Source: Methylocapsa sp. S129
Lineage (GTDB): Bacteria > Pseudomonadota > Alphaproteobacteria > Rhizobiales > Beijerinckiaceae
Assembly: GCF_009765995.1 (NCBI RefSeq)
Contig: NZ_LMUI01000042.1
Coordinates: 468,592-532,591, forward strand
Direction of reading: 5' to 3'
Length of the DNA stretch: 64,000 bases
A model generated the notes under the pieces. That model did not search any database and had not been told where the DNA came from. It saw nothing but the letters and a program-made list of their open reading frames with translations. The position numbers and the translations under genes are program-made. Below, one piece after another: positions 1-64,000 of this stretch. Every line of letters begins with the position of its first letter. The stretch's first letter is position 1.

Positions 1-1602
1 GCGGTGGTGAATCATCATCGCGAGGTTCCCTATCGACTCATTCATTGCGACAAGGACAAGAGCGTCGGCGATCCGGACGCGGGCAATCTGCTGGTTCAGG
101 GCGACAATCTTGAGGCGCTGAAGGCGCTGCTTCCCTATTACGCGGGTAAGGTGAAGTGCATCTATATCGACCCGCCGTACAACACCGGCAATGAGGGCTG
201 GGTCTACAACGACAACGTCAATTCGCCGGAAATCAAGGCGTGGCTGGGCTCAGTTGTGGGCAAGGAGGCGGAGGATCTGTCGCGGCACGACAAATGGCTT
301 TGCATGATGTATCCGCGATTGCGCTTATTGAAGGAGTTTCTGCGAGACGATGGGATCCTGGCGATAAGTTGTGACGATAACGAGGCACACCGACTCCGTT
401 CGGTCATTGACGACATATTTGGTTCGAAAAACTTCGTGAGCACGATCATTTGGCAGAAGCGCTATTCGCCCGCAGGAGACGCGACATGGTTTTCCGAAGA
501 GCACGATTTTATCCTGTTTATTGCCAAGGACAGGAGGAATTGGTCACCGAAAGGGTTGAAGCGAACAGCTAAGCAAAATTCGCTTTATAAAAATCCTGAC
601 AACGATCCGCGCGGCCCTTGGCAGTCAGACAATTATACAGCCAATAAGAACAGCGACGAACGACCGAAGAGTTTCTATCCGCTCATTCAGCCGAATACCG
701 GGGAAGAGATTTGGCCTTCAAGAACCGCAGTGTGGCGTTACTCTCCAGAAGAGCACAGGCGTCACGTCGCGGAGGGTTTAATTTGGTGGGGCAAGACTGG
801 AAGGAACACGACGCCTCGTTTCAAACGATTTCTGGATAAAGTGGGCGATGTTCGCCCGAGCACGATTTGGCTGCATTCTGATGTCGGTCACAACCAGGAC
901 GCCAAGAGAGAATTAATCGATATATTTGGGCGCGAGGACAATCTGTTCCCCACGCCGAAGCCAATTTCATTGATCGCTCGCATTGTGCAGCTCTGCACCG
1001 AACCAGGCGATATTGTTCTCGATTCATTCGCGGGTTCGGGGACAACGGGGGTAGCAGTCGCTCGCGAGGGAGACGGGCGGAGATTCATATTGATCGAAAT
1101 GGAATCGACCATTTGTCAATCGGTCACTGCGACGCGGTTACAGAGGGTCATCGAAGGCTATGATCGAGAGAAGACCGACGGAACAAAGGATCGTGTTAAA
1201 GGCATCAGCTCCGGCTTCCGTTTCTGCACCCTCGGCGATCCTCTCTTCGACGCCGACGGCAATGTGAGCCCCGCCGTCACCTACGCCGACCTCGCCGCGC
1301 ACGTCTTCTTTTGCGAAACGGGCTCGCCGATTCCGCGCCGCGCCGACGGATCGTCGCCGCTCATCGGCGTCTTCCAAGGCCGCGCGATCTTCCTGCTGCA
1401 TTCCGCCGAAGCAATCGGCGTCGCGAGCGCAAACGCGGGCAATGTCCTGACCGTGTCCATGTTGGCAAGCCTCCCCTCGCCCGAGCCGGGCTTTGGCGGT
1501 GTGCGCATCGTCTATGGCGAAGGTTGCACGGTTCCGGACGAGCGGCTCGCACGCCATGGGGTCACGTTCAAGCAAATTCCCTATCAAATCGAGGGGCTGT
1601 GA
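1..1602 (+). CDS. mod: Type III restriction-modification DNA methyltransferase (Mod), 5' end outside window
   Basis: Probable adenine-specific DNA methyltransferase, the modification and specificity subunit of a type III system. Counting from the GTG at position 4, motif IV DPPY lies at residues 56-59 and the AdoMet-binding motif FAGSG at about 342-346. This DPPY-first order is that of beta-class Mod proteins. The frame is open from base 1, and the first visible residues (EVPYRL, then GDPDAGNLLVQGDNLEALK) resemble the interior of Mod proteins, so the true start is probably upstream of the window. The C-terminus (FKQIPYQIEGL) is typical. Bases of about 310-1200, between the catalytic and AdoMet motifs and through the latter, are visibly AT-richer than both ends, which suggests an exchanged target recognition region. 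The rhuM start lies 2 bases after the stop and res follows, so the three genes probably form one operon. Confidence 0.9.
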   Translation, partial: AVVNHHREVPYRLIHCDKDKSVGDPDAGNLLVQGDNLEALKALLPYYAGKVKCIYIDPPYNTGNEGWVYNDNVNSPEIKAWLGSVVGKEAEDLSRHDKWLCMMYPRLRLLKEFLRDDGILAISCDDNEAHRLRSVIDDIFGSKNFVSTIIWQKRYSPAGDATWFSEEHDFILFIAKDRRNWSPKGLKRTAKQNSLYKNPDNDPRGPWQSDNYTANKNSDERPKSFYPLIQPNTGEEIWPSRTAVWRYSPEEHRRHVAEGLIWWGKTGRNTTPRFKRFLDKVGDVRPSTIWLHSDVGHNQDAKRELIDIFGREDNLFPTPKPISLIARIVQLCTEPGDIVLDSFAGSGTTGVAVAREGDGRRFILIEMESTICQSVTATRLQRVIEGYDREKTDGTKDRVKGISSGFRFCTLGDPLFDADGNVSPAVTYADLAAHVFFCETGSPIPRRADGSSPLIGVFQGRAIFLLHSAEAIGVASANAGNVLTVSMLASLPSPEPGFGGVRIVYGEGCTVPDERLARHGVTFKQIPYQIEGL

Positions 1603-1604
1603 GC

Positions 1605-2663
1605 ATGGCGGACAGGCCGCCGCCGCGTGAAGGCGAAATCCTTCTGTATACCGGGTCGGCCGGCGCTATCCGGGTCGAAGTCCTGTTTGAAGAGGAAAGC
1701 TTTTGGCTTACGCAAAAGCGGATGGCCGAGCTTTTCGAGGTGGACGTCCGCACGGTCAACGAACATTTGAAAAACATTTTCAGGACCGGCGAACTCGCCG
1801 AAGATTCAGTTATCCGGAAATTCCGGATGACTGCCGCCGACGGCAAGAGCTATCTCACGAGCTTCTACAATCTCGACGTCATTATCGCGGTCGGCTACCG
1901 CGTCAACAGCAGACAGGCGACGCAATTTCGAATCTGGGCGACCTCGGTTCTGCGCGAATTCATCATCAAGGGCTTCGCGCTCGATGACCAGCGCCTGAAG
2001 CAAGGCAAGAAATTCGGCAAAGACTATTTCGACGAACTGCTCGAACGTATCCGTGAGATACGGGCGAGCGAGCGCCGCTTCTATCTGAAGATCACCGATA
2101 TCTACGAGCAGTGCAGCATCGACTATAGCAGTGACGCCGAAGTCACGCAGACCTTCTTCAAGACAGTTCAAAACAAGCTGCATTGGGCGATCACCGGAAA
2201 AACGGCGGCGGAAATCGTCGGCGCGCGCGCCGACGCCTCGAAGCCGAACATGGGGCTGCAAACCTGGAAGAATGCGCCAGACGGCAAAATCCTGAAATCG
2301 GACGTTTCGATCGCCAAGAATTACATGCGCGAGGCCGAGATCAAGGGGCTTGAGCGCATCGTGTCGATGTATCTCGACTATGCAGAAAACCAGGCGGCGC
2401 GCCAAATCGCGATGCGGATGAATGATTGGGCGGCGAAGCTCGACGCGTTTCTCGCGTTCAACGAATACGAAATATTGCAGGACGCGGGCAAGGTTTCCCA
2501 TGCCGTCGCAAAGGAACTGGCCGAGAAGGAATATTCCGCCTTCCGGGTGATCCAAGATCGCGCTTTTGAAAGTGATTTCGAGCGGGAGGCGACGCGCGCA
2601 ATTTCGACGGGCAAAGCATTGAAGGCGGGAGGCAAGAATCGGCCGAAAGGGGGAACAGAATGA
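1605..2663 (+). CDS. rhuM: RhuM-family protein between mod and res
   Basis: 352-residue protein matching the virulence RhuM / Fic-associated family, named from Salmonella pathogenicity island 3; its biochemical function is not established. The N-terminal third carries the family features: EILLYT, FWLTQKRMAELFEVDVRTVN (a helix-turn-helix-like segment), SYLTSFYNLDVIIAVGYRVNS and FRIWATSVLREFIIKGF. The ATG at 1605 is chosen because family similarity begins there; the longer open frame back to 1311 only reads mod out of frame. The stop overlaps the res start as ATGA, which suggests translational coupling. A regulatory or abortive role tied to the restriction enzyme is a guess from position. Confidence 0.85.
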   Translation: MADRPPPREGEILLYTGSAGAIRVEVLFEEESFWLTQKRMAELFEVDVRTVNEHLKNIFRTGELAEDSVIRKFRMTAADGKSYLTSFYNLDVIIAVGYRVNSRQATQFRIWATSVLREFIIKGFALDDQRLKQGKKFGKDYFDELLERIREIRASERRFYLKITDIYEQCSIDYSSDAEVTQTFFKTVQNKLHWAITGKTAAEIVGARADASKPNMGLQTWKNAPDGKILKSDVSIAKNYMREAEIKGLERIVSMYLDYAENQAARQIAMRMNDWAAKLDAFLAFNEYEILQDAGKVSHAVAKELAEKEYSAFRVIQDRAFESDFEREATRAISTGKALKAGGKNRPKGGTE

Positions 2664-5320
2664 CTTTGCCCCTCTTCGTCCTCAAGGACTATCAACTTCA
2701 AACGCTTGCGACTCTTCAGCGCTTCCTCGAAAAGGTTGTAGAACTGGGGGAAGCGGATACCGCCTTCTACGCCATCACGAAGCGACCCTTCGTGCAGCCG
2801 CCGACCATGCCGGGTCTGCCCTACGTTTGTCTTCGCATCCCCACCGGCGGGGGCAAGACGATACTGGCCGCGCATTCCGTGAAGGTCGCCGCCGATAGTT
2901 TTCTTCGCACCGATGCGCCGGCGGTGCTTTGGCTGACACCGTCGCAGACGATCCGCGATCAAACCTTGGCGACGTTGCAGGATCGAGCGCATCCGAACCG
3001 CCGCGCACTCGCCGATCGCTTCGGCGAGAACGTCCGCATTATGACCGTCGCCGATGCGCTCTACGCTAAACGCGCCGACTATGACGGCGGCGCGGTCGTG
3101 ATTGTCGCGACCATTCAGGCTTTCCGCGTCGATGAGACAGAAGGCCGCAAGGTTTATGACGCCAACGGCGAACTCATGGACCACTTCACGAGTCTTGCCG
3201 AAGGCTTGCGCGCCACGCTCGAAATTGGACCGTCGGGCGATCCGGTTCCCTCGCTCGCCAACGTGCTGCGCTCGCGCCGCCCGATGGTGATCGTCGACGA
3301 AGCGCATAACGCGCGAACGGATTTGTCCTTCGACACGCTGGCGAGGCTCAATCCCGCGCTCATCGTCGAATTCACGGCGACGCCAGTCACGCCCGAAGAG
3401 CACAAGCCGGAAAGGGGCGTTTACGCGTCGAATATCCTGCATCATGTGTCCGCTGCTGAGTTAAGAGCGGCGGATATGATCAAATTGCCGGTGATCTTGC
3501 GCGGACGCTCCGACCCGAAGGAAACCCTAGGCGACGCCATCGCATGGCTGGACGAACTGGTGACGCTCGCCGGCGCCGAAGAAAAGGAGACCGGCGAATT
3601 CGTTCGCCCGGTCATGCTGATTCAGGCCGAACCGAAATCCAAGGACAGGCCGACGCTTCACGCCGAGGAAGTCAAGAAGTTGCTTATCGCGGATTTTCGT
3701 GCGCCTGAAGAGCACATCGTTGTTGCTACCGGTGAGACGAAAGGCCTTGAAGGCGTCGACCTTTTCGACCGCGATTGCAAGGTGCGGTTCATCATTACGC
3801 AACAGGCGCTGAAAGAGGGCTGGGATTGCTCCTTCGCCTATGTGCTCTGTTCGGTCGCCGAGCAAAAATCGCCGCGCGCCGTTGAGCAGCTCTTGGGGCG
3901 CGTGCTTCGGCTTCCGCGTGCGACACGCAAGCGCCGTGAGGACTTGAACCGCGCCTTTGCGTTTGCGACCACGACAAGCTTCCTGAACGCCGCCGCGACG
4001 CTTCGCGACGGGCTCGTGGGCAACGGCTTCGAGCGCGTCGAGGCGCGAGCGCTCGTGCGCGCCGTCGCCGAGTCCTTCAGGGGCTTCGAGGAAGGCGGCG
4101 CAGCATTCATTTTTGACGAGCCGATCCCCGAGGGAATCGACGCCACTTCGTTCAAGACGAACGTCGAGACGGCCACGGGCGGCCGCGTCGAGGTCGACAT
4201 CGAATCGGGTGTGATCCGAGCGCACGGCGCGCTGAACAACTACGACCGCGACGCGATGTTAAGCGCGATGCCGACGGCGGCGGCGAAGGCGATCGAATCG
4301 CTTGTGCATAAATCGCGCGGGGCGCGGCTGAAAACGACCGGCGCTACGTATGAGGCACCTCGCTTCGCTGTGCCGCGCCTCGCTGTCCGCTCGCAAAAGG
4401 GCCTGGAATTGTTCGACCGGGCGCATTTCCTCGATATCCCTTGGAAATTAGAAGAATGCGACCCGACGTCGCTTCGGGATTTTTTCGCGCCGCCAAAACC
4501 CGGACTCGATGAAGCGCATTTGGACGTCAGCGCGACCGGCAAAGTGACGGTCGAATTCGTGACCGATCTTCACGAGCAGCTGGCCCTCGCGCTGCAAGAA
4601 CGTGGCTGGACGAAAGCCGCGCTCGTCAATTGGCTTGACCGGCGACTGCCGACTTCGGCGCGTCGCGATATTACGCGCGTGTCGTCGACACTTTTCATCA
4701 CGAAGGCGCTCGACGTGATTTCCGCCAAGACGGGCATGACCCTTGACGCCCTGGCGAGAGCGAAGTTCCGGCTTGTCGATGCATTCGTCAAGGTGATCGC
4801 GAAGTATCGTGACACACGCGAGGCCGCGGCGTTCGAGCGTGCGTTGTTTCCACAAAGCGGGCTCGAATTCGAAACAAGTTCGGACGTGGAACTTATCTTC
4901 GATGAAAATCGATACGGCTACAATCAGCCCTACAAAGGCGGAACCGAGTTCAAAAAGCATCTGTTCCGCGTCGTTGGCGATCTTGAGGCGAGCGGCGAGG
5001 AATTCGATTGCGCCGTTTACCTGGAGCGCTCAACGGACGTGAAGGCATGGGTCCGTAACACATCGAAGCAGCCCCATTCGTTTTGGCTGCAAACGTCGTC
5101 AGATAAATTCTATCCCGATTTCGTTGCGTTGTTGAATGACGGGCGCGTGCTCGTTGTGGAATACAAGGGCGCCTACATCGCTACGGCCGACGATGCGAAA
5201 GAGAAGCGCCTTATTGGCGAGTTGTGGGCGGATAAATCGGAAGGCCGATGTTTGTTCTTGATGGTTGAGAGCAGGCAATTTGAGCGTATTGATCAAGAAA
5301 TCCGCAGATTCCTTAACTGA
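2660..5320 (+). CDS. res: Type III restriction enzyme, helicase-nuclease subunit (Res)
   Basis: 886-residue restriction subunit that would act with Mod: it translocates on DNA using ATP and cuts when convergent enzymes meet. Walker A (IPTGGGKT) is near residues 60-67, motif II VDEAHN near 211-216, and QALKEGWDCSFAYVLCS followed by QLLGRVLRLPR is the conserved helicase motif V/VI region. The C-terminus holds a PD-(D/E)XK nuclease: YPD with D820, then VEYKG with E834 and K836. Helicase and nuclease motifs are intact and the length is normal, so the system is probably active if mod is complete upstream. The start overlaps the rhuM stop by 4 bases. Confidence 0.93.
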   Translation: MTLPLFVLKDYQLQTLATLQRFLEKVVELGEADTAFYAITKRPFVQPPTMPGLPYVCLRIPTGGGKTILAAHSVKVAADSFLRTDAPAVLWLTPSQTIRDQTLATLQDRAHPNRRALADRFGENVRIMTVADALYAKRADYDGGAVVIVATIQAFRVDETEGRKVYDANGELMDHFTSLAEGLRATLEIGPSGDPVPSLANVLRSRRPMVIVDEAHNARTDLSFDTLARLNPALIVEFTATPVTPEEHKPERGVYASNILHHVSAAELRAADMIKLPVILRGRSDPKETLGDAIAWLDELVTLAGAEEKETGEFVRPVMLIQAEPKSKDRPTLHAEEVKKLLIADFRAPEEHIVVATGETKGLEGVDLFDRDCKVRFIITQQALKEGWDCSFAYVLCSVAEQKSPRAVEQLLGRVLRLPRATRKRREDLNRAFAFATTTSFLNAAATLRDGLVGNGFERVEARALVRAVAESFRGFEEGGAAFIFDEPIPEGIDATSFKTNVETATGGRVEVDIESGVIRAHGALNNYDRDAMLSAMPTAAAKAIESLVHKSRGARLKTTGATYEAPRFAVPRLAVRSQKGLELFDRAHFLDIPWKLEECDPTSLRDFFAPPKPGLDEAHLDVSATGKVTVEFVTDLHEQLALALQERGWTKAALVNWLDRRLPTSARRDITRVSSTLFITKALDVISAKTGMTLDALARAKFRLVDAFVKVIAKYRDTREAAAFERALFPQSGLEFETSSDVELIFDENRYGYNQPYKGGTEFKKHLFRVVGDLEASGEEFDCAVYLERSTDVKAWVRNTSKQPHSFWLQTSSDKFYPDFVALLNDGRVLVVEYKGAYIATADDAKEKRLIGELWADKSEGRCLFLMVESRQFERIDQEIRRFLN

Positions 5321-5379
5321 GCAAGAACGATATCTTGCGTTACGGTTATCCTTCGCCAACCCGAAACCAGAGAGACGCG

Positions 5380-6879
5380 ATGGCCTGTGTCATAGGGCTG
5401 GATATCGGCACGACTTCAACGATCGGCATTTTGATCCGCCTGCCGGATCAGGTTCTCGCTTTGGCCTCGCGCCCCGTCGCGCTGCACACGCCAAAGCCTG
5501 GCTGGGCCGAGGAGGACCCGCTGCAATGGTGGGACAATGTCTGCGCGATCAGCCGCGAATTGATGGCCAATAGCGCGCTCGCGCCTGGCGAGCTGGCGGC
5601 GATCGGTGTGTCCGGCATGCTGCCGGCCGTCGTCCTCCTCGACGAGAGCGGCGCATTGCTGCGGCCGAGCATCCAGCAGAGCGACGGGCGCTGCGGCGCC
5701 GAAGTCGCCGATCTGCGCCGCGAAGTCGATGAGGCGGCGTTCATCGCCCAGGCGGGAAACGGCGTCAATCAGCAGCTCGTCGCCGCCAAGCTGCGCTGGA
5801 TCGAGAAGCACGAACCGGAAGTCTTCCGCCGCATTGCGACGGTGTTCGGCTCCTATGATTACATCAACTGGCGGTTGACGGGGGAGCGCGCGGTCGAACA
5901 GAACTGGGCGCTCGAAGCCGGCTTCGTCGATGTGCGGACTCATAGGATCGCCGACGATCTGGTCGCGCTCGCCCATATTCCGCGCCGCGCCCTGCCGCGC
6001 AAAGTCGCCTCGCACGACATTCTTGGGCGGGTGAGCGCGGACGCGGCCGCGCAAAGCGGCCTTCCCGCCGGCCTGCCCGTCGTTGGCGGCGCCGCCGACT
6101 TCATCGCGTCGGCGCTCGGCGCCGGTCTCGCGCGGCCGGGCGATGTGCTGTTGAAGTTCGGCGGTTCGATCGACATCCTCATTGCGACCGACAAGATCAG
6201 GCCCGATCCGCGCCTCTATCTCGACTATCATTTGATCCCCGGCCTGTTCGTGCCGAACGGCTGCATGTCGACAGGCGGGTCCGGCCTGAATTGGTTCGCC
6301 GCCCATTTCGCCGGTGGCGAGAAGTCCGCCGCCGCGGCGAGCGGCCTGACGCTCCATCAGCATCTCGATCGTCTGGCGGCGGCCAAGCCAGCCGGCGCTG
6401 ACGGCGTGCGCGCGCTTCCTTATTTTCTTGGCGAAAAGACGCCCATCCACGATCCGTCGGCGCGCGGCCTGATCAGCGGCCTCACCCTTTCGCACGATGT
6501 CGGCCATGTCTGGCGCGCTTTGCTCGAAGCCTATGCCTATGCGATCGCCCATCACATCGAGGTGCTCAACGACATCGGCCATCGCATCGAGAAATATCTT
6601 GTCTCCGATGGGGGCTCGAACAGCCGAATCTGGATGCAGATCGTTGCCGACGTGCTGCAAAAGCCCATCCATCAATTGACCGGCCATCCCGGCTCGTGCC
6701 TCGGCGCCGCATGGACGGCGGCGATCGGGGCGGGTCTCACGGATGATTGGGCCGGGGTGGCGCGTTTCGTCGGATCGGGCGACCGCCTCGATCCCGATCC
6801 GCGCCACGCGGAGGTCTACGCCGCCGGCTACCGCGAGTTCCGCGATCTCTACCGGAGGATGGCGGGAGCCGCGCCATGA
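5380..6879 (+). CDS. FGGY-family carbohydrate kinase (xylulokinase-like)
   Basis: 499-residue ATP-dependent sugar kinase of the FGGY family, closest in type to xylulokinases. It would phosphorylate a pentulose, hexulose or polyol in the cytoplasm. GLDIGTTSTIG at the N-terminus is the phosphate-1 motif, GVSGMLPAVVLLDE follows, and GGAADFIASALGAG and SDGGSNSRIWMQIVADVL are the phosphate-2 and adenosine regions. The ATG at 5380 is preferred over an upstream TTG at 5335 because the phosphate-1 motif normally sits within ten residues of the start. The next gene starts inside this stop codon (ATGA), so kinase and HAD phosphatase are coupled. The substrate is unknown; the downstream formamidase-like genes make ordinary xylulose use unlikely to be the whole story. 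Confidence 0.85.
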   Translation: MACVIGLDIGTTSTIGILIRLPDQVLALASRPVALHTPKPGWAEEDPLQWWDNVCAISRELMANSALAPGELAAIGVSGMLPAVVLLDESGALLRPSIQQSDGRCGAEVADLRREVDEAAFIAQAGNGVNQQLVAAKLRWIEKHEPEVFRRIATVFGSYDYINWRLTGERAVEQNWALEAGFVDVRTHRIADDLVALAHIPRRALPRKVASHDILGRVSADAAAQSGLPAGLPVVGGAADFIASALGAGLARPGDVLLKFGGSIDILIATDKIRPDPRLYLDYHLIPGLFVPNGCMSTGGSGLNWFAAHFAGGEKSAAAASGLTLHQHLDRLAAAKPAGADGVRALPYFLGEKTPIHDPSARGLISGLTLSHDVGHVWRALLEAYAYAIAHHIEVLNDIGHRIEKYLVSDGGSNSRIWMQIVADVLQKPIHQLTGHPGSCLGAAWTAAIGAGLTDDWAGVARFVGSGDRLDPDPRHAEVYAAGYREFRDLYRRMAGAAP

Positions 6880-7553
6880 ACCTGTCGGCGGTCGCATGGG
6901 ACATTGACGGCACACTGGCGGATAGCGAGGGCCTGCATCATCGCGCGCTGCTGGCGGCGTCCGCGATCTGGGGCATCGATCTCTCGGATCTGCCGGATCG
7001 GGCTTTCAGCGGCGTCCATATGCGCGACGTCTGGCGCGCGCTCGCCGCCAGGTTTCCCTCCGATGTCGCCGAGGCCGCGTTCTTGACGACGGTCGAAGAT
7101 TATTACGCTGGACACAGTCAGGAGATCGTCGCGCTGCCCGGCGCGATCGCGGCCATTGAAGGGCTGGCGGCCCGAGGGATTCGGCAGGTCTGCGTATCAA
7201 ACTCGAGCCGCCGTGTGGTCGACGCCAATCTTGATGCGCTGGCGATCAGGCGGCGCATCGCCTTCTCGATCAGTCTCGACGATGTTGCGATGGGCAAGCC
7301 CGACCCGGAACCCTATCGCAGGGCTTGCGAACTTCTGGGTCTCGCGCCGTCCTCGGCGCTCGCCGTCGAGGATAGCCAAACCGGCGCGCGCTCGGCGCGG
7401 GCTGCCGGCCTGTTCGTCATTGGCTTTGCGCCATCGGGGCAAAGTCTCGAGCCGACCGACATGAAGATTGATCGGCTCCTCGATGTCTTGGATTTCTTCG
7501 ACGCCGGGCTCGACGCGCCGGCGCGCCGAAAGGTTCTCGGCGAAAGCGGCTGA
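6876..7553 (+). CDS. HAD-IA phosphatase (beta-phosphoglucomutase/phosphatase-like)
   Basis: 225-residue haloacid-dehalogenase hydrolase. Motif I is AWDIDGTLADSEGLHH near residues 7-22 (the first Asp is the nucleophile), motif II is VCVSNSS, the lysine of motif III is in MGKPDPEPY, and motif IV is AVEDSQTGARSARAAG. The cap lies between motifs I and II, as in subclass IA enzymes acting on sugar phosphates. The start overlaps the kinase stop by 4 bases, so it probably acts on the kinase product or repairs a side product. A second kinase-HAD pair occurs at 41821-44283. Confidence 0.85.
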   Translation: MNLSAVAWDIDGTLADSEGLHHRALLAASAIWGIDLSDLPDRAFSGVHMRDVWRALAARFPSDVAEAAFLTTVEDYYAGHSQEIVALPGAIAAIEGLAARGIRQVCVSNSSRRVVDANLDALAIRRRIAFSISLDDVAMGKPDPEPYRRACELLGLAPSSALAVEDSQTGARSARAAGLFVIGFAPSGQSLEPTDMKIDRLLDVLDFFDAGLDAPARRKVLGESG

Positions 7554-7568
7554 TGGGCGGAGGCGGCG

Positions 7569-7889
7569 ATGGTCTATCGGATCGATCCTGAGCATGATCG
7601 GCAATATATCGAGGAATTCCACCGCAAGCCGATCGGCGCGCATAGCCCCGGCCTGATGCGGCTGCTCACCATCATGCGCCAGGATCCCAGCGGCTTCCAG
7701 GTGATCCTCGTCTGCCGGAAGCCATTCGCGGAATGGGTGCTGGCGACGATGCCCCCCAACCGCGCCGATCCCATCGTCATCGAAGACGCTCCGGTCTTCG
7801 CCAGTCGGGAGGAGGCGGAATGGGAAGTCTTCCGGCGCCGGTGGCGCAAACTCACCGGCGAGGCGATCAACCAGGCGTTTGGCGATTGA
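7569..7889 (+). CDS. N,N-dimethylformamidase alpha (small) subunit-like protein
   Basis: 106-residue soluble protein directly upstream of a DMFase-type large subunit, in the position and near the size of the small subunit of alpha2beta2-type N,N-dimethylformamidases. Recognisable features are HSPGLMRLLTIMRQDP, the strand FQVILVCRKPFAEWVLATM and the C-terminal helix EEAEWEVFRRRWRKLTGEAI. The call rests largely on gene order plus this weak likeness. A GGAGG ribosome-binding site sits just upstream (about 7559-7563). The gap to the HAD gene is 15 bases, so the four genes look like one transcript. Confidence 0.65.
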   Translation: MVYRIDPEHDRQYIEEFHRKPIGAHSPGLMRLLTIMRQDPSGFQVILVCRKPFAEWVLATMPPNRADPIVIEDAPVFASREEAEWEVFRRRWRKLTGEAINQAFGD

Positions 7890-7944
7890 CGACGGCCGCC
7901 ACCGATCGACCGGGGACGTTTCATCCAGCAAGCAGAGACAGGCC

Positions 7945-10212
7945 ATGCTCAAGATCGTCGGATATCCCGATCGCTATACGGTGGCGCCAGGCGAAGACAT
8001 CGCCTTCCTTGTGTCGCTCGAAGAAGGCGATCATTTCGACGCGCGCCTGGTGCGCGTCGTCCACGGCGATTGCAATCCCGGAGGCCCCGGTCTGAAGTTT
8101 CGATCCGTTCCGACGGCGGTCGACGGCCGCTATCGCGGCAAGCCGCAGCGGATCGATGCCGGCTCTTACATGACGACCGAGGCGGCGCCGGCGATCGCGG
8201 CGGCGCCGTTCACGTTCTTTGCGATGATCTGGCCGACCTTGCCCGACCGGCCCGATCAGACGCTCGCCGCGCAATGGGATTCGGCCGGCAAGCGCGGTTT
8301 CAGGATCGAGATCAACCGCGGCCGGCTCGCTCTGACCGTTGGCGATGGTTCGGGCGCGGTTTCCACAATCTCGACCGGCAAAGCCATGCTCACGCGCCAA
8401 TGGTATTCGGTCGTCGTGTCGATCGATCCCGGCGCGCGCGCCGTCACGCTCGATCAGCAGCCAATGCGCGCTTATGCGCAGATCGACGACCGCGATCGAT
8501 TCCAGGGCGTCCTCGACATCGCCCCGGCGGCGTTCGACGCGCCGCTCTTCATCGCCGGCTGTCCGCAAGCGGACGGCGAAATCGGCATGCATTTCGATGG
8601 GAAAATAGATGGCCCGACATTTCTGGCTGGCGTCCATGCGCCCGAAACCCGCGATGCGCTCTTGCGCGCCCATCTCTCTCACGCGCTCAGCGTCGCCGTG
8701 CTCGCCCGCTGGGATTTTTCAAAGGAAATAAGTACCACGCGCGCCGTCGACATCGGCTCGCATGGGCGCCATGGACGCCTCGTCCATCTGCCGGCGCGCG
8801 GCATGAAGGGCTGGAACTGGACCGGCGAGGCGCATGACTGGGCCAGCAAGCCCGAACATTACGGCGCCATTCATTTCCATAGCGACGACGTCTACGACGC
8901 CGGCTGGGATCCCTCGGTCGCGCTGACGATTCCCGCCGGCCTGAAGAGCGGGCCCTACGCTTTGCATGTGCGTTGCGGCGACAGCGACGAGACGGCGACA
9001 CGCGAAGATTACATCGCCTTTTTCGTGCGCCCGCCGCGCCGCGCGATTCCCGGGCGGAAGCGGCCTTCGGTGGCGTTCCTTGCGCCGACCGCCTCCTATC
9101 TCGCCTATGCCAATCACGGCGAACACATAACCGCGCGCGGGGCGGAGCTGCAGATGGGCCGGTTGCTGCCGTTCGGCCATGCCGACCTCTACATGTACGA
9201 TCATCCGGAACTGGGCGGCTCGCTCTATGATTGCCACGCCGACGGTTCGGGCGTCTGCTATTCGAGCCGGCTGCGCCCCAACCTCAATTATTCCCCGCGC
9301 TATCATTCCTGGCTCGGCGGCCACGGATCGGCGCTCTATCAATATAACGCCGACACGCATCTGTTCGACTGGCTCGACCATCAAGGCGTCGACTACGATG
9401 TCGTGACCGACGAGGACCTGCATCAGGACGGCTATCGTCTGATCCAGGATTACCGTGTCATCCTGACGGGAACCCACCCCGAATATCATTCGACGGCGAT
9501 GTGGGACGCGATGAAGGCGTGGATCGATCGCGGCGGGCGTCTGATGTATATGGGCGGCAACGGCTGGTATTGGCGGATTGCGTTTCACGATGAACTGCCC
9601 GGCGTGATCGAGCTGCGCCGCGCCGAGGACGGCATCCGCACCTGGATCGCGGAGCCCGGCGAATATTATCAATCCTTCAATGGCGAATATGGCGGACTTT
9701 GGCGGCGCATCGGGCGCGCGCCGAACGTGATGTGCGGCGTCGGCTTCATCGCTCAGGGGTTTGACATCAGTTCGTTTTATCGGCGCGCGCCGGACGCCGC
9801 CAACCCGCGCGCGGCCTTTATCTTCGAGGGTGTCGAGGACGAAATCATTGGCGATTTCGGGCTGATCGGCGGCGGCGCGGCCGGCATCGAGCTGGACTGC
9901 CTCGCCACCGATCTTGGATCGCCGCCGAACATGCTCCGGCTCGCTTCCTCTGACGAACATTCGCCGATGATCATGTTGGTGAACGAGGAGTTCGGCGTCG
10001 TGCCGCCCAATCTGGGCGGCGACGTCAACGCCCGCGTTCGGGCCGATCTCGCCTTTGGCGAAACGCCAGCGGGCGGCGCGCTATTTTGCACCTCGTCGAT
10101 CGCATGGTGCGGGTCGCTCTCCCACAACCATTACGACAATAATGTTTCCAGAATCACTTTGAACGTCTTGAAACGGTTCATGGAGGAGGCGCCTTTCCCA
10201 ACGGGGCCTTGA
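7945..10212 (+). CDS. N,N-dimethylformamidase beta (large) subunit-like amidohydrolase
   Basis: 755-residue protein of the DMFase large-subunit family. Known members hydrolyse N,N-dimethylformamide to dimethylamine and formate with a mononuclear iron held by tyrosines and a glutamate. The N-terminal part is beta-rich, a LamG-like region follows (FTFFAMIWPTLP to about residue 230), and the C-terminal half carries the family core: RPSVAFLAPTASYLAYANH, NLNYSPRYHSWLGG, HLFDWLDHQGVDYDVVTDED, VILTGTHPEYHS and GGRLMYMGGNGWYWR. E513 in HPEY is a plausible metal ligand (inference). The ATG at 7945 is used; an upstream TTG at 7879 would overlap the alpha gene. Many family members have unknown substrates, and the coupled sugar kinase and phosphatase argue against simple DMF breakdown. 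Confidence 0.82.
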   Translation: MLKIVGYPDRYTVAPGEDIAFLVSLEEGDHFDARLVRVVHGDCNPGGPGLKFRSVPTAVDGRYRGKPQRIDAGSYMTTEAAPAIAAAPFTFFAMIWPTLPDRPDQTLAAQWDSAGKRGFRIEINRGRLALTVGDGSGAVSTISTGKAMLTRQWYSVVVSIDPGARAVTLDQQPMRAYAQIDDRDRFQGVLDIAPAAFDAPLFIAGCPQADGEIGMHFDGKIDGPTFLAGVHAPETRDALLRAHLSHALSVAVLARWDFSKEISTTRAVDIGSHGRHGRLVHLPARGMKGWNWTGEAHDWASKPEHYGAIHFHSDDVYDAGWDPSVALTIPAGLKSGPYALHVRCGDSDETATREDYIAFFVRPPRRAIPGRKRPSVAFLAPTASYLAYANHGEHITARGAELQMGRLLPFGHADLYMYDHPELGGSLYDCHADGSGVCYSSRLRPNLNYSPRYHSWLGGHGSALYQYNADTHLFDWLDHQGVDYDVVTDEDLHQDGYRLIQDYRVILTGTHPEYHSTAMWDAMKAWIDRGGRLMYMGGNGWYWRIAFHDELPGVIELRRAEDGIRTWIAEPGEYYQSFNGEYGGLWRRIGRAPNVMCGVGFIAQGFDISSFYRRAPDAANPRAAFIFEGVEDEIIGDFGLIGGGAAGIELDCLATDLGSPPNMLRLASSDEHSPMIMLVNEEFGVVPPNLGGDVNARVRADLAFGETPAGGALFCTSSIAWCGSLSHNHYDNNVSRITLNVLKRFMEEAPFPTGP

Positions 10213-10271
10213 CGATGAAGCCGCCATCGAAAGCGCGGTCGTTTGGATATTTCTCGCTGATGTTCGCGCCC

Positions 10272-10991
10272 TCAACTTTCGATCCGATAGACGTGGTCGC
10301 TCGCCAGATCTCGGTACATATCCACGCGCGCTCCGTCCCAATGATAGTCGAGGCGTCGACCCTGGATCGGATTTGTGGCGCCATCTGGGTATAAAAGCCC
10401 GACGCATTGGCCGCCTTCGTATCGAAGGCTCGGATAGACAAGGCCATTCGATCCCGCGGCGCGTAGTTGAGCGCCGAGGGTTTGGCTTTGGGCATAATCA
10501 TCTGGGTCGAGCGCCGCCAAATGAGAAGGGTTCCCGCCTCGAAGGTCATGCAACTCGGCGCTGATCTCGAGCACAATCTCCAGAAACTGCGAGGTCCATC
10601 CCGCAAGCTCGTTCGTACGCGCCATGAACCGGCCGTGATGGTGGGCGGTCTCGAACAAAGCGACTTCGAAGGAATCGCCGACGTAGAGGATGCCGAAGGA
10701 GCCGTCGCTGAATCGGCTCGGTCGGTCGGCGCTCGCATGGGTGAACGGCGCCATCAAATAAGAGGCTCCTGGACCGGCCACGCGTCTGGCCGTCGGCACG
10801 AGATCAAGGGCGCCGATCGTCTCCATCAGCCTCGGATTGGTCTTCTGCTCGGCGGAGATTAGGAGCGGCCAGTCGGCTGGGTCTGCGATATCCTCAAACA
10901 AATCGATCGGCGGGAAGACGCTGCGAATAATTCGGACCGCGTTCCGCCATTCGACCTTGGCGACGGGAACGGTGGCGATATCAATCACCAA
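10272..10991 (-). CDS. RES-domain toxin (NAD+-degrading type)
   Basis: 239-residue RES-domain protein, toxin of a RES/Xre toxin-antitoxin pair; characterised members degrade NAD+ by phosphorolysis or hydrolysis. Family hallmarks are FGILYVGDSFEVALFETAHHHGRF (Y and E near the active site), the RTNEL segment, and SNGLVYPSLRYEGGQCVGLLYPDG near the C-terminus. It lies downstream of the antitoxin gene and overlaps it by 7 bases, so the two are co-translated. Its 3' end converges on the formamidase operon with a gap of about 60 bases. Confidence 0.9.
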   Translation of the reverse strand: MVIDIATVPVAKVEWRNAVRIIRSVFPPIDLFEDIADPADWPLLISAEQKTNPRLMETIGALDLVPTARRVAGPGASYLMAPFTHASADRPSRFSDGSFGILYVGDSFEVALFETAHHHGRFMARTNELAGWTSQFLEIVLEISAELHDLRGGNPSHLAALDPDDYAQSQTLGAQLRAAGSNGLVYPSLRYEGGQCVGLLYPDGATNPIQGRRLDYHWDGARVDMYRDLASDHVYRIES

Positions 10992-11419
10992 CCACCCCGC
11001 TCGCTATCCAGATATCGGCGCACCCGCATGAGATCGGTGAGTTCCCCGCCGAGCATCACGGCCAGAGCCGTTTGGCCTCCCAACGCGGCGTTCGACGCCT
11101 GAATCCAGGCATAGCCCCGCTGAGGTTCGCGGAAGATGATCCTCAGCGCCTTGTGGATGCCCATAAGGTTCGACAGTCGCGCCTTGCTGTCGCGATCGAT
11201 GCGGCCAATGTCGCCAGCTTTCCAGCGCCGATAGGAACGAACAGGCAAGTCCAGCAAAATAGCGGCCTGTTCGTCGGTGACCGACCAGAGTCGAAAGAGG
11301 TTGATTGCCGCGCGGAACATGGCGGCTGCTTCATCATCCGTAATGGGCGCGGCCGAGAAGCTCTGTGGCGCGGTGTCGACGAGGCGCAATGCAGTCACTG
11401 TGACTCTCCAATTTGGCAT
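10985..11419 (-). CDS. Xre/MbcA/ParS-type antitoxin
   Basis: 144-residue antitoxin and likely autorepressor for the adjacent RES toxin. The helix-turn-helix-like N-terminal region includes FRLWSVTDEQAAILLDLP and SYRRWKAGD; the C-terminal toxin-binding (MbcA/ParS-type) domain includes RLSNLMGIHKALRIIF and ALGGQTALAVMLGGELTDLMRVRRYLD. The ATG at 11419 lies inside one arm of a perfect 9-base inverted repeat and has no clear Shine-Dalgarno sequence, so translation may be leaderless or the start slightly misplaced. Antitoxin first, toxin second with overlap is the usual order. Confidence 0.88.
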   Translation of the reverse strand: MPNWRVTVTALRLVDTAPQSFSAAPITDDEAAAMFRAAINLFRLWSVTDEQAAILLDLPVRSYRRWKAGDIGRIDRDSKARLSNLMGIHKALRIIFREPQRGYAWIQASNAALGGQTALAVMLGGELTDLMRVRRYLDSERGGW

Positions 11420-11447
11420 AACATAGTGGATGTAATGCCAAATGGCA
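11411..11447 (-). promoter_or_regulatory. Candidate autoregulatory operator of the RES/Xre operon
   Basis: A perfect inverted repeat, ATTTGGCAT (11411-11419) and ATGCCAAAT (11435-11443) with a 15-base spacer. A third half-site makes TGCCA-AA-TGGCA at 11436-11447. One arm covers the antitoxin start codon. Xre antitoxins commonly repress their own promoter by binding such palindromes; that role is inferred here. Confidence 0.6.
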
Positions 11448-11750
11448 ACATTCGTCTTGGCGCCAATCCCGGTCCGCCGGTTTTCCTTGGTTTTCCTTGG
11501 CGCTCAATGGGGCCGGATGAGCGGGCCAACGAGGCTTAAGATGGAGAGGCGAGTTCTTGGGGTTTGGTCGCAGCGGCTGACGATTCGCCTTAAGCACGCG
11601 ACGAGGTTGCGTTCGCGATAGAAGGCGGCATCGCAACAGCGTTGTCGTGATGTTTCAGATTCTTGAAGATTGCGCCGCAGCGAGAAGCGGCGCCGCTTTT
11701 GACGCCCGACGCGCGGCGCGAATGCGCTGCGCCCCAGAAGCCATCGATTG
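11448..11750. other. Intergenic region without a supported gene
   Basis: About 300 bases between the antitoxin operator and a small secreted-protein gene. Open frames here have no ribosome-binding site or recognisable family. The only structure seen is a hairpin with arms GCGCCGC (11672-11678) and GCGGCGC (11687-11693) followed by a short T run. It could be a weak plus-strand terminator, but no plus-strand gene ends there. Confidence 0.4.
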
Positions 11751-11981
11751 TTAGTCGCGGTAGTCGTTGTGATAGCGATGATATTGCGCGTAATGGCGAT
11801 GATGGTAGCGATGATCGGTGACGGCGTTTCCGACGACTCCGCCCACGACCGCCCCGACCGGGCCGCCTACGACCGCTCCGGCGACGGCGCCGCCGACCAG
11901 ACCCGTCTCATCGGCCATCGCCGCGGCTGGAAATGCGAGCGCTGTGAGAACGACAGCCGCCGCTAAAATTTGATTGCGCAT
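11751..11981 (-). CDS. Small secreted glycine-zipper protein
   Basis: 76-residue protein. The signal peptide (MRNQILAAAVVLTALAFPAAAMA) appears to end near residue 23. A glycine-zipper stretch follows (LVGGAVAGAVVGGPVGAVVGG), and the tail is rich in His, Tyr and Arg (DHRYHHRHYAQYHRYHN). The start at 11981 is preceded by an AGGAGG-type site about 7 bases away, which supports it over the longer open frame. Small glycine-zipper envelope proteins are common in this bacterial group and their function is unknown. The His-rich tail could bind metal. Confidence 0.75.
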   Translation of the reverse strand: MRNQILAAAVVLTALAFPAAAMADETGLVGGAVAGAVVGGPVGAVVGGVVGNAVTDHRYHHRHYAQYHRYHNDYRD

Positions 11982-12189
11982 ATTTGCCTCCTGTTGTTGG
12001 AGGAGTAACGCGGGCGCCAACGGATCGTTCCATTCGGAATGGCCGACCAAAGCGGCTGGCGGCTCTGGCTTCAGCACGGAGCCTGCCGATCTCCGACGCG
12101 CGCCCGACATGTGGCGGCCGCCACATCCTCCGTATCCAGGCTGTCTCATAAAAGCTTGCCAGCAAGTCTGGACTGCTTTGGAGGCTCCC

Positions 12190-12306
12190 ATGTTCGCAGC
12201 AATCGCGCTTTCCACCATCGCCGCCATTGTCGCCGCCCTCGCCATCGCGCTTTGGTCTGACGCCCGAGCGGCTTCGCAGGATCATACGAGCGACGTCGCT
12301 CACTGA
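12190..12306 (+). CDS. Possible 38-residue single-pass membrane protein
   Basis: Short ORF with a GGAGG-like site about 6 bases before the ATG, one hydrophobic helix (FAAIALSTIAAIVAALAIALW), a short polar tail and a terminator hairpin starting about 10 bases after the stop. Ribosome-binding site, membrane helix and terminator together suggest a real mini-gene, but I recognise no family and it could be chance. Confidence 0.4.
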   Translation: MFAAIALSTIAAIVAALAIALWSDARAASQDHTSDVAH

Positions 12307-12315
12307 AACAAAACG

Positions 12316-12343
12316 ACCGCCGGAATTGCGGCGGCGGTTTTTG
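12316..12343. terminator. Probable bidirectional intrinsic terminator
   Basis: GC-rich hairpin (CCGCCG at 12317-12322 with CGGCGG at 12329-12334, or ACCGCC with GGCGGT) followed by TTTTT on the plus strand. On the minus strand it is followed by a T-rich tract (GTTTTGTTTC). It would end the small plus-strand ORF and also the minus-strand Nit1C transcript about 65 bases past nitH. Confidence 0.7.
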
Positions 12344-12406
12344 GATTGGCTCGCCCACGCGTCGCGGACGCGCTGGGTCGCCGGCAGGGAACGGCGCGCT
12401 CTCGCC

Positions 12407-13654
12407 TCATAAACCTGCGCGCGCCTCGACGATGCGGTCGGCCAGATAGGAAGCGTCGCGCGCGACGCCTGAGAAGCGACCAGAGCCCCACGTGTGCAGC
12501 CAGGGCAGGCCGATAAAATAGAGACCCGGATGCGGCGAGACGCCGCGATGGTGTTTGGGATGGCCGGCGCCGTTAAAGACGGGCGCGTCGAGCCAGCGAA
12601 AATCGGGCTGGAAGCCGATGCACCAGATGATCGAACTTATGCCTGCCGCCTCAAGATCGAGCGAGAGCGTCTCTTCAGCCGGCTGCCAGACCGGCGCATA
12701 GACCGAGGGCGCGGGCGCTTCGATTTTGTTTTCAGCGATATATTTGTCGATTGCGGCGTTGATGCCGTTATAGGTCTGGTCGGCCTGGTCGAGCGAGGCG
12801 CGCAAATTGCCGGCAAAACTCAGCGTGGCGCCATCGAGATCCTTCAACAGGCCGTAGAGGCGCATGCCTTCGAGCGCAAATTTGCGCAGATCGATATCGC
12901 GCCCGCCGTCGCGTCCCGTCACGTAATGATTGGTGTTGTCGCGCACGCCTTCGCGCAAGGGATGACGCTCGACCGGCATTTGATAATAGCCCATGTCTGC
13001 GAGCCAGGCGACGACGTCGCGGCCGCGATAAAAACGCGCGCAGCGCGGCGCATGGCCGATCGCCAGATGCACCTTGCGCCCGGCCAGATGCAAATCTTCG
13101 GCGATCTGCGCGCCCGACTGCCCCGAGCCGACGACGAGCACGCCGCCATCGGGAAGCGCGGCGGGGTTGCGATATTGCTCGGAATGAATCTGCGTGATCG
13201 ATTTGGGTAGCCGCTCGGCCATGCGCGGCACGATCGGAATGTGGTAGCCGCCGGAGGCGACGGCGACCTGATCGGCTTGGTACGCGCCGTCCGAAGTGAC
13301 GACGTCAAAGCCGCCTTCACTGCGAGGGGTCACGCGGGTGACCGCGATTCCTTCGCGCAAGGGCGCATCGACGAGGTCGCGAAATCCGCTGAGATAGGTG
13401 GTGATCTCGTTCTTCTTCATGAAACCGTGCGGATCGGACCCGGCATAGGGATGGCCGGGCAGATCGCATTGCCAGTTCGGCGTCACCAGCGTGAAAGAAT
13501 CCCAGCGGCTGTCGCTCCAGACATGCATGGCGCTGTGCTTTTCGAAAACGAGATGATCCACGCCGCGCTGTTTCAGGAAATGACTGAGCGACAGGCCGGC
13601 CTGGCCTGCGCCGACGATGGCGACGGGCAGATGGGAGGGGACAGGGGATGTCAT
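12407..13654 (-). CDS. nitH: Nit1C flavin-dependent oxidoreductase (MSMEG_0569 family)
   Basis: 415-residue FAD/NADPH monooxygenase-like protein, last gene of the Nit1C cluster. The FAD-binding Rossmann motif is [12 protein letters not shown] near residues 10-21 and the NADPH-binding motif [17 protein letters not shown] is near the middle. The C-terminus has the family-type [20 protein letters not shown]. The start at 13654 overlaps the nitG stop by 4 bases, which supports it over the longer frame. In Nit1C this enzyme presumably hydroxylates the pathway product; its substrate is not established. Confidence 0.9.
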
Positions 13655-13956
13655 GGGCGGGCTGATCCCTCTTGTTCGAAAGAATCGACGCGCACGCACG
13701 CGTCTTCGATATCTGCGAAGCGCGCGCAGCTCGCTTCGATGCGGGCGAGCTGGCCAAGCGCCAACGAACAGGCGCGGCCGTATTTGGCCTTGACCCGATC
13801 GCTGGCGATATGAAGCGCGGTCTGGCTGCGCGCCAGAAAATCGGCGAGCGCATAGGATTCGCCGGGCGCGAAATGCTCAGCGACCACCAGCGAGGGTGAG
13901 TAGCAGCTCTCCCTGCTCCCATCCGGCCATTGGATGTGGAAGCGCATTTCAGGCAT
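13651..13956 (-). CDS. nitG: Nit1C MSMEG_0570-family nitrogen-starvation-response protein
   Basis: 101-residue protein starting [14 protein letters not shown], the hallmark N-terminus of the MSMEG_0570 family found only in Nit1C-type clusters. [25 protein letters not shown] follows. No enzymatic motif is visible; a carrier, chaperone or binding role is possible. It overlaps the glycosyltransferase gene by 8 bases and nitH by 4, so it is translated within the coupled chain. The symbol follows the nitBCDEFGH naming used for cyanotrophic Pseudomonas; matching it to nitG is by family and position. Confidence 0.85.
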
Positions 13957-15112
13957 GCTCAAGCTCCGCGAGCGCGTCATAGACGGGGCGATGCGCCGCG
14001 CCGACGCGGAGCCAGTCGTGGCGCGCCGCGACGGCCAATCCGCGTTTGACGAGACGCGCGCGCAAAACCGGCGCCAGCGCCATCAGCATCGCATCGGCAA
14101 TGCTCGAAATGGAATTGGGACGACACCAGACGACATCGTCTTCGGCGAGATATTCGGTGAAAGGCGCGATCCGCGACGTGACGACAGGGACGCCGCTCGC
14201 CATCGCCTCAAGGACGACGAGGCCGAAGCCTTCCTTGACGGAGGGAAAGACCAGCGCATCGGCGATCCGGTAGAGTGCGGGCAGGTCGGATTGCGCGATC
14301 GGGCCGGCGATCGCCACCGCGCCGGGTGGGAGCCCGCTGGCGGCGAGCGCTGTGGAGAAGCGCGCCTGATAATCCGCGTGATCGAGCAAAGACGCGCCGC
14401 CAGCGATCAGGAGTTGCGCGCCGGCGCGGATGCGTCGGACCTGAGCGAAGGCTTCGAGGACGCCAATCGTGTTCTTGCGCTCCTCCACGCCGCCGATGGC
14501 GAGGAATATCGGGCCGGCTTTCAGGCCGAGGCGTGCGCGTAGCGAGTCCTCCCGTCTATCGCCTTGCGGCGAAAACCGGATGCGATCGACGCCATTGCCC
14601 ACCAGCGTGGCGGCGCGGCCAAAATGCGCGCCCAGATGGTCGCGCCATAGGCGGCTGACGACGAAAAGCTCATCGGCGTCGAGGATCGCGCGGGTCTGCA
14701 GCGCCGACAGGCGTTGGTCGGCGAAGGCGTCGACATGATGGACGGTGCGCGCGAAGCGGCGGATCAGGCCGCGCTCCTTCAGCGTCGCCAAAGCATTGCC
14801 GGAAATACCGTCCTGGGCGTGGAAAACATCGAAGCGCCGATGCGCCGGATTTTCGAAATGGGCGACATAATCGGCGATGCGCGCCTCCACCATCGCCGTC
14901 CTGTCGGCGCCGACCGGCGAGGCGGGAACCGACACGGCGCCGCATAGCGTCTCGCGGAAGAAGCCCGTACCCTTCACGTCGGGCGCGTGGACGACAATTT
15001 CGCAGCCAAGCCGCGTCAGCGCATCGCCCAGTTCCAGCGCATGGACGACGCCGCCGCGCGGATTGGTCGAATGCGCGAGGATGGCGACGCGCAGCGGCGG
15101 GGCGCTCGTCAT
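13949..15112 (-). CDS. Nit1C glycosyltransferase (MSMEG_0565 family, GT4)
   Basis: 387-residue GT4-type (GT-B fold) glycosyltransferase. The N-terminus is LRVAILAHSTNPRGGVVHALELGDAL, the middle has VVSRLWRDHLG and GNGVD, and the donor-binding region near the C-terminus is FPSVKEGFGLVVLEAMASGVPVV with the EX7E motif. The start at 15112 overlaps the nitF stop by 4 bases (ATGA). It is an extra gene compared with the seven-gene nitBCDEFGH version of the cluster, and its presence suggests the cluster's product is glycosylated (inference). Confidence 0.88.
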   Translation of the reverse strand: MTSAPPLRVAILAHSTNPRGGVVHALELGDALTRLGCEIVVHAPDVKGTGFFRETLCGAVSVPASPVGADRTAMVEARIADYVAHFENPAHRRFDVFHAQDGISGNALATLKERGLIRRFARTVHHVDAFADQRLSALQTRAILDADELFVVSRLWRDHLGAHFGRAATLVGNGVDRIRFSPQGDRREDSLRARLGLKAGPIFLAIGGVEERKNTIGVLEAFAQVRRIRAGAQLLIAGGASLLDHADYQARFSTALAASGLPPGAVAIAGPIAQSDLPALYRIADALVFPSVKEGFGLVVLEAMASGVPVVTSRIAPFTEYLAEDDVVWCRPNSISSIADAMLMALAPVLRARLVKRGLAVAARHDWLRVGAAHRPVYDALAELEHA

Positions 15113-16104
15113 GCCGCGCTCTCCCGCGGTCCGCAGCCAAGGAGGGGGTTTGCCGCGAAATCCCAGATCGTCTCGACGGCTCCGCCATGCCGGATCGACA
15201 CCGCGCCGCCCGCATGCACGGCGCCGATGTCGGCGGCCGCGATGTGGCGTTCGGCGAACAGGCGCGTCACGGCCCCGACATTGGCGGGGCGAACGGCGAT
15301 GAGATAGCCGTAGCTCGGAAAGGTCGTGAGCCAGCGGTCGAGCGCGACGCCAGCGGGCCTGGGCGCGGCCTCGACGTCGATGACGATGCCAACGCCTGAA
15401 CATTCCGCCAGCATCGCGGCGGTGCCGACGAGGCCGCCCTGGCTGATATCCTTGGCGGCGTGCGCGAGTCCCGCTTCTGCGATGCGCGGCAAAAGTTCGA
15501 GGTCGCCGCGCAGACGCGCGGCGGGCGTGTCAGTCGCCGCCTCCCAATTGGAAAAGGGCTCGCGGTAGCGCCCCCGCAGATCGATCGCAGCGACAAGGCG
15601 ATCGCCCGGCCGCGCGTCGAAACTCGTCAGCAGGCGGCTGGCGCGGCCGAGAATGGCGACGGAAAGCTGCGCCCGATCCGTGCGGATGTTGGTATGGCCG
15701 CCGACGATCGGCACGCCAAAACGTTGCGAGGCCGCGCGCATGCCGTCGAGAATCGGCGCCGCTTCCGCCTCGCCATCGGCCCATAAGGCGTCGATGATCG
15801 CGATAGGCCGTCCACCCATCGCCGCGATGTCGGAGACATTGACCATCACGCCGCACCAGCCGGCGAACCAGGGATCGCCGGCGACGAATTCGTTCATGAA
15901 CCCTTCGATCGCAAACAACAGATGGCCGTCGCCATCCTCGATTGCGGCGCAATCGTCGCCGACCGGCGTGAGCGATCGGCCCGACAGGCCAAGCCGGCGC
16001 GCGACCGCGCCGATGTCGGCCTTGGCGGCAAGCCCGCGGTTCGCGCGCAGCGAGCGCGCCAGCGCCTGGATGTCGATGCGCTCGATTGTGGCGTCCGCTT
16101 GCAT
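15109..16104 (-). CDS. nitF: Nit1C AIR-synthase-like protein (sll0787 family)
   Basis: 331-residue member of the PurM/ThiL/HypE superfamily, an ATP-dependent phosphotransfer or amidine-forming fold. Family-type motifs are LTPVGDDCAAIEDGDGHLLFAIEGF, VMVNVSDIAAMGGRPIAIIDALW, VPIVGGHTN and AAKDISQGGLVGTAAMLAE. It probably activates an amide, carboxylate or similar group by phosphorylation within the Nit1C pathway; the substrate is unknown. The ATG at 16104 shares its A with the nitE stop (TGATG). The open frame continues upstream to 16389, but that part is nitE read out of frame. Confidence 0.88.
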   Translation of the reverse strand: MQADATIERIDIQALARSLRANRGLAAKADIGAVARRLGLSGRSLTPVGDDCAAIEDGDGHLLFAIEGFMNEFVAGDPWFAGWCGVMVNVSDIAAMGGRPIAIIDALWADGEAEAAPILDGMRAASQRFGVPIVGGHTNIRTDRAQLSVAILGRASRLLTSFDARPGDRLVAAIDLRGRYREPFSNWEAATDTPAARLRGDLELLPRIAEAGLAHAAKDISQGGLVGTAAMLAECSGVGIVIDVEAAPRPAGVALDRWLTTFPSYGYLIAVRPANVGAVTRLFAERHIAAADIGAVHAGGAVSIRHGGAVETIWDFAANPLLGCGPRESAA

Positions 16105-16643
16105 CACGCCGCCTTGCGCAAAGCCACGAAGCCCGTCTCCGGCGCAGCGAAAGGCGGATAGAAATCGAGATTGGCTTCCATCAGATGGTGCGGCCTGCCG
16201 TGCAGGTCGATGGGCGCGATGGCGCTCCAGTGCAATTTGCTGAACAGCAACGCGTTCTGGCTCTGCACATGGGCCAGGAAGCGCGTGCAGCCGCGCGCAT
16301 GCGCCGATGAGACGGCGAGGCGGATCAGGCCAGCGCCGAGCGCGCCGATCCGTCGATATTCGGCTGCGACCGCGAGCCGCGAGCCCCACCAGACGCCTGG
16401 TTCGGTTTCGTGAATGCGCACCGTTCCGACCACTTCATCCGCGGCGACGCCGACGAATGAGACGGCGACGAGCGCAATGGCGATTTTGTCGGTCGCGTCG
16501 CGGTCGTCATGTGCGAAAATTTTCTGCTCCTCGCAGAAAACCTGACGACGCAGCGCGGCGGCGGCGTTCTTCTCCCAGGAATCGACCGCGAATTTGATCT
16601 GGAATTCGCTCGGCAGGAACGGCGCGAAAGGTTCGAAAATCAT
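16104..16643 (-). CDS. nitE: Nit1C GNAT-family N-acetyltransferase (MSMEG_0567/sll0786)
   Basis: 179-residue GNAT acyltransferase. The N-terminus IKFAVDSWEKNAAAALRRQVFCEEQKIF is characteristic of the MSMEG_0567/sll0786 family. The acetyl-CoA site is in GSRLAVAAEYRRIGALGAGLIRLAV, followed by RFLAHVQSQNALLFSKLHW. It would acylate an amine made by earlier Nit1C steps. The start at 16643 overlaps the nitD stop by 4 bases. The in-frame extension back to 17138 reads nitD out of frame and is rejected. Confidence 0.88.
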   Translation of the reverse strand: MIFEPFAPFLPSEFQIKFAVDSWEKNAAAALRRQVFCEEQKIFAHDDRDATDKIAIALVAVSFVGVAADEVVGTVRIHETEPGVWWGSRLAVAAEYRRIGALGAGLIRLAVSSAHARGCTRFLAHVQSQNALLFSKLHWSAIAPIDLHGRPHHLMEANLDFYPPFAAPETGFVALRKAA

Positions 16644-17767
16644 GCGATCGCCTCCAGTTCGGGTTGATGGCGCTCGTAGGTCGCGAGCGCGGAACAGGCG
16701 CCGCATTTGGCGCAACCGGCTTTGACGTCGACGGATTTGAGGCCGCCATCGATCAGCATGCGCGCGAGCGGTTTGAGGATCGCGTGCATGAAGGACGGGG
16801 CCGGCGCCGGATGGCTCTCGAGCGGCGTCCCCGAAATCGGCACGAAGGGTACGACAAAGGGATAGACGCCGATGGCGACCATTCGTTCGCAGACGCCGAG
16901 AATTTCCTCCGCCGTATCGCCGAGTCCGGCGAGAATGTAGCTGGAAACCTGCCCGCGTCCGAAAACGGGCGTCGCCGCCGCGAAAGCCGAGAAATAGCGC
17001 GCCACCGAGACCTGCGCCTTGCCCGGCATGATGCGATGGCGCACGCGCTCCGTCACCGCTTCGAGATGCATGCCGAGCGCATCCGCTCCCGCTTCCTTCA
17101 GCCGGCCGAACCAGGCGTCGTCGTCGGGCGGCTCGCATTGCACCTGAATGGGCAGATCGACCGCCGCTTTCACCGCCGCCGCGCTCTCGGCAAGAATGGC
17201 GGCGCCGCGATCGGCGCCGGCCGGCGTGCCGGTGGTCATGACCATATGCTTGACGCCATCGAGCCGAACCGCGGCCTCGGCCACTTCGGCGAGCTGGGCG
17301 GGCGTCTTGCGCGCGATCGTGCGCCCGGCGGCGAGCGACTGGCCGATCGCGCAGAACTGGCAGGTCTTGGCGCGGCTTTGATAGCGGATGCAGGTTTGCA
17401 GCACCGTCGTCGCCAGCACGTCGCGCCCATGCAGGACCGCGATCTTGGAATAGGGCACGCCGTCGGCCGTTTGCAGGTCGTAGAATTTCGGGCGCAGCGG
17501 AAAAGAAACCTCGCCGAGCGCGAGCCCGTCGCGCAAAACCCGGCTGCGCCCGAAGGCGTCGGGCTTTTCGATGAGATAGGGGCTTTCGAAGGCCGGCGCC
17601 GTATGGACGGGCGCCATCACGGTCATGCCGTCGATCGTGATCGCCTTGTGATCCGAAGGCCCGGCGCCGCCGCGGCGGCTGTCCGCGCCCGCTTTCGGAT
17701 CAACCAGACGCATTCCGAAGGACTGCAACTCGTTGATCAGTCGCTCGGTCGTCATCATCGGTTTCAT
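16640..17767 (-). CDS. nitD: Nit1C radical SAM protein (MSMEG_0568 family)
   Basis: 375-residue radical SAM enzyme. The Cys cluster is C126-X9-C136-X2-C139 ([15 protein letters not shown]), wider than the classical CX3CX2C. A second motif CX2CX2C (C352, C355, C358, in [11 protein letters not shown]) near the C-terminus could hold an auxiliary Fe-S cluster. The N-terminus ELQSFGMRL and [17 protein letters not shown] match the family. The ATG at 17767 is preceded by GGAAG 8 bases upstream and keeps the family N-terminus, so the gene overlaps nitC by 68 bases; a later Met at 17713 would nearly remove the overlap but would cut conserved residues. The reaction is unknown. Confidence 0.9.
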
Positions 17768-18734
17768 GGGCGTGGCTTCCAACAGCGAGAGAAGGGAACG
17801 GCGCGGCGGCATGCATCGCCGCTGCGGGTCTGTTGTCGAAATTGAGACTGAGCAGTTCGGGGCGCGCGTAATGGCCGACCGAATCCATCATCCGCTTGCG
17901 CTTGACGATGAGGCTCATGTCGAGATCGGCGATGAGAAGGCCCTCGCCCTGCGTCAGCGGCGGCGCAAGATGCTTGCCTTCGGGCGAAATGATCGCCGTC
18001 ATGCATCCGCCGGTGAGCGCCTTGCGCAGCTTTTCGTCGGGCGAGATTTTGGCGATCTGCGCTTCCGACAGCCAGCCGGTCGCATTGACGACGAAGCAAC
18101 CGCTCTCCAAAGCGTGATGGCGGATGGTGACTTCGATCTGATCGGCAAAAATCGGCCCGACGAGAGAGCCCGGGAACTGGGCGATGTGGATTTCCTCGTG
18201 CTGGGCCATCAGCGCGTAACGGGCGAGCGGATTGTAGTGCTCCCAGCAGGCAAGGGCGCCGATGCGCCCGACGGCGCTGTGGACGACTTTGAGGCCGGCG
18301 CCGTCGCCCTGGCCCCAGATCATGCGCTCGTGGAAAGTCGGCGTGATCTTGCGCCGCTTCAACAGGATTTCGCCGGTCGCGTCGAAGATGATCTGCGTAT
18401 TGTAGAGGGAGCCGTGATCGCGCTCGTTGACGCCGAGCGCGACGACGATGGCGTGGCGGCGCGCCGCGCTCGCCACCGCCTCGGTCACGGGGCCGGGGAC
18501 GACGACGGCGTTTTCGTAGAGCCGCACATGCTCGCCGCCGGTCTGGACCGGCGGCAGCACGAAGGAAAAATACGGATACCAGGGCACAAAGGTCTCGGGA
18601 AAGACGATGAGTTTGGCGCCCTTGCCGGCCGCCTCGCCGATCGCCGCCAGAACGCGGTCGACCGTTCCGGCCGCCGTCTCCAGGTCGGGCGAGATCTGCG
18701 CCGCCGCGACCCTGATCAATGTCGGTTCCGTCAT
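17700..18734 (-). CDS. nitC: Nit1C nitrilase
   Basis: 344-residue carbon-nitrogen hydrolase of the nitrilase branch that defines Nit1C. The catalytic triad is visible: E47 ([12 protein letters not shown]), K129 (LKRRKITPT) and C163 ([17 protein letters not shown]). [12 protein letters not shown] and CWEHYNPL are typical of true nitrilases that convert nitriles to acids and ammonia. In cyanotrophic Pseudomonas fluorescens the homologue is needed for growth on cyanide. The C-terminus ends in a polar tail ([15 protein letters not shown]) that overlaps nitD by 68 bases and may be lineage-specific. nitB lies 34 bases upstream. Confidence 0.93.
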
Positions 18735-18768
18735 CGCCTGCCTTCTCCTGATGGGCGCGGACCGGCCG

Positions 18769-19251
18769 CTAGAGGGTCCAGGTGTCGAGGATGAAGGCGT
18801 TGTCCCTCCGATGCAGCAGGATCAGGTCGAGCACGTCGAGCGGGTTGATCCCTTTGATGCCGGGAATGAGCGACACGTCGCCGTGGCCGTAGAGCGCCTG
18901 CAGGGCGAAGCGGCAAGCATAAACCTTGCCGCCTTCCTCCATGAATTTGGCGAGCTGATTGTTGAAGTTCTGATGGCCTGGAAACGCTTCGTCGCCCAGC
19001 TTTGGAAAGCCGCGCTGCACGCCGAGCGTGACGCCGGGTCCATACAGCAGCACCGACGTTTCGAAGCCCTTGCGCTTCAGGCGTGTGGCCTGCAGCAGGT
19101 TCACGAAGCCGATGGAGCCTTCGAAAGCGACGGTGTGGAAGGTGACCAGCGCCTTCTCGCCGGGCGCGGCTTTGACGTCCTCGAACACTTTCTCTTCGTA
19201 ATCGACAAGAAAATCGCCCTTCTTGTGGGCTGGCATCGTGACGGCGGGCAT
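18769..19251 (-). CDS. nitB: Nit1C MSMEG_0572/Sll0783-family nitrogen-starvation-response protein
   Basis: 160-residue protein, first gene of the cluster, of the family that includes cyanobacterial Sll0783, a protein strongly induced by nitrogen starvation and needed for polyhydroxybutyrate accumulation there. It resembles a DsrE-like fold ([39 protein letters not shown]). C-terminal features are [17 protein letters not shown] and [13 protein letters not shown]. The ATG at 19251 is preceded by AGGAG 9 bases upstream and lies about 50 bases downstream of the start expected from the sigma-54 promoter at 19312-19326. Function is unknown; it is not an obvious enzyme. Confidence 0.92.
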
Positions 19252-19311
19252 GAGGCGTTTCTCCTGAGACGGATCGTCCGCGGCGTAGGCCGTGGATCAC
19301 AGGAGAACACT

Positions 19312-19326
19312 GCAATCAATGTGCCA
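19312..19326 (-). promoter_or_regulatory. Sigma-54 (RpoN) promoter for the Nit1C operon
   Basis: Read on the minus strand the sequence is TGGCAC-ATTGA-TTGC, with the -24 GG and -12 GC separated by exactly 10 bases. This matches the TGGCAC-N5-TTGC core of sigma-54 promoters. It points into nitB with a predicted transcription start near 19301. RpoN promoters commonly serve nitrogen-limitation genes activated by NtrC, which fits the nitrogen-starvation families in the operon. No clear NtrC site (GCACC-N5-GGTGC type) was found by eye. Confidence 0.8.
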
Positions 19327-19330
19327 ATTA

Positions 19331-19378
19331 TTGTATGTAATGACTGGTATCCTGGAAATGGCAATCAATACATTCAAT
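19331..19378. promoter_or_regulatory. Imperfect inverted repeat upstream of the Nit1C promoter
   Basis: TTGTATGTAATG (19331-19342) and CAATACATTCAA (19367-19378) are inverted copies agreeing at 10 of 12 positions. They lie in the 453-base gap between nitB and the divergent MocR gene, just upstream of the -24 element. The pair could bind an activator of sigma-54 or the MocR regulator; neither role can be told from sequence alone. Confidence 0.35.
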
Positions 19379-19510
19379 TACAGATTTATTGGGCCGGTCC
19401 CGCTACGATCCATCCCACGGAGATAGGCGCCTAATAATCTCTCATCGCCCAATAGCTAGGCTTCGTTTGATGTAAAACTGTGCCGGTGGAATGATGAATT
19501 TCGCGTCCGA

Positions 19511-19540
19511 TTGACAAAGTTTTCCTGTGCAGTCAATAAT
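19511..19540 (+). promoter_or_regulatory. Candidate sigma-70-type promoter for the MocR regulator
   Basis: TTGACA at 19511-19516 is followed about 18 bases later by AATAAT, a fair -35/-10 pair on the plus strand about 165 bases before the MocR start. The -10 is weak, so this is tentative. Confidence 0.35.
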
Positions 19541-19704
19541 GCAGTCATTCGCCGCAGAGTCACTCGCGTAAAAGGCGAGCATCCTCAACCGAAGTCTATC
19601 GCAAGGTGCGCGATCGGCCAGCGTGACAAGCCGGCTTGCCGCACGATACAGTCAATTTCCGCGACGCCGAGTCGCCGCGAAATATCGCATTCAGATTGAG
19701 TAAA

Positions 19705-21096
19705 ATGGCCGAATGGACGCCCAATCTCGCTAGCAGCGATAGACCTCGCTATTTGGCCATCGCCGACCTCATTGCGGCGGATATGAAAGAAGGGCGACTT
19801 TCTCCCGGCGATCGCCTGCCGCCGCAGCGCAAGCTGGCGGGCCGGCTCAATGTCGATTTCACGACTGTTGCGAGGGGTTATGTCGAAGCGCAGAAGCGCG
19901 GCCTGATCGAATCGCGCGTCGGGCAGGGCACTTTCGTGCGCGCGGCGCCCAAACTTGGTCTGCCCGTGCGGCTCCCGGCGCAACGCCGTGTCGAGATTGT
20001 CGATCTTTCAATGAATCTGCCGCCGGAGCCCGACGACCCGGCGCTGATCGAACGTATGCAGGCCGGCCTTGCCGAGGTCGGCCGCGATCTCGTTTCGCTT
20101 TTGCGCTACCAGGGTTTTGGCGGATCGCCCGCCGACAAGGACGCGGCGTCCGCATGGTTAGGGCGGCGCGCGCTTGTTCCCTCCCAGGATCGCATCTTCA
20201 TCACCCCGGGCGCTCATCCCGCGCTGCTGGGAATTTTTGGGATTCTGGGGAAAGCGGGCGACGTCATTCTGAGCGAAGCGATCACCTATCCCGGCGCCCG
20301 CTCGATCGCGGCCCAATTGGGGCTCGAGCTCGTTGGATTGCCCATGGACCATGAGGGCGTCGACCCCGCCGCTTTCGCGGACGCCTGCGCGCGTCTCAAG
20401 CCGAAGGGCCTCTATCTCAACCCGACGCTGCAGAATCCGACGACGCTGACCGTCTCCGAGCGACGGCGCGGCGAACTTGCCGCGGTCGCGCGGCGCTGGC
20501 GCGTCCCGATCATCGAAGATGACGCCTATGGCTTTATTCCGGTTCACGGACCGGCGCCGTTTGCGGCGATCGCGCCCGACATCACCTGGCATGTCGCGGG
20601 CCTCGCCAAATGCATCGGCGCAGGCATTCGGGCCGCGTATGTCGTGGTTCCGGACGTGCGCTCGGGCTGGCTGTTCGCCGCCGCCGTTCGCGCCGCGACC
20701 GTGATGGCCTCGCCGCTCACAGTGGCGCTCGCCACGCGTTGGATTGAGGACGGTACGGCGGACGCGATTCTGCGCTTCATCAGAGCGGAAACCGCCGCGC
20801 GACAGGTGCTTGCAACGGAGCTTCTACCGCCAGGAAGTTTCAAGGCCGATCCGCTCAGCTTCAATCTGTGGGCGCAATTGCCGGTTGGTTGGACGCGATC
20901 GGCTTTCATTGGACATATGCGCACGACCGGCGTGGGCGTGGTGGCGAGCGACGCCTTCACCGTTGGCGAAAATCCGCCCGAGGCCGTCCGCATCTGTCTG
21001 GGCGGTCCGACGACGCGCCCGGTGCTTCGGCGCGCGCTCGAATATATGTCGCATGCTCTGGCGGAATCGCCGACCCTGGCGTCGACGTTTCTTTAA
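19705..21096 (+). CDS. MocR-family transcriptional regulator (GntR HTH plus aminotransferase fold)
   Basis: 463-residue fusion of an N-terminal GntR winged helix (residues about 10-80, including PRYLAIADLIAADMKEGRL, GDRLPPQRKLAGRL and GLIESRVGQGTFVR) and a fold-type-I aminotransferase domain. The PLP-type elements include YLNPTLQNPTT, IIEDDAYG and the lysine in HVAGLAKCIGAG. The ATG at 19705 gives the standard MocR N-terminus. It is divergent from nitB across a shared control region. MocR proteins usually regulate an adjacent gene in response to an amino compound plus PLP, so control of Nit1C is a reasonable inference. It could also act elsewhere. Confidence 0.88.
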   Translation: MAEWTPNLASSDRPRYLAIADLIAADMKEGRLSPGDRLPPQRKLAGRLNVDFTTVARGYVEAQKRGLIESRVGQGTFVRAAPKLGLPVRLPAQRRVEIVDLSMNLPPEPDDPALIERMQAGLAEVGRDLVSLLRYQGFGGSPADKDAASAWLGRRALVPSQDRIFITPGAHPALLGIFGILGKAGDVILSEAITYPGARSIAAQLGLELVGLPMDHEGVDPAAFADACARLKPKGLYLNPTLQNPTTLTVSERRRGELAAVARRWRVPIIEDDAYGFIPVHGPAPFAAIAPDITWHVAGLAKCIGAGIRAAYVVVPDVRSGWLFAAAVRAATVMASPLTVALATRWIEDGTADAILRFIRAETAARQVLATELLPPGSFKADPLSFNLWAQLPVGWTRSAFIGHMRTTGVGVVASDAFTVGENPPEAVRICLGGPTTRPVLRRALEYMSHALAESPTLASTFL

Positions 21097-21154
21097 GCGG
21101 GGCGCTTTGCCGGATGCGTACGCGCGCGACGGGGCGGCATGGCTGCGTTGCCGC

Positions 21155-22552
21155 CTATCGCCGCGCCGCTTTGGCTCCCGGATTATCCCATCCGCCATGC
21201 GCGGCGATCAGCGCGTCGGCCTCTTTCGGCCCCCAGGTCCCGCGCCTGTACGGGAGCGCCTTGGGATGGGCGTCGAGGATGGGGTCGACCACGGCCCAGG
21301 CGGCCTCGACCGCGTCCTCTCTCGTGAATAGCGCGCCATCGCCCGCCATGGCGTCGCCAAGCAGCCGGGCATAGGCGGTCTGCTCGCCCGGATGCTCGTC
21401 GATCAAGGTGAGTTCGCGCTGGTCGCCGACGAATTCCTTGCCGGGGCGTTTGACGCGCGCGGCGAGCGCGATGGCGGATTTGGGCGAAAGCTGGAAGCGA
21501 AAATAATTGTCGCGGCCCGTCGCGGGCGCCGAATCGGTGAACAGAAGCTGCGGCGGCGGCTTCAATTCGACCAGAACCTCGGTGATCGTTTGGGCGAGAT
21601 ATTTTCCCGAGCGCAGATAGAACGGCACGCCCTGCCAGCGCCAGGAATCGATGAACAGCCGCAGCGCGCAAAAGGTCTCGACGTCGGAATGCTTCGCGAC
21701 ATCCGGCTCCTGGCGATAGCCGGCATATTGACCGCGCACGAGATCGTCGGATTTGAGCGGGCGCATCGCGGCGAAGACCTTGGCCTTCTCGTCCTGCAAG
21801 GCGCCATAGTTGCGCCCAGCAGACGGCTCCATGGCGAGCAGCGCGACGATCTGGAACAAGTGGTTCTGGATCACGTCGCGCAGGCAGCCCGCGGTCTCAT
21901 AAAAGGCGCCGCGGTCCTTGACGCCGAAATCCTCCGCCAGCGTCACCTGGACGCTCGCGACATAATTGCGGTTCCAGATCGGCTCAAGGAACGCATTGGC
22001 GAAGCGGAAGTAGAGGATGTTCATGATCGCTTCCTTGCCGAGGAAGTGATCGATGCGGAAGATTGAGTTTTCGGGGAAGACGCTGCGCGCGACGCGGTTG
22101 AGCGCGCGTGCGGAGGCGAGGTCGCGTCCGAAGGGCTTTTCGACGATGACGCGCGCGTGCTCTGCGAGACCGGCGGCGCCGAGACCTTTGATCACTGTTT
22201 CGAACAGCGAGGGCGGGATCGCGAGATAATGCGCGGGGCGCCGCGCGCCGACGAGCGCCGTCTTGATCGCGGTGAACGTGGCGGGATCGTTATAGTCGCC
22301 GCTGACATAGCCAAGCAGCGCCATCAGGCGCCGCAGGGCGGCGGGGTCGTCGACGCCGCCCGAATGCTTGATGCTGTCCTCGACGCGGACGCGCAATTGC
22401 GCGAGACTCCAGTTCGTAGAGGCGACGCCGACCACCGGAACGTTGAGGGCCCCACTCTTAGCGAGCTGGTAGAGCGCGGGGAAGACCATCTTATGCGCGA
22501 GATCGCCCGTCGCGCCGAAAAGCACGAGCGCATCCGAATGGAGCGGATTCAT
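21155..22552 (-). CDS. zwf: Glucose-6-phosphate 1-dehydrogenase
   Basis: 465-residue enzyme oxidising glucose 6-phosphate to 6-phosphogluconolactone with NAD(P)+, entry to the Entner-Doudoroff and pentose phosphate routes. The dinucleotide-binding motif LFGATGDLA is at about residues 11-19 and the substrate/catalytic motif [21 protein letters not shown] is in the first half. VSITxx-type C-terminal elements are replaced by the usual [26 protein letters not shown]. The start at 22552 has GAGGG about 7 bases upstream; an ATG at 22585 is the alternative. It stands alone, without pgl or edd beside it, and converges on the MocR gene. Confidence 0.95.
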
Positions 22553-22816
22553 CGGCGGCCCTCGCTTTTCAGGTTTTGGCGGCATGTTGCGAAATCCTAT
22601 TCTTTTTCGGTGCGCCCACGAAGGCGGCGATGTCAATGAAAAGAAGCGGGAAGGAGCCCAGCGAGTTCCGTTCCCGTGATGGTAAGTGAGGATTTGGCGA
22701 AATGCGGGGAGCGGGCGGAAGGTTCGCATCGTTCCGGCGCCAGCGCGGATCGCGGTTGCGCAAGCTTTCTTTCATCGGCTGACGAGAAGGTTCGCCGAGC
22801 GGTGGCCCTATTTGCG

Positions 22817-23199
22817 TCAAGCTTCGTCGCTCGCCTCCACCCTACCGCGCAATCCGCGTTCCGAACGCGCGAGATGCTCGGGCCGGACGCCGATGGTGAG
22901 CGCCGCACCCGCGTCTTCCTTGCCCACCACCGACGCGTCGATGATGCTTCGATCCTCATCGACCGCGAGTCGCAGCTCCATGGGCGAAGCGCTCTTCGTC
23001 GTGAGCAAAAGCATGTTCATCTGCGGGGGGCGCCGAGGAAAGAGGCGACGAAGCGATTGCGCGGCCGCGCGTAAAGCTCGATCGGCGATCTGACCTGCTC
23101 AATGATTCCTTCGCGCAGAACGACAATCGCATCGGCCATCGTCATCGCCTCGACCTGATCATGGGTGACATAGATCATGGTCGAACCCAGCCGGCTTGC
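22817..23199 (-). pseudogene. Truncated MalK/UgpC-type ABC transporter ATPase remnant
   Basis: An open stretch of about 125 codons translates as the C-terminal part of a sugar-type ABC ATPase: [20 protein letters not shown] (switch His after Walker B), then [25 protein letters not shown], then the TOBE-domain motif TIGVRPEHLA. It stops after RVEASDEA, well before the normal C-terminus. An in-frame TGA interrupts the frame just upstream of the visible homology, and no Walker A or signature sequence is found. The paralogue smoK at 48736-49740 is intact but clearly different, so this is an old remnant rather than a recent copy. Confidence 0.75.
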
Positions 23200-23302
23200 T
23201 CACGGCGAGCGTCCGCGCATCACGGGAATTGCTCGCTGTCGGCGTTGAATTGACCGCGTCGAATCTCTGTTGACATCATTGTCCTTTCATGTTTCTAGTA
23301 AA

Positions 23303-23333
23303 TAGATAGAAAATGTATGATAGACAGAAATAA
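23303..23333 (+). promoter_or_regulatory. AT-rich direct repeat upstream of the organosulfur operon
   Basis: TAGATAGAAA (23303-23312) recurs as TAGACAGAAA (23321-23330) 18 bases later in an unusually AT-rich stretch just before the FMN reductase gene. Sulfur-starvation operons are often controlled by LysR-type regulators binding AT-rich sites; that role is inferred. A TTGACA at 23270-23275 could be a -35 element but lacks a convincing -10. Confidence 0.3.
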
Positions 23334-23372
23334 TAGATATTGTCTGTGAATTCGAACGAAGGATCGATGCGA

Positions 23373-23957
23373 ATGGCGGGGATTTCGATCATCGGCGTTT
23401 CAGGGAGCGTCACGCGTCCTTCGCGGACGACGGCGCTGGTGCAGGCGGTTCTCGACCGCATCGAGGCGCGTAGCGGAATCGCCACGAGGTTGATCGAGCT
23501 CGTCGATTCAGCGCCGCGTCTGTTCGGCGCCCTCACGCGCGACAAGCTCGTCGGAGACGCCAGGGCGCTCGTCCAGGCCATCGAGCAAGCCGACCTGCTG
23601 GTGATCGGCACGCCGGTCTATCGCGCCTCTTACACCGGCGCCCTCAAGCATCTTTTCGATCTCGTCCATCATGCGGGATTCGCCAGCAAGCCGATCATCC
23701 TGACGGCGACGGGCGGCAGCCATCTGCACGGGCTTGTGACTGAGCATCAATTGCGCCCGCTGTTCGGCTTCCTTAACGCGCTGACGTTGCCGACGACGGT
23801 CTATGCGGTCGAGACCGATTTTCTCGACTATCGCGTATCCAGTTCGAAAATCCTCGACCGCGTCGAGCGCGCCGTCACCGAAGCGCTGACGCAATTGGGC
23901 CGACAAGGCGCTGAGAGCGCCGAGCAAGAAGACCGTCGCGCGCTGGCCGCCGGCTGA
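23373..23957 (+). CDS. NADPH-dependent FMN reductase (MsuE/SsuE-like)
   Basis: 194-residue flavodoxin-fold reductase supplying FMNH2 to the adjacent two-component monooxygenase. Features are ISIIGVSGSVTRPSRTTALVQAVL (flavin phosphate-binding loop), LLVIGTPVYRASYTGALKHLFDLV and TATGGSHLHGLVTEHQLRPLFGFL, typical of the MsuE/SsuE group. The ATG at 23373 is preferred because AAGGA lies 9 bases upstream; ATGs at 23367 or earlier are possible. It is first in the operon and precedes sfnG by 41 bases. Confidence 0.88.
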   Translation: MAGISIIGVSGSVTRPSRTTALVQAVLDRIEARSGIATRLIELVDSAPRLFGALTRDKLVGDARALVQAIEQADLLVIGTPVYRASYTGALKHLFDLVHHAGFASKPIILTATGGSHLHGLVTEHQLRPLFGFLNALTLPTTVYAVETDFLDYRVSSSKILDRVERAVTEALTQLGRQGAESAEQEDRRALAAG

Positions 23958-23998
23958 ACCTCCTCCCCAACCCCGACAGCAGACCGAAAGGCTTCTCG

Positions 23999-25123
23999 AT
24001 GACCGCACATTCGCGCAACGTCGCCGCTGAGAGCGCGCCCGGCGCCCTCAAATTCGCTTATTGGGTACCCAACGTTTCGGGCGGCCTGGTGATCAGCAAG
24101 ATCGAGCAGCGGACCAGCCACGACATCGATTACAACCGCAAGCTCGCGCAGATCGCCGAGCAGAACGGCTTCGACTACGCGCTGAGCCAGATCCGCTTCA
24201 CCGCCGGCTATGGCGCTGAATTCCAGCACGAACCGGTGACCTTCAGCCAGGCTCTGCTCGAGGCGACCACGCGGCTCAAGGTGATCGCGGCGCTGCTGCC
24301 GGGGCCCTGGAATCCCGCGGTGGCGGCCAAACAGATCGCGACGCTCAATCAGCTCTATGGCGGCCGGGTCGCGGTCAATGTCGTCAGCGGTTGGTTTCGC
24401 GGCGAGTTCGCGGCGATCGGCGAGCCCTGGCTCGACCATGACGAACGCTATCGCCGCTCCGAGGAATTCATCCGCGCCTTGCGCGGCATCTGGAGCGAAG
24501 ACAATTTCACGTTCCGCGGCGATTTCTATCGCTTCAACAATTACACGCTGAAACCGAAGCCGAGCGACCCGCAGCCCGAGGTTTTCCAGGGTGGTTCGTC
24601 GCGCGCGGCGCGCGACATGGCCGCGCGCGTTTCCGACTGGTATTTCACTAACGGCAACACGCCCGAAGAGATCAAAAAGCAAGCCGACGACATCCGCGCC
24701 AAGGCCGCGCAGAACGGCCATTCCGTCAAGGTCGGCGTCAACGCCTTCCTGATCGCGCGCGAGAGCGAGGCCGAGGCGCGCGAGGTTCTCGCGGAAATCA
24801 TTGCAAAGGCCGATCCGGAAGCGGTGAACGCGTTCGGCCACGAAGTGAAAAACGCCGGCAAGGCCTCGCCGGAAGGACAGGGCAATTGGGCCAAGTCGAG
24901 TTTCGAGGATCTCGTCCAATATAACGACGGATTCCGCTCCAACCTGATCGGCACGCCCGAGCAGATCGCCGAGCGCATCGTCCGCCTCAAGAACGCCGGC
25001 GCCGATCTCATTCTGCTCGCCTTCCTGCATTTCCAGGAAGAGGTCGAATATTTCGGCAAGCATGTCATCCCGCTGGTGCGCCAATTGGAGGCCGACCAGA
25101 AGCTGGCGGTCGCCGCCGAATGA
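23999..25123 (+). CDS. sfnG: FMNH2-dependent dimethyl sulfone monooxygenase
   Basis: 374-residue bacterial-luciferase-like flavin monooxygenase. Known SfnG converts dimethyl sulfone to methanesulfinate with FMNH2 and O2. The N-terminus FAYWVPNVSGGLVISKIEQRTS and FDYALSQIRFTAGYGAEFQHEP, plus ATTRLKVIAALLPGPWNPAVAAKQ and VNVVSGWFRGEF, are characteristic of the SfnG subfamily rather than SsuD. The preceding reductase gene fits a two-component system. The following transporter and sfnB make this an organosulfur module. The exact sulfone or sulfonate substrate is not certain. Confidence 0.9.
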   Translation: MTAHSRNVAAESAPGALKFAYWVPNVSGGLVISKIEQRTSHDIDYNRKLAQIAEQNGFDYALSQIRFTAGYGAEFQHEPVTFSQALLEATTRLKVIAALLPGPWNPAVAAKQIATLNQLYGGRVAVNVVSGWFRGEFAAIGEPWLDHDERYRRSEEFIRALRGIWSEDNFTFRGDFYRFNNYTLKPKPSDPQPEVFQGGSSRAARDMAARVSDWYFTNGNTPEEIKKQADDIRAKAAQNGHSVKVGVNAFLIARESEAEAREVLAEIIAKADPEAVNAFGHEVKNAGKASPEGQGNWAKSSFEDLVQYNDGFRSNLIGTPEQIAERIVRLKNAGADLILLAFLHFQEEVEYFGKHVIPLVRQLEADQKLAVAAE

Positions 25124-25175
25124 GCGCCGCGAGATTGTTTCGATCAGATCGCACGCTGATAGCGCGAGGACATTG

Positions 25176-26084
25176 ATGACCAGCGTCGCCTTTGGAGCCG
25201 CGGCCTTCGATGAGATCGAGGCTCCGGCGGCGGGCGCCCGTCCCGCATCTCCTCCCAGTGAGGGGCGGGCGCCAAGATTTGACGCGACCGCGACATCGCC
25301 GGCGCTGCGGTTGGAGGCGATCACGCTGTCCTTTGGCGGCGTCGTCGCGCTGGCCGACGTCGATCTCGCGGTCGAGCCCGGTGAAATCCGCGCCATTATC
25401 GGCCCTAACGGCGCAGGCAAGAGCTCGCTGATCAATGTGATCAGCGGCATCTACCGACCCGATAGCGGCAGGGTCCGGATCGGCGCGCAAAGTTTCACCC
25501 AGGCGCCGACGCAGCAATTGGCGCGGCTTGGCATTGCACGAACCTTTCAAAATCTCGCCCTGTTCAAAGGGCTGAGCGTTCTCGACAATATCGTGAGCGG
25601 CCGGGTCGCCGCCCGCCGCGCCAATTTCGTCGAACAGATTATCGGCCTGGGGCGCGCGCGACGAGAAAGGGACGATGCGCACGCACGCGCCGAGGCGATC
25701 GTCGGCTTTCTCGATCTTGGCGCCGTGCGCAGCCGACTGGTGAGCGCGCTTCCCTACGGTCTTCAGAAGCGTGTCGAACTTGCCCGCGCGCTCGTCGCAA
25801 GGCCGAAGATCCTGCTGCTCGACGAACCCATGGCCGGTATGACCGCCACTGAAAAACACGAGATGGCGCAGTTCGTGCGCGCCGCGCGCGACGAGTTTGG
25901 AACGACCGTCGTCTTGATCGAGCATGATATCGGCGTCGTGATGGGCCTGTCGGATCGGGTCGCCGTTCTCGACTACGGCCGCAAGATCGCTGACGGGACC
26001 CCCGCTGAGGTTCGCGCCGATCCGGCCGTCATCGACGCCTATCTCGGCGTCGCGCACGACCATCAACCGGCCGGAGCGCCTTGA
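25176..26084 (+). CDS. Branched-chain-amino-acid-type ABC transporter ATPase (LivG-like)
   Basis: 302-residue ATPase of a HAAT-family importer. After a non-conserved N-terminal extension of about 45 residues come LRLEAITLSFGGVVALADVD, Walker A IIGPNGAGKSSL, the Q-loop region IARTFQNLALFKGLSVLDNIVSG, the signature-like region LPYGLQKRVELARALVARP and Walker B ILLLDEPMAGM. The start at 25176 follows GCGAGGA; the extension is rich in Ala and Pro and may be partly untranslated. The stop overlaps the livH-like start by one base. Being inside the sfn operon it probably imports an organosulfur compound. Confidence 0.9.
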   Translation: MTSVAFGAAAFDEIEAPAAGARPASPPSEGRAPRFDATATSPALRLEAITLSFGGVVALADVDLAVEPGEIRAIIGPNGAGKSSLINVISGIYRPDSGRVRIGAQSFTQAPTQQLARLGIARTFQNLALFKGLSVLDNIVSGRVAARRANFVEQIIGLGRARRERDDAHARAEAIVGFLDLGAVRSRLVSALPYGLQKRVELARALVARPKILLLDEPMAGMTATEKHEMAQFVRAARDEFGTTVVLIEHDIGVVMGLSDRVAVLDYGRKIADGTPAEVRADPAVIDAYLGVAHDHQPAGAP

Positions 26085-26980
26085 TGTTCGATTTCGACTA
26101 TTCGTTCTTTCTAGAAGTTCTTGTCGGCGGATTGCTGTCGGGCGTGATGTATTCGCTCGTCGCGATCGGTTTCGTGCTGATCTACAAGACCTCCGGCGTT
26201 CTCAATTTCGCGCAAGGGGCGATGCTGTTGTTCGCGGCGCTGACCTTCGTCAGCCTGGTGGAGCGCGGCGTTCCGTTCCCGCTCGCCTTTATCGCCACTT
26301 TCGTGGTCATGGCGGTTCTCGGCATGGCGATCGAACGGGTCGTGCTTCGCCCGTTGGTCAACAAGCCGCCGATTACGCTGTTCATGGCGACGCTCGGCTT
26401 GTCCTACGTCATCGAAGGCGCCGCCCAGCTTGTCTGGGGCACGCAGGTGCATGGCCTCGATCTTGGCGTCGACGATACCCCGTTTGAAGTTTCAGGAATC
26501 CTAATCAGCAAGTTCGATCTGTTCGCCGCGGCTATCGCGGCGACCATGGTCGCCTTTCTCACCGCCTTCTTTCGCTACACCAGAATCGGCCTCGCCTTTC
26601 GCGCGGTCGCCGACGATCAGTTTGCGGCCTTCGCGGTGGGCCTGAGGCTGCCGCGCATCTGGGCGATTGTCTGGACCGCGGCGGGCGCAGTGGCGCTGGT
26701 GGCGGGTCTGTTGTGGGGCGCGCGCCTCGGCGTGCAATTCTCGTTGTCGCTAGTGGTGCTGAAGGCGCTTCCGGTGCTGGTGCTCGGCGGTTTCGACTCG
26801 ATCCTCGGCGCCATTGTCGGCGGTCTGCTGATCGGCGCTTCGGAGAAGCTCGCCGAAGTCTATATCGGCCCGTTTTTCGGTGGCGGCATCGAGAGCTGGT
26901 TCGCCTATGTCGTCGCTCTCGTCTTTCTTCTGATCCGGCCCGCCGGTCTGTTCGGCCAGAAACTGGTCGAAAGGGCCTGA
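26084..26980 (+). CDS. Branched-chain-amino-acid-type ABC permease (LivH-like)
   Basis: 298-residue inner-membrane permease with about eight hydrophobic helices. Typical LivH features are LLSGVMYSLVAIGFVLIYK, SGVLNFAQGAM, GLSYVIEG, RYTRIGLAFRAVADDQFAA and the C-terminal LPVLVLGGFDSILGAIVGGLLIG. The ATG at 26084 shares its A with the upstream stop (TGATG), so it is coupled to the ATPase gene; livM follows after 4 bases. Confidence 0.92.
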   Translation: MFDFDYSFFLEVLVGGLLSGVMYSLVAIGFVLIYKTSGVLNFAQGAMLLFAALTFVSLVERGVPFPLAFIATFVVMAVLGMAIERVVLRPLVNKPPITLFMATLGLSYVIEGAAQLVWGTQVHGLDLGVDDTPFEVSGILISKFDLFAAAIAATMVAFLTAFFRYTRIGLAFRAVADDQFAAFAVGLRLPRIWAIVWTAAGAVALVAGLLWGARLGVQFSLSLVVLKALPVLVLGGFDSILGAIVGGLLIGASEKLAEVYIGPFFGGGIESWFAYVVALVFLLIRPAGLFGQKLVERA

Positions 26981-26984
26981 GATC

Positions 26985-28040
26985 ATGTCAACAGCCGTCG
27001 TCGATCGTCCCGCATCGAGCCCCTGGCGGATCCCCGCCTGGGCCGGCCCTGTCGCCGTGCTCGCCATCGCCTACGGCGTTCTGCCGTTCCTCGGCGGCAG
27101 CTATATCTTTGAAGCGATCCTGACGCCGTTCCTGGCGCTCTCCCTCGCGGCGGTCGGCCTCAATCTCCTGACGGGATATGCCGGCCAATTGTCGCTGGGC
27201 ACAGCCGCCTTCATGGCGGTCGGCGCCTTCGCCGCCTATAATTTCAATCTGCGTATCCACGGATTGCCTCTGATCGTCAGCATTGCGCTGGCAGGTTTCT
27301 CCGCCGCCGCGATCGGCATCGCCTTCGGCCTGCCGAGCTTGAGATTACGGGGGTTCTATCTCGCGGTCTCGACGCTTGCGGCGCAGTTTTTCGTGCAATG
27401 GGCGCTGACCAAATTCGGCTGGTTCTCCAACAACAATCCTTCGGGCGTGATCGACGCGCCGGCGCTGGCGATCTTCGGAATTTCCTTCGATGGTCCCGTC
27501 GGGCGCTACCTCTTCGCGTTGACGATCGTCGTCGCGCTCACGGCGTTCGCTTACCGGCTCGCCAATACGCAGACCGGGCATAATTTCATCGCGGTGCGCG
27601 ACAACGAGCTTGCGGCCAAAGTGATCGGCGTGCCGGTTCTGAAAACCAAACTGCTCGCCTTTGCAATTTCGTCTTTCATGATCGGCGTCGCCGGCGCGCT
27701 CTGGGCGTTCGCCTATTTGCGCACGGTGGAGCCCGCCGGCTTCAATCTCGATCGCTCCTTCGAGATCCTTTTCATCATCATCATTGGCGGCTTGGCCTCG
27801 ATCCGCGGCGCCTTCTTTGGCGCCGCGCTGATCGTCGTGTTCCCGCTGATCCTGTCTCGCGTCGGAAGCTTCCTGCTTGGCGGCCTTTTCGACTCGGGCG
27901 TGCTGGACATGAGCCAGCGCATCGTCCTGGGCGCGCTCATCATCGTCTTTCTCATCGCGGAACCGGACGGTCTCGTCGCTCTCTGGGACCGCCTCACGAA
28001 AGGATTCCTGCGATCAGGCGAAGCGACCAGAAAAAGCTAA
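26985..28040 (+). CDS. Branched-chain-amino-acid-type ABC permease (LivM-like)
   Basis: 351-residue second permease of the importer. LivM-type elements are LNLLTGYAGQLSLGTAAFMAVGA, LPSLRLRGFYLAVSTLAAQFF, AVRDNELAAKVIGVPVLKTKLLAF and FEILFIIIIGGLASIRGAFFGA. About ten membrane segments are visible. It is 4 bases after the livH-like gene and 41 bases before the binding-protein gene. Confidence 0.92.
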   Translation: MSTAVVDRPASSPWRIPAWAGPVAVLAIAYGVLPFLGGSYIFEAILTPFLALSLAAVGLNLLTGYAGQLSLGTAAFMAVGAFAAYNFNLRIHGLPLIVSIALAGFSAAAIGIAFGLPSLRLRGFYLAVSTLAAQFFVQWALTKFGWFSNNNPSGVIDAPALAIFGISFDGPVGRYLFALTIVVALTAFAYRLANTQTGHNFIAVRDNELAAKVIGVPVLKTKLLAFAISSFMIGVAGALWAFAYLRTVEPAGFNLDRSFEILFIIIIGGLASIRGAFFGAALIVVFPLILSRVGSFLLGGLFDSGVLDMSQRIVLGALIIVFLIAEPDGLVALWDRLTKGFLRSGEATRKS

Positions 28041-28081
28041 TCCCTCTCTCCTTCAACTCTTGCAACCCCCGGAGACCTCCC

Positions 28082-29425
28082 GTGTCCTATCTCTCAAACC
28101 TTCGCAAAGCCGCGCTTTCGGCGGCGCTGGCTGTCTCGTTCGCGATACCGCTCGCCGCCTCGGCCAGCGCCGACGAACAATATTTTCCGCTGCAGAGCTA
28201 TCGCGTCGGCCCTTACGCCGCCGGCGGCACCGGCTTCTTCGGCGGCTTCATCGACTATCTGAACCTGATCAACATCCGCGACGGCGGCGTCAATGGCGTC
28301 AAGCTGACCTGGGACGAATGCGAGACCCAATATGAGGTCGAGCGCGGCGTCGAGTGCTACGAGCGACAGAAGAGCCATCCGGCGATCGCGGCCTGGAATC
28401 CGCTCTCAGTCGGCATCGCCTACGCCATGATCGACCGCATCACGCAGGACAAAATCCCGCTGATCACGATCAACCACGGCCGCACCGATTCCACCGACGG
28501 GCGGGTGTTTCCTTATGTCTTCCCGCTGCTGCTGAACCCCTATAGCGAGAGCTCCGGCATCATCAATTATATCGCCAGCAAGGAAGGCGGCGTCGACAAG
28601 CTCAAAGGCAAGAAGATCGTCGTGCTCTATCACGGTTCGCCCTATGGCAAGGAGACGATCCCGATCTACGAGCTGCTGGCGCAGAAGTTCGGCTTCACCG
28701 TCGACCAGATCGAAGTGCCGCATCCGGGCAATGAACAGCAGTCGCAATGGCTGACCATTCGTCGCGAAAAACCCGACTATGTCGTGCTGCGCGGCTGGGG
28801 CGTGATGAATCCGGTGGCGTTGAAAACGGCCCAGAAGACCGGCTTCCCAGCCGATCATATCGTAGGCAACGTCTGGTCGAATTCGGAAGAAGACGTGATC
28901 CCGGCTGGCGACGCCGCCAAAGGTTATGTCGCGATCACGACCCAGGCCTCGGGCGCTCAATATCCCGTGCTGCAGGAGATTATCAAGACGGTCTACGGCG
29001 CCGGCAAGGGCAATCTCGAAGATAAGAAGCGCATTGGCAGCGTCTATCACAATCTCGGCATCGTGAACGGCATCCTCAATGTCGAAGCGATCCGCATTGC
29101 GCAGCAGAAGTTCGGCAACCGCACTCTCACCGGCGATGAAGTGCGCTGGGGATTCGAACATCTGCAACTCGACCAGGCGCGCGTCGCCGCGCTGGGCGCC
29201 AAGGACCTGTTCCATTCGATCAACGTTACGTGGGACAACCATGAAGGCGACGGCCGCGTGACCTTCCAGCAATGGGACGGCGCGAAATGGAACGTCGTGT
29301 CCGACTGGATCGCGCCGGACTGGGCTCTCTTGCGCCCGATCATCGAGAAATCCTCCACCGCTTATGCCGCCGAGCACAATATCAAGCTGCGCACGCCGGC
29401 CGACGCGGAAGCGGCGAGCAACTGA
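28082..29425 (+). CDS. Periplasmic substrate-binding protein of the organosulfur-associated ABC importer (LivK-like)
   Basis: 447-residue periplasmic-binding-fold-I protein. A GTG start at 28082 follows a GGAG site and gives a clean signal peptide (LSAALAVSFAIPLAASASA) cleaved near residue 30. The mature protein begins DEQYFPLQSYRVGPYAAGG and carries a two-Cys segment (WDECETQYEVERGVECYER) that could form a disulfide. It is longer than LivK (about 370 residues) and of the urea/amide/ABC-solute type. Its place between sfnG and sfnB suggests it binds a sulfonate, sulfone or related molecule. A strong hairpin follows at once. Confidence 0.88.
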   Translation: MSYLSNLRKAALSAALAVSFAIPLAASASADEQYFPLQSYRVGPYAAGGTGFFGGFIDYLNLINIRDGGVNGVKLTWDECETQYEVERGVECYERQKSHPAIAAWNPLSVGIAYAMIDRITQDKIPLITINHGRTDSTDGRVFPYVFPLLLNPYSESSGIINYIASKEGGVDKLKGKKIVVLYHGSPYGKETIPIYELLAQKFGFTVDQIEVPHPGNEQQSQWLTIRREKPDYVVLRGWGVMNPVALKTAQKTGFPADHIVGNVWSNSEEDVIPAGDAAKGYVAITTQASGAQYPVLQEIIKTVYGAGKGNLEDKKRIGSVYHNLGIVNGILNVEAIRIAQQKFGNRTLTGDEVRWGFEHLQLDQARVAALGAKDLFHSINVTWDNHEGDGRVTFQQWDGAKWNVVSDWIAPDWALLRPIIEKSSTAYAAEHNIKLRTPADAEAASN

Positions 29426-29439
29426 AGTCGCGCTAACCT

Positions 29440-29470
29440 CTTCTCCCTCCCCAGTACGGGGAGGGAGAAG
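29440..29470 (+). promoter_or_regulatory. Strong hairpin between binding-protein gene and LivF gene
   Basis: A perfect 13-bp stem (29440-29452 with 29458-29470), loop AGTAC, arms built on CTCCCTCCCC/GGGGAGGGAG, without a T run. It probably stabilises the upstream binding-protein mRNA or partly blocks readthrough, as seen after binding-protein genes in other transport operons. A similar CCCCTCCCC hairpin lies after smoE at 46835. Confidence 0.65.
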
Positions 29471-29490
29471 ACGAAGGAGCCTTACGTCTC

Positions 29491-30303
29491 ATGGCGCAGG
29501 ATGAAATCCAGCTCGTCGTCGATCGTCTCGAGGCGATCTACAATCATTCGATCGTCGCGCTCCACGGCGTCAGCCTGACGGTCCGGCGCGGCGAGATTCT
29601 CGCCTTGCTTGGCGCGAACGGCGCCGGCAAGTCAACCACGCTCAAGGCGATTTCAAACCTGCTCCAGGCCGAGCGCGGCCAGATTACCGGCGGCTCGATT
29701 CTATTCGAGGGCCTCGATGTATCGCGCACCAGCCCGGCCGAACTCGTCAGGCGCGGCCTCGTGCAAGTGCTGGAGGGGCGCCATTGTTTCCGCTCGCTGA
29801 ATGTCGAGGAAAACCTCGTCACCGGCGGAATCGGCCGCGGTTCGAGCCGCGCCGAAATCACGAGCGATCTGGAGCGGGTCTATGCGCTCTTCCCGCGTCT
29901 CAGGGAGAAGCGGAAGGAGATTTCCGGCCTGACCTCCGGCGGCGAGCAGCAGATGACCGCGATCGGACGGGCGCTGATGTCACGGCCGCGCCTTCTCGTC
30001 CTTGACGAACCCTCGATGGGGTTGGCGCCGCTGATCGTGCGCGACATTTTTCGCAAGCTCAAATCGCTCAACCAATCGGAAGGGCTGTCGATCCTCGTCG
30101 CCGAGCAGAATTCCACGGTCGCGCTTCAATATGCCGACCGTGCGACGGTGCTGGAGAACGGCGTCGCGGTGCTGGAGGGCCCGGCGGCGACGCTGCGCGA
30201 GCGCGACGACGTCAAGGCCTTCTACCTCGGCGAAAGCCGAGTCTCGACCGATGGCGCGCCGACCCATCCGCGCGCCGCCGAACCTATGGCGCCGGCCGCC
30301 TGA
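29491..30303 (+). CDS. Branched-chain-amino-acid-type ABC transporter ATPase (LivF-like)
   Basis: 270-residue second ATPase. Motifs in order are LEAIYNHSIVALHGVSLTV, Walker A LLGANGAGKSTTLK, Q-loop GLVQVLEGRHCFRSLNVEENL, signature LTSGGEQQMTAIGRALM and Walker B LLVLDEPSMGLAPLIV, with the switch region SILVAEQNSTVAL. These are typical LivF sequences. It completes a five-part importer with the genes at 25176-29425 and precedes sfnB by 23 bases. Confidence 0.92.
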   Translation: MAQDEIQLVVDRLEAIYNHSIVALHGVSLTVRRGEILALLGANGAGKSTTLKAISNLLQAERGQITGGSILFEGLDVSRTSPAELVRRGLVQVLEGRHCFRSLNVEENLVTGGIGRGSSRAEITSDLERVYALFPRLREKRKEISGLTSGGEQQMTAIGRALMSRPRLLVLDEPSMGLAPLIVRDIFRKLKSLNQSEGLSILVAEQNSTVALQYADRATVLENGVAVLEGPAATLRERDDVKAFYLGESRVSTDGAPTHPRAAEPMAPAA

Positions 30304-30326
30304 CAAAGCTTTTTAAGGAGATCCTT

Positions 30327-31586
30327 ATGACGATTCCGCTCAAAGCCGATGATACGAAAAATCTGACGAGGCTCGAAGGCGTTCCGGGCGTCGCCCGGCC
30401 GTCGCAGCCGGCCCATGTGATCAAGGACGACGCCGAGGCGATCGCTGTCGCCGAACGCCTCGCCAAACAATTCGCCGAGGGCGCCTCGGAGCGGGATTTG
30501 ACGAGGAAATGGCCCGTCGAGGAACTCGACGCCTTCTCGCAGAGCGGCCTGTGGTCGATCAATGTGCCGAAAAAATTCGGCGGCCCTGAGCTCTCCTATG
30601 TCACCCTTTCGAAAGTGATTGCGATCATTTCGGCGGCTGATCCGTCGCTGGGGCAGATTCCGCAAAACCATCTTGGCGTCGTCGCCGCCATTCGCACCGT
30701 GTCCGACGAGGCGCAGCAGAAGCTGCTGTTTGCCGAAGTCCTCAAGGGCGTGCGATTCGGCAACGCCTTTTCTGAGTTTGGCTCCAAGCGCGCCGCCGAT
30801 TTCGAAACGAAATTCACCGACGCCGGCGATCACGTGATCGTCAACGGCCGCAAGTTTTATGCAAGCGGCGCCTTGCTCGCGCATCTTGTTCCGATTGTCG
30901 CCCTCGATGATGAGGGACGCGCCTGGTACGCGATCGCCGATCGCAAAGCGCCCGGCCTCACGGTGATCGACGATTGGTCCAGCTTCGGCCAAAAAACCAC
31001 GTTGAGCGGAACCGTGCTGCTCGACAATGTCAAAGTGCCGAAGACGCATCTCGTGCCGGGCTATAAGGGCTACGACCACCCGACTGCGGACGGCGCGATC
31101 TTCCAGATCATCCAGGCGGCGGTCGATACCGGCATCGCCCGCGCGGCGATCGACGAGACCATCGCGTTTGTGCGCACCAAGTCCCGCGCGTGGATCGATA
31201 GCGGCGTCGAGCACGCCTGGCAGGACCCCTATACGATCCAGGCAATCGGCGATTTGAAGCTACGGCTGCACGCCACCGAGGCGCTTCTCGACAAGGCGGG
31301 GCTCGCCACCGACCGCGCGGTGGAGAATCCCACCGCCGAAACGGTGGCCGAGGCCCAGATCGCCGTGGCGGAAGCCAAAGTGTTCAGCACCGAGATTGCG
31401 CTCGCGGCGACGAACAAGCTGTTCGAACTGGCCGGCACGCGTTCGACCCTCGCCGTGCACAATCTTGACCGGCACTGGCGCAATGCGCGCACGCATACGC
31501 TGCACGATCCCGTGCGTTGGAAATACGCCATTCTCGGGAACTATTTCCTGAACGGCGTCGACCCGCCGCTGCACGCCTGGAGTTGA
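30327..31586 (+). CDS. sfnB: SfnB-family sulfur acquisition oxidoreductase
   Basis: 419-residue acyl-CoA-dehydrogenase-fold flavoprotein of the SfnB family, induced by sulfate limitation in Pseudomonas. The N-terminus RPSQPAHVIKDDAEAIAVAERLA and the sequence GLWSINVPKKFGGPELSYVTL, SAADPSLGQIPQNHLGVV, FASG-like FYASGALLAHLVPIVALDD and C-terminal RTHTLHDPVRWKYAILGNYFLNG are family features. AAGGAG precedes the ATG. SfnB proteins are thought to help desulfurise organosulfur compounds using FMNH2, but the reaction is not firmly established. It is the last gene of the operon. Confidence 0.9.
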   Translation: MTIPLKADDTKNLTRLEGVPGVARPSQPAHVIKDDAEAIAVAERLAKQFAEGASERDLTRKWPVEELDAFSQSGLWSINVPKKFGGPELSYVTLSKVIAIISAADPSLGQIPQNHLGVVAAIRTVSDEAQQKLLFAEVLKGVRFGNAFSEFGSKRAADFETKFTDAGDHVIVNGRKFYASGALLAHLVPIVALDDEGRAWYAIADRKAPGLTVIDDWSSFGQKTTLSGTVLLDNVKVPKTHLVPGYKGYDHPTADGAIFQIIQAAVDTGIARAAIDETIAFVRTKSRAWIDSGVEHAWQDPYTIQAIGDLKLRLHATEALLDKAGLATDRAVENPTAETVAEAQIAVAEAKVFSTEIALAATNKLFELAGTRSTLAVHNLDRHWRNARTHTLHDPVRWKYAILGNYFLNGVDPPLHAWS

Positions 31587-31613
31587 GGCGGGCGATTTCT
31601 TAATCTTGGACGT

Positions 31614-31632
31614 CGGGCGGGTCGGCCGCCCG
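31614..31632. terminator. Candidate terminator hairpin after sfnB
   Basis: CGGGCGG (31614-31620) and CCGCCCG (31626-31632) form a 7-bp stem with a 5-base loop, 28 bases after the sfnB stop in the gap to a converging gene. No proper T run follows, so efficiency is uncertain. Confidence 0.4.
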
Positions 31633-31717
31633 ATTCATAATGACGCTGAGACTCGCATCCCGTCTTTGCTGCGTCGCATCATGTCGCCCCGACGGCTTGT
31701 TTCTGGGAGCTGAACGC

Positions 31718-32035
31718 CTAATACCGCCGATTGAACACGCAGCGATATCCCTGCGAACTTGGGAAGGACTCCGAGTGCATGCCGACGCCGCATGGCCGCA
31801 AGTCTCTCATATAATCGCGCTGTTCTTTGTTGTAGGCTCGCCGGCTGCAGCCCCCGCCGAAAAGGAGGCGATGGCTGCCATAGCCACAACCGCCCGCCGC
31901 CAATTGGACGTCCGATGCGGCATAGGCTTCGGAAGGCGGAGGCGACATCGCGGCCTGCGCGGTTGAAGCGGCGAGAATCATTGCGCCGGCGGCCAGCGCG
32001 GTCATGGCGCCGCTCATCAAATGGCTCGATAACAT
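31718..32035 (-). CDS. Small secreted Cys-containing protein (GCG_CRPN-like)
   Basis: 105-residue exported protein. The signal peptide (MTALAAGAMILAASTAQA) is followed by a short linker and a Cys/Gly/Arg module: GGCGYGSHRLLFGGGCSRRAYN, DLRPCGVGMHSESFPSSQGYRCVFN. This resembles the GCG_CRPN prefix proteins common in Hyphomicrobiales, of unknown function. The start at 32035 is set by GGGAGGGG about 7 bases upstream. Four cysteines could form two periplasmic disulfides. Confidence 0.7.
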   Translation of the reverse strand: MLSSHLMSGAMTALAAGAMILAASTAQAAMSPPPSEAYAASDVQLAAGGCGYGSHRLLFGGGCSRRAYNKEQRDYMRDLRPCGVGMHSESFPSSQGYRCVFNRRY

Positions 32036-32605
32036 GGTCCACCCCTCCCAATTCCTGGCGGCCTCCTGATGAAGCCCGCTGATGCAAACGCAGGATTGCC
32101 CAAAAGGTTGCGCCATTCCAGTCCTGGTCGTCGCGGCGCCGCGCAATGGAAGCGAGCTTTGGACCCGCGGGCTCCGCCGCGAGACGCTGAAGACGTTTGA
32201 GGAAGCAGCGGCTCCGACAGCTTGCTGACCGGCGGATGCACATTTTTGAACAATCGCGGTTCAAATGGATTGCTTCCGGTCCGTTGAGTCCTGCGTTAGC
32301 ACATTGGGATGGCGTGCGGCGCGGGGCGGCCGCAAGACTTGATTGAACACAACGACCCGAGCCGCGGCGATGAGCGCATTGTCCTCCCTGCGCATCGCGA
32401 GCCGGGAGCGTCGGGGCTCCATGGAGAAGCCCCGACGCGCCTTCCCCGACCATCAATTTCGATTGTGGCGCCTGTGCCCCTGCGAGCCCCGGCCCCGACC
32501 GCTCAAGCCGGTTATAGCATTCTTGTCGGTCTTCTTTCCCCGTCCTTTTGGAGCCTTGGGCAAATTATCCGTAGTTGATTAGTAAAATCAAAAATACCCT
32601 GCAGA
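32036..32605. other. Intergenic region with one strong hairpin, no supported gene
   Basis: About 570 bases. ORFs such as 32343-32582 (plus) lack a ribosome-binding site and any recognisable family. The only clear structure is a perfect 11-bp inverted repeat (32408-32418 with 32428-32438, arms GCGTCGGGGCT and AGCCCCGACGC, 9-base loop). It has no T tail and could belong to a small RNA or be a repeat copy. Confidence 0.45.
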
Positions 32606-32627
32606 CCGCCGGCCGTTACGCCGGCGG
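32606..32627 (-). terminator. Hairpin downstream of the Gly/Tyr-rich protein gene
   Basis: CCGCCGGC and GCCGGCGG form a perfect 8-bp stem with a 6-base loop, about 60 bases after the 32689-33057 gene on the minus strand. A TTTTT tract follows about 12 bases later on that strand. It is a plausible but imperfect intrinsic terminator. Confidence 0.5.
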
Positions 32628-32688
32628 CCTTCTTGTCGATGGAGGCGCTACAATCCAGCCGGCCGCAAATGCCGGTCTTGCCGCGTTC

Positions 32689-33057
32689 TCAGCAAACGCG
32701 CGTCCAGAACGGGCGCCCATAGTAATCGGCGACGCGACGCCAGCATCCGCCATAATAGGGTCCAGGCCCGTAATAGCCGGGCCCATAATAGCCCGGTCCA
32801 TAGCCGTAATAGCCTGGTCCGGCCAGGGCGGAGCCGACGAGCGCGCCGCCGGCCAAGCCGCCAAAGACAGCCGCCGGTCCCCACCCCCAACCCCAACTAT
32901 GCCGCCACCAGACCTTGTCGATCTGCGCGGATGCGACGGATTGGCCGAGAGACGGCCCAGAAAGGGTGAAAGCCGCCGCCGGGTTCAAAGAGAGCGCGAG
33001 CATCGCGGCGCCGGTAAGGGCGGCGACCGAGCGGCTCGCTAAACTTCGCAGTGACAT
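32689..33057 (-). CDS. Secreted Gly/Tyr-rich repeat protein
   Basis: 122-residue exported protein. The signal peptide (SVAALTGAAMLALSLNPAAA) is followed by a Trp-rich segment (VWWRHSWGWGWG), a glycine zipper (VFGGLAGGALVGSALAG) and tandem GYYGPGYYGP-type repeats ending in two Cys-containing segments. A GGAGG site 7 bases before the ATG at 33057 supports the start. It resembles small BA14K-like or glycine-zipper surface proteins of Hyphomicrobiales. The function is unknown. Confidence 0.75.
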   Translation of the reverse strand: MSLRSLASRSVAALTGAAMLALSLNPAAAFTLSGPSLGQSVASAQIDKVWWRHSWGWGWGPAAVFGGLAGGALVGSALAGPGYYGYGPGYYGPGYYGPGPYYGGCWRRVADYYGRPFWTRVC

Positions 33058-33219
33058 GGATGACCTCCGTATTGCCCCCAGCCACGTCATTAAAACATAA
33101 GCTCGATGAACGCTCAATGAAAGGGCGTGGTCAGGCGCCCTTGGCGCGACGCGACGTTGTGCGGACTTGCTGCGATTTCGACCCTAGTCAGATCGTCGCT
33201 TCGGCGGCATAATAGAGGG

Positions 33220-33417
33220 ATGCCTAAAGCCAAATCCGAAGTGAAATTTGAGCCGGTGGAATGGAAAATTCTGCCGGAATGGTACGTGCTCGTCACACTT
33301 CCGGATGCGAAAGAGCTGCGAATTGGCGGCTTCAAAACGGAAGCCAACGCGCGGGCGTGGATCGCCAACAGTTCGGCCGCCTGGCTCAAGGAGCACAACG
33401 AGCGCAAGCGCGCTTGA
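33220..33417 (+). CDS. Conserved-looking small hypothetical protein
   Basis: 65-residue soluble protein starting MPKAKSEVKFEPVEWKILPEWYVLV, with RIGGFKTEANARAWIANSSAAWLKEHNERKRA at the C-terminus. The pattern (a two-strand sheet, then GGFKTEAEA-type helix) looks like small DUF-type proteins in this group. The purine-rich stretch before the ATG is very close to it. I do not recognise a function. It converges on ccrM with a gap of 43 bases. Confidence 0.6.
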   Translation: MPKAKSEVKFEPVEWKILPEWYVLVTLPDAKELRIGGFKTEANARAWIANSSAAWLKEHNERKRA

Positions 33418-33460
33418 GGGTGGGGGCTCCGCTCCTGCAACTCGCGCGGGGGTTGAGGCG

Positions 33461-34639
<1,179 letters not shown>

Positions 34640-34947
34640 TTACACAACCACTCAACGCGACTGACCACGCGAATCTGTCGCATTTGAGTAAAAGGCTAGT
34701 TAGCTGCGCCAGGGTTCCGCCGTCTCGTTTTAGAACGCCCGAAATATTGAAAAAAATGACGACATTTCAACACTTTCGAAAGGTATTCTCGCGCAGCGCG
34801 TCTAGCCCTTGGCGAATGCGTGGGAATCCGGGGCTGTCGTCGATTCCTGCTTGGCGCCGGGATGTAAGCGGGCGATAACGCGCTTGCCTTATTAGACCCG
34901 ACCGATAAGGCGGGCCGCCATTCTCCCTCGAACTTCTTTCATCGGCC
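34640..34947. promoter_or_regulatory. Divergent ccrM-ndvA control region with three GANTC sites
   Basis: 308 bases between divergent genes. GANTC occurs at 34671-34675 (GAATC), 34824-34828 (GAATC) and 34842-34846 (GATTC). The first is 32 bases upstream of the ccrM start. In Caulobacter, methylation of GANTC in the ccrM promoter affects its timing, so feedback by CcrM is possible here. No convincing CtrA site was found by eye. Confidence 0.45.
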
Positions 34948-36729
34948 ATGTCCTTTCTCAGCCTTTACGCGCGCGTTCTCAGACAATTGAGCGCCGCAAA
35001 AGGCGTGGCGGTCGCGCTCGTCATCGCCAATCTGGGGCTTGCCGCAGCGCAATTTGCCGAGCCGGTGCTATTTGGCCGCATCGTCGACCGGCTGGCGGAC
35101 GCCCAACGGGCGGGCGCTGCGCCGCGATGGCTCGATATCCTGCCTTTGCTGGCGGCCTGGGTCGTCTTCGCGCTTTTCACCATCGGAGCGGGGGTCCTCG
35201 TCGCGCTGCATGCCGATCGCCTCGCGCATCGCCAGCGCCTCTCGGCGATGGCGGCCTATTTCGACCACGTCCTGCACCTGCCGACTGGCTTTCACGCCGG
35301 CGCCCATTCCGGACGCCTGCTGAAAGTGATGATCGAAGGCGCCACGGCGCAGATGGCGCTTTGGCAGTCTTTCCTGCGAGAACATTGCGCGGGTTTCGTC
35401 GCGTTGACGATCCTGTTGCCGATGACCCTGTTGATCAACGCTCGCCTCGGCGCGATGCTGCTCGCCCTCGTCGTCGCGTTCGGGCTGATGATGAATTTCG
35501 TCCTGCGGAAAACGCAAGGCCTGCAGGGAAGCGTCGATCGGCTGCATTCCGATCTTGCCGAACGAGTCTCCGACGTCCTCGGCAATGTGCCGGTCATCCA
35601 GAGTTTCACGCGGATCGAGGAAGAGGCGCGCGCGCTGCGTTCCCTGATCGATCGCGTGCTCGGCGCGCAGCTTCCGGTCCTTTCCTGGTGGGCCGTCGCG
35701 GCGGTGGCGACGCGGGCGAGCGCGACGCTGACCCTGCTCGCCATTTTCGTCACCGGCATCTGGCTCGACATCGAGGGCCTGGCGACGATCGGCGAGATCG
35801 TCACGTTCATGAGTCTGGCGACGACGCTGATCGGTAGGCTCGAACAGAACGTCGCCTTCGTCAATATGACAGTGACGCAGGCGCCAAAACTGGCGCAATT
35901 CTTCGAAGTGCTCGATACGCATTCGAATGTCGCCGAGCGGCCCGGGGCGGTTGATGTCGGCCGCCTGACGGGCAAGGTTTCCTTTGACCATGTTTCGTTC
36001 GCCTATGCGGGCGCGCAGGCGGCGGTGAGCGATGTGTCCTTTACGGCCGAGGCCGGGCGCACGATCGCGTTGGTGGGCGCGACGGGCTCTGGCAAATCGA
36101 CGACGCTCAGCCTGCTGCATCGCGTCTTCGATCCGCAAAAGGGCGCTATCCTGATCGATGGCCTTGATATCAGGGATATGACGCTGCAATCGCTGCGCAA
36201 CAATATCGGCGTGGTTTTTCAGGAGCCGTTTCTGTTCGCGCGCTCGATCGAGGAGAATTTGCGCATCGGCAAGCCGGACGCTAGCGCCGCCGAGATCGCC
36301 GCCGCGCTCGATCGCGCGCAGGCGAGCGCCTTCGTCGCGGGTCAGCCGATGGGCCTGGCGACGCCTGTGGGCGAGCGCGGCCGCAATCTGTCGGGCGGCG
36401 AGCGTCAGCGCCTCGCTATCGCCAGGGCGTTGCTGAAAGACCCGCCGATCATGATCCTCGACGAGGCGACCAGCGCGCTCGACGCCAACACCGAGCGCCA
36501 GTTGCAGGAGGCGCTTGAGGCCGCCATGCACGGACGCACGACCCTCATCATCGCCCATCGCCTCGCGACGATCCGCCGCGCCGATCAAATCCTCGTGTTT
36601 GATCATGGACGCGTGGTTGAGGCGGGTTCGTTTGACGATCTTATTGCGCGCCAGGGCCTTTTTTCTTCGCTGGCGCGCGCCCAATTTATAGCGAGCGAGG
36701 CCGCGGCGCCGGATCAGCTTCCCGCTTAA
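34948..36729 (+). CDS. ndvA: Cyclic beta-1,2-glucan ABC exporter (NdvA/ChvA-like)
   Basis: 593-residue half-size ABC exporter with about six membrane helices then an ATPase domain. The N-terminus SLYARVLRQL and FAEPVLFGRIVDRL, and FVNMTVTQAPKLAQFFEVLDT before the ATPase domain, are characteristic of NdvA/ChvA. Walker A ATGSGKST is near residues 378-385, followed by the signature LSGGERQR and Walker B IMILDEATSALD. NdvA exports cyclic glucans to the periplasm, important for osmoadaptation and for host association in rhizobia. The glucan synthase ndvB is not in this window. Confidence 0.9.
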   Translation: MSFLSLYARVLRQLSAAKGVAVALVIANLGLAAAQFAEPVLFGRIVDRLADAQRAGAAPRWLDILPLLAAWVVFALFTIGAGVLVALHADRLAHRQRLSAMAAYFDHVLHLPTGFHAGAHSGRLLKVMIEGATAQMALWQSFLREHCAGFVALTILLPMTLLINARLGAMLLALVVAFGLMMNFVLRKTQGLQGSVDRLHSDLAERVSDVLGNVPVIQSFTRIEEEARALRSLIDRVLGAQLPVLSWWAVAAVATRASATLTLLAIFVTGIWLDIEGLATIGEIVTFMSLATTLIGRLEQNVAFVNMTVTQAPKLAQFFEVLDTHSNVAERPGAVDVGRLTGKVSFDHVSFAYAGAQAAVSDVSFTAEAGRTIALVGATGSGKSTTLSLLHRVFDPQKGAILIDGLDIRDMTLQSLRNNIGVVFQEPFLFARSIEENLRIGKPDASAAEIAAALDRAQASAFVAGQPMGLATPVGERGRNLSGGERQRLAIARALLKDPPIMILDEATSALDANTERQLQEALEAAMHGRTTLIIAHRLATIRRADQILVFDHGRVVEAGSFDDLIARQGLFSSLARAQFIASEAAAPDQLPA

Positions 36730-36791
36730 GCCGCAGGGGCCGTTTCCCAAGGGGGAGCCGTCCAGATACAATGCCTTGAGGAGGCGCGATC

Positions 36792-37193
36792 ATGAAACAT
36801 GAAAATTTTGCTGTGACCCACACCGATGAGGAATGGCGCAAAATCCTGACGCCCGAGCAATTCGCCATCATGCGCGAGCACGGAACCGAGCGAGCGGGAA
36901 GCTGCGCGCTCAACTACGAGAAGCGCGCCGGCAGCTTCTTTTGCGCGGGCTGCGATTCCCTGCTGTTCACTGCGAAAACCAAGTTCGAGAGCGGCACCGG
37001 CTGGCCGAGCTTCAACGATCCCGCTCCTGGCGCCACGGAGACGACGGTCGATCGCAGCTATGGCATGACGCGCACAGAGGTGCATTGCGCGCGTTGCGGC
37101 TCTCACCTCGGCCATGTCTTCGACGACGGGCCGGCGCCGACGCATTTGCGCTATTGCATCAACGGCGTCGCGATGAATTTCAAGCCGGACTGA
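36792..37193 (+). CDS. msrB: Peptide-methionine (R)-S-oxide reductase
   Basis: 133-residue MsrB. It reduces methionine-R-sulfoxide in proteins using thioredoxin. The zinc-binding pairs are C51/C54 (CAGC) and C99/C102 (CARC); the catalytic Cys is C122 in RYCINGVAMNF. TGWPSFNDP is the signature motif. A GAGGAGG site precedes the ATG. It is a stand-alone domain without MsrA fused or adjacent. Confidence 0.96.
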   Translation: MKHENFAVTHTDEEWRKILTPEQFAIMREHGTERAGSCALNYEKRAGSFFCAGCDSLLFTAKTKFESGTGWPSFNDPAPGATETTVDRSYGMTRTEVHCARCGSHLGHVFDDGPAPTHLRYCINGVAMNFKPD

Positions 37194-37266
37194 GCCTCAC
37201 GCTCGATTCCTTCTTCCGCCTGGCGCCGGAGGGGATTACTTTCAACGCCGCACAAAGGGCTTGGCC

Positions 37267-38334
37267 ATGAACGCGCCAGCATCGCCGGACGCTTTTCGCG
37301 GCCAGAGGCCCGCCGGGCACCCCGCCGTCAAAAGCGGGCGCATCGGCGTTCTCCTGGTCAATCTGGGCACGCCCGAGGGCACGGATTATTGGTCGGTGCG
37401 CCGCTATCTCAAGGAGTTCCTGTCGGACCGGCGGGTCATCGAGACCAATCGCCTGATATGGTGGCCGATCCTCAATCTGGGCATTCTGTCGCGGCGCCCG
37501 CAGGTGAAGGGGAAGGACTACAAAGCCATCTGGAACAAGGCGCTTGACGAAAGCCCGCTGAAAACCATTACCCGCGCCACCGCCGGGAAACTCGTCGATG
37601 CGTTGGGCCAGTCCGGGCGCGATCCGGCGGGGCGCTGCCTTGTCGATTGGGCGATGCGCTACGGCAAGCCGGCGATCGGCGAGCGCCTCGGCGCCATGCG
37701 CGCGGCGGGCTGCGATCGCATCCTCCTTGTGCCGCTCTATCCGCAATATTGCGCCGCGACCAGCGCGACCGTCTGCGACAAGGCGTTCGACGCGTTGAAA
37801 ACGATGCGCTGGCAGCCGACATTGCGGGTCGCGGCGCCTTATTTCGACGATCCCGTCTATATCGGCGCCGTGGCGCAGTCGGTTCGCGCCGGGCTCGCGG
37901 CGCTCGATTTCGAGCCCGAGGTCGTCCTTGCCTCGTTTCACGGCATACCGCGCACCTATTTCGACAAAGGCGACCCCTATTATTGTCATTGCGCCAAGAC
38001 CTGGCGGCTGCTGCGCGAAGCGCTCGGTCTGTCGCCCGAGCGGTTCCAACTGACCTTTCAGTCGCGCTTCGGGCCGACCGAATATCTGCAGCCCTATACC
38101 GATGTGACGGTGAAGGCCCTGGCGGCGCGTGGAATCAAACGCCTCGCCATCGTAACGCCGGGTTTCGCAGCCGATTGCCTGGAGACGATCGAGGAAATCG
38201 GCGTTGAAAACGCCGGTTATTTCCGCGCCGCGGGCGGCGAGAAATTTGCGGCTATTTCCTGCCTCAATGACAGCGCGGAAGGCGTTCGCGTCATTCAGAA
38301 CGTGGTCCAGCGGGAATTGTCGGGCTGGCTGTGA
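37267..38334 (+). CDS. hemH: Ferrochelatase
   Basis: 355-residue ferrochelatase inserting Fe2+ into protoporphyrin IX, the last step of haem synthesis. Signature elements are [47 protein letters not shown], the catalytic-His motif [23 protein letters not shown] and [18 protein letters not shown]. The ATG at 37267 is used rather than a TTG 6 bases upstream. The sequence is normal for alphaproteobacteria. Confidence 0.96.
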
Positions 38335-38428
38335 ATGCCAGTCGGCCTCTTATCAATTCGCCAAAGCCGGCCTATATCGGGGGCGCTTTGCGCCTGCCTT
38401 GACCGGGCGCCAGGAGGATTCAAGACCG

Positions 38429-39496
38429 ATGAATGATTCCAATTCCCTTTCCGCCGTCCGCGCCGCCGCCGCCCAGGACAAAATCCCGGTCACCGTTCTC
38501 ACCGGCTATCTCGGCGCCGGCAAGACGACGTTGCTCAACCGGATCCTCAGCGAGCCGCATGGCAAGCGCTACGCCGTGATCGTCAACGAATTTGGCGAGA
38601 TCGGGATCGACAACGAACTCATCGTCGGGGCCGACGAGGAAGTCTTTGAGATGAACAACGGCTGCATCTGCTGCACCGTGCGCGGCGATCTCATCCGCAT
38701 CATCGAAGGTCTGATGAAGCGCAAGGGCAGTTTCGACGCGATCATCGTCGAGACGACCGGCCTTGCCGATCCCGCGCCCGTCGCGCAGACTTTTTTCGTC
38801 GACCAGGATGTGCAAAATCTCGCCAGGCTCGACGCTGTCGTCACCGTCGCCGACGCCAAATGGCTGGCGGCGCGATTGCGCGACGCGCCGGAGGCCAAAA
38901 ATCAGATCGCCTTTGCCGACGTCATCGTTCTGAACAAGACCGACCTCGTCTCGCCAGCCGAATTGCGCGAAGTGGAGGGGCGCATTCGCGCGATCAACCC
39001 CTACGCCAAGCTGCACCGCGCCGAGCGTTGCAATGTGGCGATCGCCGACGTGCTGGAGCGCAAGGCTTTCGATCTCGACCGCATCATGGAAATCGAACCT
39101 GATTTCCTCGAAGTCGACGATCATGACCATGACCATCATGACCACGATCATCACCACCATGATCACGCGCATGGCCACGGGCTGAAGCATTATCACGACG
39201 AGCACATGCAATCGATCTCGGTGCGGCTCGACGGCGACGTCGATCCGGGCAAGTTCATGCCCTGGATCAACGAACTCACGCAGGCGCAGGGCCCTAATAT
39301 CCTGCGTTGCAAAGGCATCGTCGCTTTCGCCGACGACCCCAAGCGCTTCGTCTTCCAGGGCGTGCATATGATGCTCGACGGCGAGCCGCAGCGCGAATGG
39401 AAAGCGGACGAAAAGCGCGAGTCGAAAGTCGTTTTCATCGGGCGCGACTTGAAGGAAGAGGATATCCGTAAGGGTTTCCTCGCCTGCGCGGCGTAA
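38429..39496 (+). CDS. CobW/COG0523-family GTPase, putative zinc metallochaperone
   Basis: 355-residue G3E GTPase. Walker A GYLGAGKT is at residues 26-33, the metal-binding CXCC motif GCICC at about 78-82, and VLNKTDL is the guanine-specificity region. A dense His/Asp-rich loop ([20 protein letters not shown] type, bases about 39110-39210) is followed by the CobW C-terminal domain. Such proteins deliver metals, often zinc, to target enzymes. No Zur-like operator was seen. AGGAGG-type bases precede the ATG at 38429. The WD40 gene starts 2 bases after the stop. Confidence 0.88.
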
Positions 39497-39498
39497 GC

Positions 39499-40500
39499 AT
39501 GACCGAGCCCACTTCCTCGCTCACGAAGAACGTCCAGTTCTTCGACGCCGGCGCGCATGTCACCGCCGTCGGCTTTCTCGATGAGGCGCCGGTGTTCGCG
39601 CTGGGTGACGGCGTCGCTGTGCTCGGCGAGCCCGGATCAGCGAACCGCATCGCAGCTCATCCCGGCGGCGCGATTCTGTCGGCGGTCAGCGACGGCAAGC
39701 TGCTGGTGACGGGCGGCGATGACGGGCGGGTCGTCGCGACATCGGCCGATGGCGCCATGCGCGAGATCGCCCATGAGAAAGGCCGCTGGATTGATGCTTT
39801 GGCGATGCGCGCGGGAAATGTGGCCTGGGGGGCGGGGCGCGAGGTTCGCGTCCGCGACAGCGCGGGCGCCGTCAAGGCCTATTCGGCGCCGACCACAGTG
39901 CGCGGCCTTTGCTTCATGCCCAAGGGTTATCGCCTCGCGCTGAGCCATTACAACGGCGTCTCGCTCTGGTTCCCCAATGCTGCGGCGTCGCCGTCCTTGC
40001 TCGAATGGAAGGGATCGCATCTCGATGTCGTCGCGTCGCCGGACGGCCGCTTCGTCGTCTCGTCGATGCAGGAGAATAGCCTGCACGGCTGGCGCATCAG
40101 CGACGCCAGAAACATGCGCATGTCCGGCTATCCCAAGAAATCCCGTTCGCTGTCCTGGTCGCATGACGGTCATTGGCTTGCGACATCAGGCGCCGACGCC
40201 TGCATCGTCTGGCCGTTCCGCGACAAGGATGGACCAATGGGCAAGGCGCCGCGCGAATGCGGCGTGCGCGCCGCCAAGGTTTCGCAGGTTGCGTTCCATC
40301 CGCGCACGCTGGTCGTCGCGGTCGGTTATGAGGACGGCTTCATCCTGCTTTGCCGGCTCGGCGACGCCGCCGAGATTCTCGTGCGCGAACCACGCGTGGG
40401 CGACGGCGCCGTTACCGCTCTGATCTGGGATGCGATCGGCGCTCGCCTGGCTTTCGGCCTGGATAGCGGCGGCGCCGGCCTGCTGACGCTTCCAGCATGA
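39499..40500 (+). CDS. WD40-repeat protein
   Basis: 333-residue beta-propeller-type protein with repeating blades, for example GGAILSAVSDGKLLVTGGDDG, then HLDVVASPDGRFVVSSMQENSLHGWRI, SLSWSHDGHWLATSGADACIVWPF and FHPRTLVVAVGYEDGFILL. No signal peptide, so it is probably cytoplasmic. It is 2 bases from the CobW-type GTPase and likely co-translated, a pairing often seen in alphaproteobacteria, so a scaffold role in metal handling is plausible but unproven. Confidence 0.82.
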   Translation: MTEPTSSLTKNVQFFDAGAHVTAVGFLDEAPVFALGDGVAVLGEPGSANRIAAHPGGAILSAVSDGKLLVTGGDDGRVVATSADGAMREIAHEKGRWIDALAMRAGNVAWGAGREVRVRDSAGAVKAYSAPTTVRGLCFMPKGYRLALSHYNGVSLWFPNAAASPSLLEWKGSHLDVVASPDGRFVVSSMQENSLHGWRISDARNMRMSGYPKKSRSLSWSHDGHWLATSGADACIVWPFRDKDGPMGKAPRECGVRAAKVSQVAFHPRTLVVAVGYEDGFILLCRLGDAAEILVREPRVGDGAVTALIWDAIGARLAFGLDSGGAGLLTLPA

Positions 40501-40521
40501 CTTTACAGAGAAGGATTTTCC

Positions 40522-41616
40522 ATGAGTGATGACGCCGCCGCGCTGTTTGCGCCCTTCAAACTTGGCGATCTCGAATTGCCCAACCGGATTGTCATGGCGC
40601 CGCTAACGCGCAATCGCGCGGCGCGTGGGACCGACGCGCCGCACGATCTCAATGCGCTCTATTATCGCCAGCGCGCGAGCGCCGGGCTGCTCATCTCCGA
40701 AGCTTCGCAAATCAGCCAGCAGGGCCAAGGCTATATCTGGACGCCGGGCAGCTACAGCCAGGCGCAGGTCGAGGGCTGGCGCAAGGTGACGGACAGCGTT
40801 CATGCGGCGGGGGGACGCATTTTCGTTCAGCTCTGGCATGTCGGGCGCGTCTCGCATGTTTCACTGCAACCGGGCGGACGAGCGCCCGTCGCGCCCTCTG
40901 CGATCCGCGCCAAAACCAAGACGGTTCTGGAATCGGGCTTTACGGAAGTGTCCGAGCCGCGCGCGCTGGAGACGCACGAGATCGCGCATATCCTCAGCGA
41001 TTATTCGCATGCCGCGGAAAGCGCGAAAAAGGCCGGTTTCGACGGCGTCGAGGTTCATGCCGCCAACGGCTATCTGATCGACCAGTTCCTGCGCGACGGC
41101 TCCAACAAGCGGGACGATTCGTATGGAGGAGGAATCGAGAACCGCACGCGCTTCGCATTGGAAGTTGTCGATGCGGTCACGAAAGTCTGGAGCAAATCGC
41201 GCGTCGGAATCCGGCTTGCGCCGGTCAGCCCCGCCAATGACATCCAGGATTCCAATCCGACCGCGCTGTTTGGCGAACTCGTCGAAAAGCTGAGCGCGCG
41301 CGGGCTTGCCTATATCCATGTCGTCGAGGGCGCCACTGGCGGCGCGCGCGACAATCATCCCTTCGATTTCGTCGCTCTGCGCCATTCTTTCCGTGGCGCC
41401 TATATCGCCAACAATGGCTATGACCGGACTATGGCGATCGAGGCGATCGAGCGGGGCGACGCCGATCTTATCGCGTTCGGGCGCCCCTTCATCGCCAATC
41501 CCGATCTGGTCGAACGCCTGCGCGTCGGCGCGCCGCTCAATCAAGTCGCGAAGGAAACGCTCTACGGCGGCGGCGAGAAGGGATATACGGACTATCCCGC
41601 GATGGCGGACGCCTGA
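40522..41616 (+). CDS. Old-yellow-enzyme-family alkene reductase (NemA-like)
   Basis: 364-residue FMN enzyme reducing activated C=C bonds, nitro compounds or quinone-like substrates with NAD(P)H. Family motifs are FKLGDLELPNRIVMAPLTRNRA, FVQLWHVGRVSH, GVEVHAANGYLIDQFLRDG followed by NKRDDSYGG, and LIAFGRPFIANPD. A GAGAAGGA site precedes the ATG. The 21-base gap after the WD40 gene suggests they could share a transcript. Confidence 0.92.
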   Translation: MSDDAAALFAPFKLGDLELPNRIVMAPLTRNRAARGTDAPHDLNALYYRQRASAGLLISEASQISQQGQGYIWTPGSYSQAQVEGWRKVTDSVHAAGGRIFVQLWHVGRVSHVSLQPGGRAPVAPSAIRAKTKTVLESGFTEVSEPRALETHEIAHILSDYSHAAESAKKAGFDGVEVHAANGYLIDQFLRDGSNKRDDSYGGGIENRTRFALEVVDAVTKVWSKSRVGIRLAPVSPANDIQDSNPTALFGELVEKLSARGLAYIHVVEGATGGARDNHPFDFVALRHSFRGAYIANNGYDRTMAIEAIERGDADLIAFGRPFIANPDLVERLRVGAPLNQVAKETLYGGGEKGYTDYPAMADA

Positions 41617-41820
41617 CCAAAAGGCGGCTGCGGCGGTTCCGCCAGAATTCATAGTTCGAGCCGACCGGTACTCCCGATCTTGGCGGGCCAAACATTGAGC
41701 GACGCCCATTCGCCGCCGCCGCTGGTTCGGTCGGCTTTCGTCGCGTCTCCGCTCGCCAGATAATTGCCGCCGCCGTCCTTGCCAAAGCAACGCCCATAAT
41801 GGGATTGTAAGGCAATCGAA

Positions 41821-43452
41821 ATGGGCGGGAACCGCATGGGCGAAGCGTATATCGGCGTTGATGTCGGCACAGGCAGCGCGCGCGCGGGTGTGTTCGACGG
41901 CGCAGGGCGATTGCTCGCCAGCGCCAAGAGGCCGATCGCCATCTGGCGCGAAGCGGGCGAGATTGTCGAACAATCGTCGGAGGACATCTGGCGGGCGACG
42001 ACCGGCGCCGTGCGCGAGGCCGTCGTCGCTTCGGGCTTGCCGCAGGAGGCTTTCGCCGGCATCGGTTTTGACGCGACATGTTCGCTTGTCGTGCTTGACG
42101 CCACAAGCGCCCCGCTGCCGGTCGGCCCGAGCGGCGACGCGCAGCGCGACGTGATCGTTTGGATGGATCATCGCGCCACGGGCGAGGCCGATCGGATCAA
42201 CGGCGGCGGCCACCAAGTCCTGCGCTATGTCGGGGGAAAAATCTCGCCGGAGATGCAAGTCCCCAAACTGATGTGGCTCGCCGAACATATGCCGGCGACA
42301 TTCAGGCGCGCCGGCCATTTCTTCGACCTGACGGATTACCTGACCTGGCGCGCTTCGGGCTCCCGTCGCCGCTCGGTTTGCACGCTGACCTGCAAGTGGA
42401 CTTATCTCGCGCATGAACGCCGCTGGGCCCGCGATTTCTTCGAGAGTCTGGGCTTGCGGGATCTGGCCTCGGACGGCTTTGCGCGGATCGGCGCCGATGT
42501 CGTCGAACCGGGAACGCCGCTTGGCGACGGACTGATTCCCGAGGCCGCCGCCGCGATGGGTCTGCCGGCGGGCGTCAAGGTTGGCGCGGGATTGATCGAC
42601 GCGCATGCCGGGGCGGTGGGCACGCTGTCGGCGAGTCTGGGCGGCGCCCACGCCGACCCCAGCACCAGGCTTGCGCTTATTTTGGGGACATCGGCTTGCT
42701 GCATGGCGGTTTCCGATCAGCCACGTTTTGTCGATGGCGTCTGGGGGCCCTATTTTTCCGCGTTGACGCCCAATCGATGGCTCACCGAGGGCGGTCAATC
42801 GGCTTTTGGCGCAGCGATCGATCGCCTGATGCGTCGGCACCCCGCCTTTTCCGACGCCTCGCAGCGCGCAGGCGACAACGCCTATGAAGAAATGGAGCGG
42901 GATATTCTCGCGCGGGCCGGTTCATTGTCGCGTGCGGCCTTGCTCGCCGAAAACATTCACGTCCTGCCCGATTTCCTCGGCAATCGTTCGCCCTTGGCCG
43001 ATCCCAACGTGCGCGGCGTCCTTGTCGGCCTCGATTTGCGCGCCGATCGCGCGAGCGCTCTCGAACTCTACGTCGCCGCGCTTACCGGACTTGCGCATGG
43101 CGTCGCGCAGATCATCCGCACATTGGAGGCGGGCGGCTATGCGTTCGATATGCTGGTCGTGAGCGGCGGCGCCGGGCGCAGTCCGCTGGTGCGCCAGATC
43201 ATCGCCGACGCGACGGGCAAGCCCGTCGGAGCGCCCGAGACGAGCGAACCGGTATTGCTGGGCGCGGCCATGCTCGGCGCGGTCGCGGCGGGAAAACACG
43301 ATATGGGATCGGCCATGTCGGCGATGTCGCGGCTGTCGGACGAAATCATGCCGCAGGGCGGCGAAATCGCGCGCTTTCATCACAGGAAGCGCCGCGCTTT
43401 CGATCTGATGCAGGGGGCGGAAAGAGGCATCCGTGAAATTATGGCCTCGTGA
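41821..43452 (+). CDS. FGGY-family pentulose kinase (ribulokinase-like)
   Basis: About 543 residues. The phosphate-1 motif YIGVDVGTGSARAGVFD is at the N-terminus; VIVWMDHRATGEADRIN, YVGGKISPEMQVPKLMWL, SRRRSVCTLTCKWTYL and VLPDFLGNRSPLADP are typical of the D-ribulose/ribulokinase branch. VVSGGAGRSPLVRQIIADATG is the phosphate-2/adenosine region. A second in-frame ATG at 41836 is an equally good start. It begins the polyol operon and is followed by a HAD phosphatase and a SorC regulator. It may phosphorylate D-ribulose, or xylulose or fructose from the downstream dehydrogenases. Confidence 0.85.
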   Translation: MGGNRMGEAYIGVDVGTGSARAGVFDGAGRLLASAKRPIAIWREAGEIVEQSSEDIWRATTGAVREAVVASGLPQEAFAGIGFDATCSLVVLDATSAPLPVGPSGDAQRDVIVWMDHRATGEADRINGGGHQVLRYVGGKISPEMQVPKLMWLAEHMPATFRRAGHFFDLTDYLTWRASGSRRRSVCTLTCKWTYLAHERRWARDFFESLGLRDLASDGFARIGADVVEPGTPLGDGLIPEAAAAMGLPAGVKVGAGLIDAHAGAVGTLSASLGGAHADPSTRLALILGTSACCMAVSDQPRFVDGVWGPYFSALTPNRWLTEGGQSAFGAAIDRLMRRHPAFSDASQRAGDNAYEEMERDILARAGSLSRAALLAENIHVLPDFLGNRSPLADPNVRGVLVGLDLRADRASALELYVAALTGLAHGVAQIIRTLEAGGYAFDMLVVSGGAGRSPLVRQIIADATGKPVGAPETSEPVLLGAAMLGAVAAGKHDMGSAMSAMSRLSDEIMPQGGEIARFHHRKRRAFDLMQGAERGIREIMAS

Positions 43453-43578
43453 GCTGTCTTGCACGGCGTCGACGGCGCGATGAGTGAGCATTTGACCATG
43501 ATACGGGCAGATGTTTGTCATTTACGGCGCTGTCATGTTAGCGTGCGCGCCCATAGGGAGGCGGGACGCGCAAAAGTC

Positions 43579-44283
43579 ATGCAATGGCCTGAACTCGTCA
43601 TATTCGATTGCGATGGCGTGCTTGTCGACAGCGAGTTGATCGCGCTGGGACAAACGCGCCAAGCGCTCGGCGAGGCTGGATTGCCGCTCACTCATGCGCA
43701 GGCGATCGATCGGTTCCTTGGTTTTAGCCTTGATTCCATTGTGCAAAAAGCCGAGGCGGATTTGGCTGGCGCGCTGCCTGCCGATTTCCGCAACGACCTT
43801 TCACGCGATATTCTGGCGCGCTTTGCGAGCGAGTTGAAGGGTATCGAGGGCGTCAGGCAAGCCGTCGAAGGCCTGCACTGCCGGGTCTGTGTCGCGTCTT
43901 CAAGCCCGCCCGAGCGCATTCGGCTGGCGCTGTCCGTCGCGGGTTATGGCGGACTATTCGAGCCTCATATTTTTTCGGCGACCATGGCGCCGCGCGGCAA
44001 GCCGCACCCGGACCTGTTTCTTCACGCGGCGCATGAGATGGGGGCTTCGCCCGATCGATGCCTCGTTATCGAAGACAGCGCGCCCGGCGTCCTCGCGGCG
44101 GTCAGCGCGGGAATGGACGTGTTTGGCTTTGTCGGGGGAAGCCACTTTTCTCCGGGCGCGGCGCAAGGCGAGCGCCTCAAAGGGGCGGGGGCCTTGCTGA
44201 TTTTCAGCGATATGAGTCAATTGCCGGAAATAATCGCGCAGCGTCTGCGCGAGGATCAGGCCAATTCCGCTTCGCTTCGTTGA
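43579..44283 (+). CDS. HAD-IA sugar-phosphate phosphatase-like protein
   Basis: 234-residue HAD hydrolase. Motif I is VIFDCDGVLVDSE near residues 7-19, motif II VCVASSSPPERI, motif III RGKPHPDLFLHAA and motif IV CLVIEDSAPGVLAAVSAG. It is of the 6-phosphogluconate-phosphatase/YniC type acting on sugar phosphates. The ATG at 43579 gives the standard N-terminus, though the GGGAGG site is rather distant (about 19 bases). It lies after the FGGY kinase gene, repeating the kinase-HAD pairing seen at 5380-7553. Confidence 0.82.
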   Translation: MQWPELVIFDCDGVLVDSELIALGQTRQALGEAGLPLTHAQAIDRFLGFSLDSIVQKAEADLAGALPADFRNDLSRDILARFASELKGIEGVRQAVEGLHCRVCVASSSPPERIRLALSVAGYGGLFEPHIFSATMAPRGKPHPDLFLHAAHEMGASPDRCLVIEDSAPGVLAAVSAGMDVFGFVGGSHFSPGAAQGERLKGAGALLIFSDMSQLPEIIAQRLREDQANSASLR

Positions 44284-44336
44284 CGCGCCAGGTGGGACGC
44301 TGCGCGCGGCCGCTATGAGAATAGGTTGACGGTGCA

Positions 44337-45290
44337 ATGGCCAGGAAGACCGAAGCGGAAGACGGCAGGCTTGACGAGGCGGCCCGCGCCGGCTGGCTCT
44401 ATTACGTCGCGGGCAATACGCAAGACGAGATCGCCCGCAAGCTCGGCATTTCGCGCCAGTCGGCGCAACGTCTGGTTTCGCTGGCGATCAGCGAGCGCCT
44501 CATCAAGGTCCGGCTCGATCATCCGATCGCGCGATGTCTCGAACTCGGCGCCGCGCTGAAAATGAGATTCGATCTGCGCTTTTGCGAAGTCGCGCCGACC
44601 GATCCGGCTTCTACGTCCTCGACGCTGGGCATCGCCCAGGTCGCTGCGGCGGAACTGGAGCGCTGGCTGCGCAATCCCGAGCCCGCCATCATCGGCATCG
44701 GCACGGGACGTACGATGCGGGCGGTCGCCGACCAATTGCCGGCGATGGAATGTCCGCAACATAAGTTCGTGGCGTTGGTGGGCACCACCAAAATCGACGG
44801 ATCGGCTTCGTTCTACGATGTCATCATTCGCGTTTCCGACACCGTTCGCGCGCCTCATTATCCGATGCCGCTTCCCGTCATTGCGCGCTCGGTTGAGGAG
44901 CGCCAATTGCTGACCAGCCTCCCATCCGTGCGCAGCGTGCTTGCGCTGATCGAGCGCGCCGACGTCAGCTTCGTGGGCGTCGGCGCCGTCAGCGATAATG
45001 CGGCGCTTGTTCAGGACGGCATCGTCACGCGTGAGGAAGCCGAAGGCTTACGCGAGGCGGGGGCAGTCGGCGAGATCACCGGCTGGGCTTTCGATTCGCG
45101 TGGACGCCTCCTCGAGGGATCGATCAACGATCGCGTGGCCAGCGCGCCGCTGCGACCGACCAATCGGTTGATGATCGGCGTCGCCATGGGCGTGTCGCGC
45201 CGCGCCGCGCTTCGCGGCGCGCTCGCCGGTAAGCTGATTTCCGGCCTGGTCACCGATGAAGCAACCGCTGAGCATTTGCTGCAACGATGA
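44337..45290 (+). CDS. SorC-family sugar-binding transcriptional regulator
   Basis: 317-residue regulator. The N-terminal helix-turn-helix is WLYYVAGNTQDEIARKLGIS followed by RQSAQRLVSLAI (residues about 20-55). The effector domain contains IIGIGTGRTMRAVADQLP, VALVGTTKIDGS and FVGVGAVSDNAAL, typical of SorC/DeoR-like proteins that sense phosphorylated sugars. It lies upstream of smoE in the same direction, separated by an intergenic operator (45339-45361). It probably represses the polyol operon until a sugar phosphate accumulates. Confidence 0.88.
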   Translation: MARKTEAEDGRLDEAARAGWLYYVAGNTQDEIARKLGISRQSAQRLVSLAISERLIKVRLDHPIARCLELGAALKMRFDLRFCEVAPTDPASTSSTLGIAQVAAAELERWLRNPEPAIIGIGTGRTMRAVADQLPAMECPQHKFVALVGTTKIDGSASFYDVIIRVSDTVRAPHYPMPLPVIARSVEERQLLTSLPSVRSVLALIERADVSFVGVGAVSDNAALVQDGIVTREEAEGLREAGAVGEITGWAFDSRGRLLEGSINDRVASAPLRPTNRLMIGVAMGVSRRAALRGALAGKLISGLVTDEATAEHLLQR

Positions 45291-45338
45291 GCAAATATAG
45301 TGATTAATGATAATTATATCAGCCATTTAGTGACTTGT

Positions 45339-45361
45339 TGCAGTGCAAATATTGCGCTGCA
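45339..45361. promoter_or_regulatory. Palindromic operator upstream of smoE
   Basis: A 23-base palindrome with half-sites TGCAGTGCAA (45339-45348) and TTGCGCTGCA (45352-45361) around ATA. One mismatch pair breaks perfect symmetry. It lies between the SorC gene and smoE, about 95 bases before the smoE start. Binding by the SorC regulator is inferred from position and symmetry. Confidence 0.65.
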
Positions 45362-45375
45362 GCGACGATTTACTG

Positions 45376-45406
45376 TTGACTCTTCGCAAGCTTTCGGCTG
45401 AATATT
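45376..45406 (+). promoter_or_regulatory. Candidate promoter for smoE
   Basis: TTGACT at 45376-45381 is a good -35. The best -10 candidates are TGAATA at 45399 (17-base spacer) or AATATT at 45401 (19-base spacer); both are weak. The palindromic operator ends 14 bases upstream, consistent with regulation at this promoter. Confidence 0.35.
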
Positions 45407-45455
45407 CGCCCGCACGACAAGCAAATGCTCAGGCATTGCCAATGGAGGAAACGAC

Positions 45456-46769
45456 ATGAAGGTTCTCATGAAGAGCCTGCTCGGGGCTTGCGCCCTGGCT
45501 GGGTTCTCGCTGTCCGCCTATGCGGAGACGTTGACGATCGCCACCGTCAACAATGGCGACATGATCCGGATGCAGAAGCTCACGGATGATTTCACCGCCA
45601 AGAATCCAGACATCAAACTCAACTGGGTGACGCTCGAAGAGAACACCCTGCGCCAGAAGGTGACGACGGACATCGCCACCAAAGGCGGCCAGTTCGACGT
45701 TCTGACCATCGGCACCTATGAGGTTCCGATCTGGGGCAAGAAGGGCTGGCTCGTGCCGCTCGACAATCTCGGCGCCGATTATGACGTCGACGACCTGTTG
45801 CCCGCCATTCGCTCCGGCCTCACTGTCGATGGCAAATTGTTCGCTGCGCCGTTCTACGGCGAAAGCTCGATGGTGATGTATCGCAAGGATCTGATGGACA
45901 AGGCCGGGCTCAAAATGCCCGACGCGCCGACCTGGACCTTCATCAAGGAAGCTGCAGACAAGATGACCGACAAGGCCGCGGGCGTTTATGGCATCTGCCT
46001 GCGCGGCAAGGCGGGCTGGGGCGAGAACATGGCCTTCCTCAGCGCAACCGCCAATTCATTTGGCGCGCGCTGGTTCGACGAAAAGTGGAATGCGCAATTC
46101 AACACGCCGGAATGGAAAGCGACGCTGGATTACTACGTTCCGCTGATGAAGGCCGACGGTCCTCCTGGCGCTTCCTCAAACGGCTTCAACGAGAACCTTG
46201 CTCTGTTCAACGACGGCAAGTGCGGCATGTGGATCGATGCGACGGTCGCCGCTTCGTTTGTCAGCGATCCGAAACAGTCCAAGGTCGCCGACAAGGTCGG
46301 CTTCGCGCTCGCGCCGGACAACGGCCTTGGCAAGCGCGGCAATTGGCTGTGGGCTTGGTCGCTGGCGATTCCCGCCGGCTCCAAGAAGACGGCCGACGCC
46401 GAGAAGTTCGTCTCCTGGGCGACGAGCAAGCATTATACCGAAGTGGTCGCCGGCAAGGAAGGCTGGGCCAACGTTCCTCCGGGCACGCGCACCTCGCTTT
46501 ACAAGAATGCCGACTATCTGAAGGCAGCGCCGTTCGCTCAGATGACGCTGGATTCGATCGACGCGGCCGATCCGACGCATCCCACCGTGAAGCCCGTGCC
46601 GTACACTGGCGTGCAGTTCGTGGCCATTCCTGAATTCCAGGGCATTGCCACCAACGTCGGCCAGCAGTTCTCGGCGGCATTGGCTGGGACTGAGACGGTC
46701 GACGCGGCCTTGGCCGCGGCGCAGGCCAGCACGGAATCGGCGATGAAGAAGGCCGGTTACGTCAAATAA
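45456..46769 (+). CDS. smoE: Polyol ABC transporter periplasmic binding protein
   Basis: 437-residue sugar/polyol-binding protein of the SmoE type (sorbitol/mannitol). The signal peptide ends ALAGFSLSAYA near residue 24. The mature part has LTIATVNNGDMIRMQKLTDDF, ITIGTYEVPIWGKKGWLVPL and MWIDATVAASFVSDP, typical of Smo/polyol-binding proteins. AGGAAA-type bases precede the ATG. A strong hairpin follows and the permease genes start about 240 bases later, which would allow more binding protein than membrane components. Confidence 0.92.
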   Translation: MKVLMKSLLGACALAGFSLSAYAETLTIATVNNGDMIRMQKLTDDFTAKNPDIKLNWVTLEENTLRQKVTTDIATKGGQFDVLTIGTYEVPIWGKKGWLVPLDNLGADYDVDDLLPAIRSGLTVDGKLFAAPFYGESSMVMYRKDLMDKAGLKMPDAPTWTFIKEAADKMTDKAAGVYGICLRGKAGWGENMAFLSATANSFGARWFDEKWNAQFNTPEWKATLDYYVPLMKADGPPGASSNGFNENLALFNDGKCGMWIDATVAASFVSDPKQSKVADKVGFALAPDNGLGKRGNWLWAWSLAIPAGSKKTADAEKFVSWATSKHYTEVVAGKEGWANVPPGTRTSLYKNADYLKAAPFAQMTLDSIDAADPTHPTVKPVPYTGVQFVAIPEFQGIATNVGQQFSAALAGTETVDAALAAAQASTESAMKKAGYVK

Positions 46770-46834
46770 GGCGCGGAAGCGCACCTCGAGAAAGTCGCGT
46801 GGCGACTAGAGGGGCAATCCTCCCTGTCCCTTAC

Positions 46835-46858
46835 CCCCTCCCCGTTCGCGGGGAGGGG
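46835..46858 (+). promoter_or_regulatory. Strong intercistronic hairpin with TTCG loop after smoE
   Basis: A perfect 10-bp stem (46835-46844 with 46849-46858, arms CCCCTCCCCG and CGGGGAGGGG) capped by TTCG. No T run, so it is more likely an mRNA-stabilising element for the smoE message than a full terminator. It resembles the hairpin at 29440-29470, which also follows a binding-protein gene. Confidence 0.65.
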
Positions 46859-47006
46859 AGCCGCGAGAGGCGCGATACCGAAGGATTTTGCACGCAATAG
46901 TTTTGTCGGCTTCAGATGGAGCCGGGCAATCGGGTAGATGTATCTCTTCGGCGCAGCGGCGTTAAGATCGCGCCGCCGCTAAAAGATCGGTCAAGGGATT
47001 CTGGTC

Positions 47007-47873
47007 ATGGCGACGCAACAGACAACGACAGCGGGCCGCCTCCTGGTGGCGCCATCGGTGATCCTCCTCTTCCTTTGGATGATCGTGCCGCTGGTGATGA
47101 CGATCTATTTTTCCACCCTGCATTTCATCCTGACGGATCCCGATTCCCGCAGCTTCATCGGACTCCAGAACTATATCGACTTTCTTTCGGATCCCGACTT
47201 CTTGGGAGCGCTGCGCAATACGCTCGTCCTCGTCGGATCCGTGCTGGTCATCAGCGTCGTTGGCGGAACGCTCGTCGCGCTTTTGATGGATCAGCAGATT
47301 TACGGCCAGTCAATCGTGCGGCTGATGGTGATCGCGCCATTCTTCGTCATGCCGACCGTCAGCGCCCTGATCTGGAAAAACATGCTGATGAATCCGGTCT
47401 CCGGACTTTTCGCATGGCTCGCGCAGTCCGTCGGGTTGACGCCGATCGATTGGTTTACCAACGCCCCGATGCTTTCCGTGATCCTGATCGTATCGTGGCA
47501 ATGGCTGCCGTTCGCCAGTCTGATCATGCTCACGGCGCTGCAATCCCTGGACGAAGAGCAGAAGGAAGCCGCCGCCCTCGATGGCGTCGGAGCCATTCCA
47601 TTCTTCTTCTATATCGTGCTGCCGCATATCGCGCGCGCCATGACGGTCGTCATCCTCATCGAAACGATCTTCCTGCTCAGCGTGTTCGCCGAAATCTACG
47701 TGACGACGAACGGCGGGCCGTCCACCACCAATATTCCGTTCCTCGTCTACGAACTCGCCCAACACAGCTATGACGTCGGCGGCGCTTCGGCGGGCGGCAT
47801 CGTGGCGGTTGTTCTGGCCAATATCGTCGCTTTCTTCCTTGTCCGCGTCGTCGGCAAGAACCTGGAGAATTGA
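47007..47873 (+). CDS. smoF: Polyol ABC transporter permease SmoF
   Basis: 288-residue inner-membrane permease with six predicted helices. The MalF-type EAA loop is EEQKEAAALDGVGAIPFFFYIVLPHI. FVMPTVSALIWKNMLMNPVSGL and ETIFLLSVFAEIYVTTNGGPST are typical of SmoF/MtlF. It starts with MATQQTTTAGRLLVAPSVILLF. The next permease gene begins 3 bases after its stop. Confidence 0.92.
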   Translation: MATQQTTTAGRLLVAPSVILLFLWMIVPLVMTIYFSTLHFILTDPDSRSFIGLQNYIDFLSDPDFLGALRNTLVLVGSVLVISVVGGTLVALLMDQQIYGQSIVRLMVIAPFFVMPTVSALIWKNMLMNPVSGLFAWLAQSVGLTPIDWFTNAPMLSVILIVSWQWLPFASLIMLTALQSLDEEQKEAAALDGVGAIPFFFYIVLPHIARAMTVVILIETIFLLSVFAEIYVTTNGGPSTTNIPFLVYELAQHSYDVGGASAGGIVAVVLANIVAFFLVRVVGKNLEN

Positions 47874-47876
47874 GCC

Positions 47877-48707
47877 ATGGCGCTTCAACAAACAGTAGGC
47901 AAGCGCGTTGGCATGACGGCGCTCGCCTGGATCGTCGGCTTCCTGATCTTCTTTCCGATCCTCTGGACGTTCCTCACCAGCTTCAAGAGCGAGCTCGACG
48001 CTTTCTCGCTGCCGCCGAAATTCCTGTTCTTCCATTGGACGACGGAGAATTACGCGGAAGTGCAATCGCGCTCGGACTATTTCTCCTTTGCGTGGAATTC
48101 GATCATCCTGTCGGTCGGCGCCAATCTGGTCGGATTGATTGTCGGCGTGCCGGCGGCCTGGTCGATGGCGTTCGCGCCGACCAAACGGACCAAAGATCTG
48201 TTGCTGTGGATGTTGTCGACCAAGATGATGCCGGGCGTCGGCGTGTTCGCGGCGGTCTATTTCATTTTCCAATATCTCGGCCTGCTCGACAATCGAATCG
48301 GCATCGGCTTCCTCCTGTTCATGGCGAATTTGCCGATCCTGATCTGGATGCTTTACACATACTTCAAGGAAATCCCGGTCGACATTCTTGAAGCCGCGCG
48401 GATGGATGGGGCCTCGTTGGTCAACGAAATCATCTATGTGTTGACGCCGATGGCGATTCCCGGCATTGCCTCGACCTTGTTGCTCTGCATTATTCTTTCC
48501 TGGAACGAAGCCTTCTGGACGCTCAATCTCACGACGTCCCATGCCGCGCCGCTGACCGCGTTCATCGCGTCCTATTCGAGTCCTGAGGGCCTGTTTTGGG
48601 CCAAGCTCTCCGCGGCCTCGACGCTTGCGATCGCGCCGATTCTGGTCCTTGGATGGTTCTGCCAGAAACAACTCGTGCGCGGCCTGACTTTCGGCGCGGT
48701 GAAATAG
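47877..48707 (+). CDS. smoG: Polyol ABC transporter permease SmoG
   Basis: 276-residue second permease. The EAA motif is [72 protein letters not shown] and the C-terminal [13 protein letters not shown] are characteristic of polyol permeases of the SmoG/MtlG type. It is tightly linked to smoF and smoK. Confidence 0.93.
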
Positions 48708-48735
48708 TTTCAAGATTCAAACGAAGGCAACGACA

Positions 48736-49740
48736 ATGGGCAGCATCGAACTGGTTAAAGTGCGCAAAGACTTCGGAGGCTTCGCCGTCATCAATGGCGT
48801 CGACCTGAAGGTCGAGGACGGCGAATTCACCGTCTTTGTCGGACCGTCGGGATGCGGCAAGTCGACTTTGCTGCGCCTGATCGCCGGGCTTGAGGATATT
48901 TCCTCCGGCCAGGTGCTCATCGACGGCAAGGATGTGAGCCGCGTCGGCCCCTCGCAGCGCGGGCTTTCGATGGTGTTCCAGTCCTATGCGCTCTATCCGC
49001 ATATGAGCGTGCGCAACAATATCGCCTTCGCGTTGAAGATGGCCAAACAGCCCAAGGATGTGATCGAGCAGAAGGTCAAGAAAGCCGCGGGCATTCTCAA
49101 CCTGACCGATTATCTCGAGCGCAAGCCGCGTCAATTGTCGGGCGGCCAGCGTCAGCGCGTCGCGATTGGGCGCGCCATCGTGCGCGAACCCAAGGCGTTC
49201 CTGTTCGACGAGCCGCTATCGAATCTCGACGCCGCCTTGCGCGTGCAGATGCGGCTTGAGATCGGCGATCTCCATCAAAGCCTGAAGACGACGATGATCT
49301 ATGTCACGCATGATCAGGTCGAGGCGATGACGATGGCCGACAAGATTGTGGTTCTCAATAAGGGCGAGGTGGCGCAGATCGGTTCGCCGCTCGAACTCTA
49401 TAACCGGCCGCAGAATCTTTTTGTCGCGCGCTTCATCGGTTCTCCCACGATGAATATCGCCACCGGCCCATCGGCCGCCAAACGCGGCGCGACGACGATC
49501 GGCATTCGGCCCGAACATGTCGATGTGTCCGCGACGGCGGGCGAATGGCCCGCGAAGGTGCGTCTCGCCGAACATCTTGGCTCCGACACTTATGTGCATG
49601 TCGAAGTCGACGATATCGGCCCTATGACGGTCCGCCTTGGCGGCGAGGCGCCCAATCAGCCGGGACAGCGCATATTCGTGACGCCGCAGGAACCGCGCAT
49701 CCATCGGTTCGACCAGCAAGGACTGAGGGTCGGCGGATGA
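48736..49740 (+). CDS. smoK: Polyol ABC transporter ATPase SmoK
   Basis: 334-residue MalK-type ATPase. Walker A is [12 protein letters not shown] near residues 37-48, Q-loop [13 protein letters not shown], signature [15 protein letters not shown], Walker [12 protein letters not shown], switch His in [18 protein letters not shown], and the TOBE-domain motif [11 protein letters not shown] near residue 255. It is complete, in contrast to the truncated relative at 22817-23199. AAGGCAACGACA precedes the start. Confidence 0.95.
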
Positions 49741-49933
49741 AGGGCATGATAGGCGCGTGACGGGATTGTCGAACTGAGACAGCGAAGACGAGATCGACTG
49801 AGCAGTGACCTGGTGAAACGATGGCGACGCCAGCGGCAAGCCGCAAGCGTCATTCTCGAAGCGGTTGTCTATTGCGACGCCTGTCTTGATGACGTCGACT
49901 GAGGACGACCATGCAAATTCGGTGGGCATGATC

Positions 49934-51412
49934 ATGAGCGTCAAACTTTCGGCCAGCGCCCTTGCGCGTCTGCCGCGCGAGATATCCCGACCGAATTATG
50001 GCCGGTCCGATCTGAGAGCGGGCATTGTTCATTTCGGCGTGGGCAATTTTCACCGCGCTCATCAGGCGGTCTATCTGGACGATCTTTTTATCGCGGGATC
50101 GGATCGCGACTGGGCGATCGTCGGCGCTGGCGTTCGCGATGCCGACATTCCGGTTCGTGAAAAGCTCGGCGACCAGGATTGGTTGACGACGGTTGTCGAG
50201 CAAGAGGCGGATTCGACTAGGCCTCGCGTCATCGGCTCCATGATCGATTTCGTTAAGCCCGGCGATGTCGCAGCGGCGCTCGCTCTCCTCGACCGTCCAG
50301 AGATTCGCATCGTCTCGCTCACGATCACCGAAGGCGGTTACTACATCTCGCCCGCGACGCAGGCGTTCGACGCCGCCAATCCGGATATCCTCGCCGATGC
50401 GCGCCATATCGACGCCCCCAAGACTGTTTTCGGCCTGATCGTCGCAGCGCTTATGCGCCGTCGCGCCGCGGGCGTTGCGCCATTCACTGTGATGTCGTGC
50501 GACAATATTCCTGGAAACGGCCATGTGACCGAAAACGCCGTCGCCGGCCTCGCCAATCTCATTGACCCTGGACTCGCATCGTGGATTAGGCAAAGCGTGG
50601 CCTTTCCCAATTCCATGGTCGATCGAATCACGCCCGCGACCACGGATCGCGAACGCGCGCTTCTGCACGATGGATTTGGCCTGGATGATAACTGGCCGGT
50701 GTTTTGCGAAGAGTTCCGGCAATGGGTTCTTGAGGACAAATTTCCCGCAGGCAGGCCGGCGCTGGAAAAAGTTGGCGTGACGTTCACTTCGGACGTTGCG
50801 CCATATGAGCTGATGAAGATTCGCATTCTCAACGGCGGCCACGCCACGATCGCTTATCCCGCCGCTCTCCTCGATATCCACTTCGTTCACGAAGCGATGG
50901 CGAATTCGCTGGTGCGCGATTTTCTGGAGAAGCTGACGCGAGAGGAAATCATTCCTACCGTTCCGCCGCCTCCAGGGACCGATCTTGAACAGTACCGCGA
51001 TCTGATCGCGCGGCGTTTCGCCAATCCGAAGATTGGCGACACCATTTCGCGTCTTTGTTTCGATGGCTCCAACCGGCAGCCCAAATTCATCCTCCCAACT
51101 GTTATGGATCGCTTGAAGAAGGGGCGCGCGATCAAGGGGCTGGCGCTTGTTTCCGCTCTTTGGTGCCGCTATTGCTATGGCGAAACGGAAAGCGGTCAAA
51201 CGATCGCCCCGAACGACCCAAGTTGGGGGCGCTTGCGGGCCGCTGCAAAACTCGCGAAAGATGCGCCGCAGAAATTCCTTGAGATGCGCGACATTTTCGG
51301 CGAGCTTTCGCAAGACAGAGCCTATATCGCCGCGTTTTCCGGCGCGCTGTCGCAATTGTGGGCGCGAGGGGTTCGCTCCACGTTGGAGGATTACCTGTCT
51401 GGCTCGCCCTGA
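49934..51412 (+). CDS. mtlK: Mannitol 2-dehydrogenase (polyol dehydrogenase)
   Basis: 492-residue long-chain polyol dehydrogenase converting D-mannitol to D-fructose with NAD+ (it may also take D-arabitol or sorbitol). N-terminal NAD-binding region is IVHFGVGNFHRAHQAVYLDDL; TITEGGYYIS and VMSCDNIPGNGHVTENAV follow; the catalytic Lys region is YELMKIRILNGGHATIAYPA. The ATG at 49934 is chosen with GGTGGG about 10 bases upstream; ATG 49928 is also possible. In the smo operon it supplies fructose from imported mannitol. Confidence 0.93.
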   Translation: MSVKLSASALARLPREISRPNYGRSDLRAGIVHFGVGNFHRAHQAVYLDDLFIAGSDRDWAIVGAGVRDADIPVREKLGDQDWLTTVVEQEADSTRPRVIGSMIDFVKPGDVAAALALLDRPEIRIVSLTITEGGYYISPATQAFDAANPDILADARHIDAPKTVFGLIVAALMRRRAAGVAPFTVMSCDNIPGNGHVTENAVAGLANLIDPGLASWIRQSVAFPNSMVDRITPATTDRERALLHDGFGLDDNWPVFCEEFRQWVLEDKFPAGRPALEKVGVTFTSDVAPYELMKIRILNGGHATIAYPAALLDIHFVHEAMANSLVRDFLEKLTREEIIPTVPPPPGTDLEQYRDLIARRFANPKIGDTISRLCFDGSNRQPKFILPTVMDRLKKGRAIKGLALVSALWCRYCYGETESGQTIAPNDPSWGRLRAAAKLAKDAPQKFLEMRDIFGELSQDRAYIAAFSGALSQLWARGVRSTLEDYLSGSP

Positions 51413-51476
51413 GCCGACGACTGCGGATGGCATGGGCGGGACGATGTCACGCTCGCTCGGTGAAAGGTGTTGAAGG

Positions 51477-52247
51477 ATGAAGTTGGCGGGAAAGGTGGCC
51501 GTTGTCACCGGCGGTGCGCGAGGCATCGGGCAGGCGATCGTGGAGCGCTATGTCGCCGAAGGCGCCCGCGTCGCCATCGCCGATCTTTCCGTCGGCCAGG
51601 CGCGCGAACTGGCGGAGAAATTTGGCGACAAGGCCTATGGCCTTGAAGTGAATGTCGCGAACTGCGCCTCGATCGATCGCATGGTCGCCGATGTCGTCTC
51701 GCATTGGGGCGCCATCGATATTCTCGTCAACAACGCGGCGGTGTTTGACCTCGCGCCCATCGTCGAGGTGACCGAGGCGAGCTACGACAAGCTCTTTGCC
51801 GTCAACGTCAAGGGCCTCTTCTTTTCCCTTCAAGCCGTCGCGCGCCACATGATCGCGCGCCGGCAGGGCGGCAAGATCATCAATATGGCCTCGCAGGCGG
51901 GACGTCGCGGAGAAGCTCTGGTTTCGGTCTATTGCGCGTCCAAGGCCGCGGTCATCAGCCTCACCCAGTCGGCCGGTCTCGATCTCATCAAACATAAGAT
52001 CAACGTGAACGGCATCGCGCCGGGCGTCGTCGACACGCCGATGTGGGACGATGTCGATGCGCTGTTCGCCAAATACGAGGGCCGCAAGCCGGGCGAGAAG
52101 AAGCGCCTCGTCGGCGAGGCCGTTCCCTTCGGCCGCATGGGTCTTCCCGAAGACCATACCGGCGCCGCCGTCTTCCTCGCTTCCGCCGACGCCGATTACG
52201 TCGTCGCGCAGACGCTCAATGTCGATGGCGGCAACTGGATGAGTTGA
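51477..52247 (+). CDS. smoS: Sorbitol dehydrogenase (short-chain type, L-iditol 2-dehydrogenase)
   Basis: 256-residue SDR enzyme oxidising D-sorbitol to D-fructose (and galactitol to tagatose) with NAD+. The cofactor motif is VTGGARGIGQA at residues 9-19, NNAAVFDLAPIVEVTEASYDKLFAVN follows, and the YxxxK catalytic pair is in SVYCASKAAV. The C-terminal stretch ending in VDTPMWDDVDALFAKYEG and LNVDGGNWMS is specific to SmoS. A GAAGG site sits just before the ATG. It ends 21 bases before the convergent glmM gene. Confidence 0.94.
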   Translation: MKLAGKVAVVTGGARGIGQAIVERYVAEGARVAIADLSVGQARELAEKFGDKAYGLEVNVANCASIDRMVADVVSHWGAIDILVNNAAVFDLAPIVEVTEASYDKLFAVNVKGLFFSLQAVARHMIARRQGGKIINMASQAGRRGEALVSVYCASKAAVISLTQSAGLDLIKHKINVNGIAPGVVDTPMWDDVDALFAKYEGRKPGEKKRLVGEAVPFGRMGLPEDHTGAAVFLASADADYVVAQTLNVDGGNWMS

Positions 52248-52268
52248 AGCTCATTCGCCGATAGCGCC

Positions 52269-53618
52269 TCAGGCCGCCGCCGCCGCTGACGCCACGGCGT
52301 CGCAGACGTCGTCGACCAGGCTCTCGACGAGCTGGCGGTCGTCCGCTTCGGCCATCACACGGATGACCGGCTCGGTGCCCGAGGGGCGAATGACGAGGCG
52401 CCCGGTCGCGCCAAGCCGGGTCCGGGCGGACGCGATGGCCGAGATCACCGACGCCGTTTCCAGCGGGCGGCCGCCCTTGTAGCGGACGTTCTTGAGAATC
52501 TGCGGCAGCGGCTCGAAGCGATGGCAGATTTCGCTGACCGGCTTTTGCTGCCGCTTGACGACGGCGAGCACCTGCAGGGCGGCGACGAGGCCGTCGCCGG
52601 TCGTCGCATAGTCGGACAGGATGATGTGGCCCGATTGCTCGCCGCCCACGTTATAGCCCTTCTCGATCATACGCTCGAGCACATAGCGGTCGCCGACCGC
52701 GGTGCGCTCCAAAGCCAGGCCAATGCTCGCCAGATGCCGCTCGAGGCCGAGGTTCGACATAACGGTGGCGACAATGCCAGGTTGCGCCAACCGTCCGTCC
52801 GCCTGCCAGCTTTGCGCGACGACGGCCATCAATTGGTCGCCGTCGACAATATGACCTTTTTCGTCGATGATCAGCACGCGGTCGGCGTCGCCGTCGAGCG
52901 CAATGCCGATGTCGGCGCGCATTTCGCGCACTTTGGCGGCGAGCGCTTCTGGCGCTGTCGAGCCGACATCCTTGTTGATGTTGAAGCCGTCCGGCTCGAC
53001 GCCGATCGAGAACACTTCGGCGCCCAGTTCCCATAAAGCTTCGGGCGCGACTTTGTAAGCGGCGCCGTTGGCGCAATCGACGACGATGCGCAGGCCTTCG
53101 AGCGACAGATTGCGCGGCAACGTGCGCTTGGCGAACTCAATGTAGCGGGCATGGACGCTTTCGATGCGCTTGGCGCGGCCAAGATCGCGTGATTTCGACA
53201 GGCGCGGCGCGATCTCGCTGTCCATCAGCGTCTCGATGTCGGATTCAATCTCGTCGGACAGCTTGTAGCCGTCGGGGCCGAACAGCTTGATGCCATTGTC
53301 CTCGAACAGATTATGCGAGGCTGAGATCATCACGCCGAGATCGCAGCGCATCGACCTTGTCAGCATCGCGACGGCGGGCGTCGGCACGGGGCCTAGCAGC
53401 AAGACCTCGATCCCGACGGATGTGAATCCGGCGACCAGGGCGTATTCGATCATATAGCCCGACAGTCGCGTATCCTTGCCGATGACGACGCGATGGCGAT
53501 GATCGCCGCGCTGAAAGGCCAACCCGGCGGCCTGGCCGACTTTCATCGCCAGTTCCGCGGTGATCTTGCCGTTGGCGCGACCGCGAATGCCGTCGGTGCC
53601 AAAATATTTGCCTGCCAT
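52269..53618 (-). CDS. glmM: Phosphoglucosamine mutase
   Basis: 449-residue enzyme interconverting glucosamine 6-phosphate and glucosamine 1-phosphate for peptidoglycan and LPS synthesis. The N-terminus is [16 protein letters not shown]; the active-site phosphoserine is S101 in [15 protein letters not shown]; the metal-binding loop is [11 protein letters not shown]; the sugar-binding segment is [19 protein letters not shown] and the phosphate-binding one is [14 protein letters not shown]. It belongs to the conserved pal-tilS-ftsH-glmM block but is separated from ftsH by an SPFH gene on the other strand. Confidence 0.97.
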
Positions 53619-53863
53619 GTCACAATCCTCGTCGGCGCGTTCTCGACGCGCCGCCTGCATCCATTTATCCCATTCTACACCCTGGAACGTTCAAAAATCA
53701 TTTCATACCGTAAATGCCCCTGACGGCGGCCCGCCGCCTGGTTCGAGCAAAAGCAACCGCGAAAAGCGGAGGCGAATGGCCCGTTTGGTCGTAGACTACG
53801 GCTTGTTTCGCGCCGGCCGGGGCGGCGCGCCAAGTCAATCCGCTCTGACGAGAGGTTCGCGCC

Positions 53864-55726
53864 ATGTCCGAAGTCCTGATCGCCGCGGCGGCTATTCTCG
53901 CCGCCATTTTCGCCTCTCGCGTCGTGCCCGACGCCCTGGCGGGATGGCGCCGGACAGGCGCCATTGCGGGGCTGCGGCTCATTTTCGCGCTCGTTGCGCT
54001 TTATGAGGTCTTGGCGACCAGCATCGTTTCGATCCCGGCCAATGAGGTCGGGGTGGTGCGCAAAATCTACGGGTTCGACAATATCGCGCCCGGCCATATT
54101 GTCGCGGCGCAGGGCGAGACCGGCTATCAGGCCGAAATCATTCCGCCCGGAACCTTCCGCATCTCGATCTTCTTCAACGTGCTCAATCGCGTCGATCTGC
54201 TGCCGGTGGTCATCGTCCCCAGCGGCTTTTACGGGCGCATCGTCGCCAATGACGGCCAACCCCTGAACGCCGGCCAGATCATGGCGGACGCGTGGCCCGA
54301 AGCCGATTACCAGAAATTCCTCGACGCTCAATATTTCATGACTCACGGCGGCCAGAAGGGCCTGCAACTCAGCGTTCTGAAACCCGGCGTCTATCCGCTC
54401 AATCTGGCGCTCTTCCAGGTCAAGATCGGCTTTATCAGAAACAACAAGGATATCGTGGCCGACAATGACGACGTCTATGATCTGCGCGGGCTGACGAAAG
54501 AGGAGACGCCGCTCGACACGTCGATCACCCGCGTGCCGGCCGGCTCGGTCGGCGTCGTGCGCTCAAGCGTGCAGGGCAATGGCATCGATTGCAAGGCGCG
54601 AACCGCCAAGACGGACGAGGGCGGCCTGACGGCCGAACTAGTGACGCAATATTGCAAGGGCGTCTGGGACATGTCGCTGCCGCCTAATGATTATTATCTC
54701 AACCGCGACGCCTATGATGTCACGCTGGTCTCGACGCGTGTGACCGCGCTGGAGTTCAAGGGCGGCTTCACCCGTCGTTATCTCGACCTGAAGGTCGACG
54801 CCAAGGGCGACTTCACGCAGACCGAACGCACCGCGACTTTCCCCCAGCCCAAGGACGCCGCCGATTCTGCGATCAACACCAAGATCGAGGGATGGGAAAT
54901 CCCGCAGGAATTGCGCGCGATCGTCCAGATCACGCCGGAGAACGCGCCGATCGTCGTGGCGGCGGTGGGCGGTCAGGATGAAGTCGATCAACGCATTCTG
55001 GTGCCTTCGATCCGCTCGCTTGTCCGCAACGTCTATGGCGGCTCGATTCTCGTGAAGGAACGCGACGATAAGGGCGCGCTCATCGATGTCACGCGCCCGA
55101 CCCGCGTGCTCGACACCATCGAAAATCGTACGATTCTTGAACAGGCGATTCTGGAGCGTGCGCAAATCGACGGCCGCCGCGCCGGCGTCGACATCAAGGA
55201 GATCCGCCTGGGCGAATCAGCAATACCGCCGGAACTCCTGCTCGCACGCCAGCGTGAGCAATTGGCCGGCCAATTGCGCGCGGCCTACATTCAGGAACAG
55301 ACGGCGCAAGAGCAGCGTCAAAAGACCGAGCAGGCGCGCGCCACCGCTGACCAGCAGCGCGACATCGTGACGGCGCAGACCGCGGTGAAGGTCGCCTTGC
55401 TCGCGCAGGATCGCAGGCAGGCCGAAGGTCACGCCGAGCGTCTCTACCTGGAGGAACAGGCGGCGGGCCAAACGGCGCAGGCCGAGGTGCTCGGTAAGGA
55501 CAGCGTCCTGAAGCTGCAGCAGCTCAAGCTCTTTCTCGAATTGCTCGCCGGCCACCCCGAACTCGTCGCCAATCTCAGGCTGCCGCAAGTCTATGTCGGT
55601 GGTGGCGGGGGTGGTCTGGAGGGCGCCGCGGCGATATTCGGTTCATTCCTGAAGCCGGTCGAAGCAACGCCGACAAACCCGCCCAAAAAAAAAGCGGCGG
55701 GGACAAGCCCCGCCGCTTTTTTCTGA
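53864..55726 (+). CDS. SPFH/band-7 domain membrane protein (flotillin-like)
   Basis: 620-residue protein. Two N-terminal hydrophobic segments (LIAAAAILAAIFA and LRLIFALVALYEVLATSIV) precede a band-7 region (SIPANEVGVVRKIYG, then ARERQR-type LLARQREQLAGQLRAAYIQEQTAQ, bases about 54030-55330). A long charged coiled coil rich in Q, A and E follows (EQRQKTEQARATADQQRD), then a Gly-rich tail. It is likely a membrane scaffold affecting FtsH-like proteases or membrane microdomains. Its last 14 codons encode the terminator at 55691-55722, and ftsH converges on it, which makes a link to FtsH attractive but unproven. Confidence 0.85.
   Translation: MSEVLIAAAAILAAIFASRVVPDALAGWRRTGAIAGLRLIFALVALYEVLATSIVSIPANEVGVVRKIYGFDNIAPGHIVAAQGETGYQAEIIPPGTFRISIFFNVLNRVDLLPVVIVPSGFYGRIVANDGQPLNAGQIMADAWPEADYQKFLDAQYFMTHGGQKGLQLSVLKPGVYPLNLALFQVKIGFIRNNKDIVADNDDVYDLRGLTKEETPLDTSITRVPAGSVGVVRSSVQGNGIDCKARTAKTDEGGLTAELVTQYCKGVWDMSLPPNDYYLNRDAYDVTLVSTRVTALEFKGGFTRRYLDLKVDAKGDFTQTERTATFPQPKDAADSAINTKIEGWEIPQELRAIVQITPENAPIVVAAVGGQDEVDQRILVPSIRSLVRNVYGGSILVKERDDKGALIDVTRPTRVLDTIENRTILEQAILERAQIDGRRAGVDIKEIRLGESAIPPELLLARQREQLAGQLRAAYIQEQTAQEQRQKTEQARATADQQRDIVTAQTAVKVALLAQDRRQAEGHAERLYLEEQAAGQTAQAEVLGKDSVLKLQQLKLFLELLAGHPELVANLRLPQVYVGGGGGGLEGAAAIFGSFLKPVEATPTNPPKKKAAGTSPAAFF
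55691..55722. terminator. Bidirectional intrinsic terminator inside the SPFH gene's 3' end
   Basis: GCGGCGGGG (55694-55702) and CCCCGCCGC (55708-55716) with a 5-base loop, flanked by a run of nine A's (55685-55693) and six T's (55717-55722). The stop codon of the SPFH gene (TGA, 55724-55726) falls just after the T run, so the terminator is translated. On the minus strand it serves the converging ftsH gene. Confidence 0.9.
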
Positions 55727-55761
55727 CGCGCGCCGCCCGCAATGGACGACGACTGTTCTCT

Positions 55762-57690
<1,929 letters not shown>

Positions 57691-58041
57691 AGCCATCCCA
57701 CCGCAGCCTGTCGAAGCCCGACGCCTCGCGGCGGCTCCAGTTGCTGCAAACCACCATTTAAGCGCACGCGGCCCAATTGCCAAGGGAAGCGCATTTGTCT
57801 GAATTTGGAGTGAAGATAAGGCCGTCTTGAGGAGCGCGGCGTTTTTCGTCGATCGACCTTCGCTTCAGGCGACGACTCAGGCCAGCAAAACACATGCCGC
57901 GCAGTGAAATACGTCGCGGAGGTTGACCGGCCAGCGTTTGAGTCGCGCGCGGCGTTCGATTTGAAAGGCGGCTGACGGGCGGCAATCCGGGGAATTCCGA
58001 TTCAAGCGCCCCAATCAGATAGGGGAGCTTAGCGCTTCGTT
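57691..58041. other. Divergent intergenic region between ftsH and acyltransferase
   Basis: 351 bases. It must hold the promoters of both genes. I see no clear -35/-10 pair, inverted repeat or small ORF with a ribosome-binding site. A sigma-32-type promoter would be expected for ftsH but could not be identified by eye. Confidence 0.4.
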
Positions 58042-59259
58042 ATGCAATCCCCGCTATCTAGGACGGACTTGAGGATGCTTCGGCCGGCGAGGTCCCGCCG
58101 TTCAGCGCATGGGAGCGAATATTTGAAGCAGGCGGCCGAACGGGGCGCCGACACCCAGCGCCTTGTCTTTCTCGACGGCGTCCGCGGCCTCGCGGCGATT
58201 GCCGTCCTCCTTTACCATTTTACATTGGGAGGCGCCTTTCCGATCGCAAGGATGGGCTATTTTGCCGTCGACCTGTTCTTTTGCCTCAGCGGTTTTATCC
58301 TGGCGCGCACTTATCAGCGCCGGCTGAGCGAGGGCATGCCAGCAAGCCAATTCATGCTGCGCCGATTTATCCGGCTCTATCCGCTTTACTTCGCGGGACT
58401 TGCGATCGGTTTCGTTGCGCTTTGCCTCAAGTCGGCGGCCAACGAGACGGATTATTCAGCCGCTGATCTGTTCGGCGCGCTGCGGAACAATCTCATATTT
58501 CTGCCCTGGTTTAACGACCGAACGATCGTCACATTCGGTTATCGGGCGCGGGGAGCGTTGTTTCCGGAGAATGTCGCCGCCTGGTCGCTGTTTTTCGAAC
58601 TGGCGGTCAATATCGTATTTGCCTACTGCGCCTCGTTAGGCCGCAAATACCTTGTTGCGTTGGTCGCCGCCTCGCTGCTCGCCTATCTCGCCTACATGAT
58701 GACGTTCGGCGCACAGCCAGGCTGGGCCGCCAGCAACTTTTGGGGCGGCGCGCCGCGCGTTCTTTATGGGTTTTTCGCCGGCGTGGCGGTCCATGAGGCG
58801 CTGCGCCATCGAGAGGGCGCGTTAGGCGAGCTTAAGATATCTCGCGCGTCTGGCTTGTTCCAAGCCCTGGCTCTCTCCGTCTTGCTGATCTGGCTATTCT
58901 CGCAACCCTTCATCCTCGCCTATCCCCTCGGCCTTCTCCTCGCGCCGTTCATTGTTCTCGTGGGCGCGCGCATCGAGGTTGGCGGAGGTCCGGCGCGCTT
59001 CTGCAGCTTGCTGGGCTGGCTTTCCTATCCGCTCTATTGTCTGCATTGGCCGATTTTCAGCCTCGTCACGACTCTGGCAAATGCGCGGGGAGATTCGACC
59101 GCTTCGCCATTCGTGATCGGCGTCGCATTGCTCGCGACATTGGTCGCAGCGGTTTGTCTGACACTCTGGTTCGAGGAGCCGACGCGGCGCATGTTATCGG
59201 CGCTCCTGCTTCGCCGCGCCGGCGGCGTGTCGTCAGAAGCCGATGTCGCCGCGCGTTGA
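58042..59259 (+). CDS. Acyltransferase-3 family membrane protein (OafA/YrhL-like)
   Basis: 405-residue integral membrane O-acyltransferase with about ten hydrophobic helices. The family signature RLVFLDGVRGLAAIAVLLYHF includes the catalytic-His region, followed by AVDLFFCLSGFILARTYQRRL and FRRF-like FMLRRFIRLYPLYFAGL. The C-terminus has LLGWLSYPLYCLHWPIFSLV. It transfers acyl groups to surface sugars such as O-antigen or exopolysaccharide. An in-frame ATG at 58075 is an alternative start. It is orphaned between ftsH and a TPP enzyme with no polysaccharide genes nearby. Confidence 0.88.
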   Translation: MQSPLSRTDLRMLRPARSRRSAHGSEYLKQAAERGADTQRLVFLDGVRGLAAIAVLLYHFTLGGAFPIARMGYFAVDLFFCLSGFILARTYQRRLSEGMPASQFMLRRFIRLYPLYFAGLAIGFVALCLKSAANETDYSAADLFGALRNNLIFLPWFNDRTIVTFGYRARGALFPENVAAWSLFFELAVNIVFAYCASLGRKYLVALVAASLLAYLAYMMTFGAQPGWAASNFWGGAPRVLYGFFAGVAVHEALRHREGALGELKISRASGLFQALALSVLLIWLFSQPFILAYPLGLLLAPFIVLVGARIEVGGGPARFCSLLGWLSYPLYCLHWPIFSLVTTLANARGDSTASPFVIGVALLATLVAAVCLTLWFEEPTRRMLSALLLRRAGGVSSEADVAAR

Positions 59260-59351
59260 CGACGATGTTTCGTCGCCGCGCATGCGGACAAAGATCCGCA
59301 GCCGCGGATGATCATATGAGCGGCCTGTTTGCTGCGCCTTGGGGTGACGGT

Positions 59352-61040
59352 TCAGCGCGTCGGGTGGATGAATTCCCAGGGCGAGACTTCGCTGCCCTGC
59401 GCGACGACGATCTCGATGAGCACGGGTCTGTCGCTTTTGAGCGCCTGCTCCAGCACCGGCGCCAGAGCGGCGGGCGACGCTACGCGATGGCCCTCGACGC
59501 CGAAGGCCCTGGCCAGCAGCATAAAATCGGGATTTTCGAGCGCCGCGCCAATCACACGATTGCCAAAACCGATGCGCTGGTCGCGCAAGACATTGCCAAA
59601 GGCATTGTTGTTGAAGAGGAGCGTGACGAGGCCGATATTATATTGCGCGGCGGTGGCGAGTTCCTGCACGCCGAACATGAAGCCGCCATCGCCGGTGATC
59701 GAGACGACAGGCTTGCCCGGATGGGCCGCCTTAACGCCGAGCGCAGTCTGGAAGCCGAACCCGAGCGTGCCCTGGTAACCGCAGGATACGTAGGTGCGCG
59801 GTTCGTAGACGGGATAGCCGAAGTAAGAGGCGAATCCGACCTGGCTCAACTCTTCGGCAAGCAGCCCGTCGCGCGGCAGCGCCGCGCGGATGACGTCGAG
59901 GTAATCCATCTGCGGCTGGACTTTGCGGATGGCGCTCGCGGCCTCCGCTTTCGCTGTAGAGATCGGCGCGCGGTCGGGGCGGGCCATGCTGTCGGTTTTT
60001 TGCGCGCGCAGTCTTTTGACCGCGTCGAGCAGGGCCCGGGCGCCGACGGCGGAATCGGCGACGACAGGCGTATGCGGCGCGAGGCGATGCATTTCGCTCG
60101 CGTCGATGTCGATGCGGATGAGATGGGGCGGCGCCGGCGGACGATCGATCAGCTTCATCATGCCCGACCAGCGCATATAAGGCATTTCGAGCCGCGAGCC
60201 GATGCCGATCAGAACGTCGACTTGCGGCCAGAGCCGGAAGGCGGCGTAGGAGGAAAGGCCGAGGGCATGGTCCTCCGCAACGATGCCGCGCCCGCCACGG
60301 AAGGCGGCGACCGGCGCGCCGAGTTCTTCCGCCAGCGCCAGCACCGCCTCGCTCGCATGCTGCGCGCCGCCGCCGACCATGATCATCGGCTGGCGCGCGG
60401 CGACGAGCGCGTGCGCGGCGGCTTCAATGTCTTGCGGCGACGGCGCCAGCGCCGGTTCGATCCTGGCCCTGGGCAGCGGCGTGACGAATTCGGATCCCGC
60501 CATGACGTCCCACGCCATTTCGACGGCGACGGGACCGGGACGGCCGGATAGCATTTGCCGGAACGCTTCGTCGATCACGCGCGGCGCGTCCGCCGCCCGT
60601 TCGATCCGCGCCGCCCATTTGACGAATCCGCGCAATGTGGCGAGCTGATCGGGCAATTCATGCAGATGGCCGCGCCCGCGTCCAATAAATGGCGTCGGCA
60701 CCTGGCCCGTCACGCACAGCACCGGCGCGTTGCAGCCGAGCGCCGTGCATAAAGCTGCGCTTGCGTTGAGAACGCCTGGACCCGGCACGACCGAGAAGAC
60801 GCCCGGACGCCCCGTCGAGCGGGCATAGCCAAACGCCATATAGCCGCAAGCCTGTTCGTGGCGCGCGCCGATTGTGCGGATGCGATCGCTTCTTTGCTGG
60901 AGCGCGTCGAAAAACGGATACATTTGCGCGCCGGGAAGGCCAAAGACTGTGTCGACGCCATTGGCGATCAGCGCCGAAGCGATCGCCATGCCGCCCGACA
61001 TCGTCTCGCCGGGAAGTGTTTTCGGAGTTATGTCTGGCAT
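59352..61040 (-). CDS. Thiamine-diphosphate-dependent enzyme (acetolactate synthase-like)
   Basis: 562-residue TPP enzyme of the acetolactate-synthase/oxalyl-CoA-decarboxylase/benzoylformate-decarboxylase superfamily. The catalytic Glu is in GARHEQACGYMAFGYAR. The TPP/Mg motif is GDGGFMFGVQELATAAQYN followed by FNNNAFGN. GLPGAQMYPFFDAL (the normal G-D-G segment) marks the N-terminus. A FAD-binding middle domain is present but not clearly functional. There is no small regulatory subunit beside it, so biosynthetic acetolactate synthase is less likely than a decarboxylase or carboligase. The start is taken at ATG 61040. Confidence 0.85.
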   Translation of the reverse strand: MPDITPKTLPGETMSGGMAIASALIANGVDTVFGLPGAQMYPFFDALQQRSDRIRTIGARHEQACGYMAFGYARSTGRPGVFSVVPGPGVLNASAALCTALGCNAPVLCVTGQVPTPFIGRGRGHLHELPDQLATLRGFVKWAARIERAADAPRVIDEAFRQMLSGRPGPVAVEMAWDVMAGSEFVTPLPRARIEPALAPSPQDIEAAAHALVAARQPMIMVGGGAQHASEAVLALAEELGAPVAAFRGGRGIVAEDHALGLSSYAAFRLWPQVDVLIGIGSRLEMPYMRWSGMMKLIDRPPAPPHLIRIDIDASEMHRLAPHTPVVADSAVGARALLDAVKRLRAQKTDSMARPDRAPISTAKAEAASAIRKVQPQMDYLDVIRAALPRDGLLAEELSQVGFASYFGYPVYEPRTYVSCGYQGTLGFGFQTALGVKAAHPGKPVVSITGDGGFMFGVQELATAAQYNIGLVTLLFNNNAFGNVLRDQRIGFGNRVIGAALENPDFMLLARAFGVEGHRVASPAALAPVLEQALKSDRPVLIEIVVAQGSEVSPWEFIHPTR

Positions 61041-61152
61041 GTGGGCTCGCAAACTGAGGGTCGCCGTTTGGCGGCGGCGTCACCCTATCAGCGCGACTTG
61101 TCCCGCCAAATGCGCCGACGAAAAAAACTGGACAATCTTCAGCCGCGGCGCC

Positions 61153-62238
61153 TCAAAAATTTGTCGCCGCCAAACCGGTGGTCCGCGCGTCGCCCGCCAA
61201 ATTTTCTTTACGTTCCGCGCGCGCCCGGCGCGGCGCCTCGGGGCTGACGCTCAGCGCGCCTTTGGCGCTCAGATGAACGCTGGCGCCGCCGACATTGGCG
61301 CGCAAGGCCTTGTTCTCAGCGCGCGCATTCCGCAACGCCTGCGCCAATGTCTCGATCGCGTCGAGGCGAATTTGCCGCGGCTCCTTGCCTGCGATCCGCG
61401 CAATTTCCGCCGTCAGCAGGCGTTGGACGATCTCCTGCGGCTCATCGAGCAGCGCCTTGGCGTCGCGCGTCGGCTGCGCGTTGGTCCAGCCCAGGCGCTC
61501 CGCCGCCGCCTGCGCCTGGATGGCGACGGCCGCCTCCATGCGCGCAGCGCGGCGCGACAGGCGCGCGATTTCATCGACGCCCAGGCCTTCGGCCGCCAGC
61601 AAATCCGCCAATTGACGCAGGTGCGTTCGCGCAAAACGCGGATCGGCGTTCGAAGGATCGCGCGCGTATTCTTCGCCGCCGGCTTGGCAGAAAGCGACGA
61701 GCTCGGCTTTACGCAGGCCGAGCAGGGGCCGTGCGAGCGTCAACCTCCCTTTTGCGGCGACGCTTTCCATGCCCCTGAGGCCGCCAATGCCGGAGCCGCG
61801 AATCAGGCGAAACAGCACGGTTTCGGCTTGGTCGTCGGCATGATGAGCGGTGACGAGAAAGTCCGCCCTGATTTCCCGCGCGCAGGCGCCGAGCAATTGA
61901 TAGCGCGCCTCGCGGGCGCGCTCCTGAATCCGGCTGCGCGGCTTGGGGCCCCGCCATTGGAGCAAATGATGGGTCAGGCCGAGGCGTCGCGACAGCGCTC
62001 CGACGGCTTCCGCTTCCTCGCGCGAACCGGCCCGCATTGCGTGGTCGACGGTGGCGACTTCGACTCTTGGGCGCCGGGCCCCTTTGGCCCAAAGCGCCGC
62101 CATCATCAGCAGCGCTGTTGAATCGGGACCGCCCGATACCGCGAGAAGCAGGCTGTGGGCATTTGCAAATGGCGCAAACAGCTCATCGATCCGCGCCGGC
62201 GAAATCGCCGCGCCGATCTGAGGCGCCTTTCTTCTCAA
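61153..62238 (-). CDS. tilS: tRNA(Ile)-lysidine synthase
   Basis: 361-residue PP-loop enzyme that modifies the AUA-decoding tRNA(Ile2) anticodon C34 to lysidine. The PP-loop motif LAVSGGPDST is at residues 32-41, followed by VDHAMRAGSREEAE, RSRIQERAREARYQLL and TAHHADDQAETVLFRLIRGSG. The start is assigned to TTG at 62238, which overlaps the cpoB stop by 4 bases (TTGA) and has AAGGA upstream; the longer open frame to 62331 reads cpoB out of frame. Linked to ftsH in most alphaproteobacteria. Confidence 0.93.
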   Translation of the reverse strand: MRRKAPQIGAAISPARIDELFAPFANAHSLLLAVSGGPDSTALLMMAALWAKGARRPRVEVATVDHAMRAGSREEAEAVGALSRRLGLTHHLLQWRGPKPRSRIQERAREARYQLLGACAREIRADFLVTAHHADDQAETVLFRLIRGSGIGGLRGMESVAAKGRLTLARPLLGLRKAELVAFCQAGGEEYARDPSNADPRFARTHLRQLADLLAAEGLGVDEIARLSRRAARMEAAVAIQAQAAAERLGWTNAQPTRDAKALLDEPQEIVQRLLTAEIARIAGKEPRQIRLDAIETLAQALRNARAENKALRANVGGASVHLSAKGALSVSPEAPRRARAERKENLAGDARTTGLAATNF

Positions 62239-63209
62239 CAATGGTCCTTTTGCATCTCGAGCTCGACGCCTTTTTTCACGCCGCCCGCCGCGGTCGGATA
62301 ACGGCGGCCGATTTCGCCGAAAGTCGCGCAAGCCTGATCGTTGTTGCCGAGCGCCGCCAGCGATTGGCCAAGGCGCAACATGCCTTCAGGCGCACGCGGC
62401 GATTTTGCATAGTCGGTCGATAGTTTGAGATATTGTTCGGCCGCCTCACGCGGCCGCGATCGCTTGAGAAAGCTCTCGCCGAGGTAGAAAATCGCATCGG
62501 CCGTCAGCCGGTTGCCGGCGTTTTTGGCGAGGAAGGCGCGCAATTGTTGCTCGGCCTGCTCGTATTGCCCGACGCGATAGGCTTCCAAAGCCGCATTATA
62601 TTGCATGCGCGGATCGTCGGGCGGCGCATCGATGCCCGGGATGACCGCAGGCTCGGCGTTGGCGAGGGGGCCAACGGGGAGGGTTGGGCTGGCGTTGTTG
62701 CGCGACAATTCGAGCGGCGCGCTGGGAGAGGAGGGAGCGGCGGCCAGCGGTGCGCTTGGCGGCGTCGTCCCTAACGGACGGGGCGCGCCAGCGGCGCTTG
62801 GATCGGCGCCAGGATCGAAGGCGTCAGAACGTCTGACTGGTTTGGCGGGGGCCGGCGCTTCCGCAATCGGGGCCGCGCCCTTGCCGCCATTCAGCCGGAA
62901 TTCCACATCTTCCTGAAAACGCTTCAACTGCTCTTCCAGCCTGTGCTGCTGGTTCTGCAATTCCTCGATCGCGCCGTTGGCGGCGCGCAACTGGTTCTCA
63001 AGCCTGTCCATGCGCACAACCAGAGCGCCGGCGTCCGAGCCCTGGTCCGAAGCGCCCGGAATGTCGCCCGGCGGCAGGCTGGATTGCGCCATCTGCATGA
63101 GCGGCGCGCGCGTCGCGCCGATCTCGTCGGCGCGAGGGCTCGATGCGCCTGAGATAGCGAGGATCGCGGCGGCCAAACCTAAGCCCTGCCATGAAACGGA
63201 TAAAGTCAA
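62235..63209 (-). CDS. cpoB: Cell division coordinator CpoB (YbgF), TPR protein
   Basis: 324-residue periplasmic protein coordinating peptidoglycan synthesis and Tol-Pal constriction during division. The signal peptide (LGLAAAILAISGASSPRA) is followed by a coiled coil (DRLENQLRAANGAIEELQNQQ), a Pro/Ala-rich linker and C-terminal TPR repeats (YNAALEAYRVGQYEQAEQQLRAFL, IFYLGESFLKRSRPREAAEQYL). The only start that keeps the signal peptide is TTG at 63209, whose GAAGG site is unusually close; translation initiation may be weak. pal is upstream and tilS overlaps its stop. Confidence 0.9.
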   Translation of the reverse strand: MTLSVSWQGLGLAAAILAISGASSPRADEIGATRAPLMQMAQSSLPPGDIPGASDQGSDAGALVVRMDRLENQLRAANGAIEELQNQQHRLEEQLKRFQEDVEFRLNGGKGAAPIAEAPAPAKPVRRSDAFDPGADPSAAGAPRPLGTTPPSAPLAAAPSSPSAPLELSRNNASPTLPVGPLANAEPAVIPGIDAPPDDPRMQYNAALEAYRVGQYEQAEQQLRAFLAKNAGNRLTADAIFYLGESFLKRSRPREAAEQYLKLSTDYAKSPRAPEGMLRLGQSLAALGNNDQACATFGEIGRRYPTAAGGVKKGVELEMQKDHC

Positions 63210-63384
63210 ACCTTCAGCCCCTATTGGACAGGCGCCTGGCGGGGCCAGGCGCTATCAACGCGCTCCCTAGCATAGAGCGCCGCTTCAGCCAAAAATTTGG
63301 CGAAGCTTTGGCCAAGGCGGGGCGGACCGGCTCGATAGACGGGTCGCGCGCCGGTTCCACAGGGGCCGTGGGCGGCCCCATCGC

Positions 63385-63885
63385 TTACGAGGTCGGGGCG
63401 CCGGCGAGAACGGTGACGGCGCGGCGGTTTTGCGACCAGCACGAAATGTCGTTGCAGACGGCGACGGGCCGCTCCTTGCCATAGCTGATTGTCTTGATGC
63501 GCGCCGCTGATACGCCCTTGGCGACAAGATAGTTCTTGGTCGATTCGGCGCGGCGGGCGCCGAGGGCGAAATTATATTCGCGCGTGCCGCGTTCGTCGGC
63601 ATGGCCCTCGACCGTGAAGGTGTAGCGCCCATATTGATTGAGCCAGGCGGCCTGCTTGTCGAGCGTCGCTTGCCCGGTGGGGGTCAATTCGGTCTGGTCG
63701 GTCTCGAAGAACACGCGGTCGCCGACATTGCTGGCGAAATCCTGGTAGCTGCCGGGCGCTCCGGCCGCGGCGCCGTTGAGGGCGTCCGCGCCATCCGCGT
63801 TGTTTTTGGCGCAGGCGCCAAGGGCGAGGCCGATCAACAGGGCCGCCCCGAATTTGAACGCGCGCGCGCTCGTCAAACCGTGCAT
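63385..63885 (-). CDS. pal: Peptidoglycan-associated lipoprotein Pal
   Basis: 166-residue outer-membrane lipoprotein of the Tol-Pal system. The lipobox LALGAC gives lipidated Cys near residue 25. The OmpA-type peptidoglycan-binding domain includes VFFETDQTELTPTGQATLDKQ, FTVEGHADERGTREYNFALG and ISYGKERPVA. The start at 63885 has AGGAG 7 bases upstream. tolB would be expected further upstream, beyond the window edge. Confidence 0.96.
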   Translation of the reverse strand: MHGLTSARAFKFGAALLIGLALGACAKNNADGADALNGAAAGAPGSYQDFASNVGDRVFFETDQTELTPTGQATLDKQAAWLNQYGRYTFTVEGHADERGTREYNFALGARRAESTKNYLVAKGVSAARIKTISYGKERPVAVCNDISCWSQNRRAVTVLAGAPTS

Positions 63886-64000
63886 GATGATACTCCTGAC
63901 AACAACGCCACCCGGGCTGAGCCTTAGGCGCGAACGGTTAAGAGAAGGTTCCGTCAACCTTGCTGAATTGTTGCCGCGATGCATTGCATTCACGTCAATG

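Follow-up and report, generated by a model that had tools for sequence, protein, structure and literature searches.

A Nit1C operon of Methylocapsa sp. S129 appears, from comparison of loci, to be transcribed by the sigma-54 (RpoN) polymerase and to be paired with an adjacent regulator of the MocR type. The operon lies in a 64,000-nucleotide stretch of DNA, the whole of which is referred to here as the window. Nit1C occurs in several phyla, and little is known about the physiological signal behind it. Because sigma-54 promoters normally come with a dedicated ATP-driven activator, the pairing of RpoN with a MocR protein is unusual. According to the comparison of loci, which shows promoter conservation, MocR linkage, co-occurrence of boxes with MocR and a regular box spacing, most of the sampled proteobacterial copies seem to share this pairing, making the inducer searchable as an amino compound or a PLP adduct, by analogy with other MocR proteins. 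The adjacent MocR gene is the main feature that the original prediction, made from this sequence, had missed. The sigma-54 link of Nit1C as such, which it had also proposed, is already known through the pseudomonad NitA, as described in the available part of PMC11049912.

The Nit1C operon and its -24/-12 element

The cluster at 12407-19251(-) is contiguous and on one strand, and all eight encoded proteins exceeded the curated NCBIfam cut-offs, which bears out the predicted complete Nit1C set in the order proposed. Reading from the promoter, the genes encode NitB (MSMEG_0572/Sll0783 family, 160 aa, 18769..19251; TIGR04044, 284 bits, cut-off 109.85), the Nit6803-family nitrilase NitC (344 aa, 17700..18734; TIGR04048, 573 bits, cut-off 502.6), a radical SAM protein of the MSMEG_0568 family (16640..17812; TIGR04043, 605 bits), whose start is uncertain, the profile beginning at residue 27, a GNAT acetyltransferase (MSMEG_0567/Sll0786, 16104..16643; TIGR04045, 231 bits) and an AIR-synthase-like protein (sll0787 family, 15109..16104; TIGR04049, 465 bits), both with ATG starts, a glycosyltransferase (MSMEG_0565 family, 13949..15112; TIGR04047, 487 bits), an MSMEG_0570 family protein (13651..13980; TIGR04042, 130 bits), and an MSMEG_0569 flavin-dependent oxidoreductase (12407..13654; TIGR04046, 678 bits). 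The nitrilase triad E47-K129-C163 was found complete on checking, and the top PDB match of the nitrilase was 3WUY (E 7.5e-149), which we take to be Synechocystis Nit6803. By homology, the cluster would function in nitrile or cyanide assimilation. No known RNA family matched the window at the Rfam gathering score.

Upstream of nitB lies the predicted -24/-12 sigma-54 promoter element TTGGCACATTGATTGCA (TTGGCAC-N5-TTGCA, 19311..19327, minus strand), with GG at -24, GC at -12 and exact spacing. Its core TGGCAC-N5-TTGC, TGGCACATTGATTGC at 19326-19312(-), is the sole exact pattern match in the window, where 0.11 were expected. The element had been placed about 50 bases upstream of nitB; this distance suits the predicted start near 19300 (about 50 bp), but about 61 bp separate the -12 GC itself from the ATG. 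One such match proves little alone, because the whole 6.87 Mb genome holds 10 exact matches versus 8 for a reversed control, and genome-wide frequency was rejected as evidence for this reason. At least one exact match likewise occurred in 11 of 100 shuffles of the window, while the genome density predicts about 1.5e-4 matches, on the correct strand, for the 200-bp stretch before nitB.

The element is judged real because it is conserved across loci, and it is this conservation, not the single match, that decides. A first comparison found it in 15/15 Nit1C loci including the window, and a larger one in 31/33, located 64-134 bp upstream of the nitB ATG, with the spacing kept and the GG and GC invariant among the 31. 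In the widest set it was present in 101 of 119 distinct loci (127 minus 8 near-duplicates), namely 85/88 with MocR, 15/15 with NitA and 1/16 with neither, counts that are not independent because the loci share ancestry. Most loci, the window too, score 11-13 of 13 and a few only 10, scores of at least 10, 11 and 12 being reached by 11%, 1.6% and 0.14%, respectively, of dinucleotide shuffles of the 200-bp regions. The element persists through the alpha-, beta- and gammaproteobacteria, and each of the 13 distinct cyanobacterial loci lacks it. Loss of the element in close relatives had been named beforehand as telling against the idea; they keep it, and the idea was not refuted. In two of the 33 genomes (G189 and G781) the element is lost while rpoN, MocR and the boxes described below are kept, which excludes loss of rpoN as the cause; a further locus, L143, has MocR and neither element nor boxes.

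The divergent MocR gene and its putative boxes

Divergently from nitB, the window encodes a MocR-type regulator of 463 aa (19705..21096, plus strand), for which we propose the name NitR. It has the architecture of the MocR subfamily, with a GntR helix-turn-helix (PF00392, residues 16-78) and an aminotransferase I/II fold (PF00155, residues 97-445) as the only Pfam domains found. The conserved PLP-type lysine in its LAKCIG motif, presumably the PLP-binding lysine of the subfamily, is shared by 94.5% of the 73 proteins aligned, and residues 35, 41 and 52 of its helix-turn-helix (38, 44 and 55 in alignment numbering) differ between the alpha and the beta/gamma lineages. The divergent mocR gene adjoins nitB in 32/33 Nit1C loci. 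In five loci of the nitrilase clade containing Methyloversatilis, mocR lies at the distal end of the cluster and the boxes are still present; two rhizobial genomes without mocR near nitB encode a 67%-identical one elsewhere, with a tandem pair at nitB (24-25 bits) and a box 34-44 bp before mocR. Only two regulator changes are needed on the nitrilase tree, which covers 116/127 loci (MocR 89, NitA 13, neither 14) and leaves out those with a nitrilase match below 220 aa or with stops, including the two of Methylomonas.

Loci with MocR carry tandem direct boxes with the consensus TTGAWYGCAT. At 10 bits or more on the nitB strand, boxes were found within 300 bp of nitB in 82/88 loci with MocR in the genome and in 0/31 without; in the 100 bp leading up to the -24 element they were found in 75/85 MocR loci and in 0/16 other loci having the element. 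Because the matrix was trained on 73 of the same loci, there is some circularity in the positive counts (not in the 0/31). These 73 were what remained of 81 selected loci after 8 near-duplicates were dropped, and the training included neither L059, L067 and L069 nor the named loci that lack the element or lack a divergent MocR next to nitB. A score of 10 bits is reached by 3.4% of shuffled 140-bp stretches, and, of the 31 loci without MocR, two (L083 and L164) attain 11.4-11.5 bits on the opposite strand. The starts of the best pairs fall at about -61, -49 or -38 relative to the -24 element, about one helical turn apart, and this periodicity (R 0.82 at 11.7 bp) was reached by none of 5000 uniform draws. 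The -24/-12 element was rejected as a mere piece of the MocR operator, because it is retained at all 15 NitA loci, which have neither MocR nor nitB-strand boxes, and because L059 and L067 have MocR and boxes without it.

The window is one of 10 among the 85 MocR loci with the element that fall below the 10-bit threshold before it. Two irregular putative boxes, ATTGAATGTAT (19378-19368) and ATTGATTGCCA (19369-19359), together 19359..19378 on the minus strand, have a 9-bp spacing and 5.4-7.1 bits and represent a weak version of the conserved tandem pair. A single box in inverse orientation, TTATTGTATGTAA (19328..19340, plus strand), abuts the -24 element; similar ones occur in L022, L025, L031, L033 and L060, and they are not general among loci. 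A well-formed tandem pair, GAATGACTGCATTATTGACTGC (19529..19550, minus strand, 21.1 bits), is located 299 bp before the nitB ATG, starting 223 bp above the -24 element and over a predicted mocR promoter, where it overlaps the best sigma-70-like site (19511-19540, plus strand) at the second hexamer. Closer to mocR, the box ATTGACTGTAT (19646..19656, minus strand) overlaps a weaker sigma-70-like site (19623-19652, plus strand), again at the second hexamer. A de novo search near mocR recovered the same box in both lineages, as ATTGACTGTAT in alpha and ATTGATCGCAT in beta/gamma. Boxes co-occur with mocR across loci, including upstream of unlinked mocR genes; MocR may bind them.

Candidate activators and rival explanations

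The genome of the window encodes RpoN (PF04552, E 2.9e-66), as do all 33 Nit1C genomes tested. The original prediction of direct RpoN control in place of the cyanobacterial arrangement is thus supported for the promoter, with rpoN in 33/33 genomes and the element across proteobacteria and in 0/13 cyanobacteria; as a complete account it falls short, leaving out the required AAA+ activator, the adjacent MocR gene and its boxes. According to the available part of PMC4641369, sigma-54 promoters need enhancer-binding proteins "without exception". Four strong PF00158 matches were found in this genome, only two of them with GAFTGA, namely NtrC and one unnamed response regulator; among the GAFTGA-bearing activators recovered, only NtrC was common to all four genomes checked. 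NtrC-like palindromes (TGCACYN5RGTGCA) matching at least 10 of 12 positions occurred in 20/73 loci versus 5.2% of shuffles, a modest enrichment in which the matches of L053, L062 and L138 include overlaps with MocR boxes. The window has no match at 10 of 12 (the best is 9), and a palindrome search of the loci did not recover the NtrC consensus.

We consider it fairly likely that RpoN transcription is gated by MocR, with the ATPase supplied by NtrC. Sigma-54 RNA polymerase would transcribe the operon from the conserved -24/-12 promoter, and the divergently encoded MocR-type protein, with its PLP/aminotransferase sensor domain, would be the dedicated regulator, binding the tandem direct boxes at about helical-turn spacing from the -24 element as well as the boxes at its own promoter. 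Because the MocR protein has no AAA+ ATPase, NtrC acting in trans would most likely open the promoter under nitrogen limitation. If NtrC supplies the ATPase, the operon would therefore act as an AND gate that needs both nitrogen shortage (through NtrC and RpoN) and a small-molecule signal (through MocR). We infer that MocR binds DNA, that NtrC provides the opening step and that the signal is linked to PLP; MocR may either help or block transcription. Tentatively, MocR may be a dedicated co-activator on a fixed helical face beside Esigma54, gating opening by the trans-acting ATPase (NtrC) and replacing NitA; if true, this would be a regulatory layout not found in the portions of the literature searched.

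A rather unlikely alternative keeps the same sigma-54 promoter with NtrC as sole activator and makes MocR a plain repressor of nitB and of itself, released by a ligand. Such a role is consistent with the inverse boxes that, in the window and several relatives, adjoin the -24 element, so that a protein bound there would obstruct polymerase, with the boxes over the predicted mocR promoter hexamers, as autorepression predicts, and with the MocR protein of a cio cluster, a putative repressor whose mutant made cio proteins constitutively (unpublished data mentioned in the available part of PMC8567248). However, the main boxes are positioned upstream of where polymerase binds, at about one-turn spacing to -24, which a roadblock does not need, and the inverse boxes are not general. 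It is very improbable that a dedicated NitA-like activator encoded elsewhere drives the site with the boxes as its enhancers. NitA does adjoin the pseudomonad cluster as its regulator (PMC11049912, in part), and 9/32 MocR-type genomes have an unlinked full-length NitA-like protein (50-56% identity), but no full-length match was found in the genome of the window, for which NitA in trans was rejected, or in 22 other MocR genomes (2 of the 33 genomes are below 90% complete). This genome search largely refutes the idea, and two further observations speak against it: the boxes go with mocR even when it is unlinked, and they are absent from the nitB strand of 15/15 NitA loci.

Equally improbable is a sigma-70 promoter for the operon beside an incidental -24/-12 match. 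A 9-of-12 sigma-70-like site does occur at 19358-19330(-), one of three in the region on both strands versus 0.7 expected, and 2/33 loci lack the element; against this stand its exact spacing in 101/119 distinct loci and the invariant GG and GC. Activation of the sigma-54 polymerase by MocR alone, without an AAA+ partner, is extremely improbable. Outside pseudomonads MocR is the regulator consistently tied to the nitB sigma-54 promoter, but the need for enhancer-binding proteins, the GntR and aminotransferase domains as the only ones in MocR, and the availability of NtrC in the genome argue against it.

Comparison with known systems

In the literature covered, supplementary files apart, no stated link of MocR to Nit1C or to a sigma-54 promoter was found, nor any experimental work on a Nit1C locus of the MocR type, and a Nit1C regulator was described for pseudomonads only. 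The window's MocR resembles GabR, TauR and PdxR in its GntR helix-turn-helix and aminotransferase fold, and its putative direct boxes recall the direct-repeat operators of that group; operators with two or three direct boxes account for 27% of MocR regulons (PMC5320631). The main text of that study, without its supplementary tables, does not contain 'nitril', and its sigma passage concerns an ECF factor. In the cio/nit4 cluster of P. pseudoalcaligenes, a MocR gene is likewise divergent from cyanide/nitrilase genes (PMC8567248, in part), but it serves another cluster (cio, Nit4), not Nit1C; the comparison is by published description.

The cyanobacterial sll0783-type cluster (Nit6803) has homologous NitB and nitrilase, the family being named for its nitrogen-starvation response. 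The 13 distinct cyanobacterial loci sampled differ from the window in lacking the -24/-12 element, nitB-strand boxes and a MocR gene within the locus. Another close parallel is nitABCDEFGH of P. pseudoalcaligenes CECT5344, with homologous structural genes and a divergent regulator. According to the available part of PMC11049912, NitA, a Fis-family sigma-54-dependent regulator, is encoded there divergently from nitBCDEFGH, whereas the divergent gene of the window encodes not a NitA-type regulator but a MocR protein without an ATPase domain. The window also has an extra glycosyltransferase gene, which Burkholderia and Rubrivivax share (PMC1199592, in part). The sigma-54 element is present in 14/14 NitA-bearing family loci (CECT5344's own sequence is not among them), as in the window, and nitB-strand boxes in 0/15 NitA loci. 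Nit1C would offer a comparative system, in which a single conserved sigma-54 promoter is accompanied by either of two unrelated neighbouring regulators, NitA or MocR, and in which one can ask whether an ATPase-less regulator can gate sigma-54 transcription.

The Nit1C cluster and its sigma-54 element

The original prediction of a complete Nit1C cluster was borne out by eight same-strand genes at 12407-19251, within contig C51 of the 6.87 Mb genome, each of which scores above the cut-off of its matching model among the eight Nit1C NCBIfam models. The nitrilase, whose top match among solved structures is 3WUY, carries all three residues of the triad proposed for it (E47, K129, and C163). The gene order is changed in L058 (the Nit1C locus of genome G200), where the radical SAM and GNAT genes are separated by the flavoprotein gene. 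Near the cluster in the window, a RES-domain protein (PF08808; 10272-11419, minus strand) is encoded beside an Xre/MbcA/ParS-type antitoxin, resembling a toxin-antitoxin pair. Encoded 2 kb from Nit1C (7879-10212, plus strand) is a large protein that combines an N,N-dimethylformamidase beta-subunit-like domain (PF20254) with laminin-G-like regions and may be a further nitrogen-release enzyme.

The -24/-12 element TTGGCACATTGATTGCA is located at 19327-19311 on the minus strand, with 59 bp between its end and the nitB ATG. It is the one exact match in 64 kb, which is weak evidence taken singly, and exact matches genome-wide number 10 versus 8 for the reversed control; therefore, conservation in relatives was tested, as originally suggested. 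NitB is patchily distributed, scoring above the cut-off in 15 of 150 relatives (own genome counted), 9 of 289 genomes in the class sample, and 16 of 398 in the phylum sample, combined as 33 different genomes. The element is kept at -64 to -134 in 31 of these 33 Nit1C loci, all 31 of which share its GG and GC, so that the element predicted before nitB proved real, and rpoN was found in all 33 genomes. Control of Nit1C by RpoN, as originally proposed, is well supported by these comparisons, but it is not new in kind, since the Pseudomonas activator NitA is described as sigma-54-dependent in passages of earlier papers (PMC11049912, PMC6368324, PMC8567248). Only L059 (in G189) and L067 (in G781) lack the element; both genomes retain rpoN. 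These two loci keep MocR and the boxes near nitB (-82 and -77 from the ATG), which may represent a natural change of sigma factor.

A divergent MocR gene beside nitB

The original account included no regulator gene and overlooked a divergent MocR gene (19705-21096, plus strand), encoding a GntR HTH and an aminotransferase I/II domain. In 32 of the 33 loci, the gene next to nitB is an orthologue (42-80% identity); within the window's genome, the next-best long matches to this MocR are 26-28% identical. The sole exception, L069, possesses a divergent 648-aa gene of the sigma-54-activator type, a NitA as judged by sequence and by its AAA+ matches. In the family of that genome, NitB is over the cut-off in 15 of 298 genomes (that genome counted); the 14 further loci all carry NitA and the -24/-12 element, and neither MocR nor a nitB-strand box pair was found in them.

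Among the named loci (the best 80 of 560 matches), proteobacteria mostly have the element and MocR, and cyanobacteria neither. The exceptions include two Methylomonas loci (L126, L131), where the sigma-54 element, MocR, and boxes were all sought and none found, and two Rhizobium with mocR unlinked to nitB. L143 (Acetobacteraceae MAG) has a same-direction MocR without the element, and the NitB locus L114 (Phycisphaerales MAG) a -24/-12-like element alone, with no boxes. A MocR search at E 1e-40 in the genomes of the two Methylomonas, four cyanobacteria, and the Phycisphaerales MAG gave no match. Unlinked full-length NitA-like activators (50-56% identity) are present in the MocR-type genomes G018, G058, G123, G146, G191, G310, G407, G413, and G472, and the frame in G058 contains one stop.

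Tandem boxes as putative MocR operators

Expectation-maximisation on 73 non-redundant promoter regions led to the identification of ATTGAWYGCAT as a direct repeat, arranged in tandem at a spacing of about 11-12 bp; direct boxes are frequent in MocR operators, according to part of a previous study (PMC5320631). Pairs of at least 10 bits occur in 65 of the 73 regions versus 50 of 1460 shuffles. The 119 distinct loci comprise 88 with MocR and 31 without (15 NitA, 13 cyanobacteria, 2 Methylomonas, and L114), and the nitB strand has such a pair within 300 bp in 82/88 versus 0/31; two of the loci without MocR (L083, L164) score 11.4-11.5 on the opposite strand. A pair lies within 100 bp before the -24 element in 75/85 MocR loci versus 0/16 without MocR, the window, with a weak (7.1 bits) and irregular pair, being one of the ten failures. 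Rhizobium johnstonii 3841 and R. ruizarguesonis retain boxes at nitB without mocR there, and the ATG of their 67%-identical mocR, located elsewhere in the genome, has a box 34-44 bp upstream. HTH residues 35, 41, and 52 of the 463-aa protein (alignment numbering 38, 44, 55) differ between lineages with different boxes, a covariation that is one contrast only and confounded with descent.

The best pairs mostly start near -61, -49, or -38 relative to the -24 element, with a Rayleigh R of 0.82 at 11.7 bp (0.58 at 10.5) that none of 5000 uniform draws reached, a statistic weakened because the loci share descent and the repeat spacing is built into the pair; random ten-locus subsets gave a median R of 0.86 versus a null 99% point of 0.84. 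A second, longer box copy precedes mocR, as ATTGACTGTATATTGTTG in alphaproteobacteria and GGGTGCATTGATCGCATG in beta/gammaproteobacteria. In the window, a strong pair (19550-19529, 21.1 bits) lies over the best predicted mocR promoter, and a single box is located at 19656-19646. The strong sigma-70-like site (11/12) that this pair overlaps, at 19511-19540 on the plus strand, about 165 bp before mocR, is a candidate autoregulated mocR promoter.

Promoter opening and comparison with pseudomonad Nit1C

Four proteins of the window's genome match PF00158 above 70 bits: NtrC (L185), which exceeds the TIGR01818 cut-off; L187, another response regulator carrying GAFTGA; NtrX (L194), which exceeds the NF051870 cut-off; and L197. 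The last two lack GAFTGA. NtrC is the best candidate for opening the promoter, because it is above the cut-off in all four genomes compared, and L187, with likely orthologues in two of them (75% and 57%), has none in G598. No convincing NtrC binding sites were found at these promoters.

On the nitrilase tree (116 rows), the states MocR, NitA, and neither need two changes; a fully supported branch separates the NitA loci from all other rows, and the MocR group has weak support (22/42). The sigma-54 element occurs in NitA and MocR lineages alike.

In the part consulted, Podar et al. (2005) reported that conserved binding sites upstream of Nit1C were not identifiable (PMC1199592), and the portions of the literature searched state no link of MocR to Nit1C or to any sigma-54 promoter. 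Pseudomonad Nit1C has a dedicated AAA+ activator, whereas MocR-type loci have the MocR regulator in that place. What is new, as read from the sequences, is how consistently a MocR regulator recurs at these loci as the putative partner of the sigma-54 promoter.
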